Assembly (NCBI GenBank): GCA_015486845.1
Contig: WFQU01000173.1
Coordinates: 1 to 41,319 of the forward strand
Direction of reading: 5' to 3'
DNA: 41,319 nt
Origin: Anaerolineae bacterium
Lineage (GTDB): Bacteria; Chloroflexota; Anaerolineae; JAADDB01
The position numbers and the translations under genes are program-made. This document shows positions 1 through 41,319 of the stretch, piece after piece. The number at the start of each line of letters is the position of its first letter. The first letter of the stretch is position 1. The notes beneath the pieces were generated by a model. That model saw only the letters and a program-made list of their open reading frames with translations. It made no database searches and was not told the origin of the DNA.

Positions 1-97
1 GGCCATGACAGGATGGCCGAGACACTGAAAGGTACAAAATGTACGAAAATGCTATCTACCGTCATGCAGAAGTTTGACCCTACTGTCATCCGCTTTT

Positions 98-140
98 TGG
101 CCCATTTCGGCCGCGAACGCGTGGCCCAGTTTGGCCGCGA
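98..140. repeat. imperfect 19-bp direct repeat upstream of CRISPR array
   Basis: Two 19-bp copies at 98-116 and 122-140 differ at three positions and both end in GGCCGCGA. They lie just left of the first CRISPR repeat, where the leader would be expected from the repeat orientation. Positions 1-18 also contain the short inverted repeat GGCCAT...ATGGCC. I see no convincing gene in 1-169. An open frame here runs straight through the CRISPR repeats and is not credible. Confidence 0.5.
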
Positions 141-169
141 TTTGACAAAGGTACTTGGCAGCCCTACAG

Positions 170-344
170 GTCGCTCCCCCCCGTGGGGAGCGTGGATTGA
201 AACGCTCGAAACGGTTGTCCAGTCTGTGCCGTCCGTGTCGCTCCCCCCCGTGGGGAGCGTGGATTGAAACCGCGAATACGTAGAGGGTTCCAGTTACAAC
301 AAAGCATATCGCTCCCCTCGCGGAGGGAGCGCATGGATTGAAAC
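170..344 (+). CRISPR. minimal CRISPR array, type I-C-like repeats, degenerate last repeat
   Basis: Two identical 34-nt repeats lie at 170-203 and 237-270. A third, diverged one of about 37 nt lies at 308-344. Spacers are 33 nt (204-236) and 37 nt (271-307). The repeat starts GTCGCTCC, has a CGCTCCCC/GGGGAGCG stem and ends TGGATTGAAAC, the form typical of type I-C repeats (family knowledge). The ATTGAAAC handle at the right side and the degenerate right-hand repeat both indicate transcription to the right, with the leader at or before 1-169. The third repeat has changed stem and loop bases and a two-base insertion before TGGATTG, but its CGCTCCC/GGGAGCG stem still pairs. No cas gene is in the window, so this is either an orphan array or one served in trans. 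Confidence 0.9.
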
Positions 345-364
345 CTTTCGCAAATCCCATCAGA

Positions 365-408
365 ACACATTCGCTATCGACAAAAAACTATCGATAGCGA
401 ATAAGTGT
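365..408. other. 12-bp perfect inverted repeat after the CRISPR array
   Basis: ATTCGCTATCGA at 369-380 is the exact reverse complement of 391-402, with a 10-nt A-rich loop. After a two-base bulge, ACAC (365-368) can pair with GTGT (405-408). It begins about 20 nt after the last CRISPR repeat. There is no T-run afterwards, so it is not a clear intrinsic terminator. It could terminate array transcription in another way or mark a boundary. Confidence 0.6.
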
Positions 409-410
409 CT

Positions 411-908
411 AAATGAAACGACATCTATACTTGGCTTTCCTGAAAAAAGTTTTCTTACCGCAGAGCTCGCAGAGAACGCAGAGATAAAAACAGCTATTTC
501 GGAGGAGTCGGCATGGGTCTGCAGCGCACCACAGCGAATGAAAACGAAGCGGCTGGTGTCAAGCCTTTAGGTGGGGTGGTGGGGCTACCACCGGCTAAAG
601 CCTCGATTCCGGTACAGCGGCAGGGTACGTCAAGGTTGCGTCCGCTGCCAAAAGGCTGCTCAACACCAGCCCCCTTTCAGGGGGCTTCTTGACGACGTAG
701 CACGGGGATTTGACTCCCGTGCGCTCGGGCGGAGAACGCTGTCGATTAGAAGTTCAACTTCTCGCAGAAGTTGAACTTCTTAAAGGGGGCCTGATTTTTT
801 AGACGCTCTGCGCCTTTGCGCCGCTGCGTCAACTTATTTTCGGAGGAGAATATTTGTTATCTCTCTGCGTCCTCTGTGCTCTCGGCAGTGAACCTTTTTG
901 CAGTAGAG
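411..908 (+). repeat. repeat island 1 (mosaic structured modules, copy A)
   Basis: No gene. About 460-510 holds a GCAGAG-rich module ending in an SD-like GGAGGAG. Positions 511-788 hold the main structured element in plus orientation: a C-rich hairpin (668-686), a GCACGGG/CCCGTGC hairpin (700-722) and the 33-nt double palindrome (748-780). Positions 789-908 hold a module containing GCGCCTTTGCGCCGCTGCG and another GGAGGAGA. The segment from about 779 to 913 is repeated in inverted orientation at 41186-41319, reaching the stop codon of typA. Confidence 0.85.
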
Positions 909-2768
909 TCATACTTTTTCTATCGTATATTTCAACCTGTGCGCTATTTTGCCCCGTTCATGCTTTAGTAAAACGCGCTTGCGAATGCGCAGGTTTTGCG
1001 GTGTTACTTCTAATAGTTCATCATCCGCCAAATACTCAATACACTCGTCTAAGCTCATCTGACGGGGCGGAGTAAGCCGCTCCGTGATCTCCTTGAAAGA
1101 CTGACGCATGTTGTCCATTTTGCGCTTCTTGGCTACGTTGATATCAATATCCCCAGGGCGCTGATGTTCCCCCACAACCATACCCTGATACACTTTCACG
1201 CCGGGGCCAATAAACAGAGCGCCTCGCTGCTCCCCGTTTTTCAAGCCGTAAGAGGTCGAGATCCCATTCTCCCAAGCAACAATGGAGCCTTGACTGCGGC
1301 CACCGATTCCACCGACATATGGTCCATAGCCATGAAAAATGGAGTGCATGATGCCGACACCGCGGGTGGATGTGAGAAACTGATAGCGGAATCCCAATAG
1401 ACCGCGGGTGGGAACGATATAAGTGAGATGTACACTGCCCGTCGTGCTCTCGCGCATGTCCATCATCTCGCCGCGCCGTCTGCCCAACATTTCCACAACC
1501 GAGCCAACTGTGTTGTGTGTTGTCTCGATGTGTACTTCTTCGTACGGTTCCAGCGTCTCGCCTTGCGGCCCTTTACGCAAAATGACCTCAGGACGAGAAA
1601 CTTGCATCTCGTACCCTTCCCGGCGCATAGTTTCAATCAAAATCGCTAAGTGCAATTCGCCGCGTCCCGAAACGATGAATGTATCAGGGCTATCGGTTTC
1701 CTCGACGCGCAGGGCAACATTTTGCTTGAGCTCGGCAAAGAGCCGTTCGCGCAGCTTGCGGGATGTGCTCCAACGCCCTTCCTGGCCGGCAAACGGCGAA
1801 GTGCTCACGCCGAAAGTCATGCGCACGGTAGGTTCTTCCACATTGATAACAGGCAATGCTACTGGGTAATCGGGGTCAGCAATAGTTTCGCCGATAGAAA
1901 TGTCCTCCAACCCGGCAATAGCAACAATCTCGCCCGCTGCTGCTTCTTCCACTGCGACCCGCTTCAGTCCGTCGTAAACGAACAAGTAGTGAGCCGTTTC
2001 AATACGGTTGGCCTGTTTTTGGGATAGGCGCACAATACGCTGTCCGGCATGAATGCGGCCGGCAAAAATGCGGCCAATAGCAGTCTGGCCCCGATAGCTA
2101 TCGTAATCAAGCGTCGTGATCAACATTTGCAACGGGGCGTCAGGGTCAACCCTGGGTGCCGGAATCTCACGGAGGATCGTCTCGAATAATGGTTGCAAAT
2201 TCGGTTCTAAGGCTGGCGTGTAGCCGGCACGACCTGTCGTGGCCACAGTATAAACCACGGGAAAATCCGCCTGTTCGTCGCTGGCGCCCAGCTCAATGAA
2301 CAAGTCAAACGTCTCATTCAACACCCGTTCTGGCTCGGCATTGCGACGATCAACTTTATTGATTAACACAATGGCCCGGTGTCCCAGTTCGAGCGCCTTT
2401 TTCAAGACAAAGCGTGTTTGTGGCATGGGGCCTTCCACGGCATCCACAAGCAACAAAACGCCGTCCACCATATTCAAAACACGTTCCACTTCTCCGCCAA
2501 AATCTGCATGGCCGGGCGTATCAACAATATTGATCTTAACCTGTTGGCCTGTCTTGGCGTCATGCAAGCGAATAGCCGTGTTCTTAGCTAAAATCGTGAT
2601 GCCCCGTTCCCGCTCTAAATCATTGGAATCCATCACGCGCTCGGCTACTTGCTGGTTAGCCCGAAACACGTGCGCTTGCTTGAGCATCCCATCGACCAAT
2701 GTTGTTTTGCCATGGTCAACGTGAGCAATAATCGCAATATTTCTTAAATCGGTTCGTTCCGTAATCAT
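909..2768 (-). CDS. typA: TypA/BipA ribosome-associated translational GTPase
   Basis: The protein is 619 aa, the usual length for TypA/BipA, a GTPase of the elongation-factor superfamily that binds 70S ribosomes and helps ribosome assembly and stress adaptation (family knowledge). The G1 loop [10 protein letters not shown] lies at residues 15-24, followed by a switch with [13 protein letters not shown], the [15 protein letters not shown]3 segment and the NKVD G4 motif. EF-G-like domains III and V and the BipA-specific C-terminal region follow ([21 protein letters not shown]). The ATG start has an SD AGAGGTG about 8 nt upstream. The gene stands alone. Its stop codon lies exactly at the edge of a repeat whose inverted copy is at the other end of the window. 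It is chromosomal housekeeping and shows no oddities in the motifs. Confidence 0.97.
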
Positions 2769-2806
2769 ATATCAACACCTCTAATCTTAAACAAGAATGA
2801 CACATC

Positions 2807-2815
2807 ATCATAGCA
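2807..2815 (-). promoter_or_regulatory. putative extended -10 promoter of typA
   Basis: On the minus strand this reads TGCTATGAT, an extended -10 (TGn plus TATGAT), about 40 nt upstream of the typA start. No good -35 is visible at 17 nt. Assignment is by consensus only. Confidence 0.35.
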
Positions 2816-3352
2816 CAGAACCAGTTTTTCGTCGTAATAAACTGGGCAGTGAGTGCGTAGTGCCACATTTGATCGAAAGCAGTACCATGCTCGGTAACCG
2901 TCTAAAAATAACTTCCCGTCTTATTACTGTCTCTGAAAATAGAACGCTGATGAACACTGATTTCAAATATATTATGCAGGCAGTACGAAGACTCCTGTTA
3001 TGAGACTTGGCTCACACTACGGGCTACTATCCAGTGCCTACCAACTCGCGGCAACAACACGGGCTAAGCGCTTATTGCCAGCAGGATGGCGGCGAACAGC
3101 AGCGTGGCCAGAGCGCGTGCTGCCCTCGAGCTCCCGCCCTGGGGACTGTATGGTTCCCCTCTAACCCTTCCGAAGTACACTCCCCTGGCTAAGGAGGAAA
3201 ATAGAAAGGCCAGCCTTTACTTCGAAAGCCTCAGACACAGAAAGAGATGCAATCTCGCAAGAATCATGGTACAATAAAAATGTCGTTATAACGCAGGCCG
3301 GCAACGGCCAGCATTTGTAAATTGTACCTACTGTAAGCGTGGAGGATACAAC
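2816..3352. repeat. intergenic region with decayed repeat modules (island 2)
   Basis: No convincing gene lies in this stretch between the divergent typA and mobA. Positions 2821-2845 hold a CCAGTTT/AAACTGG hairpin. Positions 2932-2966 match the 'CTGAAAATAGAACGCTGATG' module seen in other islands. Positions 3004-3118 and 3122-3210 are diverged copies of 9629-9731 and 9464-9545 respectively, in swapped order. They share CAGGATGGCGGCG, CAGCGTGGC, CCTCGAGCTCCCG and AACCCTTCCGAA blocks. Short open frames here overlap these repeats and have no recognisable product. Confidence 0.6.
3270..3275 (+). promoter_or_regulatory. putative extended -10 promoter of mobA
   Basis: TGGTACAAT (-10 TACAAT at 3270-3275 with a TG extension) lies 78 nt before the mobA start codon. 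No convincing -35 is seen. Confidence 0.35.
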
Positions 3353-3958
3353 GTGCCAGAAAACTTATTGCCGGCAACAGCGGCTATTTTGGCCGGTGGG
3401 GCCAGCCGGCGCATGGGGCAGAATAAGGCGCTATTATCACTCGACGGTCAGCCGCTCATTGCTCACGTCGCCAACAAATTAGCACAATTAACAAAAGAGA
3501 GCATCATCATCAGTAACAATGTTGCGCTGTACAGCTTCTTAGGCCTACCCATTTACAAGGACCTGTTTGTCGGTGCCGGGGCACTGGCGGGTGTTCATGC
3601 TGCGTTGACCTATGCGACCCAACCGTGGGTATTTATCGTGGCTTGTGATATGCCCTTGCTCAATATAACTTTGTTGCGCTGGCTTTTCCGGCAGCGCCAA
3701 GAAGTCGATGTGGTCATGCCCAAACGCGACGGGCGTGAAGAGCCGTTACATGCTTTATACCAGCGCCGGGTTCTGCCCGCTGTGGAAGCCCGTTTACAAG
3801 CCGGCCAACGGCGCGTCACCAGCTTTCTGCCAGACGTAAAGGTGAGATTCGTGGAAGAAGCAGCCATGCGGCCCTTAGACCCTGATTTACGATCATTCAG
3901 CAATGCCAATACGCCGGCAGAATGGCAGCAAGTCTTAGCGATTTGGGCGCAAAAATGA
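3353..3958 (+). CDS. mobA: molybdenum cofactor guanylyltransferase MobA
   Basis: The 201-aa protein matches MobA, which attaches GMP to molybdopterin to give the guanine-dinucleotide cofactor of DMSO-reductase-family enzymes. The nucleotide-binding signature LAGGASRRMGQNKALL starts at residue 13, with the conserved Arg and Lys25. The metal-binding ACDMPLLN motif has Asp99. The start is GTG, chosen because GGAGG sits 7 nt upstream. The gene is convergent with the subtilase gene; only 13 bp separate the two stop codons. No other molybdopterin gene is in the window, so target enzymes are unknown. A related NTP-transferase role cannot be fully excluded. Confidence 0.9.
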   Translation: MPENLLPATAAILAGGASRRMGQNKALLSLDGQPLIAHVANKLAQLTKESIIISNNVALYSFLGLPIYKDLFVGAGALAGVHAALTYATQPWVFIVACDMPLLNITLLRWLFRQRQEVDVVMPKRDGREEPLHALYQRRVLPAVEARLQAGQRRVTSFLPDVKVRFVEEAAMRPLDPDLRSFSNANTPAEWQQVLAIWAQK

Positions 3959-3971
3959 TGACAACAGGCTG

Positions 3972-6023
3972 TTATTCCCCGCGAGAAGCACGCTTCTTGC
4001 CTTCCTGACGCCAAACAAGAGGAAGGTAATTTTCTTGCCAGTGCCACACCTGTAACGAAGAAACAGCATTGTTCCCTACACCTGTTTTTGCTAAATTGGG
4101 ACTATCGGCCCTAAGTAGCTGCTGTGGTCCTTTGTAATTGATCCAGGCGTGTAATACAGTGATGTAGGCTCCAACGATCCGTACAGAAGAAGCAGTGTGT
4201 CTCTTGATGATACTGTTTGCTAAATCAGGAGTTGAGGCTGTAAAACAGGCATGCTGGCCTTGGAAATTGACTTCGGTGTAGAGGCAAACGCCTCGCAGTG
4301 ACGGTTCCGTAGTTGGTGTTGGTTTCACCGTATTGGTCGCGCTGAGCTTGATTTTGTAACCCGAATTAGCACCAGTGTTAGCCGTATCACTGTGGGGGGA
4401 CACACTCAGATAAACCTGTTTATCGGCCGGGGCAGTCCAGGTCAAACAGGAACGCAATGCCTCGTTGTCTGGCCGGGCCAATCGATTTAAAACGGTACAG
4501 TTATCATTACGCGCTAAAACAGTGCTGCCATCGGTGTCGAACAGGGTGAGCACGGTATCGCTCTTGCTGCCTAATGCGAAAGTTTCCGCGTGATAAACCG
4601 TGTACCGGCGGGCATAGAATTTCAGCCAATCGCGATCACCGGCCCGGTAAAAATTGTGACTTTGACTAACGCCGTTGATGGCAAGCCAATGAGCCGCAGC
4701 GGGGCTGTTATCCGGCTCGAAAGCATCCGGTTTGGCATCGGATTGAGCGTGTTCCACGGCAGCCACCGCGTTCACCAAACCGAAGCCAAACACATTATCG
4801 CGCCCTGGCTGACCTAAATCCGTAGCTGTTTGCGTCAAAGCTGCCTCGATTTGAGCCGGCGTCAGAGAAGGGTTCACGCTGAGCAACAATGTCACAACGC
4901 CAGCAATGTGCGGCGTCGCCAAAGATGTGCCGGTCATGCCAATATAAGCGCTCCCTTTACTGCGTAAGTACGTGCTCCAAATCCAATGGCGTTGATTATT
5001 ATCGTGATTACTCGAGGCGTTGCCCCCAGGCGCCGCAATATCTACATACGATCCGGTTTCAGAATAGCTGGCGTGCTCATTCTGATCCCCCACAGCAGCC
5101 ACGGCAATGACATGATGGTATGCAGCCGGATAAAAAACAGGGTTGCCCTTGCCGTAACTATTCCCGCTGGCGGCAATGATCGTTACTCCGTGGCGATAAG
5201 CACCATCGATGGCATCCTGGAAAGCCTGCGAGTGTGATGTGCCGCCCAGACTCATATTGATCACTTTGGCCCCATGGGTAACTGCCCAATTCAGGCCACT
5301 GATGATGCCGCTGGTAGCGCCGATACCGTTCTGGTTAAGTACCTTTACCGGCATTAGCTTGACTTGCCAGGCCACGCCAGCCACGCCTGTGCTGTTGTTC
5401 GTGACGGCGCCGATGATGCCGGCAATAGCTGTGCCGTGTCCATTATCATCCATTGGGGTAGCGTCGTTGTTAATAAAATCGTAGCCAGGCACGATGTGAG
5501 CCGCCAGATCCGGGTGCTGTAAATCCACGCCGCTATCCAGTAAAGCCACCACAATGTTGTTGCTGCCGGTGGTGATATTCCAGGCTGCGGGCAGGTTGAT
5601 AGCTCCGTAATGCCATTGGTAATGATAATAGCGATCATTGGGCGTTTTAGTAATGCTGGCTGCGCTGTAAAGATAATCCGGCTCGGCATAGCGCACCGTC
5701 GGTAAGCGGCTCAAGGCCAGCGACAAAGAACGTTCTTGCCCCACCGGCACTCGGAAAAGATGGACGCCCAGTCCTTGGACGACAGAAAGCTCGTGAATCG
5801 GAAGGGTCTCGCTTAATTGCTCCATTTGCCTAACACTGACACCAGGTTGAAAACGGACCAATAATTGGCCCGGAACGCATACTGCCTCTGATGTTGTCGC
5901 TACATGTGTCATACGCACGGGCTCATCACGCAGCGCTTTGACATTCTTACTCCCGCCGGATAAGGCAACCACGATAACCAGTAGGCCTACAAAAACAAAT
6001 TCCTTCCGGACAATACGCTTCAC
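3972..6023 (-). CDS. secreted subtilisin-like serine protease (S8) with PPC and beta/gamma-crystallin-like domains
   Basis: 683 aa. An N-terminal signal peptide or anchor spans residues 8-22. An inhibitor-I9-like propeptide follows (about 45-118: GQLLVRFQPGVS, then VRYAEPDYLY). The S8 catalytic domain spans 130-425, with Asp163 (ALLDSGVD), His196 (NGHGTAIAG), oxyanion Asn288 (AASGN) and Ser367 (TGTSLATPHIAG), so the triad is complete. Residues 430-562 resemble a bacterial pre-peptidase C-terminal (PPC) domain. Residues 578-662 (CLYTEVNFQGQ and a second motif) look like a beta/gamma-crystallin fold. The tail NYLPLVW resembles a C-terminal motif I associate with exported Chloroflexota proteins. 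The start is GTG with the SD AGAGGAGG 7 nt upstream, inside a repeat module. Likely an extracellular or surface protease of unknown substrate. Confidence 0.93.
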   Translation of the reverse strand: MKRIVRKEFVFVGLLVIVVALSGGSKNVKALRDEPVRMTHVATTSEAVCVPGQLLVRFQPGVSVRQMEQLSETLPIHELSVVQGLGVHLFRVPVGQERSLSLALSRLPTVRYAEPDYLYSAASITKTPNDRYYHYQWHYGAINLPAAWNITTGSNNIVVALLDSGVDLQHPDLAAHIVPGYDFINNDATPMDDNGHGTAIAGIIGAVTNNSTGVAGVAWQVKLMPVKVLNQNGIGATSGIISGLNWAVTHGAKVINMSLGGTSHSQAFQDAIDGAYRHGVTIIAASGNSYGKGNPVFYPAAYHHVIAVAAVGDQNEHASYSETGSYVDIAAPGGNASSNHDNNQRHWIWSTYLRSKGSAYIGMTGTSLATPHIAGVVTLLLSVNPSLTPAQIEAALTQTATDLGQPGRDNVFGFGLVNAVAAVEHAQSDAKPDAFEPDNSPAAAHWLAINGVSQSHNFYRAGDRDWLKFYARRYTVYHAETFALGSKSDTVLTLFDTDGSTVLARNDNCTVLNRLARPDNEALRSCLTWTAPADKQVYLSVSPHSDTANTGANSGYKIKLSATNTVKPTPTTEPSLRGVCLYTEVNFQGQHACFTASTPDLANSIIKRHTASSVRIVGAYITVLHAWINYKGPQQLLRADSPNLAKTGVGNNAVSSLQVWHWQENYLPLVWRQEGKKRASRGE

Positions 6024-6030
6024 CCAGTTA

Positions 6031-6465
6031 CCTCCTCTGAAAATAAAAATGGGACGCAGATCAACGCAGGCTGCGCACGCAGATAAAAAACCAGATCAAA
6101 AAAACTTGTTTCATTACGGCGTCACGACCACAGTCCCTTTTAGAAGTTCAACTTCTGCGAGAAGTTGAACTTCTAATCGACAGCATTCTCCGCCCGAGCG
6201 CACGGGGGGCAAATCCCCGTGCTACGTCGCCAAGAAGCCCCCTGAAAGGGGGCTGGTGTTGAGCAGCCTCTTGGCAGCGGACGCAATCTTGACGTACCCT
6301 GCCGCCGTACCGGAATCGAGGCTTTAGCCGGTGGTAGACCCACCAACCCACCTAAAGGCTTAACGCCAGCCGTAGATTTTCAGCCGCTGTGGTGCGCCTG
6401 TCTGCGTGCCCGCACAGGCAGGCCGCAGGCCCATGACAACTTCTCTGAAAATAAGACCTCTCCCC
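6031..6465 (-). repeat. repeat island 3 (copy B of the structured element, minus orientation)
   Basis: No gene. Positions 6031-6085 hold the SD-bearing module in minus orientation, directly abutting the subtilase start. The 33-nt double palindrome is at 6142-6174, the GCACGGGG/CCCCGTGC hairpin at 6200-6222 and the C-rich hairpin at 6236-6254. The remainder to about 6380 matches copies A and D. Positions 6395-6430 hold the GCCTG...CAGGC module (TGCGTGCCCGCACAGGCAGG), which also occurs near 9900, 18090 and 36610. Confidence 0.85.
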
Positions 6466-6554
6466 TGGCTTACCGCCCCTTTGGGCGGTAAGCCTTCCCC
6501 TCCCCGTGTCGGGGAGGGGAAAAAGCTAAGCGCAGCGCAGCTTGGGGGAGAGGT
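6466..6554 (+). repeat. cloverleaf-like structured repeat, copy 1
   Basis: The outer stem ACCTCTCCCC (6466-6475) pairs with GGGGAGAGGT (6545-6554). Inside are three hairpins: GGCTTACCGCCC/GGGCGGTAAGCC (perfect, 12 bp), CCCCTCCCCG/CGGGGAGGGG (perfect, 10 bp) and AAGCT/AGCTT with inner GC pairs. Other copies are at 36171-36273 and 39055-39152, with a truncated one near 10121-10195. Function unknown. Positions 6555-6638 show nothing else. Confidence 0.75.
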
Positions 6555-6638
6555 TTCCCCGTAGCATGACTTCTCAAGCCTGCGCTCCCCAATCTCGTCA
6601 AGAGATTTCCATACGCCGTTCTATGCAATAGATTCTCC

Positions 6639-7412
6639 TCATTTTCCCTGCCAATGCGGCGTCCGCTTAGCCAAAAAGGCAGCCATGCCCTCTGTTTGAT
6701 CTTCGCTGGCAAAAGCAAGATAGAAATTATGCCGTTCAAAGCGCAAACCTTCTGTCAACGGCGTCTGCCAAGCCGCTGTAATTGATTGTTTGGCCAACTG
6801 CACAGCGACTGGAGAAAACGACGCAATTTTCTCTGCCAGCGCAATCGCTTCCTCTAAATAATTAGACACCGGCACGACACGATTTACCAAGCCGTGAGCC
6901 AATGCTTCCTCAGCATTCAGCCAACGGTTCGCTAAGATTATTTCCATGGCCAAAGCTTTGCCCACAGTTCGAGTCAGGCGTTGGGTCCCCCCGGCACCAG
7001 GTATAATGCCCAAGGTGATTTCCGGCTGGCCGAATTTGGCACTCTCGCTGGCAACAATCATGTCACACATCATGGCCACTTCGCAACCGCCGCCCAGAGC
7101 GAAGCCGCTAACAGCCGCTATGAGCGGCTTTTGTGTCGTGGCGATGCGATCCCACAACGCAAATCGCGCCTCGGCGAACAGTTGCATGGGCGTCAAAGAG
7201 GACATTTCCTGAATATCCGCCCCGGCGGCAAAGACCTTCTCATTACCCGTTAGCACCACAGCACGCACTTGGGGGTCAGCGTCAAAATCCGCCAAGGCCG
7301 CAACCAATTGGCGAATAACCGCTGTGTTCAGCGCATTATAAGCCTCCGGCCGGTTGAAATACGCCAAGCCTACGCCGCTAGAAGTAATTTCGGTAACAAC
7401 ATACGTTTCCAT
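6639..7412 (-). CDS. enoyl-CoA hydratase/isomerase family (crotonase) protein
   Basis: 257 aa from [10 protein letters not shown], a typical crotonase length. The start was chosen because AAGGAG lies 8 nt upstream; an upstream in-frame ATG would add 14 residues without family similarity. The oxyanion-hole segment [10 protein letters not shown] is at 61-70, and [11 protein letters not shown] with Glu111 and FGQPEITLG with Glu131 correspond to the two catalytic glutamates of hydratases. This supports hydration of trans-2-enoyl-CoA in fatty-acid or butyrate-type metabolism. The exact substrate (short-chain enoyl-CoA, methylglutaconyl-CoA, ring-opening) cannot be decided. It lies 219 bp downstream of pckA on the same strand, beyond a probable terminator, so it is likely a separate unit. 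Confidence 0.92.
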
Positions 7413-7546
7413 GTTTCTTACTCCTTCATAATATTTTATAGTACAATAAATCACATAGCGCTACAGGAAAAATGTCCTAATTTGGACAAGCTAAAACCAG
7501 TCTTGCACAAGCGATCAAATTTCTAAAGCAGACCGCGCAAAAGCAA

Positions 7547-7570
7547 GGCCATGGAAAATAATCCATGGCC
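7547..7570 (-). terminator. intrinsic terminator of pckA
   Basis: GGCCATGGA (7547-7555) and TCCATGGCC (7562-7570) form a perfect 9-bp stem with a 6-nt loop. On the minus strand it is followed by the T-rich TTGCTTTTG. It lies 62 nt after the pckA stop codon. Confidence 0.7.
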
Positions 7571-7631
7571 TCAAAAAGATATTATACGGGTTACACAGTT
7601 TGTTGCCATGCGCCCCGTTAGTAGTCAGCCA

Positions 7632-9239
7632 TTAACGGAGTACCGGCCCCGCATTGCGCACTTCTTCCGAGACCGCATCAGTAAAAGGCTCGAAATTCTT
7701 GTAGAAAAGTGCTGCCAGGTGCTTGGCCATTTTGTCATATGCCATTTTATCTTCCCAGGTGTTGCGCGGCCACAATACTTGCGCCGGGACATTAGGACAG
7801 GTGGTAGGCACTTGTAGACCGAATACGGGGTCAGTTTTGGTAGCTACATTCTCCAGATACCCTTGCAACGCCGCTTCCACCATCGCTCTGGTGTACGCCA
7901 ATTTCATGCGCCGGCCTACGCCGTACGGCCCACCGCTCCAGCCTGTATTCACGAGCCACACATTGACATGATGTTTGCGGATTTTCTCTCCCAACAGCTC
8001 AGCATACACATTAGGATGGCGAGCCATAAATGGTGCGCCAAAGCAAGCACTGAAAGTCGCTTGTGGTTCGGTGATGCCTGTCTCTGTACCGGCCACTTTA
8101 GCTGTATAGCCAGAAAGAAAATAATACTTGGCCTGTGCCGGCGTCAATTTGGAAATGGGCGGCAGAACGCCGAAGGCATCCGCCGTAAGCATGATAATAT
8201 TCGCAGGTTGCCCTGTCGCCGCACCTGTTTCGATGGCGTTGTCGATGTATCCCAGTGGATAAGAAGCGCGCGTGTTTTCCGTTAAAGTATCGTCGTTTAA
8301 ATCAACCCGTCGCGTGGCAATATCTATGCCCACATTCTCCAAAATAGTGCCAAAGCGGCGCGTTGTGCTATAAATCTGCGGTTCCCCCTCCCGGGAAAGA
8401 CGTATAACTTTTGCATAGCAACCGCCTTCAAAATTGAAAACACCGTGGTCGCTCCAACCATGCTCGTCATCACCAATAAGCCGGCGCCTGGGATCAGCGG
8501 AAAGAGTCGTTTTACCAGTACCGGAAAGGCCAAAGAAAACAGCAATATCACCATCCGCGCCCACATTAGCCGAGGCATGCATGGGCATTACCCCTTTATC
8601 CGGCAATAGATAGTTCATAACGGTGAAAATAGCCTTCTTAATTTCGCCGGCGTAACTTGTGCCGCCGATGAGGATTGCTTTGCGACCAAAATCGACCAAA
8701 ATGAACGCATCGGAGTGCGTTCCATCCACCTCTGGAATCGCGCGGAAAGAGGGCACAGCAATCAACGTAAATTCGGGAACGTGTTTTTGCAACGCTTCCA
8801 AAGTAGGAATGATAAACATATTGCGAGCAAACAAACTTTGCCAGGCAGACTCAGTAATCACGCGGATGGGCAATTGGTAAGTGGGATCGGCACCAGCAAA
8901 ACAATCCTGGACGTAGATCTCTCGGCCTTGCAAATAGGCCGTGACTTTGTTGTACAATGCGTCGAACTTTTCCTGGCTCATCGGTCGGTTGACCTCGCCC
9001 CACCAAATTTTATCCTCGCTGCCGCTCTCACGGACGATGAACTTATCGTTCGGCGAGCGGCCCGTATGCACACCGGTACGAACGACTATGGGGCCTAAAT
9101 GGGCAATGATCCCCTCGCGCCGGCGCACAATGTGTTCGTAGAGCGCTGGATGGGTCAGGTTCCAGTGGACTTCTTCCATATTGTAAATCCCGTGATGTTC
9201 GATGCCGTACGTGCTATGTCTTGTAGCTGCTTCATGCAT
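7632..9239 (-). CDS. pckA: ATP-dependent phosphoenolpyruvate carboxykinase
   Basis: 535 aa from [12 protein letters not shown], matching the usual 530-540 aa of ATP-type PEPCK, which converts oxaloacetate and ATP to PEP, CO2 and ADP in gluconeogenesis. The start codon has GAGGAGA 7 nt upstream; a longer frame continues 45 codons upstream but only through repeat sequence. Seen: the substrate-binding segment [16 protein letters not shown] (52-67), [20 protein letters not shown] (183-202), the P-loop [11 protein letters not shown] (237-247) and the following GDDEHGW kinase-2 motif. The SD belongs to a repeat module (see 9247-9300). Together with gap, pgk and yvcK in the same window it suggests a functioning gluconeogenic route. 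Confidence 0.97.
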
Positions 9240-9246
9240 GGTTTTC

Positions 9247-10120
9247 TCTCCTCTTGAAAACAAAATGGGACGCAGATCAACGCAGGCCGCGCACGCAGTC
9301 TGCCTTGTCCGGCAATTAGAAATCGCTGCCACAACTACGAAACCTGCCTGCGCAGGTTGCATGCTAATCGCCATAGGGCGATTTTGCTGTTTTAGAAGTT
9401 CAACTTCTTGAAGAAGTTGAACTTCTAATCAAAGATAATTTCGCCTCCTTTTTCTTCTTCGAGGGCGCTGCCCTCGAGCTCCCGGTAGGGGAACCGTACG
9501 GTTCCCATCCAACCCTTCCGAAATACGTTCCCCCGGCTAAGACGGTAAAACGAATTAAATAGGTCATTGGTCGCTGCTTAGGCCAGCCGGTCGCGCCGGC
9601 AATACAAATAATTTCTGTTCTCGAGCCTGGTTCACACTAATACATAGCATCAAACTGGTCCAAACTCGAGCCGCCGACGATATGTCAGAACTGGTTGCCG
9701 CCAGGATGGCGGCGGATAGCAGCGTGGCAGTAAAAAGTGATAGCCCGCAACAAACCGGCCACGACGCAGCCAAGAACCTTTTTCAGAGGGTCTGGGGGGT
9801 GAATCGCCCCCCGGCCCCCAATTCTGGGGGTGTGTTGCGTCCCCCAAGGTTGGGGGATAGGGGGCGCATTTTCATTCGCTGTGGTACGCCTGTCTGCGTG
9901 CCCGCACAGGCAGGCCGAAGGCTCATGATAGCTACCAAGAAACACGCCTGTTTCTTCCTGAACGAATAATTTCGTACTCGAAAATTATGGCATAGCTCCT
10001 CTAAAAATGAAAATGGAACGCAGATCAACACAGGCTACGCACACAGATAAAAAATCAGATCAAAAAACTTGTTTCGTTATGGCGTCACGACCGCAGTAAT
10101 CTTTACCATCTCTGAAAATA
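9247..10120. repeat. repeat island 4a (mosaic, 9.2-10.1 kb)
   Basis: No gene. Positions 9247-9300 are the SD-bearing module (minus) abutting pckA. Positions 9309-9390 are a module with an inverted copy at 18231-18305. The 33-nt double palindrome (copy C) is at 9394-9426. Positions 9464-9545 and 9629-9731 are related to 3122-3210 and 3004-3118. Positions 9780-9930 are G-tract-rich (GGGGGGTGAATCGCCCCCC and others) and end in the TGCGTGCCCGCACAGGCAGG module, with an inverted relative at 18070-18200. Positions 9995-10060 hold another A-rich module (minus). Open frames in this stretch simply translate these repeats. Confidence 0.8.
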
Positions 10121-10195
10121 AGACTTCTCCCCTGGCTTAGCGCCCAAAGGGGCGGCAAGTCTTCCCCTCCCCGATACGGGGAGGGGAAGAGGTTC
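10121..10195 (+). repeat. truncated cloverleaf-like repeat, copy 2
   Basis: It contains the 5' outer strand (GACTTCTCCCC), a decayed GGCTTAGCGCC hairpin and the perfect CCCCTCCCCG/CGGGGAGGGG hairpin. It lacks the AAGCT hairpin and the 3' outer strand, ending instead in GGGGAAGAGGTTCC. Confidence 0.6.
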
Positions 10196-10210
10196 CATTT
10201 TTCAGAGCGC

Positions 10211-10603
10211 TCTATTTTCAAGAGAGTTATCATGGGCCTACGGCGCACCGCAGCGAATGAAAATCTACAGCTGGCGTCAAGCCTTTAGGTGGGTTGGTGG
10301 GTCTACGCCGGCTAAAGCCTCGATTCCGGTACGGCGGCAGGGTACGTCAAGGTTGCGTCCGCTGCCAAGAGGCTGCTCAACACCAGCCCCCTTTCAGGGG
10401 GCTTCTTGGCGACGTAGCACGGGGATTTGACCCCCGTGCGCTCGGGCGGAGAATGCTGTCGATTAGAAATTCAACTTCTGCGAGAAGTTGAATTTCTAAA
10501 AGGGACTGCGGTCGCAACACCGTAACGAAAAAATTTTTTTATCTGGTTTTTATCTGCGTGCGCAGCCTGCGTTTATCTGCGTCCCATTCTATTTTCAAGA
10601 GAG
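10211..10603 (+). repeat. repeat island 4b (copy D of the structured element)
   Basis: Plus orientation, close match to copies A and B. The C-rich hairpin is at 10385-10403 and GCACGGGG/CCCCGTGC at 10417-10439. The 33-nt double palindrome is at 10465-10497. Here both arms differ from the other copies by matching changes (G to A in one arm, C to T in the other), so pairing stays perfect. Positions 10535-10603 are the A-rich/SD module in plus orientation, ending TCTATTTTCAAGAGAGTA about 135 bp before rnc. Confidence 0.85.
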
Positions 10604-10637
10604 TACGTTGCCTTTCGCCAATTCCGACCATTTTGAT

Positions 10638-10643
10638 TATAAT
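10638..10643 (+). promoter_or_regulatory. putative -10 of rnc
   Basis: A consensus TATAAT lies about 97 nt upstream of rnc, just after the repeat island. No clear -35 at proper spacing is visible. Confidence 0.4.
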
Positions 10644-10739
10644 AGCCAAAGCTATCTACCTTGAGAAAAGGATCTTTGTTAGCAAAGGCATTTTTCTGGG
10701 GGCATATGGCAATCTTTCCGAAAGAGATAACAAGTCGTT

Positions 10740-11459
10740 ATGGAAGAACAGTTACACGAATTTGAAAAACAGTTAGGCTTTACGTTTAATAATTCCCTTT
10801 TATTGAAGCAGGCATTGACACATCGCTCTTATCTTAACGAACAGCCAGAGGCTTCCGTTGGCAACAACGAGCGATTGGAGTATTTTGGCGATGCCATCCT
10901 TGATTTTGTCGTCGCCGAGGTTCTGTTCCGTCGTTATACCAATTTGCATGAAGGCGAAATGACTAATATGCGTGCAGCCTTAGTGCGGGAAAGCACGTTG
11001 GCCGGCTTTGCAGCTTCCATTTCTTTGGGGGACTATTTGCTCATGGGCAGCGGTGAAGCAGCCACCGGCGGTCGGGAACGCCACACCACGCTCAGTGCTG
11101 CCTTCGAAGCCCTTATCGCCGCAATCTATTTAGATCAGGGGCTGCCAAAAACGCGTGATTTCATTTTGCATTTCGTCGAGCCGGAATTGCAACATGCCTA
11201 CGAAGTTGCCCTTTCCAAGGACATGAAAAGTCGGCTGCAAGAATGGGTACAAGGGCACTGGCACCATACGCCCGCCTATTACACTATTAGCACCAACGGC
11301 CCGGATCACGCGAAAACATTCACGGTGGAAGCTGTCATAAACGGCAAAGTCTACGGCGTGGGCGAAGGTCGCAACAAGCAAGTTGCGTCACAAGCCGCGG
11401 CCCAGGCAGCTATGAACAACATTCTGGCTCACGAAGCGCCGGACCGTGACATATCGTAA
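10740..11459 (+). CDS. rnc: ribonuclease III
   Basis: 239 aa, a normal length for bacterial RNase III, which cleaves double-stranded RNA in rRNA maturation and mRNA decay. The nuclease domain (about 5-135) has the signature NERLEYFGD with Glu44 and Asp51, and the second metal segment TLSAAFEALIAAIYLD with Glu123. A double-stranded-RNA-binding domain follows (160-232: MKSRLQEWVQ, then NKQVASQAAAQAAMNNIL). The position equivalent to E. coli Asp114 is Ala120 instead of Asp, by hand alignment of LADTVEA with LSAAFEA. The SD before the ATG is weak (AAAGAGAT, rather distant). The 3' end overlaps the start of a broken gene in another frame. Confidence 0.95.
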   Translation: MEEQLHEFEKQLGFTFNNSLLLKQALTHRSYLNEQPEASVGNNERLEYFGDAILDFVVAEVLFRRYTNLHEGEMTNMRAALVRESTLAGFAASISLGDYLLMGSGEAATGGRERHTTLSAAFEALIAAIYLDQGLPKTRDFILHFVEPELQHAYEVALSKDMKSRLQEWVQGHWHHTPAYYTISTNGPDHAKTFTVEAVINGKVYGVGEGRNKQVASQAAAQAAMNNILAHEAPDRDIS

Positions 11460-11612
11460 AACGCTGCTCATTACCGGCGCCAGCGGTTTTTTGGCTATGC
11501 CTTAATCTTTGCCGCCCAACAGGCCGGCTGGCGCGTCGTCGGCACCTATTTCACCGCTCCTGCTGCACGGCTTCCACGCGTTCATGGACAAAGGTACACA
11601 AGGCGGGTAGCC
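11446..11612 (+). pseudogene. frameshifted N-terminal remnant of a sugar-nucleotide reductase/epimerase-like gene
   Basis: A GTG at 11446, overlapping the last codons of rnc, opens a frame reading VTYRKTLLITGASGFL, a Rossmann GxxGxxG start typical of NAD(P)-dependent epimerases and RmlD-type reductases. At about 11490-11494 one G appears lost: restoring it continues as GYALIFAAQQAGWRVVGTYF, followed by about 20 more plausible residues. After about 50 residues similarity stops, close to the end of the M20 gene on the other strand. It is therefore both frameshifted and truncated. The call rests on motif recognition; the exact family (RmlD, WcaG, GDP-sugar epimerase) is uncertain. Confidence 0.65.
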
Positions 11613-11618
11613 GAACCA

Positions 11619-12782
11619 TCACCCTTTCTGGCTGGCGGGTCCATAAGCCATCAAGGCGGCCAAAAGCGCCATGCGGGGCACGATGCTTGCCACGTCCACG
11701 TATTCCTGCGGGCTATGAGCATGGCCGCCCACCGGCCCTAACCCGTCCAACACGGGCAAGCCGGTCGCGGCAGCGATGGAACCATCCGACCCACCGCCAG
11801 TAGCTACAAAAGGCAGCTCGAAGCCAATTCGAGCCGCTTCTTTGGCAGCTAAATCCAACAATTTTTTGCCGGCCGGGGTAAATTCCATCGGCGGCATTTT
11901 GTGCGGCGGCAACGCAATCTCCACCCGAATATCGGTGCCCCAATCGCGGCGAGTCAGATCGCGCAGCGCTTCCTCTACAGCGGCTAAGTCTTCCTGCCGC
12001 CAAGCGCGCACGTCCAGGATCGCGCTGGCCTCGTCCGGCACCACATTGGGCCGGGAACCGCCTTTGATCACGCCGACATTCACCGTCACGCCATTGCGGA
12101 ATCCATTCAAGGCGTTGACTTCTTTAATGAGCCGGGAAAGCGCCAGGATCGCGCTGCGCCCCTCCTCTGGATTCACGCCGGCGTGCGCCGCCCGGCCGTG
12201 CACCTGGAAAGTGACCCACATGCCCCCTTTGCGCGCCCGCACCACAGCGCCGTTAGACCGTCCCGGCTCCAGCACCAACCCCACGTCCGCTTTTTGTGCT
12301 TCCGTCTGGATCAGTTCGCGGGAGTGCCGTTCGTGAATCTCCTCGTCGCTGTCGAAAAGGAACGTCAGCAAGCCCGGTTCCGGAGCGTCAAAATGGATCA
12401 GTGCTTCCAACGCGTAAAGAGACAATAACAGCCCCCCTTTCATATCGGCCGTGCCGGGACCCAGTAACTGTGCGCCGAGATTGCGGAAAGGGCGCACAGC
12501 GACGGTGCCGGGCGGGTAAACGGTGTCCATGTGGCCTAAAACCATGACTTTGCCGGCCCCCGGCCCCTGCCAGCGCATCAGCAAATCATCGCCGAACCGG
12601 TCGTTGTGCACGCGAGTGACCACCGCACCCAAGCCGGCGAAGCGCTCGGCGAAGAAATCTGCAACCTGGTCCACCCCTTCTTTGGTATAACTACCGCTAT
12701 CGATATTGACGATTGTCTCCAAATCGGCTAAATAATCCGACAAACGCTCTGTCAACCATGCCACCACTGCCCGCTCATCCAT
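11619..12782 (-). CDS. M20 family zinc metallopeptidase (glutamate carboxypeptidase/CPG2-like)
   Basis: 387 aa from MDERAVVAWL, with AGGGAG 8 nt upstream of the ATG. A 66-codon upstream extension would run into repeat sequence and the macro-domain gene. Metal and catalytic residues of M20 enzymes are all visible: His84 and Asp86 (VLGHMDTVYPPG), Asp113 (GTADMKGG), Glu147-Glu148 (DSDEEIHERHSR), Glu172 (LEPGRSNG) and the terminal GGHAHS histidines (354/356). His200 in GRAAHAGVNPE lies in the dimerisation domain. The layout best fits the CPG2-like branch, which removes C-terminal glutamate or acts on related amide bonds. ArgE/DapE-like activity is the alternative. No signal peptide, so cytoplasmic. 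Probably co-oriented with, but separate from, the macro-domain gene 125 bp upstream. Confidence 0.9.
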   Translation of the reverse strand: MDERAVVAWLTERLSDYLADLETIVNIDSGSYTKEGVDQVADFFAERFAGLGAVVTRVHNDRFGDDLLMRWQGPGAGKVMVLGHMDTVYPPGTVAVRPFRNLGAQLLGPGTADMKGGLLLSLYALEALIHFDAPEPGLLTFLFDSDEEIHERHSRELIQTEAQKADVGLVLEPGRSNGAVVRARKGGMWVTFQVHGRAAHAGVNPEEGRSAILALSRLIKEVNALNGFRNGVTVNVGVIKGGSRPNVVPDEASAILDVRAWRQEDLAAVEEALRDLTRRDWGTDIRVEIALPPHKMPPMEFTPAGKKLLDLAAKEAARIGFELPFVATGGGSDGSIAAATGLPVLDGLGPVGGHAHSPQEYVDVASIVPRMALLAALMAYGPASQKG

Positions 12783-12790
12783 GAAATCCG

Positions 12791-12850
12791 CTCCCTTTTT
12801 AAATAGAACGCTGACCAACACCGATGTGCGCTGATCAACACTGTTTCTGT
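12791..12850 (-). repeat. diverged SD-bearing repeat module upstream of the M20 gene
   Basis: On the minus strand it reads TTGGTCAGCGTTCTATTT and then the SD AGGGAG, resembling the module (TTGATCAGCGTTCTATTTT) seen at 18472-18500. It is shorter and more diverged than the copies upstream of pckA, the subtilase, the macro-domain gene and the kinase. Confidence 0.5.
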
Positions 12851-12907
12851 TTTCATCTGCTATAATGTGCTTCGCTGCGCGCAACGCACCGGCCGTAAAA
12901 CGGTTAC

Positions 12908-13477
12908 CTATGCCGACGCCTTCCACAACTGCTTTGCTACGGCCACGAACATGGCCGTCGTGCGCTGATCGATATTGCACAACCGCACTTCCTCTAAATT
13001 ACCCTTTTCAGTGCTCAAATAGCGCACGACTTCGTCCAAAATCAACGGCACAGCCCGCTCTTTGGGAAAGCCAAACACGCCCGAGGAGATAGCCGGCAAA
13101 GAAAGGCGCCCGATGCCATGTCGGTCCGCCATCTGTAGTGCGCTGCGCACCGCCCGGCGCAACTTGTTGTCCTCATCGCCACTGCCGTAAACCGGCCCCA
13201 CGGTGTGAATTACGTAACGCGCCGGCAATGTGCCCGCCCCGGTGATGGCCGCCTCGCCGGTGGCTAAAGGACCGTGCTCTCGCACCCAGGCATCACTTTC
13301 CTGCTGGATAATCGAGCCGCCGCGGCGCACGATGGCCCCGGCCACGCCCCCACCGTGCTGCAAGTGGCCGTTAGCCGCATTAACGATAGCATCCACTTCT
13401 TCCCGGGTGATGTCGCCCTGCACAATGACAATGTGCCGGCCGCTCGGCAAACGGTGACGATATAGTTCACGGTTCAT
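12908..13477 (-). CDS. macro-domain protein (ADP-ribose / O-acetyl-ADP-ribose hydrolase-like)
   Basis: 189 aa from MNRELYRHRLPSG; GGGGGAGAAGG upstream of the ATG fixes the start, and the longer upstream frame only translates repeat sequence. Macro-domain features are clear: VQGDITREEVDAIVNAANGH with the conserved NAAN, the GGGVAGAIVRRGG loop, HTVGPVYG, and the diphosphate-binding LPAISSGVFGFP. Such proteins bind ADP-ribose and often remove it from proteins or deacetylate O-acetyl-ADP-ribose (family knowledge). The substrate here is not determinable. It is a single-domain, cytoplasmic protein. Its SD lies inside a repeat module, like those of pckA and the histidine kinase. Confidence 0.92.
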   Translation of the reverse strand: MNRELYRHRLPSGRHIVIVQGDITREEVDAIVNAANGHLQHGGGVAGAIVRRGGSIIQQESDAWVREHGPLATGEAAITGAGTLPARYVIHTVGPVYGSGDEDNKLRRAVRSALQMADRHGIGRLSLPAISSGVFGFPKERAVPLILDEVVRYLSTEKGNLEEVRLCNIDQRTTAMFVAVAKQLWKASA

Positions 13478-13482
13478 TTTGC

Positions 13483-13930
13483 CTTCTCCCCCTTGAAAAT
13501 AAAATAGGACGCAGATAAACGCAGGCTGCGCACGCAGATAAAAACAGTGGTCAAAAAATGATCCCGAAGGTGTTGTCGCTAAAAAAGTGCGGCACCTTCC
13601 CCAGCACTGGAGTCGAGGTTTTAGCCGGTATTGATGCTGCCTAGCTGCCAACCGTACCGCACACAGCCCAACTCCTTTGCCTCTTTCTTTGACCGACTCG
13701 ATAAATCGGTCGCCGCCAAACGCCGACCTGCGTCGGCTCTCCCCCGAACTCGGGAGCGGGTAGCGAAAACTTCGTGAAGCGGCCATGCTGGCGGGAGAGG
13801 GCTAAAGCCGCCGAGCTACGCCAATTCTAATCCCCCAGCCCCTTTCAAGGGGCTTGCCCTTTACGTAGCACGGAAGTTTAAGCTCCGTGCGCTCGCCCGG
13901 CCAACCTCTTTGCGTCCAAACGCCGACGCA
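13483..13930 (-). repeat. repeat island 5 (related to 16276-16680)
   Basis: No gene. Positions 13483-13545 are the SD-bearing module abutting the macro-domain gene. Positions 13556-13640 (ATCCCGAAGGTG, CACCTTCCCCAGCA and AGTCGAGG blocks) and 13770-13930 match island 6 at 16350-16410 and 16495-16645. The C-rich hairpin AGCCCC/GGGGCT is at 13837-13854. The second hairpin at 13868-13890 is GCACGGA/TCCGTGC, where the family elsewhere has G-C in place of this A-T pair, so pairing is kept. The region separates the macro gene from the response regulator. Confidence 0.8.
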
Positions 13931-13973
13931 GGTGGTCGCCTGTCCATGGACGCAGCGAACGGCTATTTCGGTG

Positions 13974-14696
13974 CTATTTGTTCTCACGGAAGTCCACAAA
14001 ACTGTAGCCCACCCCGCGTTCGGTTAAAATATAGCGCGGGTGCTCCAAATCCGGCTCGATCTTCTTGCGCAAATAATTGACATAAAGTCGGAGTAGATGC
14101 CCTTCGCCGCTATATTCCGGCCCCCACACTAAGCTCAAAAGCTGGTCGTGGGTCAGAATCCACCCTGCGTTTTGCACCAAATGGTACAGCAGCCGGTACT
14201 CAGTAGGGCGCAATTTGATGCGCTGCCCGTTTACCAGAACATCCCGGTGGGGAAAATCGATCTGCAGATAATCATCAACCTTCACTAACGTCGCTTCCGT
14301 CACCGACCGGCTTTGTTCCACCCGGCGCAGCACAGCACGAATGCGGCTGGCCAATTCCCGGGGACTGAACGGTTTCGTCACATAATCATCCGCGCCCAAA
14401 TCCAGGCCGTGGATGCGATCAACCTCTTCGTCCTTCACCGTGAGTAAAATGACCGGCACATTGGAAAATTCACGCAGGTGTTCCAATGCCTCGAAACCGT
14501 CCATGACTGGCATTGCCACGTCCATCACCACCAAATCCGGCAATTCGGTGCGGATTTTCTCCAACGCCTCCTTGCCATTGCTCGCCTCAATGACTCGGAA
14601 TCCTTCCACTTGCAAGTTCATATGCACGAATTTCCGCATGCGTGCTTCGTCATCCACAATGAGGATCAACCGGTTACGAAAGTTTTTACCGTTCAT
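13974..14696 (-). CDS. OmpR/PhoB-family response regulator
   Basis: 240 aa. The receiver domain (10-125) has acidic residues Asp15/Asp16, phosphoacceptor Asp59 (LVVMDVAMP), Thr86 and Lys108 ([10 protein letters not shown]). The winged-helix DNA-binding domain (about 140-236) has the [16 protein letters not shown] segment, [10 protein letters not shown], the [13 protein letters not shown] recognition helix region and the RGVGYSF wing. It overlaps the upstream histidine kinase gene by 11 bp, so the two are translationally coupled and form a cognate pair. The signal and target genes are not visible. The resemblance to KdpE-type regulators is general only; no kdp genes are nearby. Confidence 0.95.
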
Positions 14697-16269
14697 GATG
14701 GCTCCTTTGCTCTGCTAATGGCAACGTGAAAAAGAAAGTACTCCCTTCGCCGGGCTTACTGTGCACCCAAATGTGTCCTCCTTGCGCTTCTACCAAAGCT
14801 TGGCTCAAGTAAAGCCCCAGCCCGGCGCCCGGCGTCTCCCGGCGCAACGATGAATCTACCCGGTAAAAACGCCGGAATAACATTTCTTGCTCCGGCTTGG
14901 GAATACCAATGCCCTGATCCGCTACGTAAGTGGTGACCTCATAATCGTTGGCCCAGCCCCCCACGCGGATTGTGCCGCCATCCGGCGAATATTTAATCGC
15001 GTTGCTCAACAAATTATCCAAAATCTGGTGCACCCGTTGCTCATCAGCCCAGGCATCTGGCAACGAGGACGGGAAATCCAGCACAAATTGGTGGGCTTGC
15101 GTTTGCAGGCGAAAACCCTCTACTGCCCGCTGCGCCAGTGCGGGGATATGCACCCGCTGTAATTCCAACTGCAGGCCGCCGGCCTGCAAACGGGACGCGT
15201 CCAATAAATCGTCGATCAGATGCGTCAAACGGTCCGCTTCATCGTCGATGATAGCTAAGCTTTCTCGCACCGTTTCGGCATCCCAGGTCACGTCCTCCCT
15301 GCGCAGCGTGTCGGCATAGCCTTTGATCAACGCCACCGGCGTTTTCAATTCGTGCGAAATAACCGAGATAAAAGTGGATTGCATCGCTTCCGCTTCCCGG
15401 AACCGGGTGATGTCGTTGACGTCCACCAAAATGTTCAGTAACTGGCCCTGTTGGTCGAAAAGCGGGGCGAACATCACAGCCACCGAACGCCGGGGGTAAC
15501 CATCACGGATGATATCGCCTTCCACGTAATGCTTCTTCGTCAAAACGGGCGGCTCGCGATCTGCACAAAAATCGTGCCCGCGAGAAGATTGCAGGTGAAG
15601 CACCGCGCCGCAGGAATGGCCAACCGCTTCCGCTGGCGCCCAGCCGGTCAAAGCAGAAAGGGCCCGATTCATGCGCATGATATGCCATTTAGTGTCTAAA
15701 ATCATGACGCCGTCAGCAATGCCGTCGATAATACCTTCCAGTTGGACATTTTCACGCACCAAAGCTTCGTACAAACGGGCGTTGCGAACGGCAATGGCGG
15801 CCTGATCAGCAAAGCTGGCCATTAGTTGATTCGTGTTAGCTAAGAATTGCAGCGCTCCCCCGCGCAATACGTAAATCACGCCCAACAATTGCTCGTCGCT
15901 GATCAGTGGAACCGCTACCACTTGCGTCAAAGACAAGCCGGTTTGGGCCGCGACTTCTTGCAGCTTTTCTTCCAGCCCCGGCGGGGCCAATTGCTCGGTA
16001 TCACTGCGGGTCGGCCAAAGCTCCAGTAATGGCTGAAAAGCGGGCAGCGTCTTTTCCGGCACGCCATAGCTGGCTCTGATATGCAACTGCCCGTCACTTT
16101 CCACCAACGCAATAAGGCCGACATTCCCTTTGGTCAAGTCTACAGCGCCGTGCAGAATAATTTGCAGAACAGAAACTAGATCCAGATTAGAAGCCAGCAA
16201 ACGACTGATTTTCAGTAAATATTCGCGCTGTCGCAACTGAATCTGGCGGAAATCCAACAGGTCGTACAA
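14686..16269 (-). CDS. soluble sensor histidine kinase (GAF-PAS-HisKA-HATPase)
   Basis: 527 aa with no membrane segment. A GAF domain spans about 28-168, a PAS domain about 172-290 and the HisKA domain has His306 ([19 protein letters not shown]). The HATPase domain includes the N box ([15 protein letters not shown]), the G1 box DQGIGI (from Asp451), the F-like box LFRRFYRVD and the G2 box GAGLGL (481-486). The start is TTG with AGAGGAGA 6 nt upstream in a repeat module. It is the first gene of a two-gene operon with the response regulator. Being cytoplasmic with GAF and PAS domains, it probably senses an internal cue (ligand, redox or light via a bound cofactor). No cofactor cysteine or histidine can be assigned with confidence. 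Confidence 0.94.
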
Positions 16270-16275
16270 ATGCGT

Positions 16276-16680
16276 TCTCCTCTAAAACATAAATCGGACG
16301 CTGATTAACGCAGGCTGCGCACGCAGATAAAAAACAATAGTCAAAAAACAATCCCGAAGATGCCGTTGTTAGAAAAGCTCAGCACCTTCCCCAGCAGTGG
16401 AGTCGAGGCTTTAACCGGTGTTGCCAACGCCGACCTGCGTCGGCCCTTTCCCTTTCTGTCTCACTACGTTCGACATTTCCAGATAACGAAAACTTCGTGA
16501 AGCAGCCATGCTGGCGGGTGAGGGCTAAAGCCGGCGGGCTACGCCAATTCTAATCCCCAGCCCCTTTCAAGGGGCTTGCCTTTTTACGTAGCACGGAGGT
16601 TTGAGCTCCGTGCGCTCGCCCGGCCAACCGCTCCGCCCCAAACGCCGGCCTGCGTCGGCATGGCAGCGCTCCCTCTTGGC
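16276..16680 (-). repeat. repeat island 6 (paralogous to island 5)
   Basis: No gene. Positions 16276-16340 are the SD-bearing module abutting the kinase. Positions 16350-16645 parallel island 5 block by block (CCCGAAG, CACCTTCCCCAGCA, CATGCTGGCGGG, CTACGCCAATTCTAATCCCC). The second hairpin at 16591-16613 is GCACGGAG/CTCCGTGC, an A-T pair replacing G-C with pairing kept. Positions 16681-16770 show only A/T-rich promoter-like sequence. Confidence 0.8.
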
Positions 16681-16779
16681 GCAGCTTGAGCCGCGCCGGA
16701 AAACTTTTCTTTCCAGCTCCGATTATAACACAATTCGCGCAAACTTTGATGCTTTGCGCTGGGTTGTTGTATACTCGCG

Positions 16780-16785
16780 GCGAAA
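16780..16785 (+). promoter_or_regulatory. putative -10 of the GT4 gene
   Basis: TATACT lies about 50 nt upstream of the glycosyltransferase start, just after the repeat island. The -35 (perhaps TTTGCG) is poorly spaced. Confidence 0.3.
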
Positions 16786-16834
16786 CGGCGGCGTTTGAGT
16801 CCGCCGGAAAACCTTCATCATGTCAGGTGTGACG

Positions 16835-17962
16835 ATGCACATTGTGTTAGATGGCCGTCCAATTCAAGATCATTTCCCCGGCATAGGCCGTTACGTTTAC
16901 GAATTGGCCCGCGTTCTGCCTGCCTTAGCACCACAATACCGTTTCACACTGCTTTACCAGCCGACTGCACCGAACCATCTCTTCCCGTTGAATGCGCTGC
17001 CGGCGGATTTGATCCGCCAGCCGGTGGACGCATCGCCATTCAATTTATGGCAACACTGGCGGGTTCCAGCGGTGCTGCGTCAGTTGCGGCCGGATATCTA
17101 CCACGCGACCTATTACATGATGCCGTTTCGCCCCGGCGTGCCGACACTGCTCACCGTTTACGATGATATTCCCGGCCGTTTCCCCCATTACTTTCCAACC
17201 TGGAAACATTTTTTCATCGAAGAATCAAAACAGATAGCATTGCGCATAGCGGGGCATATCGTCGCCATCTCCGAGCAAACCCGCCAGGATATCAGTCGGC
17301 GTTACCGTATCGCCGCGCAACGGTTCACGGTGATCCCGTTAGCCGCAGATGAACGATTTCGGCCTCAGCCAGCCGCAGCATTGATCACCTCGCGAAAGAA
17401 ATATGCGCTGCCGGACGCTTATTTCCTCTACATCGGCAGCAACAAGCCGCACAAGAACTTGCTCACTTTAGTACAGGGATTACACCGGGCAAAAGAAACC
17501 GATCCAGATGTGCCACCACTGGTCATTGCCGGCCCCTGGGACGACCGTTACAACGCCGTGAAGCAATACATCCGGGGAAAAAGGCTGCAAAACAATGTCA
17601 TCTTCCTTGGCATGGTGCCGGACGATAATTTGCCGGCGCTTTACGCAGGCGCCACCGCTTTTCTTTTCCTTTCCCGTTATGAAGGCTTTGGTCTGCCTGT
17701 ATTGGAAGCAATGGCTTGCGGAACACCGGTCATTTGCGCCCGCAGCGCCAGTTTGCCGGAAGTCGGCGGCGAGGCAGTGTTATACGTTTCCCCGGATAGT
17801 CCGCAGCAACTGGCACGAGAAATGGGACGCGTTGGACGAGATGAAGCGCTGCAACAGACTTTGAGCGAACGCGGTTTAGCCCGAGCGGCTCTGTTTTCCT
17901 GGACCGAGAGCGCCAAACAGACTATAACTATTTACCGTTCCCTTTATCGGCAACATCATTAA
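16835..17962 (+). CDS. GT4-family glycosyltransferase
   Basis: 375 aa from MHIVLDGRPI. This ATG has AGGTG 5 nt upstream; another in-frame ATG at 16820 would add five residues. GT-B fold enzyme: the N-terminal acceptor domain begins DGRPIQDHFPGIGRYVYELA, a glycine-rich loop typical of GT4. The C-terminal donor domain has FLYIGSNKPHKNL, VIFLGMVPDDNLPALY and the EX7E motif (Glu283 and Glu291 in EGFGLPVLEAMACGTPVI). It transfers a sugar from an activated nucleotide donor, probably in surface polysaccharide or glycolipid synthesis. Donor and acceptor are unknown. No signal or TM segment; monocistronic, ending 64 bp before a repeat island. Confidence 0.92.
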   Translation: MHIVLDGRPIQDHFPGIGRYVYELARVLPALAPQYRFTLLYQPTAPNHLFPLNALPADLIRQPVDASPFNLWQHWRVPAVLRQLRPDIYHATYYMMPFRPGVPTLLTVYDDIPGRFPHYFPTWKHFFIEESKQIALRIAGHIVAISEQTRQDISRRYRIAAQRFTVIPLAADERFRPQPAAALITSRKKYALPDAYFLYIGSNKPHKNLLTLVQGLHRAKETDPDVPPLVIAGPWDDRYNAVKQYIRGKRLQNNVIFLGMVPDDNLPALYAGATAFLFLSRYEGFGLPVLEAMACGTPVICARSASLPEVGGEAVLYVSPDSPQQLAREMGRVGRDEALQQTLSERGLARAALFSWTESAKQTITIYRSLYRQHH

Positions 17963-18026
17963 TTCTCACCGTCCATGCGACAGGCTGAAAAACCTGCACT
18001 TCTCCAATTCGTAATTTTCCCATTTC

Positions 18027-18690
18027 TTCTGTACAATTCGGTATAGAGGCTATTATGCAAAAGCTTCGGCATGGGCCTGCGGCCTGCCTGTGCGGACACG
18101 CAGACAGGCGCACCACAGCGGCTGAAAACGCCCCCTATTCCCCAACCTTGGAGAGAGCACAACACCCCCAGAATTGGGGGCCGAGGGGCGATTATTCGGC
18201 GCCCAGCGACTAAAAGTCACGGCAACGTCTGCAAAATCGCCCTACGGCGATTAGCTTGCAACCTGCGCAGGCAGGTTTCGCAGTTGTAGCAGCGATTTCT
18301 GATCGCCGGCTCAACACTAGCCCCCTTTCAGGGAGCTTCTTAGCGACGTAGCACGGGGATTTGCCCCCCGTGCGCTTGGGCGGAAGACCCCGTCGAATAG
18401 AAGTTCAACTTCTCGCAGAAGTTGAACTTCTTAAATAGGGCCTAATTTTTTATCTGCGTGCGCAGCCTGCGTTGATCAGCGTTCTATTTTTCGGAGGAGA
18501 GGGTAGCCGAAGGCAATGCCTTCAGCTACCCTTCAGAGAAGTTTATTTTCAAGGTAGTTATCATGAGCCTACGGCACACCACAGCGGCTAAAAATTTACG
18601 ACTGGCGTCGAGCCTTTAGGCGGCTTGGCAGCGTCAACACCGGCTAAAGCCTCCACTCCAGTACCGTGGCGCTCTATTTTCAATGGAGAG
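18027..18690 (+). repeat. repeat island 7 (copy E and accessory modules)
   Basis: No gene. Positions 18070-18200 are an inverted relative of 9780-9930, including the CAGGC/GCCTG module. Positions 18231-18305 are an inverted copy of 9309-9390. Copy E: C-rich hairpin 18319-18337 (one unpaired position), GCACGGGG hairpin 18351-18373 and 33-nt double palindrome 18399-18431. Positions 18440-18500 are the A-rich/SD module (plus), ending TTTTTCGGAGGAGAGG. Positions 18540-18665 repeat the left part of the structured element. Positions 18671-18690 (CTCTATTTTCAATGGAGAG) end in the SD used by the trehalase gene. Confidence 0.8.
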
Positions 18691-18700
18691 TATTACAAAC

Positions 18701-20227
18701 ATGCATACAGAGATTCTACAAACCTTCTCAGAACAGGTCACAGCAACACATCATTACGTGCAACAAAATTGGCCGCTTCTCACCCGCCGGGACGATCCTG
18801 CGGAAAAAGACCGTCTCGTCATGCCAGAACCTTACATCGTGCCCAGCCAAGAGCAATTCCCGTACCTTTTCTATTGGGATAGCTATTTCACTTTGGTCGG
18901 ATTAATACCCGACGGGCAGGGCACCTTGGCGCGGCAAATCGTGGACAATTTCATTTACCAGATTGAGCGCTATAAAACCACTTTGAACTACACGGCCCAA
19001 GACGCACTGCATCGGAGCCAATCGCCCTACCTGAGCAGCATGATCACAGAGGTATACAAATTACGGGGAAATCGTCATTGGCTCTATCACGCTTATCAAA
19101 TGCTGCGCAAAGAGTACCAGGAAGTGTGGATGAAAACGCACAAAGACGAGAAAACTGGTTTGAGCCGCTATATCGACATCGACGCCCCTGACGATCCCCG
19201 GCGTAGCATTTACGAATCGGGTTGGGATTTCAGTTCCCGCTGGGGCGGCCGGTCTCTCCAAATAGCACCGGTGGACTTGAATAGCAACCTCTATCTTTAC
19301 GAAATGGACCTGGCGCGTTTAGCATGGCTGCTGGAGCTACAACACGAAGGCAATCGATGGGAAAGGGATGCCAAGGAACGCGCTGCCTGGATGCAAGAGC
19401 TCTTTTTCGACGCCCAAGAAGGTCTTTTCGGTGATTACGATTTGCAACAGAAGAAACTCTCGCCGCGCTGGAGTTTGGCTACTTTCTCGCCCCTCTTCGC
19501 TGGCTTAGCAACCTCGCAACAGGCGGCGCAAGTAGTCGCTAATTTGCCCCGTTTCGAAACGGATTTTGGCCTGCGCACCACGCTGCAGCGTTACGGCGAG
19601 GATTGGGGACAATGGGATACGCCCAACGGCTGGGCACCGCTGCACTGGATCGCCGTGAACGGATTGCGCCGCTACGGTTATTTCCAAGAGGCAGCCCGCA
19701 TCGCCTGCAAATGGTTAACACTGAATGCGGCAGAACAAGCCCGCACCGGAAAAATGTGGGAAAAGTATGATGTCGTGGCCGGCAACGCCGACGCGGTCAG
19801 CCCGGACTATCCGCAACAGCACGGCTTTGGCTGGACCAACGGGGTCTACTCGGCGCTGCTCAGCCGGGTTATCGGTGGGTTAGATTATGATCCGGCCGGC
19901 AAGCAGATCGTGATTGAGCCGCTGTTGAGCCACACTTTGGCCGGCAGTTCGTTCCATGCCGTGTACCACAACTACCTCTCGGCCAAGCTCACGTTGCAGT
20001 GGACCATAGCCGGCGATGGCCATGGCATCCGGTTGTACGTTCAAGCCGAGCCAACGATGCAAAAAATACAACTGCGCCTGCGGGATGAACTGGGACAGCC
20101 TGGCCGAGCTTTGCTGAACGGCCAGCCGGTCACCCTGGAACGAGAAGAGACACCATACCCTCGGCGCACCTTGACGCTTACTAACCTCAAGGCCTTTGAC
20201 TTGGCCTGGAACAGCACCGGGCAATGA
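18701..20227 (+). CDS. GH37 trehalase-like glycoside hydrolase
   Basis: 508 aa from MHTEILQTFS; GGAGAG lies 10 nt before this ATG, which makes it likelier than the in-frame ATG at 18683. The (alpha/alpha)6 GH37 family hydrolyses trehalose to two glucoses. Both family signatures can be recognised: EQFPYLFYWDSYF (51-63) and QWDTPNGWAP (304-313). The catalytic acid is Asp176 in ESGWDFSSRW and the likely base Glu354 in KMWEKYDV, so the active site is complete. No signal peptide, so it probably acts in the cytoplasm, for instance on trehalose accumulated as an osmolyte. Related alpha-glucoside specificity cannot be excluded. It is the first gene before argH (70 bp gap); its ribosome-binding site comes from repeat sequence. 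Confidence 0.88.
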   Translation: MHTEILQTFSEQVTATHHYVQQNWPLLTRRDDPAEKDRLVMPEPYIVPSQEQFPYLFYWDSYFTLVGLIPDGQGTLARQIVDNFIYQIERYKTTLNYTAQDALHRSQSPYLSSMITEVYKLRGNRHWLYHAYQMLRKEYQEVWMKTHKDEKTGLSRYIDIDAPDDPRRSIYESGWDFSSRWGGRSLQIAPVDLNSNLYLYEMDLARLAWLLELQHEGNRWERDAKERAAWMQELFFDAQEGLFGDYDLQQKKLSPRWSLATFSPLFAGLATSQQAAQVVANLPRFETDFGLRTTLQRYGEDWGQWDTPNGWAPLHWIAVNGLRRYGYFQEAARIACKWLTLNAAEQARTGKMWEKYDVVAGNADAVSPDYPQQHGFGWTNGVYSALLSRVIGGLDYDPAGKQIVIEPLLSHTLAGSSFHAVYHNYLSAKLTLQWTIAGDGHGIRLYVQAEPTMQKIQLRLRDELGQPGRALLNGQPVTLEREETPYPRRTLTLTNLKAFDLAWNSTGQ

Positions 20228-20297
20228 TTTTAACAACAAATCACAGAACGCTTTTGCGGGTAACGTGCGTCACGCACAAACCAAAAAGGGGATAATC

Positions 20298-21698
20298 ATG
20301 CCTGAGAATAAACTTTGGGGGGGACGATTTAGCCAGGAAACGGCAGCCCTGATGCGCAAATTCAACGATTCCCTGCCTTTCGATTACAAAATGTGGCAGG
20401 CGGACATTCATGGCAGCATGGCTTACGCCCGAGCCCTGGCCAATGCCGACCTCATCAGTTCGGAAGAACAGGACAAGCTGTTGGCCGGACTGCAACAAGT
20501 GTGGCAGGAATGGACTGCCGGCACTTTTGTCACCCAGCCCGGCGATGAAGATATCCACACTGCCGTCGAACGCCGTCTAACGGAGATCGTCGGGGCAGTG
20601 GGCGGTAAACTGCACACCGGCCGTAGCCGCAACGACCAGGTCGCCACTGACCTGCGCCTTTACTTATTAGGCGAAATCGACCAGCTTAACCAGGAACTCA
20701 CCCTATTGCAGCAAAGCAGCGTTACCGTTGCCCGGCGCGAGATCGATCAGCTCATGCCTGGCTACACCCATTTACAACCGGCCCAACCGGTGCGCTTCAG
20801 CCATTGGCTGCTGGCCTACTTCTGGATGTGGCAGCGGGATTGGGAACGGCTGCGGGATTTACGCCGCCGGGTGAGCGTTCTGCCATTAGGCAGTGGTGCC
20901 CTGGCCGGTAATCCTTTCCCTATCGACCGGGAGGCATTGGCCGAGGCGTTAGGCTTTGCGACGGTTTCACCTAACAGCATTGATGCAGTAAGCGATCGGG
21001 ATTTCGCGCTGGAATTCTTGGCCTGGGCCGCACTCTTGGGCACACATTTGAGCCGCATTGCCGAGGATTTGATCCTATGGTCCAGCCACGAATTCGGGTT
21101 CGTCACGTTGGCGGACGCTTACAGCACCGGTTCCAGCTTGATGCCCCAGAAGAAGAACCCCGATTCGCTGGAATTGTTGCGCGGCAAAAGCGGCCGGCTC
21201 ACTGGCAATCTCACCCGGCTATTGGTGGTGATGAAAGGATTGCCCACGGCGTATGATAAAGATTTGCAGGAAGACAAAGAGCCGCTTTTCGATAGCGCCG
21301 AGACGCTCCACATCGGCTTGGCGGTACTGGCCGGCGTTTTGGAAACAATGACCTTGCATCCAAAACGTCTGCGCGCCGCGCTGACCGATGAGCTGTTGGC
21401 CACCGATCTGGCCGACTATTTGGTGCGCCGCGGCATTCCTTTCCGGCAAAGCCATCATCTGGTCGGACAAGTAGTGCGGTTAGCGGAAGAAAGCCATCGT
21501 TCGTTACACGAGATTCCATTAGCCGAACTACAACGCATCTCACCGCGTTTCCAGGCGGATGTGGCTCAGGTTTGGGATCCAGACGCGGCGGTCGAGCGTA
21601 AAATGACGGCCGGAGGCACGGCCCGCACTGCCGTACAACGACAGTTGACCGCAGCCGAAACTTTGTTGGCCCAACGGAAGGCGTCACCTTGGAAGTAG
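20298..21698 (+). CDS. argH: argininosuccinate lyase
   Basis: 466 aa from MPENKLWGGRF, with AAAGGGGA upstream; a longer in-frame extension would overlap the trehalase end and lacks similarity. ArgH splits argininosuccinate into arginine and fumarate. Motifs of the fumarase/aspartase superfamily are present: LHTGRSRNDQVATDLRLY, PGYTHLQPAQP with His158, and the signature GSSLMPQKKNPD starting at residue 278 with the catalytic-loop serines 279/280. Length and motifs are normal. The stop overlaps the next gene (GNAT) by 10 bp, indicating translational coupling. Other arginine genes are not in the window. Confidence 0.97.
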   Translation: MPENKLWGGRFSQETAALMRKFNDSLPFDYKMWQADIHGSMAYARALANADLISSEEQDKLLAGLQQVWQEWTAGTFVTQPGDEDIHTAVERRLTEIVGAVGGKLHTGRSRNDQVATDLRLYLLGEIDQLNQELTLLQQSSVTVARREIDQLMPGYTHLQPAQPVRFSHWLLAYFWMWQRDWERLRDLRRRVSVLPLGSGALAGNPFPIDREALAEALGFATVSPNSIDAVSDRDFALEFLAWAALLGTHLSRIAEDLILWSSHEFGFVTLADAYSTGSSLMPQKKNPDSLELLRGKSGRLTGNLTRLLVVMKGLPTAYDKDLQEDKEPLFDSAETLHIGLAVLAGVLETMTLHPKRLRAALTDELLATDLADYLVRRGIPFRQSHHLVGQVVRLAEESHRSLHEIPLAELQRISPRFQADVAQVWDPDAAVERKMTAGGTARTAVQRQLTAAETLLAQRKASPWK

Positions 21699-22129
21699 AA
21701 ATCCGAGAAGTCGGCATCGAAGCCTATGACCAGATTATCGCATTGTGGCAGGAAGCCGGGCTGTCCTATCGTCCCCGGGGCCGGGATAGCCACACTGCTT
21801 TCGCCCGGCAATTAGATTCCGGCTGCGAACACCTGTTGGCGGCCTTTCTGCCCGGCAACCAAGAAATAGTGGGCGTCGTCGTTGTTACCGATGATAGCCG
21901 CAAAGGATGGCTGAACCGTTTAGCGGTTGCGCCGGCCTACAGGCAGCGTGGCCTGGCCAAACAGTTGATCGCGGCTGCGGAAGCATTCCTGCAAGCGAAA
22001 GGACTGCGCATTTGGACCGCCCTCATCGAAACGTGGAATGCGCCATCGTTGGCGCTTTTCAGGTCTGCCGGCTACCATATTCACGACGACATCGTTTACG
22101 CCAGCAAACGGGAAAGCCCGGAGGTCTGA
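21689..22129 (+). CDS. GNAT family N-acetyltransferase
   Basis: 146 aa starting at a TTG that overlaps the end of argH; GGAAGG lies about 7 nt upstream. Acetyl-CoA-binding motif A is clear: LNRLAVAPAYRQRGLAKQLI with the pyrophosphate loop RQRGLA at 85-90. The C-terminal motif B region is LALFRSAGYHIHDD. GNAT enzymes move an acetyl group to an amine on a small molecule or protein; here the acceptor is unknown. Coupling to argH could hint at an amino-acid-related substrate, as with N-acetylglutamate synthases, but the protein looks like a generic RimI/YpeA-type member. It is convergent with the CAP gene, with 2 bp between stop codons. Confidence 0.88.
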   Translation: MEVEIREVGIEAYDQIIALWQEAGLSYRPRGRDSHTAFARQLDSGCEHLLAAFLPGNQEIVGVVVVTDDSRKGWLNRLAVAPAYRQRGLAKQLIAAAEAFLQAKGLRIWTALIETWNAPSLALFRSAGYHIHDDIVYASKRESPEV

Positions 22130-22131
22130 TA

Positions 22132-23694
22132 CTACCAGGAGGCCCAGGGCAGAAAGCTGTGCTGTGACAACGTCGTGCTGCCTAAGTTGATAACACGACT
22201 GACATTGCCGGCCCGGTCACGATAACGAACAGCGTAATCGGCCACATCCGCCCCAGAAACGGTATAGGTCGCACTGTAAGGCAGCCAGGGCCTGTTCGTC
22301 AAAGTCGCCAGAGGGCCAATTTGCATCTCGGCAACGCCGGAAAGATCGTCGTAGGCAGGTAAAAGGAGCGTTTCCCTGGCCGAATCGTTGCTACTGAGCA
22401 ACAAATTTCCCCACGGGGCCCGGTTATCGTAGCCAATAGTCATACTGTACACCGGCGAAATGGTTGCCCTATTTTCCAGCCAATAGCGGGCATACAGCGA
22501 TATGTCGATGCTATGTGCGCTTTGAATCTGCCAGGGAATATCCTTGCTTACTGGATTCCACTTGGCGCCGGCAAAGTCGGGGTGATCACTCACCTGGGCA
22601 TATTGGCCGCCGGATGGTGGCACCAAATGAATATGCAACCGACTTTGGCGCGTGTACACCCGGCGATGCGTCGTGCCAAAATCAATCTGCGCGGCGGCGT
22701 TTGCTTCCGGCGTAGGCGTAGGCGTCGGCGTCACCGTGGGCACGGGTGTAGAAGTCGCCGGGGGTGTCGGCGTGGGCGTGGGCGTCCACGTGGCCGTGGG
22801 CACTGGCGTGGCTGTGCCGGAGGTGCTGTTTTCCACCACAATAGTATCCTGAGCCGTAACAAGGGCCGTATCATGGCGTAAGCGAACATAAACGGTGCGC
22901 ACGCCGTTTCCCGGCAACAAGGTCCAGTCCAGATCCGATTGAAACGGTTGCCAGGCAGCGTCATGGAAATCGGCGTAATTAGAAATTTGCATCGCAGAAG
23001 CCCAACCATTACCGTAAAGGTAAAGGGAAACCTGCGCGCTGTTCGTGCTGTACGCTTCGTTATCGATGATTACCGGGTAAACTGTGTTGCGCATGCCGAA
23101 ATCTTGCGTCCAATAGTAATAGTAGGGGCCAAACGTATCACCAGCATCGTAAACAAGGCCAACGCCAATTTCGTTGAAATAGGCGCTAAGAATGTTTAGT
23201 CGATGATCGCTTTGCATCCAGCTATAGAGCAGAGCCCACGGCTCTGTAAAGCCGGCTGCGATATTCTCGCCGGCCAACTGCCAACCGGTGTACCCGGCTC
23301 GGCGAATGCGATCCGCTAAAGTGCTGCCGTCAGAACTAATGTGACTGAAAAAATCGTTATCGGCCATGTCCTGGCTATGCAATCGGGCTGCTGTACGCAA
23401 TTTGGGATTGAACTTGAGGGGCGGCAAGCCGTTTTCGCGACGCGTCAAATTCGTCCGATGGATCAATTCCCACTCTTTGGCCTCTAATTCTGCCGCGGAG
23501 GGTGTAGAAGCCCCCCCGACGTACCCCAGCGGTGCGACTTGACTGCGGTATATGCGACCCCAAGCCGTCAAAGAACTCAACGGCCAGGTAGAAGTTATGG
23601 CTATCTGCTGGGGCTGGGCAGCAATGGCCGACCACGGCAAACTGACAACCATGAAAAGAAAGAAGCGCAAGCTCCATTGTAAACCACGTTTCAT
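22132..23694 (-). CDS. secreted CAP/SCP-domain protein with Thr/Pro linker
   Basis: 520 aa. A signal peptide spans residues 1-26 (ending AIAA), and GAGGAGAGG precedes the ATG. The CAP (YkwD-like) domain spans about 72-205: LIHRTNLTRRENGLPPL, LHSQDMADNDFFSH with His106, AGENIAAG with Glu143, SDHRLNIL with His164, and YWTQDFG. A region of beta-strand-rich repeats follows. A low-complexity TPTPTP linker spans 295-330, and another beta-rich domain of about 180 residues has two W-containing repeats resembling the pre-linker part. The C-terminus SFLPWASW may be a diverged form of the YLPL-type tail of the subtilase. Likely an extracellular or wall-associated protein. CAP activity in bacteria is mostly unknown, so no reaction is proposed. 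Confidence 0.9.
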   Translation of the reverse strand: MKRGLQWSLRFFLFMVVSLPWSAIAAQPQQIAITSTWPLSSLTAWGRIYRSQVAPLGYVGGASTPSAAELEAKEWELIHRTNLTRRENGLPPLKFNPKLRTAARLHSQDMADNDFFSHISSDGSTLADRIRRAGYTGWQLAGENIAAGFTEPWALLYSWMQSDHRLNILSAYFNEIGVGLVYDAGDTFGPYYYYWTQDFGMRNTVYPVIIDNEAYSTNSAQVSLYLYGNGWASAMQISNYADFHDAAWQPFQSDLDWTLLPGNGVRTVYVRLRHDTALVTAQDTIVVENSTSGTATPVPTATWTPTPTPTPPATSTPVPTVTPTPTPTPEANAAAQIDFGTTHRRVYTRQSRLHIHLVPPSGGQYAQVSDHPDFAGAKWNPVSKDIPWQIQSAHSIDISLYARYWLENRATISPVYSMTIGYDNRAPWGNLLLSSNDSARETLLLPAYDDLSGVAEMQIGPLATLTNRPWLPYSATYTVSGADVADYAVRYRDRAGNVSRVINLGSTTLSQHSFLPWASW

Positions 23695-23829
23695 TACTAA
23701 CCTCTCCTCGCGTAACCTGTTACCTCTATTCTTAACTATAAACGCCAGACAAAAGAAAGGAAATGGGAGAGAGGAACCATTGTTGTTCTGTAAATAGGAG
23801 GTGACAAAACGTCAGGTTGCCAGTCACAA

Positions 23830-23858
23830 TAGACTTCTATACTTCATCATGGTATACT
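23830..23858 (+). promoter_or_regulatory. promoter of the yqeY operon
   Basis: TAGACT (-35, 23830-23835) and TGGTATACT (extended -10, TATACT at 23853-23858) are separated by 17 nt. They lie about 86 nt upstream of yqeY and just before a decayed palindrome. Confidence 0.55.
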
Positions 23859-23877
23859 TAGAAAAGTGTCTCCCTTC

Positions 23878-23910
23878 AGAAATTCAACGCCTGCGAGAAG
23901 TTGGACTTCT
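23878..23910 (+). repeat. decayed solo copy of the 33-nt double palindrome
   Basis: It has the same length and spacing as the seven intact copies and an identical GCG loop, but its two arms no longer match fully (AGAAATTCAACGCCT against AGAAGTTGGACTTCT). It is alone, without the other hairpins, and lies in the 5' leader of the yqeY operon. The rest of 23695-23943 is unremarkable. Confidence 0.7.
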
Positions 23911-23943
23911 AAAGGGATTAACGAGTTGAAAAGGAATTGACCA

Positions 23944-24402
23944 ATGCGACTAGAAGAACAGATCAATGCAACGTTGAAAGAGGCCATGATAGCCCGTGAC
24001 GACATCCGGAAACGCACGTTGCGCATGCTCAAAGCGGCCATCACGATGGCTAAGAAAGCAACAGCGAATCATGATTTAAGCGACCAGGATATCTTGGTTT
24101 TGATCGGGAAGCAAATCAAACAGCGGCAAGACGCCATTATCGAGTATAGCAAAGTCGGCCGGGAAGACTTAGCCCAAGCTGAGCGAGAAGAGCTGCAAGT
24201 ATTGCAGAAATTCATGCCGGAACAACTAACGGAAAAGGAGATTCGCGAGCGAGCAAAAGCGGTTATTGCCGAAGTAGGTGCAAAGAGCCTGGCTGATTTC
24301 GGCAAAGTGATGAAAGCCTTGATGGCCGATTTGCGCGGCCAGGCTGACGGGCGTCTTGTCAATAAGGTTGTGCGCCCCTTATTGACTCACGACCAAAAAT
24401 AA
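23944..24402 (+). CDS. yqeY: GatB/YqeY domain protein
   Basis: 152 aa, the normal length of YqeY proteins, which share a domain with the tRNA-amidotransferase subunit GatB and the tail of some GlnRS. The start ATG has AAAGGAAT upstream. Recognisable segments are MRLEEQINATLKEAMIARD, the RTLRMLKAAI helix, QRQDAIIEYSKVGREDLA, FMPEQLTEKEI and GKVMKALMADLRGQADGRLVN, the conserved C-terminal helix. It probably binds tRNA or assists Gln/Asn-tRNA metabolism, but its biochemical role is not established. It is the first gene of a plus-strand operon with an HD phosphohydrolase, ybeY and dgkA, with only 21 bp before the next start. Confidence 0.93.
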   Translation: MRLEEQINATLKEAMIARDDIRKRTLRMLKAAITMAKKATANHDLSDQDILVLIGKQIKQRQDAIIEYSKVGREDLAQAEREELQVLQKFMPEQLTEKEIRERAKAVIAEVGAKSLADFGKVMKALMADLRGQADGRLVNKVVRPLLTHDQK

Positions 24403-24423
24403 GACGTTTAGCCGGATAACATT

Positions 24424-26631
24424 GTGACAGCAGCGCCCAGCGATTCCACCCCAGAGCCCCCAGTCGAGACCCAGAAACAGCTTGTGATCCAGAGCAAACG
24501 TCACCGTTTGTTACCCGGCTTGCCGACGCGACCACCACAGTCGCTCCTCAAACAAATACAAGCCGTTGCGCTGGGAATCGTTTTTGTTGCCATCGCCATA
24601 ATTATCACCATTTATGATTTCAATCCAGCAGCACACCTCTCCTTGAAAGTAGGGGATATTGCACCGCAAGATATTCGCGCACCTTACGCGATCAGTTACG
24701 ATAGCGACATTCTCACTGAACAGGCCATCAAACGGGCTGTGCAAGCTGTACCGGAAGTCTTCAACCCGCCTTCGGCGCGAGTTGCCCGGGAACAGGTGGA
24801 CAAAGTGCGGGATATCATTCATTTCATTGACATCGTGCGCTCGGACCAATACGCCACACCTGCCGATAAAATGGCTATGCTCAAAGCTATCAGCAGTTTA
24901 AACCTGAGCGATGCACAAATCCAGACTATTCTCTCCCTCACGCCACAACAATGGAAGCGGGATAGCAGCGAGATTATCAATGTGCTCAATACAGCCATGG
25001 CTTCAGAAATCCGCGAAGGTACAGTGGCTACAACACGCCAACGCATCCCTTTACTCATTTCAACTTACCTACCAGAACGAGAAGCACTTGTCATCGGAGA
25101 TATTGCCGGTCAGTTGATACGGGCTAATACTTTCCGAGATGAAAAGCAAACCGAGTTATTGCGCCAAAAGGCCCGCAATGCCGTAAAGCCGGTCAAGGTC
25201 AGCTATAAACCGGGGGAGATTATTATCCGGCAGGGAGAGCGCATCAGTGCTGCCGACCTGGAAGCGCTGCAAAAGTACGGTCTCTTGCAAGACCACTTTA
25301 CAACGACCCGAGTCATTAGCATCATCACACTGATCTTGCTTATCGCTGTTATCTTGGGCCTGCACCTTCATAAATATGTGCCCCAATATAGGCAGGACAG
25401 TACCCAACAATGGGCGCTTTTCTTGCTCATGACGTTTTATGTGATTGTGATCAAATGGATTGTCCCGCATCACAGCGTTTTGCCGTTCTTGCTACCGTTG
25501 GGAGCCCTGGCTATTGCCATACGCCAAACCGTTTCTCCGTCTACCGGCATCCTCAGCGCAGTATTGCTGGCCCTGTTTGCCGGCTATTTGAGTGGTGGTT
25601 CTTTAGAGCTTACCAGCTATTTAATCTTAGGCAGCGCGGCAGCAGTTTATGTTTTTGACCGGGGGGATCGTTTCAGCGCTTTCATCTGGGCCGGCGCGGC
25701 CGCTTTTGCCGCGGAGATGGCTACCATATTGGCGTTCTTTTTCCTGCCTGGCCACTGGCACGATTTGACCGGATTATTGCAGCTAAGCATCGCCGCCATC
25801 GTCAACGGCGGCTTAGTCGCCAGCGTCACCCTGCTGACTTTCTACGTGTTAGGCCTTCTCTTGCATGTGACTACAACCGTACAGTTGTTGGAACTGGCCC
25901 GCCCAACCCATCCGTTGCAAAAAGCGCTGCTCATGAAAGCGCCTGGCACCTATCACCATTCGCTTTTGGTGGCCAACATGACCGAACGGGCTGCAGATGC
26001 CGTTGGGACGGATGGGTTTCTATTGCGGGTCGGCAGTTATTACCACGACATCGGCAAAACAGTGCATCCGCAGTATTTCGTGGAGAATCAGGTCAGTGAC
26101 ATTAGCCCCCACGAGCAATTAGATCCATATTCCAGCGCTCGCATTATCATTAGCCACGTTGTGCCGGATGGCGTGGAATTAGCTAGAAAATACCATTTGC
26201 CGCCGCGCATTCAGGACTTCATCCGCGAACACCACGGCACGACACAAGTTGGTTATTTCTATCAGAAGGCGCGTGAGCAAGCAGAGGATCCAGATCAAGT
26301 AGACATCAGTGATTTTACGTACCCCGGCCCCAGGCCTCGCAGCAAAGAAACAGCCATTCTCATGCTAGCAGACGGCGTTGAAGCCATGGTGCGCAGCCGC
26401 CGACCGCATTCGGTTCAGGAAATCGAAACCAGCGTGTGGGAAATGATTCATATGCGCATGGACGAAGGACAGTTGGACAATGCCGATCTGACTTTGAAGG
26501 AAATTGCGATGATCGCAAACGTTTTCGTGCAAGTGTTACAAGGCGTCCATCATCCTCGCGTCACTTACCCTGACGAAACGCCCGCGCCGAGGCATGAACA
26601 GATTACAACAGCCGAGGAACAAACAACGTGA
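24424..26631 (+). CDS. 7TM-HD family phosphohydrolase (PgpH/YqfF-like, possible c-di-AMP phosphodiesterase)
   Basis: 735 aa from a GTG start. After a cytoplasmic N-terminus there is a TM helix at about 45-64. An extracytoplasmic 7TMR-HDED-like domain spans roughly 66-292, with PGEIIIRQGERIS at its end. Seven membrane helices lie between about 296 and 485, followed by a cytoplasmic HD domain with GTYHHSLLVANM (His511/512), YYHDIGK (His541-Asp542) and later IIISHV and REHHG metal-ligand segments. In Listeria PgpH this architecture degrades cyclic di-AMP (family knowledge); that activity is inferred here. The last four bases overlap the ybeY start (GTGA), a classic coupled arrangement, and ybeY adjacency is typical for this family. 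Confidence 0.93.
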   Translation: MTAAPSDSTPEPPVETQKQLVIQSKRHRLLPGLPTRPPQSLLKQIQAVALGIVFVAIAIIITIYDFNPAAHLSLKVGDIAPQDIRAPYAISYDSDILTEQAIKRAVQAVPEVFNPPSARVAREQVDKVRDIIHFIDIVRSDQYATPADKMAMLKAISSLNLSDAQIQTILSLTPQQWKRDSSEIINVLNTAMASEIREGTVATTRQRIPLLISTYLPEREALVIGDIAGQLIRANTFRDEKQTELLRQKARNAVKPVKVSYKPGEIIIRQGERISAADLEALQKYGLLQDHFTTTRVISIITLILLIAVILGLHLHKYVPQYRQDSTQQWALFLLMTFYVIVIKWIVPHHSVLPFLLPLGALAIAIRQTVSPSTGILSAVLLALFAGYLSGGSLELTSYLILGSAAAVYVFDRGDRFSAFIWAGAAAFAAEMATILAFFFLPGHWHDLTGLLQLSIAAIVNGGLVASVTLLTFYVLGLLLHVTTTVQLLELARPTHPLQKALLMKAPGTYHHSLLVANMTERAADAVGTDGFLLRVGSYYHDIGKTVHPQYFVENQVSDISPHEQLDPYSSARIIISHVVPDGVELARKYHLPPRIQDFIREHHGTTQVGYFYQKAREQAEDPDQVDISDFTYPGPRPRSKETAILMLADGVEAMVRSRRPHSVQEIETSVWEMIHMRMDEGQLDNADLTLKEIAMIANVFVQVLQGVHHPRVTYPDETPAPRHEQITTAEEQTT

Positions 26632-27125
26632 AAACTTTCAGACGAGATCATATCAGTATCGAGGTTGATGAGCAATGGAAAAAGGAGACACCAACAGCGC
26701 TTTTAACGCAGGTAGCCACCGCCGTTCTGCGCCTGGAAGATGCTCCGGACAAAGAAGTAACCATTGTCATCGGCAACACAATGCAAATACAAGCACTGAA
26801 CCGCGTCTACCGGAATGTGGACGCACCCACCGATGTTCTTTCGTTCTCAGCGCGGGAGGGAGAGGAAGATTTCGTCTCCGCGCCGGAAGCAGAGAACTAT
26901 TTGGGTGACGTTATTATCGCTTTCCCCATAGCCCAGCGCCAGGCAAGTGAGCACGGTATATCCATCGCCGAAGAGTTGGCGCTTTTGACCATTCACGGTT
27001 TGCTACACCTTTTAGGTTATGACCATGCCACGCCGAAGGAAGAAGAAATAATGTTTAACCGCCAAAAAGCGCTTCTCGCCCAATGCATCACCGATGCCAA
27101 CCGGAAAAATGAACCAACAGCCTGA
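26628..27125 (+). CDS. ybeY: endoribonuclease YbeY (rRNA maturation/quality control)
   Basis: 165 aa, GTG start within the GTGA overlap with the preceding gene. The zinc-binding motif HGLLHLLGYDH supplies His123, His127 and His133. The conserved NxxYRNVDAPTDVLSF and YLGDVIIAFP segments are present. YbeY is a metal-dependent single-strand endoribonuclease needed for 16S rRNA 3'-end maturation and ribosome quality control. Its position between the HD phosphohydrolase and dgkA is the usual one in many bacteria. The 3' end overlaps the dgkA start by 17 bp. The sequence shows no anomalies. Confidence 0.96.
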   Translation: MKTFRRDHISIEVDEQWKKETPTALLTQVATAVLRLEDAPDKEVTIVIGNTMQIQALNRVYRNVDAPTDVLSFSAREGEEDFVSAPEAENYLGDVIIAFPIAQRQASEHGISIAEELALLTIHGLLHLLGYDHATPKEEEIMFNRQKALLAQCITDANRKNEPTA

Positions 27126-27501
27126 TCGCCCGGGTGCCTCTTCTTTTTGGGTCAGTGTGCGCTTTGCCGCACAGGGGATACGTTATGCTACGACCCACGA
27201 GCGCAATTTTCGCATCGACCTGGTCTTTCTATTCTTTTCCGCCGTTCTGGCCGCTTATTTGCAATTGGATTTTCTCCGTTGGAGTATCTTGTTCCTTTGT
27301 TGGGGACTTGTTTTGGGAGCGGAGCTGATGAACAGCGCCGTGGAAGCCGTTGTCGATTTAGCACAGCCAGAATACCACGATTTGGCCCGCATTGCCAAAG
27401 ACTGTGCAGCCGGCGCGGTGCTAATCAGCGCGGCGATGGCAGCGGTAATCGGCACCCTGCTGCTGGCACTGCCCTTATGCCGACTTTGGCTCTGTGGATA
27501 A
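27109..27501 (+). CDS. dgkA: diacylglycerol kinase/undecaprenol kinase (DgkA)
   Basis: 130 aa from MNQQPDRPGA, a small integral-membrane kinase with about three TM helices (38-52, 55-71 and 101-122). The family signature GAELMNSAVEAVVDL has Glu72 and Glu79 and the downstream segment IAKDCAAGAVLI has Asp98, matching the DgkA metal- and lipid-binding motifs. It phosphorylates diacylglycerol or, more commonly in Gram-positive-type members, undecaprenol for envelope synthesis. The start at 27109 was preferred over an in-frame ATG at 27094 because a GGA lies just upstream; neither SD is strong, as expected for a gene coupled to ybeY. It is the last gene of the operon. Confidence 0.92.
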   Translation: MNQQPDRPGASSFWVSVRFAAQGIRYATTHERNFRIDLVFLFFSAVLAAYLQLDFLRWSILFLCWGLVLGAELMNSAVEAVVDLAQPEYHDLARIAKDCAAGAVLISAAMAAVIGTLLLALPLCRLWLCG

Positions 27502-27992
27502 CCTGTGGACAAAGTGCCGGGGGATGTGAATAAACGATCATGTATTAAACCTCTGGAGTCCGGGATGCGGCATCTATCACTCTGTCAACCGTGGAACAAT
27601 GGCATTGTCTGCTTTCGAATCAGTGAATGGACGCATCGACGAATGGCTTGCCTGCGATTCTCACCCGCCGATCTGATGAGTAATTAGCCGGTGGCTGGCA
27701 GCAGTTAGCACGGATATACAAACATAGCAATCGCAATCGGCCAACGGCGATCGGCTAACGGCTCTCTGCACAGCATTCATAGCCAGCGGTTCTCGCCTAC
27801 TGTATCATAGCACAGTTGACAGAGTACTAATTTTAGCAGTGTGATCTTTGCACGAATAGTAAAAACTTGTCGTTTTAGTATGACCGGTCAACCCTTCGGC
27901 TCTCATTATAACGGATGGAAAACATTTTCTGGCGGCCAGACGCACTTGGTGTATAATGAGATAGATGTCAGAGCGTCAAAAAGGTGGACACC
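27502..27992. other. gene-free region before yvcK, with -10 promoter and short tandem repeat
   Basis: No credible gene. A 14-bp tandem pair (AATCGGCCAACGGC at 27735-27748, GATCGGCTAACGGC at 27749-27762) is visible. A consensus TATAAT at 27952-27957 lies 36 nt before the yvcK ATG and is its likely -10; no strong -35 is seen. Two DnaA-box-like TGTGGA(T/C)AA nonamers at 27493-27501 and 27505-27513 begin at the dgkA stop codon. The mosaic repeat modules of the other islands are absent here. Confidence 0.5.
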
Positions 27993-29285
27993 ATGAGCTG
28001 GCTGAACAAAAAACTTCTCTATCCTGGATTATACATCAAGCGCTGGCTGCTTTTGCTTATCTTGGGCATTACCACCATTAGCTTAGGATTTGCTTACCTC
28101 TTGCGACAACTGTACATCCAAGGCACTTATCCGTTCGTTTTCTATTATTTGACATTGCAATTTTTACCTCGTTGGATGCGTGCTTTGGTTTTCGCTTCCG
28201 CCGGCACAGTGATGGTGGTCGTGGCCATCATACAGCTCAATCGCACTATCTTGGCGCCTTATATGCGCCCGGGGCAGGAAAATGTCGTCGAAGCGATCTA
28301 TCAACACCAACAATTGGGCCGTGGGCCCCGCATCACCGCTTTAGGTGGCGGAACCGGTTTGCCGGTGCTGCTTAGCGGCTTGAAACAACATACTTCGAAC
28401 CTCTCCGCCATCGTGACCGTAGCCGATGACGGGGGCAGCTCTGGCCGCTTGCGACAAGAATTAGGTATTCTGCCCCCCGGCGACTTTCGCAATTGCATTG
28501 CTGCGCTTTCCGAAGCAGAATTGTTGACCACGCGGCTGTTTCAATACCGGTTTAATCGGGGCAGCGGCCTGAATGGGCACAGTTTTGGCAATCTCTTCAT
28601 CGCTTCCATGGCCGGCGTAACCGGCAGTTTCGAACAAGGCTTGTTGGAAGCCAGCCGGGTCCTGGCCGTTCGAGGACGTGTCCTGCCCAGCACATTGGAC
28701 TTAGTTACCCTCATTGCCGATGTAGTCTCGCCACAAGGCACCGCGCGCGAACAAGTGATCTGGAAACGGATCGAGGGCGAATCCAAGATACCGCAGCCGG
28801 AGCACCATATTCTGCGCGTGTACTTAGATCCACCGGTTAAGCGCGCTTACCCGGAAGCACTACGAGCCATCTTGGAAGCAGATCTCATTATAGCCGGCCC
28901 GGGCAGCCTTTACACCAGCGTCATCCCAAACCTATTAGTCGAAGAAATCGCACAAGCGTTGCAAATTAGTCCCGCCCGCAAATTATATGTGTGCAATATT
29001 GCCACGCAGCCCGGCGAAACGGAAGGATATACCGTGCAAGATCATGTCCAAGCCATAAACGACCACCTTGGACATCGTGTTTTTACGGATGTGTTGTATA
29101 ATACGAATTGGGGATTACCGCTACCAAAACAAAGCGGCGTAGGCTGGGTCAAGCCGGGGCCGGATAACGGCCGTTACCGCCTTATCGGCGCTGACTGCCT
29201 TGACGAAAGCAACATAGAACCACGTCATAACCCAGCCAAGTTGGCAAAAGCTGTGATAGCATATCTTTCTTCACAGGATAAATGA
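27993..29285 (+). CDS. yvcK: YvcK/CofD-like protein (gluconeogenesis factor), membrane-anchored
   Basis: 430 aa from ATG 27993 (AAGGTGG 5 nt upstream; the GTG three codons earlier lies inside that SD). Two N-terminal TM helices (about 18-37 and 62-82) precede the YvcK domain, which has ALGGGTGLPV (117-126), TVADDGGSSGRLR (142-154), LPPGDFRNCIAAL and LNGHSFGNL (193-201). YvcK/GluF binds UDP-sugars and is needed for growth on gluconeogenic substrates and for cell shape in Bacillus (family knowledge). The N-terminal membrane anchor is an addition to the basic fold. It lies immediately upstream of gap and pgk, which fits a role in central carbon flux. Confidence 0.92.
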   Translation: MSWLNKKLLYPGLYIKRWLLLLILGITTISLGFAYLLRQLYIQGTYPFVFYYLTLQFLPRWMRALVFASAGTVMVVVAIIQLNRTILAPYMRPGQENVVEAIYQHQQLGRGPRITALGGGTGLPVLLSGLKQHTSNLSAIVTVADDGGSSGRLRQELGILPPGDFRNCIAALSEAELLTTRLFQYRFNRGSGLNGHSFGNLFIASMAGVTGSFEQGLLEASRVLAVRGRVLPSTLDLVTLIADVVSPQGTAREQVIWKRIEGESKIPQPEHHILRVYLDPPVKRAYPEALRAILEADLIIAGPGSLYTSVIPNLLVEEIAQALQISPARKLYVCNIATQPGETEGYTVQDHVQAINDHLGHRVFTDVLYNTNWGLPLPKQSGVGWVKPGPDNGRYRLIGADCLDESNIEPRHNPAKLAKAVIAYLSSQDK

Positions 29286-29333
29286 TGGAGGGAATGTAGA
29301 CTGTTGCCTCTGAACAAGAGAAGGAGTTGTACT

Positions 29334-30347
29334 ATGAAGACACGTGTTGGCATTAACGGATTTGGACGAATCGGTCGGCAGGTTTTTAAGTCTATTCGCG
29401 AGCGTTACGGGGATGAATTAGAGGTCGTCGCCATCAATGATCTATTCTCTGCCGAAATAAACGCCCATCTGCTGCGCCATGATACCAATTATGGCGCTTA
29501 TCCGGGCACGGTAGAAGTAAAAGATGGTAACTTAGTCGTCGACGGTGATGAAGTGCGGGTGTATGCCCAACGCAACCCGGCAGAATTACCCTGGCGCGAG
29601 TTGGGCGTGGAAATCGTAGTGGAGTCCACCGGCGTTTTCCGTAAACGCGAACAAGCTGCCCTTCATTTAGAGGCTGGTGCTAAAAAAGTCATCATTAGCG
29701 CCCCGGCCACGGCGCCGGATTTGACGGTCGTACTCGGCGTCAACGAGGAAATGTACGATCCAAAGAAACATAACATCATTTCCAACGCTTCTTGTACCAC
29801 CAACTGTTTGGCGCCGGCAGTCAAAGCTGTGCACGACGCATTTGGCATAGAACGGGGCCTTTTGACCACTGTACACTCTTACACCAACGACCAGCGCATT
29901 TTGGATCTGCCGCATAAGGATTTCCGACGGGCCCGAGCCGCTGCCATGAACATCATTCCCACCACCACCGGCGCTGCTAAAGCGGTAACCATAGTCATTC
30001 CGGCATTGGAAGGGCGCTTCGACGGCATGGCCATGCGTGTGCCAACTTCCACCGTCTCCATTGTGGATTTTGTTGCTGTGCTCAAGAAGAACACGACGAC
30101 AGAGGCGCTGCACGAGGCATTCCAAGTGGCAGCAGATGGTCGTATGAAAGGCATCCTGGATATTACGTCTGAACCGCTGGTTTCTTCTGATTACAAAGGT
30201 ACGACTTTCTCCAGTATCGTCGATGCACCGTTTACCAAAGTATACGGCGAGAATATGGTGAAAGTGATAGCCTGGTATGACAACGAGTGGGGCTATTCTA
30301 CCCGCGTGGCCGATCTGACCCAATTGATCGTTGCCAAAGGTCTTTAG
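29334..30347 (+). CDS. gap: glyceraldehyde-3-phosphate dehydrogenase, type I
   Basis: 337 aa from [10 protein letters not shown], chosen because AAGGAG lies 8 nt upstream; a start ten codons earlier lacks family similarity. The NAD-binding [10 protein letters not shown] is at 6-15 and Asp36 in AINDLF favours NAD. The active site is [13 protein letters not shown] with nucleophile Cys154 and His181 ([10 protein letters not shown]). The phosphate-site and C-terminal segments [15 protein letters not shown] are intact. The gene follows yvcK by 48 bp and precedes pgk by 123 bp, so yvcK-gap may be co-transcribed, while pgk may also have its own promoter. Functions in glycolysis and gluconeogenesis. 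Confidence 0.98.
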
Positions 30348-30390
30348 TTCACCTTTTGGGCGCGTTGGGCGTCATTACGTTACCTAAAAG

Positions 30391-30417
30391 TGGGAGGTGT
30401 TCGTTGAGCATCTCCCA
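30391..30417 (+). terminator. weak terminator-like hairpin between gap and pgk
   Basis: TGGGAGGTG pairs with CATCTCCCA (one G-T) around a 9-nt loop. Only a mixed TTCGTTTGG follows, so termination would be partial at best; attenuation or mRNA processing is also possible. Confidence 0.4.
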
Positions 30418-30435
30418 TTCGTTTGGTAGATAGAA

Positions 30436-30441
30436 TACAAT
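30436..30441 (+). promoter_or_regulatory. putative -10 of pgk
   Basis: TACAAT lies 30 nt before the pgk start codon. A -35 is not recognisable. It could provide pgk expression independent of gap. Confidence 0.3.
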
Positions 30442-30470
30442 ATGTAGCTGAACAAAAATCGAGGTTAGCA

Positions 30471-31661
30471 ATGCATTTACAAAAAAAGACCATACGTGAC
30501 GTTGACTGGGCAGGACGCAAAGCATTGTTGCGCGTGGATTTCAACGTACCACTGGCTAATGGCCAGGTCAGCGACGACACCCGCATTCGCGCTGCTTTGC
30601 CGACGCTGCGTTATTTGCTGGAACAGGGCGCGGCGTTGATTCTTATGTCTCATTTAGGCCGGCCCAAAGGAAAAGTAGATCCGGCATTAAGCTTGGCACC
30701 CATCGCCACGCGCTTAGCCCAATTGTTGGGTAAGCCGGTCATCATGGCTCCGGATTGCATCGGCCCGGCGGTGCAACAACTGGCAGAGAACTTACGTCCC
30801 GGCGAAGTGCTCCTTTTAGAGAACACTCGCTTTCACCCCGGCGAGAAGAAAAATGACCCGGCGTTTGCAAAAGCGTTGGCCGACCTGGCCGGGCCAAACG
30901 GTATTTTCGTCAATGATGCCTTCGGCAGCGCCCACCGTGCCCACGCCTCCACCGTTGGCGTCGCCAAGTTTTTACCCGCAGTGAGCGGTTTCCTCATGGA
31001 AAAAGAGTTGACTTACTTGGGCAATGCTTTGGAAGCGCCAGAGCATCCGTTCATTGCCATCATGGGCGGCGCTAAAGTCTCGGACAAAGTGCCTGTTATC
31101 CGCTCGCTATTGAATAAGGCGGATCGTGTGCTCATCGGCGGCGGCATGGCGAATACGTTTTTCAAGGCACAAGGTTATGCTGTGGGCAAATCATTGGTCG
31201 AAGACGACGTCTTGGACGTGGCCAAGTCACTGTTAGCGACTTTCGGCGATCGGCTACAATTGCCGATTGATGTCGTGGTCGCGGATGGATTTAAGCCGGA
31301 CGCCGTCCACAAAATAGTTGCTTTAACCGATGTGCCAGACGGCTGGATGATTTTAGACATTGGGCCAGCCACTGTTGCCGCGTTCAAAGAAATTTTATCC
31401 ACCGCCAAAACAATCATCTGGAATGGGCCCATGGGCGTGTTCGAATTTCCAATCTTTGCCCAGGGTACCTTTGCCATCGCTCAAGCTTTGGCCAATTTAC
31501 CGGATGCTGTGACAATCATCGGGGGTGGTGATTCTGCAGCAGCGGTGCGGCAGGCCGGCATGACAGACAAAATGAGCCATGTTTCCACCGGCGGCGGTGC
31601 TTCCTTAGAATTCTTAGAAGGCAAAACGCTCCCCGGTGTGGCCGCGTTGGCCGATAAATAA
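30471..31661 (+). CDS. pgk: phosphoglycerate kinase
   Basis: 396 aa from [10 protein letters not shown], with GAGGT 6 nt upstream. The family signature RVDFNVPL is at 21-28. [35 protein letters not shown], the [12 protein letters not shown] nucleotide-site segment and the C-terminal [13 protein letters not shown] and [14 protein letters not shown] loops are all present, so the enzyme should be active. It interconverts 1,3-bisphosphoglycerate/ADP and 3-phosphoglycerate/ATP. No fused triosephosphate isomerase and no tpiA follows; a small unknown gene does instead. Confidence 0.98.
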
Positions 31662-31706
31662 CCAATCAAACAGGCGACATAGCGTACCGCAGGACAAAGG
31701 TATTCC

Positions 31707-32006
31707 ATGAGCTTTTGGAAGAATATTAGCCAAGCGTTACGGGGTGACATCATGCTGCCGCGTTCGTTGTACACGTTAAAAGTGCGCTCCCGTCGTTGCC
31801 AGGAGACGATTAACGTCGAAGTGAATTTGCGCCAAGAGCTACTGGCCCAATATGACAACCGTGGCCAGCTTACTGGTTACTATTGTCGTAAATTAGCGGA
31901 GGGTTCAGGGGCCAATCGTTGTTTCGATACGGTAACTATCGAGCTTTACTTCGATAAGAAACAACAACTGTTGCGCCGCGAGATCGAGAACGGGGTTTTC
32001 CTGTGA
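31707..32006 (+). CDS. small protein of unknown function downstream of pgk
   Basis: 99 aa, AAAGGT about 6 nt before the ATG, 45 bp after pgk in the same direction, so probably the last gene of the glycolytic block. I do not recognise a family. It is basic at the N-terminus ([20 protein letters not shown]) and has three cysteines (in RRCQE, YYCRKL and NRCFD). It ends in a strand-rich segment ([22 protein letters not shown]). There is no signal peptide or TM. The cysteine pattern could bind metal or form disulphides, but the spacing does not match a known zinc ribbon. Coding looks genuine from the SD, the position and base composition like its neighbours. Confidence 0.75.
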
Positions 32007-32030
32007 TTCAATGACCGGACTTCCGCGTGA

Positions 32031-32094
32031 GAGAAGAGGGAAAGCGAAAAATGGAGAATAGCAGGAACGCATGTACCTCGTTTCCCTTTCTCTT
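32031..32094. terminator. long inverted repeat between convergent genes
   Basis: AGAGAAGAGGGAAAGCGA (32031-32048) is an imperfect reverse complement of TCGTTTCCCTTTCTCT (32079-32094), with a loop of about 30 nt. Its position between the converging small gene and thrC suggests a bidirectional terminator-like structure, but the loop is long and the T-run short. Confidence 0.4.
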
Positions 32095-32137
32095 TGTGCG
32101 GCTTCGCGCGAGAAAACGTGCTCTTTTTCCCGAAACG

Positions 32138-33247
32138 CTACGCCATTTCTGGCTTCTTTAGGCCATTTCCGGTCAAGGGGATAACCACAACTGCGTCGGG
32201 GTCGATCTGTTCGCGCAAGTGGAGCAGAGCAGCTACCGGCGCAGCGCTGGTTGGTTCCACAAAAAGGCCATAATGCGCCAAACGCCGTCGGGCTGCAAGA
32301 ATTTCTTCCTCGCTAACCGCCACGGCCAAGCCGTGGCTAGCGCGCAATGCTTCTATCAATTGGCGACCACGCACCGGCTGGGTGATGGCTATGCCGTCGG
32401 CAACAGTGTAATCGGGTGCGACGGCGGCTACCTGCGCTGCGCCAGCGCTAAAGGCCCGTACTAACGGAGCTACTTTACTTGCCTGCACGGCCACTAAGCG
32501 CGGCAAACGGTTGATCAAGCCGGCGGCTTGCAACCGCTTGAAGCCTTCATAGAGCCCCAAAAAGAGCGTGCCTTGTCCCGTCGGCAGCAAAATCCAATCT
32601 GGGGCATGTCCCCCCAATTGTTCCCAAATCTCGAAAGCCGCCGTCTGTTGGCCGACTAAATTGATGGGCACCCAAGCATGGCTGGCATAGAAAATACCGT
32701 CGGTCGCCAGATGCTGAGCAGCTTTCGTTGCCTCCGGCCGGGGGCCCGGCACACTGATCAAGTCGGCGCCAAAGTTACGTATCTGTGCCTTTTTCCCTTC
32801 TGGCGCGTAAGCCGGAGTGCAAATATGCGCTTTGATGCCCGCCATAGCCGCGTAAGCGGCCATTGAAGCTCCGGCGTTGCCGGACGAATCGTCTGCCACT
32901 TCCTTGATGCCAAGATCGGCTAAACGATTAATCACTAACGCCACACCGCGATCCTTAAAGGAACCGGTGGGTAGCAAGAATTCCAGCTTAAAAAGCACCT
33001 TCCCGCCCCACCCCGGCGATGCAATGAGCGGTGTCCAGCCTTCCCCTAAGGTCAACAGCTTGTGGTCAGGCGGCAAGGGGAAAAACGCCCGGTAACGCCA
33101 CAATCCGGGGGCAGAAGGAGCAATGTGCGCCGGCTCAAACGCCGGCAAATCGCGCCAAACCAAGGGGCCACCACAACTTGGGCAGCGCCACAATTCACGT
33201 TCCCCGCTAAAAGTCTCTCCGCATTGCATACAAACTAAGTGTTGCAT
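32138..33247 (-). CDS. thrC: threonine synthase-like PLP enzyme with N-terminal zinc ribbon
   Basis: 369 aa from MQHLVCMQCG; GGGAGA about 6 nt upstream favours this ATG over one six codons earlier. A small zinc ribbon (Cys6, Cys9, Cys22, Cys25) precedes a fold-type II PLP domain with the PLP lysine Lys98 in LLPTGSFKDRGVAL, the phosphate loop SSGNAGASMAAYAA and LPTGQGTLFLGLYEGF. Threonine synthase turns O-phosphohomoserine into threonine; many bacterial members carry such a zinc ribbon. Other PLP lyases of the same fold (cysteate or diaminopropionate types) cannot be excluded. It lies 37 bp downstream of the unknown acidic protein gene on the same strand. Confidence 0.85.
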   Translation of the reverse strand: MQHLVCMQCGETFSGERELWRCPSCGGPLVWRDLPAFEPAHIAPSAPGLWRYRAFFPLPPDHKLLTLGEGWTPLIASPGWGGKVLFKLEFLLPTGSFKDRGVALVINRLADLGIKEVADDSSGNAGASMAAYAAMAGIKAHICTPAYAPEGKKAQIRNFGADLISVPGPRPEATKAAQHLATDGIFYASHAWVPINLVGQQTAAFEIWEQLGGHAPDWILLPTGQGTLFLGLYEGFKRLQAAGLINRLPRLVAVQASKVAPLVRAFSAGAAQVAAVAPDYTVADGIAITQPVRGRQLIEALRASHGLAVAVSEEEILAARRRLAHYGLFVEPTSAAPVAALLHLREQIDPDAVVVIPLTGNGLKKPEMA

Positions 33248-33284
33248 GACATCTCCCGCGAACACGCTTCAGGCAAATTCTCGT

Positions 33285-34412
33285 TTATTCCAGGCCTACT
33301 TGCTTGGCTAAAGCACCGTGCAAATGGGCATCTACCCAGCCTCGCAGCCACAGACGGGCTTGTACAGGCATTAAATAGCGCACACTATTGATAAATTCGG
33401 AAACCAATGCTACGCCTTCTCGAATTTCTGCATCGTCATCTTCGTCCAAAAGGATATCCAGCAAATGACTCAATTCCTGCTCTGGCTCAATCAACCAGTA
33501 AATCGATACCCGATCTTCTTCAAAAGAAGCAATTTCTTCGACTAAACCTTCCACATCCGCCCCGCGGTCCTGCAACCCGGCAATAACAGTCAGCGCTTCC
33601 GCTTTGCTCATGTGGTGCCAACGCATTTTCCATGATTTGTCGCCGGGAAGGTGAGGCATGTAGAAACCAACGCTTTCTTGCCAAATAGCCGCGGCGTGAT
33701 GCAAAGCAGGATCTAACCAGGCATTCCGACGGACACGCGACCAAAATGCCGGTGACAGGAGTGCACCGTGTTCCCACAACCAGCTTTCAAGATCATCGTC
33801 ATCCGTAAACTGAAACGAGGCATCGTCAGCGTCCTCCTCTACTGCATCCGCCTCACCTTGATCCCGTGATTTCTGGACTGGCGCTGCTCCATCTTCCCCA
33901 GATCCCATTTCCCCCAAAAATTCTCGGAAAGAATCATCGTCTGGAAAAGAATCGAACTCATCCAACAAAGAAACGCCACCATCATCATAAGCCCAGTAGG
34001 CCTGGCTTTCGGAAAGCCCCAAGTCGCTTATCATCTGTTCCATCTCATCGCATTCGGGACAATCATCGTCGGCAGGTCTATCCGACATGCGATTTGGCAA
34101 TTTTTTCTCTTCCCGCCGAATGACGTTACGCGGTGTATCACCATGTAATACATCTTGCGGCGTGAAAAACCATGTTTTTATCAATGCGTTAATTCGCGCC
34201 AAATTTTCTCGATAAGTCGTTTCGTTCGGACTATCGGCGGTAGCAAGTGCCCATTGCTCGCGTAAATAGCGCGCTAAATCTTGATAAAGCGCCGATGCTT
34301 GGTGACACATATGATAATTCTCCACTTCTCCGGCTGGATGGACAATGGCAACGCCCTCACCCATCCTAAAAGTAGCTTGTGTAGCGTCTTCAAATGAGTC
34401 ATGCCGTTGCAA
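33285..34412 (-). CDS. acidic protein of unknown function
   Basis: 375 aa from a TTG (AAGG 4 nt upstream); an ATG at 34364 is an alternative. I do not recognise the family. The N-terminal 100 residues are helical, ending in WFFTPQDVLHGDTPRNVI, a Trp/Thr-Pro/Gly-x-Thr-Pro-Arg pattern that recurs in some small helical domains. A strongly acidic linker of about 100 residues (112-215) contains CPEC at 118-121 and D/E runs. The C-terminal 160 residues are helix- and Trp-rich (WLWEHGALLSPAFW; SIYWLIEPEQELSHLLDILLDEDDD; YLMPVQARLWLRGWV). No signal peptide or TM. Likely a cytoplasmic scaffold or regulatory protein, but function is open. It may be co-transcribed with the following threonine synthase-like gene. 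Confidence 0.7.
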   Translation of the reverse strand: MQRHDSFEDATQATFRMGEGVAIVHPAGEVENYHMCHQASALYQDLARYLREQWALATADSPNETTYRENLARINALIKTWFFTPQDVLHGDTPRNVIRREEKKLPNRMSDRPADDDCPECDEMEQMISDLGLSESQAYWAYDDGGVSLLDEFDSFPDDDSFREFLGEMGSGEDGAAPVQKSRDQGEADAVEEDADDASFQFTDDDDLESWLWEHGALLSPAFWSRVRRNAWLDPALHHAAAIWQESVGFYMPHLPGDKSWKMRWHHMSKAEALTVIAGLQDRGADVEGLVEEIASFEEDRVSIYWLIEPEQELSHLLDILLDEDDDAEIREGVALVSEFINSVRYLMPVQARLWLRGWVDAHLHGALAKQVGLE

Positions 34413-34559
34413 GGAGCCTTAGCAATAACAACGCACCCCGCTTTAAGGTCAAGTAATCTCCTCCAGCGACGTTGGAAATTGCTTCACGCTGCTCGCAATG
34501 ACAAGCTAAATGACGTAGGGTACCACACTCAAATTTCATCCGCCGTGCTGCGCCGGCTA

Positions 34560-35951
34560 TTAGTTACCACCCAATGCTTGGGCAAAGATTTTGTCCCATT
34601 GTGAAATAGGTAAATAACCAGGAATGCGTTGGATCACTCGATTGCCTTTAATAAGCAGGAATGATGGTGTGCCGCGGATTCCGACCCGCTGAGCAACTTG
34701 TTGGTCTATTTTGACTTTGTTGGCCGTGGTACCGTTCTCGACACAATGGTCGAAGGCTGAGACATCCAGATTTAACGTTTTCGCGTACGAACTAAAAAGT
34801 TGTTTTTCATCCCCTTTTGCCCAATTCGGCTCCTCTTTGAAGAGCAAATGACTCATGGCAAAAAACTGTCCCTGTTTGCCGGCACACTCGGCCGCCTGTG
34901 CGGAAATTAAAGACTTTTTGTACTCGATTACATGGTTGAAGACAACCATCAATTTGCCTGATTCCACGTACTTTTTCTCAATTGCAGGCATGACTTCCTG
35001 ATCGAATTTGCGGCAATATTCGCATTGATAGTCTGTGAACTCCATGAGTAATAACGGCGCCTTGGCATTACCAGTATAGGGAGCACCAAAATAGGTGTAA
35101 TGGGGATGTTCAGGATCCGGTTCGAAGGGATGCGTCTGAGCATAAGTGAGCGTAGGCGTTGGTTGTGGCTTTTTGCCGGCTAAAGCATCTTGAACGCGCT
35201 GATTAAATGTGTCATAAGTCTGCGCCCCGCTAATGAACCAATCATTCACAAAGAATGCTGGCGTTCCCCGTACGCCTGCCTCAGCACCGCGCTTCTGCTC
35301 GGCCTGAATTCTGGCAGTGAATGGCGCTGCTGCTATACAGCGGTTAAATTGCTCCACGTCAAGCCCTAATGCCTGTGCGTAACCGGCAAATGTCTTCTCA
35401 GCGTCCGCTTTGCCGCTCCAATCGGCTTGTGAGTGGAAAAGTTTGTCGTGCATAGGCCAGAATTGGCCCTGCACGCCGGCGCACAACGCTGCGTTAGCGG
35501 CAGAATGAGCCTGTGGATGAATATTGTCCAACGGAAAATTGCGAAAAATGAACTTGACCTGACCGCTTTTCACATATTGATCGTACAGCTTCTCCTCTGT
35601 GGGAAAAACACGGCTGCAGAATGGACATTGAAAGTCGGAATATTCTGTGATGGTCACTGGCGCACTGGGATCGCCCCGATACAGGTCACCCGTTGTAGTT
35701 AACCCGGCCGATACACCGGCCAGGCCGGATTTTTGTTTCGCCGCCAACACAAAATCTCCACCGGCAACCGGCGTGCCCGCAGAAGCAGCTTTAGTCGGCG
35801 CTATGGCTGTAGGGGAGGGCACCACAGTTGGCGTCGTAGCCACAGTAGCCGTTGCGATAGGCATTGCTGTCGCTTGGGGCGTTATCTTACTGCTGCACCC
35901 TGCCGCGACCAAGACAGTCAACAGAAAAAGTAGAACAGCGATTCTTTTCAT
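34560..35951 (-). CDS. lipoprotein with two tandem DsbA-like thioredoxin domains
   Basis: 463 aa. The lipobox LVAAGC places the lipidated Cys at residue 19. A Thr/Pro/Ala-rich tether spans 21-65. Domain 1 (about 85-258) has the redox motif CPFC (109-112) and cis-Pro loop GVRGTPAFF. A linker KKPQPTPTLTYAQTHPFEPDPEHP follows in the mature chain. Domain 2 (about 285-460) has CEYC (310-313) and GIRGTPSFL. Both belong to the DsbA/BdbD-like 'thioredoxin_4' type, which oxidises or isomerises disulphides of exported proteins. Start: AAGGAG lies 10 nt before this ATG and 7 nt before an in-frame TTG at 35954; either is possible. It probably acts at the outer face of the cytoplasmic membrane. No DsbB or VKOR partner is in the window. 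Confidence 0.92.
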   Translation of the reverse strand: MKRIAVLLFLLTVLVAAGCSSKITPQATAMPIATATVATTPTVVPSPTAIAPTKAASAGTPVAGGDFVLAAKQKSGLAGVSAGLTTTGDLYRGDPSAPVTITEYSDFQCPFCSRVFPTEEKLYDQYVKSGQVKFIFRNFPLDNIHPQAHSAANAALCAGVQGQFWPMHDKLFHSQADWSGKADAEKTFAGYAQALGLDVEQFNRCIAAAPFTARIQAEQKRGAEAGVRGTPAFFVNDWFISGAQTYDTFNQRVQDALAGKKPQPTPTLTYAQTHPFEPDPEHPHYTYFGAPYTGNAKAPLLLMEFTDYQCEYCRKFDQEVMPAIEKKYVESGKLMVVFNHVIEYKKSLISAQAAECAGKQGQFFAMSHLLFKEEPNWAKGDEKQLFSSYAKTLNLDVSAFDHCVENGTTANKVKIDQQVAQRVGIRGTPSFLLIKGNRVIQRIPGYLPISQWDKIFAQALGGN

Positions 35952-36039
35952 CAAAAGTAAACTCCTTACTTGAACATAGTATCAGAACAGGATATTTTGT
36001 ACATGTTATACTCAAACCAGCAAACGGGAAAAAGTATAG

Positions 36040-36640
36040 CCTGAAACGCGGAAAAAGCCTAATTTTCCCCCTCCTCTGAAAATAGAACGCAGATTAACGC
36101 TGATGCACGCTGATCTTAATTTTCATCCGCTGTGGTGTGCCGTAGGCTCATGATAACTCCTTTGAAAATAAAACCTCTCCCCTGGCTTACCGCCCAAAGG
36201 GGCGGCAAGCCTTCCCCTCCCCGATACGGGGAGGGGAAAAAGCTAAGCGCAGCGCAGCTTGGGGGAGAGGTTTCCCCTCAAAATAAGTTGACGCAACGGC
36301 GCCAAGGCGCAGAGCGTCTAAAAAATCAGGCCTCCTTTAAGAAGTTCAACTTCTTCGAGAAGTTGAACTTCTAATCAACGGCGTTCTCTGCCCGAGCGCA
36401 CGGGGGTCAAATCCCCGTGCTACGTGGCCAAAAGCCCCCTGAAAGGGGGCTGCTGTAGGGCAACCTCTTAGCAGCGGACGCTACCTTGACGTACCTCGCC
36501 GCCGCGTCGGAGTAGAGGCTTTAGCCGGGGGTAACGCGACAAAACCGCCTAAAGGCTCGAGTCCAGCCGCATCATTTTCAGCCACTGTGGTGCGCCTGTC
36601 TGCGTGCCCACACAGGCAGGCCGAAGGCTCATGATGACGC
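36040..36640 (-). repeat. repeat island 8 (copy G and modules)
   Basis: No gene between the Dsb gene and the lipoprotein gene. Positions 36069-36115 are the A-rich/SD module in minus orientation, but about 118 nt from the Dsb start, so not its SD. The cloverleaf copy is listed separately. Copy G: 33-nt double palindrome 36340-36372, GCACGGGG hairpin 36398-36420, C-rich hairpin 36433-36451, then the rest of the element to about 36570 and the TGCGTGCCCACACAGGCAGG module at 36590-36633. Positions 36641-36790 show nothing recognisable. Confidence 0.85.
36171..36273 (+). repeat. cloverleaf-like structured repeat, copy 3
   Basis: The outer stem AAACCTCTCCCC (36171-36182) pairs with GGGGAGAGGTTT (36262-36273), 12 bp. 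Inside are GGCTT-A-CCGCC/GGCGG-C-AAGCC (one mismatch), CCCCTCCCCG/CGGGGAGGGG and AAGCT/AGCTT hairpins. It is the best-preserved outer stem of the four copies. Confidence 0.75.
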
Positions 36641-36798
36641 CCATTCTGGGTGGGAGCAAACCATTTAAAGTCGCAGAAAGGCAGCCTCGCCAGTACAGGT
36701 ACGGGCTCTAACCGCCTGATTCTCGAACAGTTTTTACAGGCCAAATTCGGAATTGCTGCACGAGCACAACGCTACTTTCAAAGACAAGGGAAAGCACG

Positions 36799-36804
36799 TA
36801 TAAT
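36799..36804 (+). promoter_or_regulatory. putative -10 of the lipoprotein-hemW operon
   Basis: A consensus TATAAT lies 38 nt upstream of the lipoprotein start. A weak TTTCAA lies 17 nt further upstream. Confidence 0.45.
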
Positions 36805-36842
36805 GCGTATGAGGAAAAGGAAAGAAAGAGAGGGAGATAGCC

Positions 36843-37652
36843 ATGAAACGCGCTTGGGGACAATACCTCATAGCTTTCATTCTTTTTAGCGCGCTAATTA
36901 GCGCTTGCCAAGGCACAGTATTGCCGTGGCAGAAGCCGACTTCAACGCCAACGGCAACGCCCACGCCTACGTTGATGCCGACTTCCACGCCTACGCCCAC
37001 GACAACGCTGACCCCTTCACCAACGCCGACATTAACACCAACAGCCACGCCGACACCATTGGCACTGGCCACGCGTGCCATTCCGCTGACGTGGAGTAGC
37101 ATTGACAGCGCCGACAAAGTGCTACAATTGGGGCTCCCCCCCAATTGGGTTATCGTACCTGCCGACGATAAATTACTGGCCCAAATCGCCAAACTCTACC
37201 CCAATGATAGCTCTTGGCAGGAACAAGTCAGCGCGGCACAGAAAATAATAGCCGGCGGTAATAGCGTTTTAGCGCTTAGCTTGCGTCGTCATCGAACAGA
37301 AAACAATCACTATCTGGCGCCCAGCGTGATCATTACAGGAGAACGCCTCAAAACGACAACGTCCAAGCTTACAGCCAGTTTGCTATCCGCTTGGAAACAG
37401 AGTCAAGAAATCCAGGTACGACATATCCAGGATATTCATATCGCTGGCGTGGACGGCGTATTTTTCCAAATTGATATTCGCCAAAAAAATCCGGACGACA
37501 CTGTTTATCACATTTACATGCAAAGCGCTTTGCTACCCTTAAATGGAAAGCTTTACAGCATCACTCTGAATGACGCCGCGCCGGCCCAGACGGAAGCTGA
37601 AAAGACCTTCATGACTATTTTGCAAACCTTGCATATTGCCAAACAGCCATGA
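36843..37652 (+). CDS. lipoprotein of unknown function with Thr/Pro tether
   Basis: 269 aa, GGGAG upstream of the ATG. The signal peptide ends in a lipobox ALISAC with lipidated Cys22. A low-complexity TPTPTP linker spans about 31-75. The globular domain (about 80-265) contains LTWSSIDSADKVLQLGLPPNW, SVLALSLRRH and VDGVFFQIDIRQKNPDDTVY and ends in a helix (EKTFMTILQTLHI). It resembles small bacterial domains of the PsbP/DUF1795 type in general layout only (a guess), so no function is assigned. It overlaps hemW by ATGA, so the two are translationally coupled despite no obvious functional link. Confidence 0.85.
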   Translation: MKRAWGQYLIAFILFSALISACQGTVLPWQKPTSTPTATPTPTLMPTSTPTPTTTLTPSPTPTLTPTATPTPLALATRAIPLTWSSIDSADKVLQLGLPPNWVIVPADDKLLAQIAKLYPNDSSWQEQVSAAQKIIAGGNSVLALSLRRHRTENNHYLAPSVIITGERLKTTTSKLTASLLSAWKQSQEIQVRHIQDIHIAGVDGVFFQIDIRQKNPDDTVYHIYMQSALLPLNGKLYSITLNDAAPAQTEAEKTFMTILQTLHIAKQP

Positions 37653-38851
37653 CCGATCCAGGCCCCACAGATGATCGGTTTTCTTCGGGACCGCTATCGC
37701 TTTACATCCATATCCCATTTTGCGTGCGCCGTTGTCCATACTGTGATTTCAACAGTTACGCCGGCATCGATGATAAGCATCGTGACATTTATGTGCACGC
37801 TTTACGACAAGAAATCCGGCAATGGGGCGCAAGGTTGCACCGTCCGGCGGTGCGCACTATTTTTATCGGCGGTGGCACGCCGACTACCCTCAACGGGATA
37901 CAATTCGGGGCTATTATGGCCACCTGCCGGGAGAGTTTCCGGGTGGACATTGATGCCGAGATCAGCAGCGAGGCAAACCCCGGCGCTGTTGATTCCGCCT
38001 GTTTCGAGGCAATGTTAGCTGCCGGCATTAACCGACTAAGTTTAGGCGTGCAAAGTTTTGACGACAAAGCGTTGACCTTCTTAGGGCGCATCCACGACAG
38101 CGCCGAGGCAAGAGCTGCTTATCGTGCGGCCCGCCAGGTCGGCTTTCAGAATATCAATCTGGATTTCATGTTCGGCTTACCCGGCCAAAGCGTGGCGAAT
38201 TGGCGCCGCACCTTGGCGGAAGCTATTGAGCTGGAACCAGAGCACCTTTCTCTTTACAGCTTGACCGTCGAGCCGGGCACGCCATTAGCGCGCTGGGTCA
38301 CGGCCGGTAAAGTACCAGCACCCGACGACGACCAGGCTGCCGCCGATTACGAATTGGCCATGGAAATGTTAGCCCCGGCCGGATTCACCCATTACGAAAT
38401 CAGCAACTGGGCCCAAGCAAATGGTGAGGATAGCTGGCAGCCCCACTACGCTTGCCGTCACAACATAGTTTACTGGCGCCGCCAACCATACCTCGGCTTT
38501 GGCGCCGGCGCCCATAGCTTCTTGTCGGAACGCCGCTGGTGGAACGTGCGCCGACCTGAGACATACATCCGGCGCTTAGCCGATGGACGGACGCCTACCG
38601 CCGGCAGCGAGCATATCGACCGGCGCACCGCCAGAGGAGAAACCATGATGTTAGGCTTGCGTCTGCTCACCGAGGGCGTGAGCGACGGCGACTTTCAACA
38701 AGCTTTTGGCGTTCCTATCGCGTCAGCTTTCCCCACCGAGCTGGAAGAATTAACCAGCGCCGGCTTGTTAGACTACTGCCACGGTCGCTGCCGGCTAACG
38801 CCACGGGGATATTTGTTAGCCAATCAAGTCTTCCGGCGCTTCCTCCCCTGA
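37649..38851 (+). CDS. hemW: HemW radical SAM protein (coproporphyrinogen III oxidase-like, heme chaperone)
   Basis: 400 aa; the start overlaps the preceding stop (ATGA). The radical-SAM cluster CxxxCxxC is FCVRRCPYCDF with Cys25, Cys29 and Cys32. GGGTPTTL, the SEANPG strand, NRLSLGVQSFDDKALTFLGRIH and the NLDFMFGLPGQ segment are typical of HemW, as is ending with a HemN C-terminal domain. HemW binds heme and is thought to deliver it to membrane enzymes. Unlike HemN it has no fourth adjacent cysteine (Phe follows Cys32-Asp), so coproporphyrinogen oxidase activity is unlikely. The last codons and TGA stop (TTCCTCCCCTGA) coincide with the end of a repeat module, suggesting the native 3' end was replaced. 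Confidence 0.94.
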   Translation: MTDPGPTDDRFSSGPLSLYIHIPFCVRRCPYCDFNSYAGIDDKHRDIYVHALRQEIRQWGARLHRPAVRTIFIGGGTPTTLNGIQFGAIMATCRESFRVDIDAEISSEANPGAVDSACFEAMLAAGINRLSLGVQSFDDKALTFLGRIHDSAEARAAYRAARQVGFQNINLDFMFGLPGQSVANWRRTLAEAIELEPEHLSLYSLTVEPGTPLARWVTAGKVPAPDDDQAAADYELAMEMLAPAGFTHYEISNWAQANGEDSWQPHYACRHNIVYWRRQPYLGFGAGAHSFLSERRWWNVRRPETYIRRLADGRTPTAGSEHIDRRTARGETMMLGLRLLTEGVSDGDFQQAFGVPIASAFPTELEELTSAGLLDYCHGRCRLTPRGYLLANQVFRRFLP

Positions 38852-39425
38852 AAATAAAAATGGGACGCAGATCAACGCAGGCTGCGCACGCAGATAAAAA
38901 AACAATAGTCAAAAAATGGACTCCGTTATGTCATGGCTGATTGGAGCAAAACTATCCCCAACGCCGACAACGTTCCAGGCAACAACAACATGCGTGGTCA
39001 ATTTTCATCCGCTGTGGTGTGCCATAGGCTCATGATAACTCCCTTGAAAATAAGACCTCTCCCCTGGCTTACCGCCCAAAGGGGCGGCAAGCCTTCCCCT
39101 CCCCGATACGGGGAGGGGAAAAGCTAAGCGCAGCGCAGCTTAGAGGAGGGATCTCCCCTCAAAATCAGTTCACGCAACGGCGGCAAGGCGCAGAGCGTCT
39201 AAAAAATCAGGCTTCCTTTAAGAAGTTCAACTTCTTGAAGAAGTTGAACTTCTAATCGGCAGCGTTCTCTGCCCGAGCGCACGGGGGGCAAATCCCCGTG
39301 CTACGTCGCCAAGAAGCCCCCTAAAAGGGGGCTAATGTTGTGAGATTCATTGCAGATTATTATTCTCTGCGTCTCTGCGAGTTGCCCCCATGAAAATAGA
39401 ACGCTAATCAACGCTGATGGCGAGG
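38840..39425 (-). repeat. repeat island 9 (copy H and modules)
   Basis: No gene. Positions 38840-38905 are the A-rich/SD module in minus orientation, overlapping the hemW stop codon. Positions 38930-39000 are unique. Positions 39001-39035 match 36120-36155. The cloverleaf copy is listed separately. Copy H: 33-nt double palindrome 39221-39253, GCACGGGG hairpin 39279-39301, C-rich hairpin 39315-39333. Positions 39370-39425 are another module with GAAAATAGAACGCTAATCAA. Confidence 0.85.
39055..39152 (+). repeat. cloverleaf-like structured repeat, copy 4 (3' strand decayed)
   Basis: It has the same three internal hairpins as the copy at 36171. The 5' outer strand ACCTCTCCCC (39055-39064) is intact, but the 3' strand reads TTAGAGGAGGGAT and pairs poorly. 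This suggests either decay of this copy or that the outer stem is not essential. Confidence 0.65.
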
Positions 39426-39450
39426 GGATTTCCCGGTCACAAGGCAATAT

Positions 39451-39662
39451 GGTATAATATTATGCTAAGACAAGGTGATCTGAACAGCCATACTTGCCGG
39501 TGAAACGCACCTCGACGTTAAATTCTGTTACGAAAACTGGCATGGGCCTGCAACCGAGGAATAGAAGATAAGCACCGTAAATTAGTAGATGCCTACAATA
39601 ATCACTAAACAAACACACAGCGTGAAACTATTACGATTCTACGGAGTGATGTGCAGAGTTAA
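39451..39662 (+). promoter_or_regulatory. extended -10 promoter and long 5' leader of the sugar transferase gene
   Basis: TGGTATAAT (TATAAT at 39453-39458) is an extended -10 just after repeat island 9. It would give a leader of about 200 nt before the ATG at 39663. The leader has no repeat module and no riboswitch that I recognise. Its length leaves room for regulation. Confidence 0.5.
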
Positions 39663-41084
39663 ATGATGAAAGCACAGCGTACCACGAATTACGCCGTTTT
39701 CCTTTTGGCCTCGGATATAATATTGACGCTTTTGAGCTGGCATATTGCTGTGCAAATGCGCTTTGCGCTGCCGTATGGCAAGCATTTAACCGGAAAGACA
39801 CTTTTCGCGCCATCCATCCTCTACGGATGGATCGGCGTCATTTGGTTATTCGTTTTTGTTTTCACATCTACGTATGACTACCGGCGCACATTGCGCTTCA
39901 TTGACGAAATACAAACGCTTCTTACGTCCCAGATTATAGCAGTTGCTCTTTTTAGCAATGTCTTGTACCTTTTCTACCGCGATGTACCGAGATTACTATT
40001 CATTTACTTCGTCGTGATCGACCTAGTAGCTCTTTTTCTATTTCGCGATGCGCTCCGTGCTGTGTTTCGGTGGGTAGTGGGGCCTCGCCAACAGGACATG
40101 GAAAACGTTTTAATCATCGGCGCTGGAAAAATCGGCCGGCAATTAGCGCAACAATTTGCCAGAGAGCGCTGGACGGGCCTGACTGTCACAGGCTTTTTAG
40201 ACGATGACCCAACCAAAGTGGGCAAACGGTTTATTGATTTACCCGTCATTGGCCAAACCAGTGATGTCGTCAGTGTAGTGCAATCCTACCATGTAGACGA
40301 AGTAATTTTTGCGTTGCCATTGCGCGCCCATGGTGCCTTAGAAAACTTAGTGCTCGCCTTGCAAGAGTACCCTGTGCGCGTACATGTAGTCCCTGACTAT
40401 TTTGATTTAGCCTACTTTAAAGCAACCATTGAGAACTACGGCGGCATTCCGCTCATCGGTCTGCGCGATCCGGCTATTGACGGCTTCAACCGCTTGGTCA
40501 AACGAATATTCGACTTAGTGATTGCCTCAGCCACACTTATCATCGTTTCGCCTGTTATGTTACTCATTGCACTTATCATCAAACTCACTTCACCGGGGCC
40601 CATTATCTTCAAACAAATACGCGTCGGCGAAAATGGACGCCCTTTCACTATGTACAAATTCCGTTCGATGGTCCTTGATGCCGAAGCTAAGCAAGAACAA
40701 GTCGCAGATATTACTGCAGGCGGTGCCATCTTATACAAAAAACGCGATGATCCGCGCGTGACACCCATTGGCCGATTCATTCGTCGCACCAGCTTAGACG
40801 AATTACCACAGCTTTTTAATGTTTTAACAGGGGATATGAGTTTAGTGGGCCCGCGGCCTGAGTTGCCATTTTTAGTAGAAGGATACGAGGCTTGGCAACG
40901 AAAACGGTTCGCCGTGCCGCCCGGAATCACTGGCTGGTGGCAAATCAACGGCCGCAGCGATCACCCCATGCACATGCACACAGAAGATGACTTGTACTAC
41001 ATTCAGCACTATTCTCCCTGGCTGGATACCCAAATTTTGTGGCGCACCATCGGCGTAGTCCTTAAAGGGAAAGGTGCTTATTGA
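39663..41084 (+). CDS. membrane polyprenyl-phosphate sugar-1-phosphate transferase (exopolysaccharide initiation)
   Basis: 473 aa. The N-terminal part (10-135) contains about four to five TM helices. A Rossmann-like domain follows with VLIIGAGKIGRQLAQ (149-163). Residues 277-473 form the bacterial sugar-transferase domain: KRIFDLVIASATLIIVSPVM membrane hairpin, SPGPIIFKQIRVGENGRPF, MYKFRSM, RRTSLDELPQLFNVL with the catalytic Asp379-Glu380 pair, DMSLVGPRPE and PGITGWWQINGRSD. Such WbaP/CpsE-type enzymes transfer a sugar-1-phosphate from a nucleotide sugar to undecaprenyl phosphate, the first step of capsule or exopolysaccharide assembly. The SD is weak (GGAGTG rather far upstream). It may head an exopolysaccharide cluster, but the next 235 bp hold no gene. 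Confidence 0.93.
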   Translation: MMKAQRTTNYAVFLLASDIILTLLSWHIAVQMRFALPYGKHLTGKTLFAPSILYGWIGVIWLFVFVFTSTYDYRRTLRFIDEIQTLLTSQIIAVALFSNVLYLFYRDVPRLLFIYFVVIDLVALFLFRDALRAVFRWVVGPRQQDMENVLIIGAGKIGRQLAQQFARERWTGLTVTGFLDDDPTKVGKRFIDLPVIGQTSDVVSVVQSYHVDEVIFALPLRAHGALENLVLALQEYPVRVHVVPDYFDLAYFKATIENYGGIPLIGLRDPAIDGFNRLVKRIFDLVIASATLIIVSPVMLLIALIIKLTSPGPIIFKQIRVGENGRPFTMYKFRSMVLDAEAKQEQVADITAGGAILYKKRDDPRVTPIGRFIRRTSLDELPQLFNVLTGDMSLVGPRPELPFLVEGYEAWQRKRFAVPPGITGWWQINGRSDHPMHMHTEDDLYYIQHYSPWLDTQILWRTIGVVLKGKGAY

Positions 41085-41185
41085 CCAGCCCAAATTGCAT
41101 GCTTGAAAAACCATGCGAAGTTTGTCTACGCTGGATAGTAGCCCATAGCATGCCCCGAGCCTAATTCGTACTATCAAAATTATAT

Positions 41186-41319
41186 ATGACTCTACTGCAA
41201 AAAGGTTCACCGCCGAGAGCACAGAGGACGCAGAGAGATAACGAATATTCTCCTTTGAAAATCAATTGACGCAGCGGCGCAAAGGCGCAGAGCGTCTAAA
41301 AATCAGCCCCCCTTTAAGA
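41186..41319 (-). repeat. repeat island 10 (inverted copy of 779-913, cut by window end)
   Basis: Starting TATGACTCTACTGC, this segment is a near-identical reverse complement of about 779-913, including the CTGCAAAAAGGTTCAC, ATATTCTCCT and GCAGCGGCGCAAAGGCGCAG blocks. It ends CCCCTTTAAGA, exactly where the double palindrome would begin. Positions 41085-41185 contain only a small GCATG/CATGC hairpin. Confidence 0.85.

Follow-up and report, generated by a model that had tools for sequence, protein, structure and literature searches.

A 33-nt nested palindrome dispersed in an Anaerolineae genome, a probable miniature mobile hairpin dependent on a RAYT-like transposase

Introduction

The described systems closest to the repeat analyzed here pair a RAYT-like gene with short inverted repeats. 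In TIRYTs/TIRtrons, as presented in the available text of PMC3733652, a RAYT-like gene is closely flanked by inverted repeats that lack a GTAG tag and in some cases are self-complementary or amplified in the genome; a figure legend of the same paper calls some of these terminal inverted repeats (TIRs) "double palindromic", and its text mentions GTAG repeats in Chloroflexi. According to the accessible portion of PMC6006769, 20 of 26 TIRYTs belong to subclass 2.1, which has a C-terminal HTH, the REP families described so far come mostly from Proteobacteria and bear a GTAG-type tag, and RAYT/TnpA-REP proteins share a Y---NP signature. The part of PMC8266576 available to us gives CT and CA as the cut dinucleotides of the studied TnpA-REP enzymes and presents the mobilization of REPs in trans as still only proposed.

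The window analyzed here, a stretch of 41,319 nt from the genome of an Anaerolineae bacterium (G000; 3.28 Mb, 182 contigs), contains a 33-nt repeat whose sequence-only reading had described it as a palindrome of palindromes. Among open-licence papers, no title or abstract concerned this repeat, and the exact 15-mer had 0 matches.

Results

The repeat unit in the window

Eight copies of the unit are present in the window, seven with perfect 15-bp stems and one degenerate. The copy singled out by the sequence-only reading (copy D, no. 4 of the eight in window order) has a 3-nt loop and a perfect 15-bp stem that lengthens to 17 bp at 10463-10499, and it lies between the divergent genes for phosphoenolpyruvate carboxykinase (7632-9374, minus strand) and ribonuclease III (10740-11459, plus strand).

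10465..10497, unstranded: copy D, 33-nt hairpin, AGAAATTCAACTTCT-GCG-AGAAGTTGAATTTCT
10465..10479, plus strand: copy D left arm, 15 nt, imperfect 7-1-7 palindrome
10480..10482, plus strand: copy D loop, 3 nt, GCG
10483..10497, plus strand: copy D right arm, 15 nt, exact reverse complement of the left arm
748..780, unstranded: unit copy, perfect, loop CGC
6142..6174, unstranded: unit copy, perfect, loop GCG
9394..9426, unstranded: unit copy, perfect, loop TGA
18399..18431, unstranded: unit copy, perfect, loop CGC
23878..23910, unstranded: unit copy, degenerate, 11/15 stem pairs
36340..36372, unstranded: unit copy, perfect, loop TCG
39221..39253, unstranded: unit copy, perfect, loop TGA

The usual copy, which ends in CT, is AGAAGTTCAACTTCT-NNN-AGAAGTTGAACTTCT, and each of its halves is a 7-1-7 palindrome, so that the earlier description of its symmetry was exact. 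Copy D differs from it by one compensated base pair and, as had been noted, keeps the large stem perfect (15/15 pairs). The loop varies as described (CGC, TGA, TCG), GCG being a further triplet. As DNA, the long hairpin is strongly favored over a single half: the single-stranded folding energy of three window copies is -14 to -14.8 kcal/mol, equalled by 0 of 200 shuffles of each, vs. -2.9 kcal/mol for one half alone. A search with Rfam at the gathering threshold yielded 0 families in the window.

Other repeats are also present. Near the contig edge, between 161 and 345, lie two or three direct repeats around GTCGCTCCCCCCCGTGGGGAGCGTGGATTGAAAC, spaced 67-74 nt, which resemble the end of a CRISPR array. 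A mosaic of other dispersed modules in both orientations occupies 6029-6560, 9802-10600, 36139-36660 and 38840-39420 as well as other places; it includes the GC-rich hairpins TTCCCCTCCCCGATACGGGGAGGGGAA and GGCTTACCGCCC..GGGCGGTAAGCC, and some of its modules contain the 33-mer.

Copy number, boundaries and distribution

The abundance of the 33-mer is far above chance, since the window's genome contains 255 copies with up to three mismatches and no match to a reversed control pattern. The 19 perfect copies listed for the MAG Dive96_bin1.73 (Dive96) have 19 different flanks (compared by eye), so that the unit is the 33-mer itself. In the window's genome, GATT...AAAGG flanks recur in many copies because these sit within larger repeats, and other copies lack them; duplication of these larger repeats may account for part of the copy number. 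Among the matches listed, at least 66 named stretches carry the 33-mer, all of them titled Chloroflexi, Chloroflexota, Anaerolineae, Anaerolineales or Anaerolinea, and the pattern (up to two mismatches) is present in 30 of the 396 genomes of the window's class, own genome included, with 103 copies in G149 and 28 in G003.

A three-unit array at L126:14332 and single 15-mer halves between the same flanks at L147:12801 and L118:7848 suggest that slippage adds and removes 18-nt units. A search for empty sites via joined flanks gave no clean case among the matches listed; one possible site (L110, about 10730-10799) could be a deletion, and neither excision nor insertion events were seen in the genomes compared. 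Lone halves are rare, with five exact ones outside full copies in 0.9 Mb, two of them cut by contig ends and one in a tandem array. The idea of an uptake sequence was dropped, single AGAAGTT words and single halves not being clearly enriched.

Conservation of the long stem and the small palindromes

A sample of 901,174 nt of the window's genome (60 stretches plus the window) contained 90 copies with up to four mismatches, 7 of 97 hairpin-like matches with more than four being excluded from the copy counts. Substitutions in their arms amount to 0.0144 per site, and the loop is unconstrained, with 17 triplets. No arm difference is seen in 67 of the 90 copies (a share biased upward because 20 of the 60 stretches were picked for holding perfect copies), and most copies thus lack the unpaired arm differences that the sequence-only reading had named as the sign that copy D is a chance case. 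Among the 23 deviating copies, six retain the complete 15-bp stem. The other 17 have one or more unpaired positions; 12 of them carry a single substitution and are unpairable by definition.

The proposed count of substitutions preserving the long stem vs. the small palindromes, run on these 90 copies, favored the former. Of 39 substituted arm positions in the 23 deviating copies, 14 are still paired within the long stem, against 0 within the small palindromes (two positions being centers without a small-palindrome partner), which bears out the suggestion that the large stem is the conserved part. Six of seven two-substitution copies, copy D included, keep 15/15 pairs, for which the chance expectation is 1.15% each; two of the six share a variant, leaving at least five distinct cases, and 5/6 corresponds to a P of about 1e-9. 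All six fully compensated copies break small-palindrome pairs, 12 of 14 remaining. In other genomes, many of the listed two-mismatch copies keep the stem as well, e.g., AGACGTTC...GAACGTCT, AGAAGTTCGACTTCT...AGAAGTCGAACTTCT and AGAAGTTCAACTTTT...AAAAGTTGAACTTCT. Compensated arms could also come from template switching without selection.

Genomic placement and edge sequence

Placement of the copies relied on crude ORF-based gene calls (at least 90 aa), by which 36 of the 90 copies, lying outside the first or last gene, were unplaceable. Among the 54 placeable copies, 45 are intergenic, with intergenic DNA making up 16% of the length. These 45 comprise 22 co-directional, 7 convergent and 16 divergent cases, the corresponding length shares being 59, 11 and 30 percent, and the distance to a gene 3' end is below 100 nt in 11/36.

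Within 6 nt on either side, GTAG was found in 0/90 own copies and in 0/69 hairpins beside transposase genes, and GTGG in 1/90 and 2/69, respectively. The dinucleotide CA precedes 11 of 19 Dive96 copies on one strand (2.5 expected; the motif was chosen after looking). In other genomes the flanking dinucleotide is CA in 3/21 and TT in 9/21.

The RAYT-like transposases

Two Y1_Tnp (PF01797) genes are present in the window's genome, one on contig C99 and a decayed copy on C73. Directly 3' of both genes lies a hairpin, AGACGTTCAACTTCT-NNN-AGAAGTTGAACGTCT, which is a minority variant in this genome; the decayed copy also has a standard 33-mer on its 5' side, and the C99 gene ends at the contig edge with its 5' side unseen. 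The two gene copies agree in 20/20 bases immediately within the outer hairpin edge and in 6/20 immediately beyond it. Such an edge would be seen if the hairpin forms the terminus of a moved unit, and could also result from recombination between hairpins. At L091 and L092, the own RAYT-like gene is present once truncated by a contig end and once in decayed form, interrupted by an internal stop. Next to the decayed gene, a stretch of roughly 90 nt seems, by eye, to be duplicated on both sides.

The own protein matches Y1_Tnp above the cut-off, its HUH motif reads LNHYH, and it scores 70.5 bits against NF047646 of NCBIfam (REP-associated tyrosine transposase), below the curated cut-off of 80. The seven scanned proteins of its clade match the same model with 67-85 bits, and two of them (84.6 and 82.8) pass the cut-off; we therefore refer to these proteins as RAYT-like. 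The only PDB match of the clade profile is 4er8 (TnpA-REP; E 2e-7), and the IS200 model is matched by one of the seven proteins at 19.7 bits (cut-off 55). The HUH (NHYH) and YIHxNP columns are present in the clade alignment (A1), in which L251 has H for Y and L203 is truncated before the YIHxNP column. In a Pfam search at 1e-5, the L091 and L197 proteins yielded only Y1_Tnp, with no C-terminal HTH or DnaA-like domain. A tblastn search of L025-L090 found no such transposase encoded. The subclade has the motif YHxYNRG, and its members are often accompanied by 15-3-15 hairpins.

Hairpins beside RAYT-like genes

A profile built from the ten clade proteins of A1 and searched in the 396 genomes of the class had 111 matches at 1e-20; 79 loci from the best 80 of these (at least 181 bits) were examined, one partial match being left out. 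A 15-3-15 hairpin with at least 13 pairs occurs within 150 nt at 41 of the 79 loci and in 35/66 genomes, vs. two hairpins in equal windows 450-620 nt away. Such hairpins are found at 7/9 loci that are rows of the profile and at 34/70 of the others (one of which, L092, is a sister copy of a profile row). The remaining 38 loci have no 15-3-15 hairpin within this distance, and some have hairpins with 4-5-nt loops instead. Hairpins on both sides are seen at 21 of 75 eligible loci, 18 of them belonging to one family. A looser scan counted 85 hairpins in 30,877 nt near the genes vs. 23 in 157,707 nt far from them.

A strand-aware comparison over 190-370-nt windows gave 42/79 for the clade, 0/20 for IS200-type genes (those in repeat-bearing genomes, 18 IS200-type loci of repeat-free genomes being excluded) and 3/63 for other Y1 genes, the excess in the clade corresponding to a P of 4e-6 and 1e-10, respectively. 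The adjacency is confined to the RAYT-like subclade. Mere presence of a Y1 gene was rejected as a marker of the repeat, any such gene being found in 26/30 repeat-bearing and 27/30 repeat-free genomes. At one IS200-type locus of a repeat-free genome (L215), a 17-4-17 hairpin lies near the gene.

Spacing is similar across several loci, the 3' hairpin lying 212-224 nt from the Pfam domain at L091, L092, L197, L240, L241 and L243 (304 nt at L251 and 197 nt at L257) and the 5' hairpin 34-55 nt from it at L092, L197, L241, L243 and L251. Both pattern matches of G210 (2/2, up to two mismatches) bracket its transposase gene, and three of six in G382 lie within 660 nt of one.

Nine further loci were found with the G210 protein (better than 1e-20). 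In five of these, namely L368, L370, L371, L372 and L373, a 15-3-15 hairpin with 13 or more pairs lies no more than 150 nt from the match ends; L373 is from an assembly already in the sample (G133 = G400, judged by identical coordinates). Eleven loci from other classes of the phylum were examined as well, and five of them have a hairpin of 13-17 bp no farther than 250 nt from the gene, with a 3-nt loop in G406, G717 and one of two G414 loci, 15-4-15 at the second G414 locus and 13-4-13 in G561.

Hairpins of the AGAAGTT type stand beside the gene in only four genomes (own, G210, G382 and G203). The G210 protein had no match at 1e-8 in 13 of 21 other repeat-bearing genomes, including G149 and G003; the Dive96 transposase bears a different hairpin, of the AGAAACC type; and G004, with nine copies of an AGACTTC hairpin family, has no match to the RAYT-like profile at 1e-20. 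Most of the repeat-bearing genomes without a transposase match are fragmented assemblies, from which genes flanked by repeats are easily lost; orphan or borrowed hairpin elements are possible.

Nested symmetry and co-variation across lineages

The 65 distinct 33-mers beside clade genes, chosen by the long stem alone, have on average 10.71 of 14 small-palindrome pairs vs. 3.83 for shuffled arms; 61 of them start with A and 59 end with T. Thus, the small palindromes, which the sequence-only reading took to be altered while the large stem stays, are indeed easily lost within one genome, and yet they are not incidental across transposase lineages. The hairpin sequence itself varies by lineage (AGAAACC, AAGTGAC, AGACTTC, AACCTCC and more), and hairpin distance correlates with transposase distance over 44 loci (Mantel r 0.475, 0/2000 permutations), and the correlation holds when restricted to pairs from different host families (r 0.476, 884 of 946 pairs, 0/2000). 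Dispersal is also seen for three further hairpin families of this shape, with up to 15, 31 and 13 copies per genome (30 genomes, up to three mismatches). Many related transposases in this bacterial group have flanking hairpins of their own, which share the nested shape and differ in sequence, and the RAYT-like clade is common in this Chloroflexota class and present elsewhere in the phylum. G371 combines two or more hairpin families, with 15 and 30 copies, and several RAYT-like profile matches.

Discussion

The copy number, the 33-nt boundaries, the conservation of the long stem, the placement of hairpins beside RAYT-like genes and the co-variation of hairpin and transposase are observed features of this repeat. 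Taken together, they make it quite likely, in our judgment, that the 33-mer is a miniature non-autonomous mobile hairpin of the REPIN/TIR type lacking GTAG and served by a RAYT-like Y1 transposase, with mobility being the part that we infer. On single-stranded DNA, the 33-mer would fold as a 15-3-15 hairpin; the RAYT-like Y1 transposase, an HUH enzyme with a single tyrosine whose gene lies elsewhere in the genome (on C99, with the decayed copy on C73), would recognize the folded hairpin and cut at its edges, and would then copy or move it, mostly into intergenic DNA. The 33-mer has probably spread via this transposase. Of the site types offered by the sequence-only reading, a transposase site fits best, such hairpins flanking RAYT-like genes, and a dimeric-protein site and an RNA hairpin are less favored.

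A non-mobile binding site consisting of two dimer sites side by side, kept by selection for binding of a regulator or nucleoid protein, would account for halves that are each a perfect dimer-type palindrome, for arms that hardly change while the loop is free and for the mostly intergenic location. It is nevertheless an improbable explanation, given the scarcity of lone half-sites, the hairpin distance that tracks transposase distance and the six compensated copies with broken small-palindrome pairs, changes that ought to disable a double-stranded dimer site. Equally within this range of low probability, the 33-mer could be a passive passenger in larger dispersed repeats, with the stem kept by quasipalindrome (template-switch) correction: many own-genome copies do share their context within larger repeats, and the near-total compensation in two-substitution copies is what template switching would give, but the different flanks of all 19 listed Dive96 copies argue against a passenger, and the adjacency to RAYT-like genes, the co-variation and the small palindromes across lineages would be left unexplained.

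The stem is also strong enough for a transcription terminator or an RNA stability hairpin, one common flank has a T run about 12-15 nt after the stem, and classical REPs can act on mRNA according to the accessible text of PMC6006769. This reading is very unlikely, since the orientation classes lie near their length shares and, with 11/36 3'-end distances below 100 nt, the crude gene calls give no gene-end bias, no T run directly follows the stem in the flanks examined, and no Rfam family matches in the window. An intrinsic terminator was rejected on the gene context and the lack of a directly following T run.

A miniature mobile hairpin of this kind, minimal at 33 nt and without a tag, whose nested geometry stays fixed while its sequence is specific to each lineage, offers many matched transposase/hairpin pairs, through which one can ask how the DNA is recognized and whether the repeats are really mobilized in trans; G371 is a possible host for specificity testing. 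The 33-mer may also help explain the frequent breaks of these metagenome-assembled genomes near repeats. More tentatively, and with somewhat less than even confidence, we propose that the RAYT-like clade reads its hairpins by nested symmetry rather than by a GTAG tag, each lineage having its own 33-nt sequence within a shared 15-3-15/7-1-7 geometry. If so, Chloroflexota would hold dozens of natural transposase/hairpin pairs, probably of different specificity, and the nested palindrome would be a physical requirement, e.g., to let one long hairpin interconvert with two short ones or to accommodate two transposase molecules per hairpin.

Among known systems, the IS200/IS605 ends share with this one a Y1 transposase and hairpin ends, although the 20 IS200-type genes of repeat-bearing genomes, unlike the RAYT-like clade, have no 15-3-15 hairpin nearby. 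GTAG REPs and TnpA-REP (E. coli; 4er8), as described in the available part of PMC8266576, are similar in the hairpin substrate, in the HUH and Y---NP motifs and in the profile match to 4er8, and the CA that often precedes Dive96 copies is a TnpA-REP cut dinucleotide; the differences are the absence of GTAG and a perfect stem without the E. coli bulge. The resemblance to REPIN/RAYT, as far as the text of PMC3116915 presents it, extends to an inverted palindromic pair forming one hairpin, intergenic dispersal, compensatory changes and a nearby RAYT. The 33-mer is, like REPINs, a dispersed extragenic inverted palindrome doublet folding into one hairpin, and a linked RAYT-type gene with the same element is seen in the own genome, G210, G382 and G203, and not in G149, G003 or Dive96. 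REPINs, in the same source, have two conserved 16-bp ends and a longer spacer, whereas the unit here has 33 nt, a 3-nt spacer and no GTAG.

TIRYTs/TIRtrons, compared here through the text of their description rather than the Figure 9 sequences, likewise combine a RAYT-like gene with nearby inverted repeats and no GTAG. The L091 and L197 proteins lack the C-terminal HTH of TIRYT subclass 2.1 by Pfam, and the hairpins here are mostly 15-3-15 with 7-1-7 halves and a sequence varying by lineage. As for inverted repeats on both sides of the gene, the TIRYT arrangement, hairpins were seen on both sides at the 21 of 75 eligible loci noted above, chiefly those of one family, the own C99 gene being cut on its 5' side. 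The concept of the nested hairpin has its precedent in the "double palindromic" TIRs of that legend in PMC3733652.
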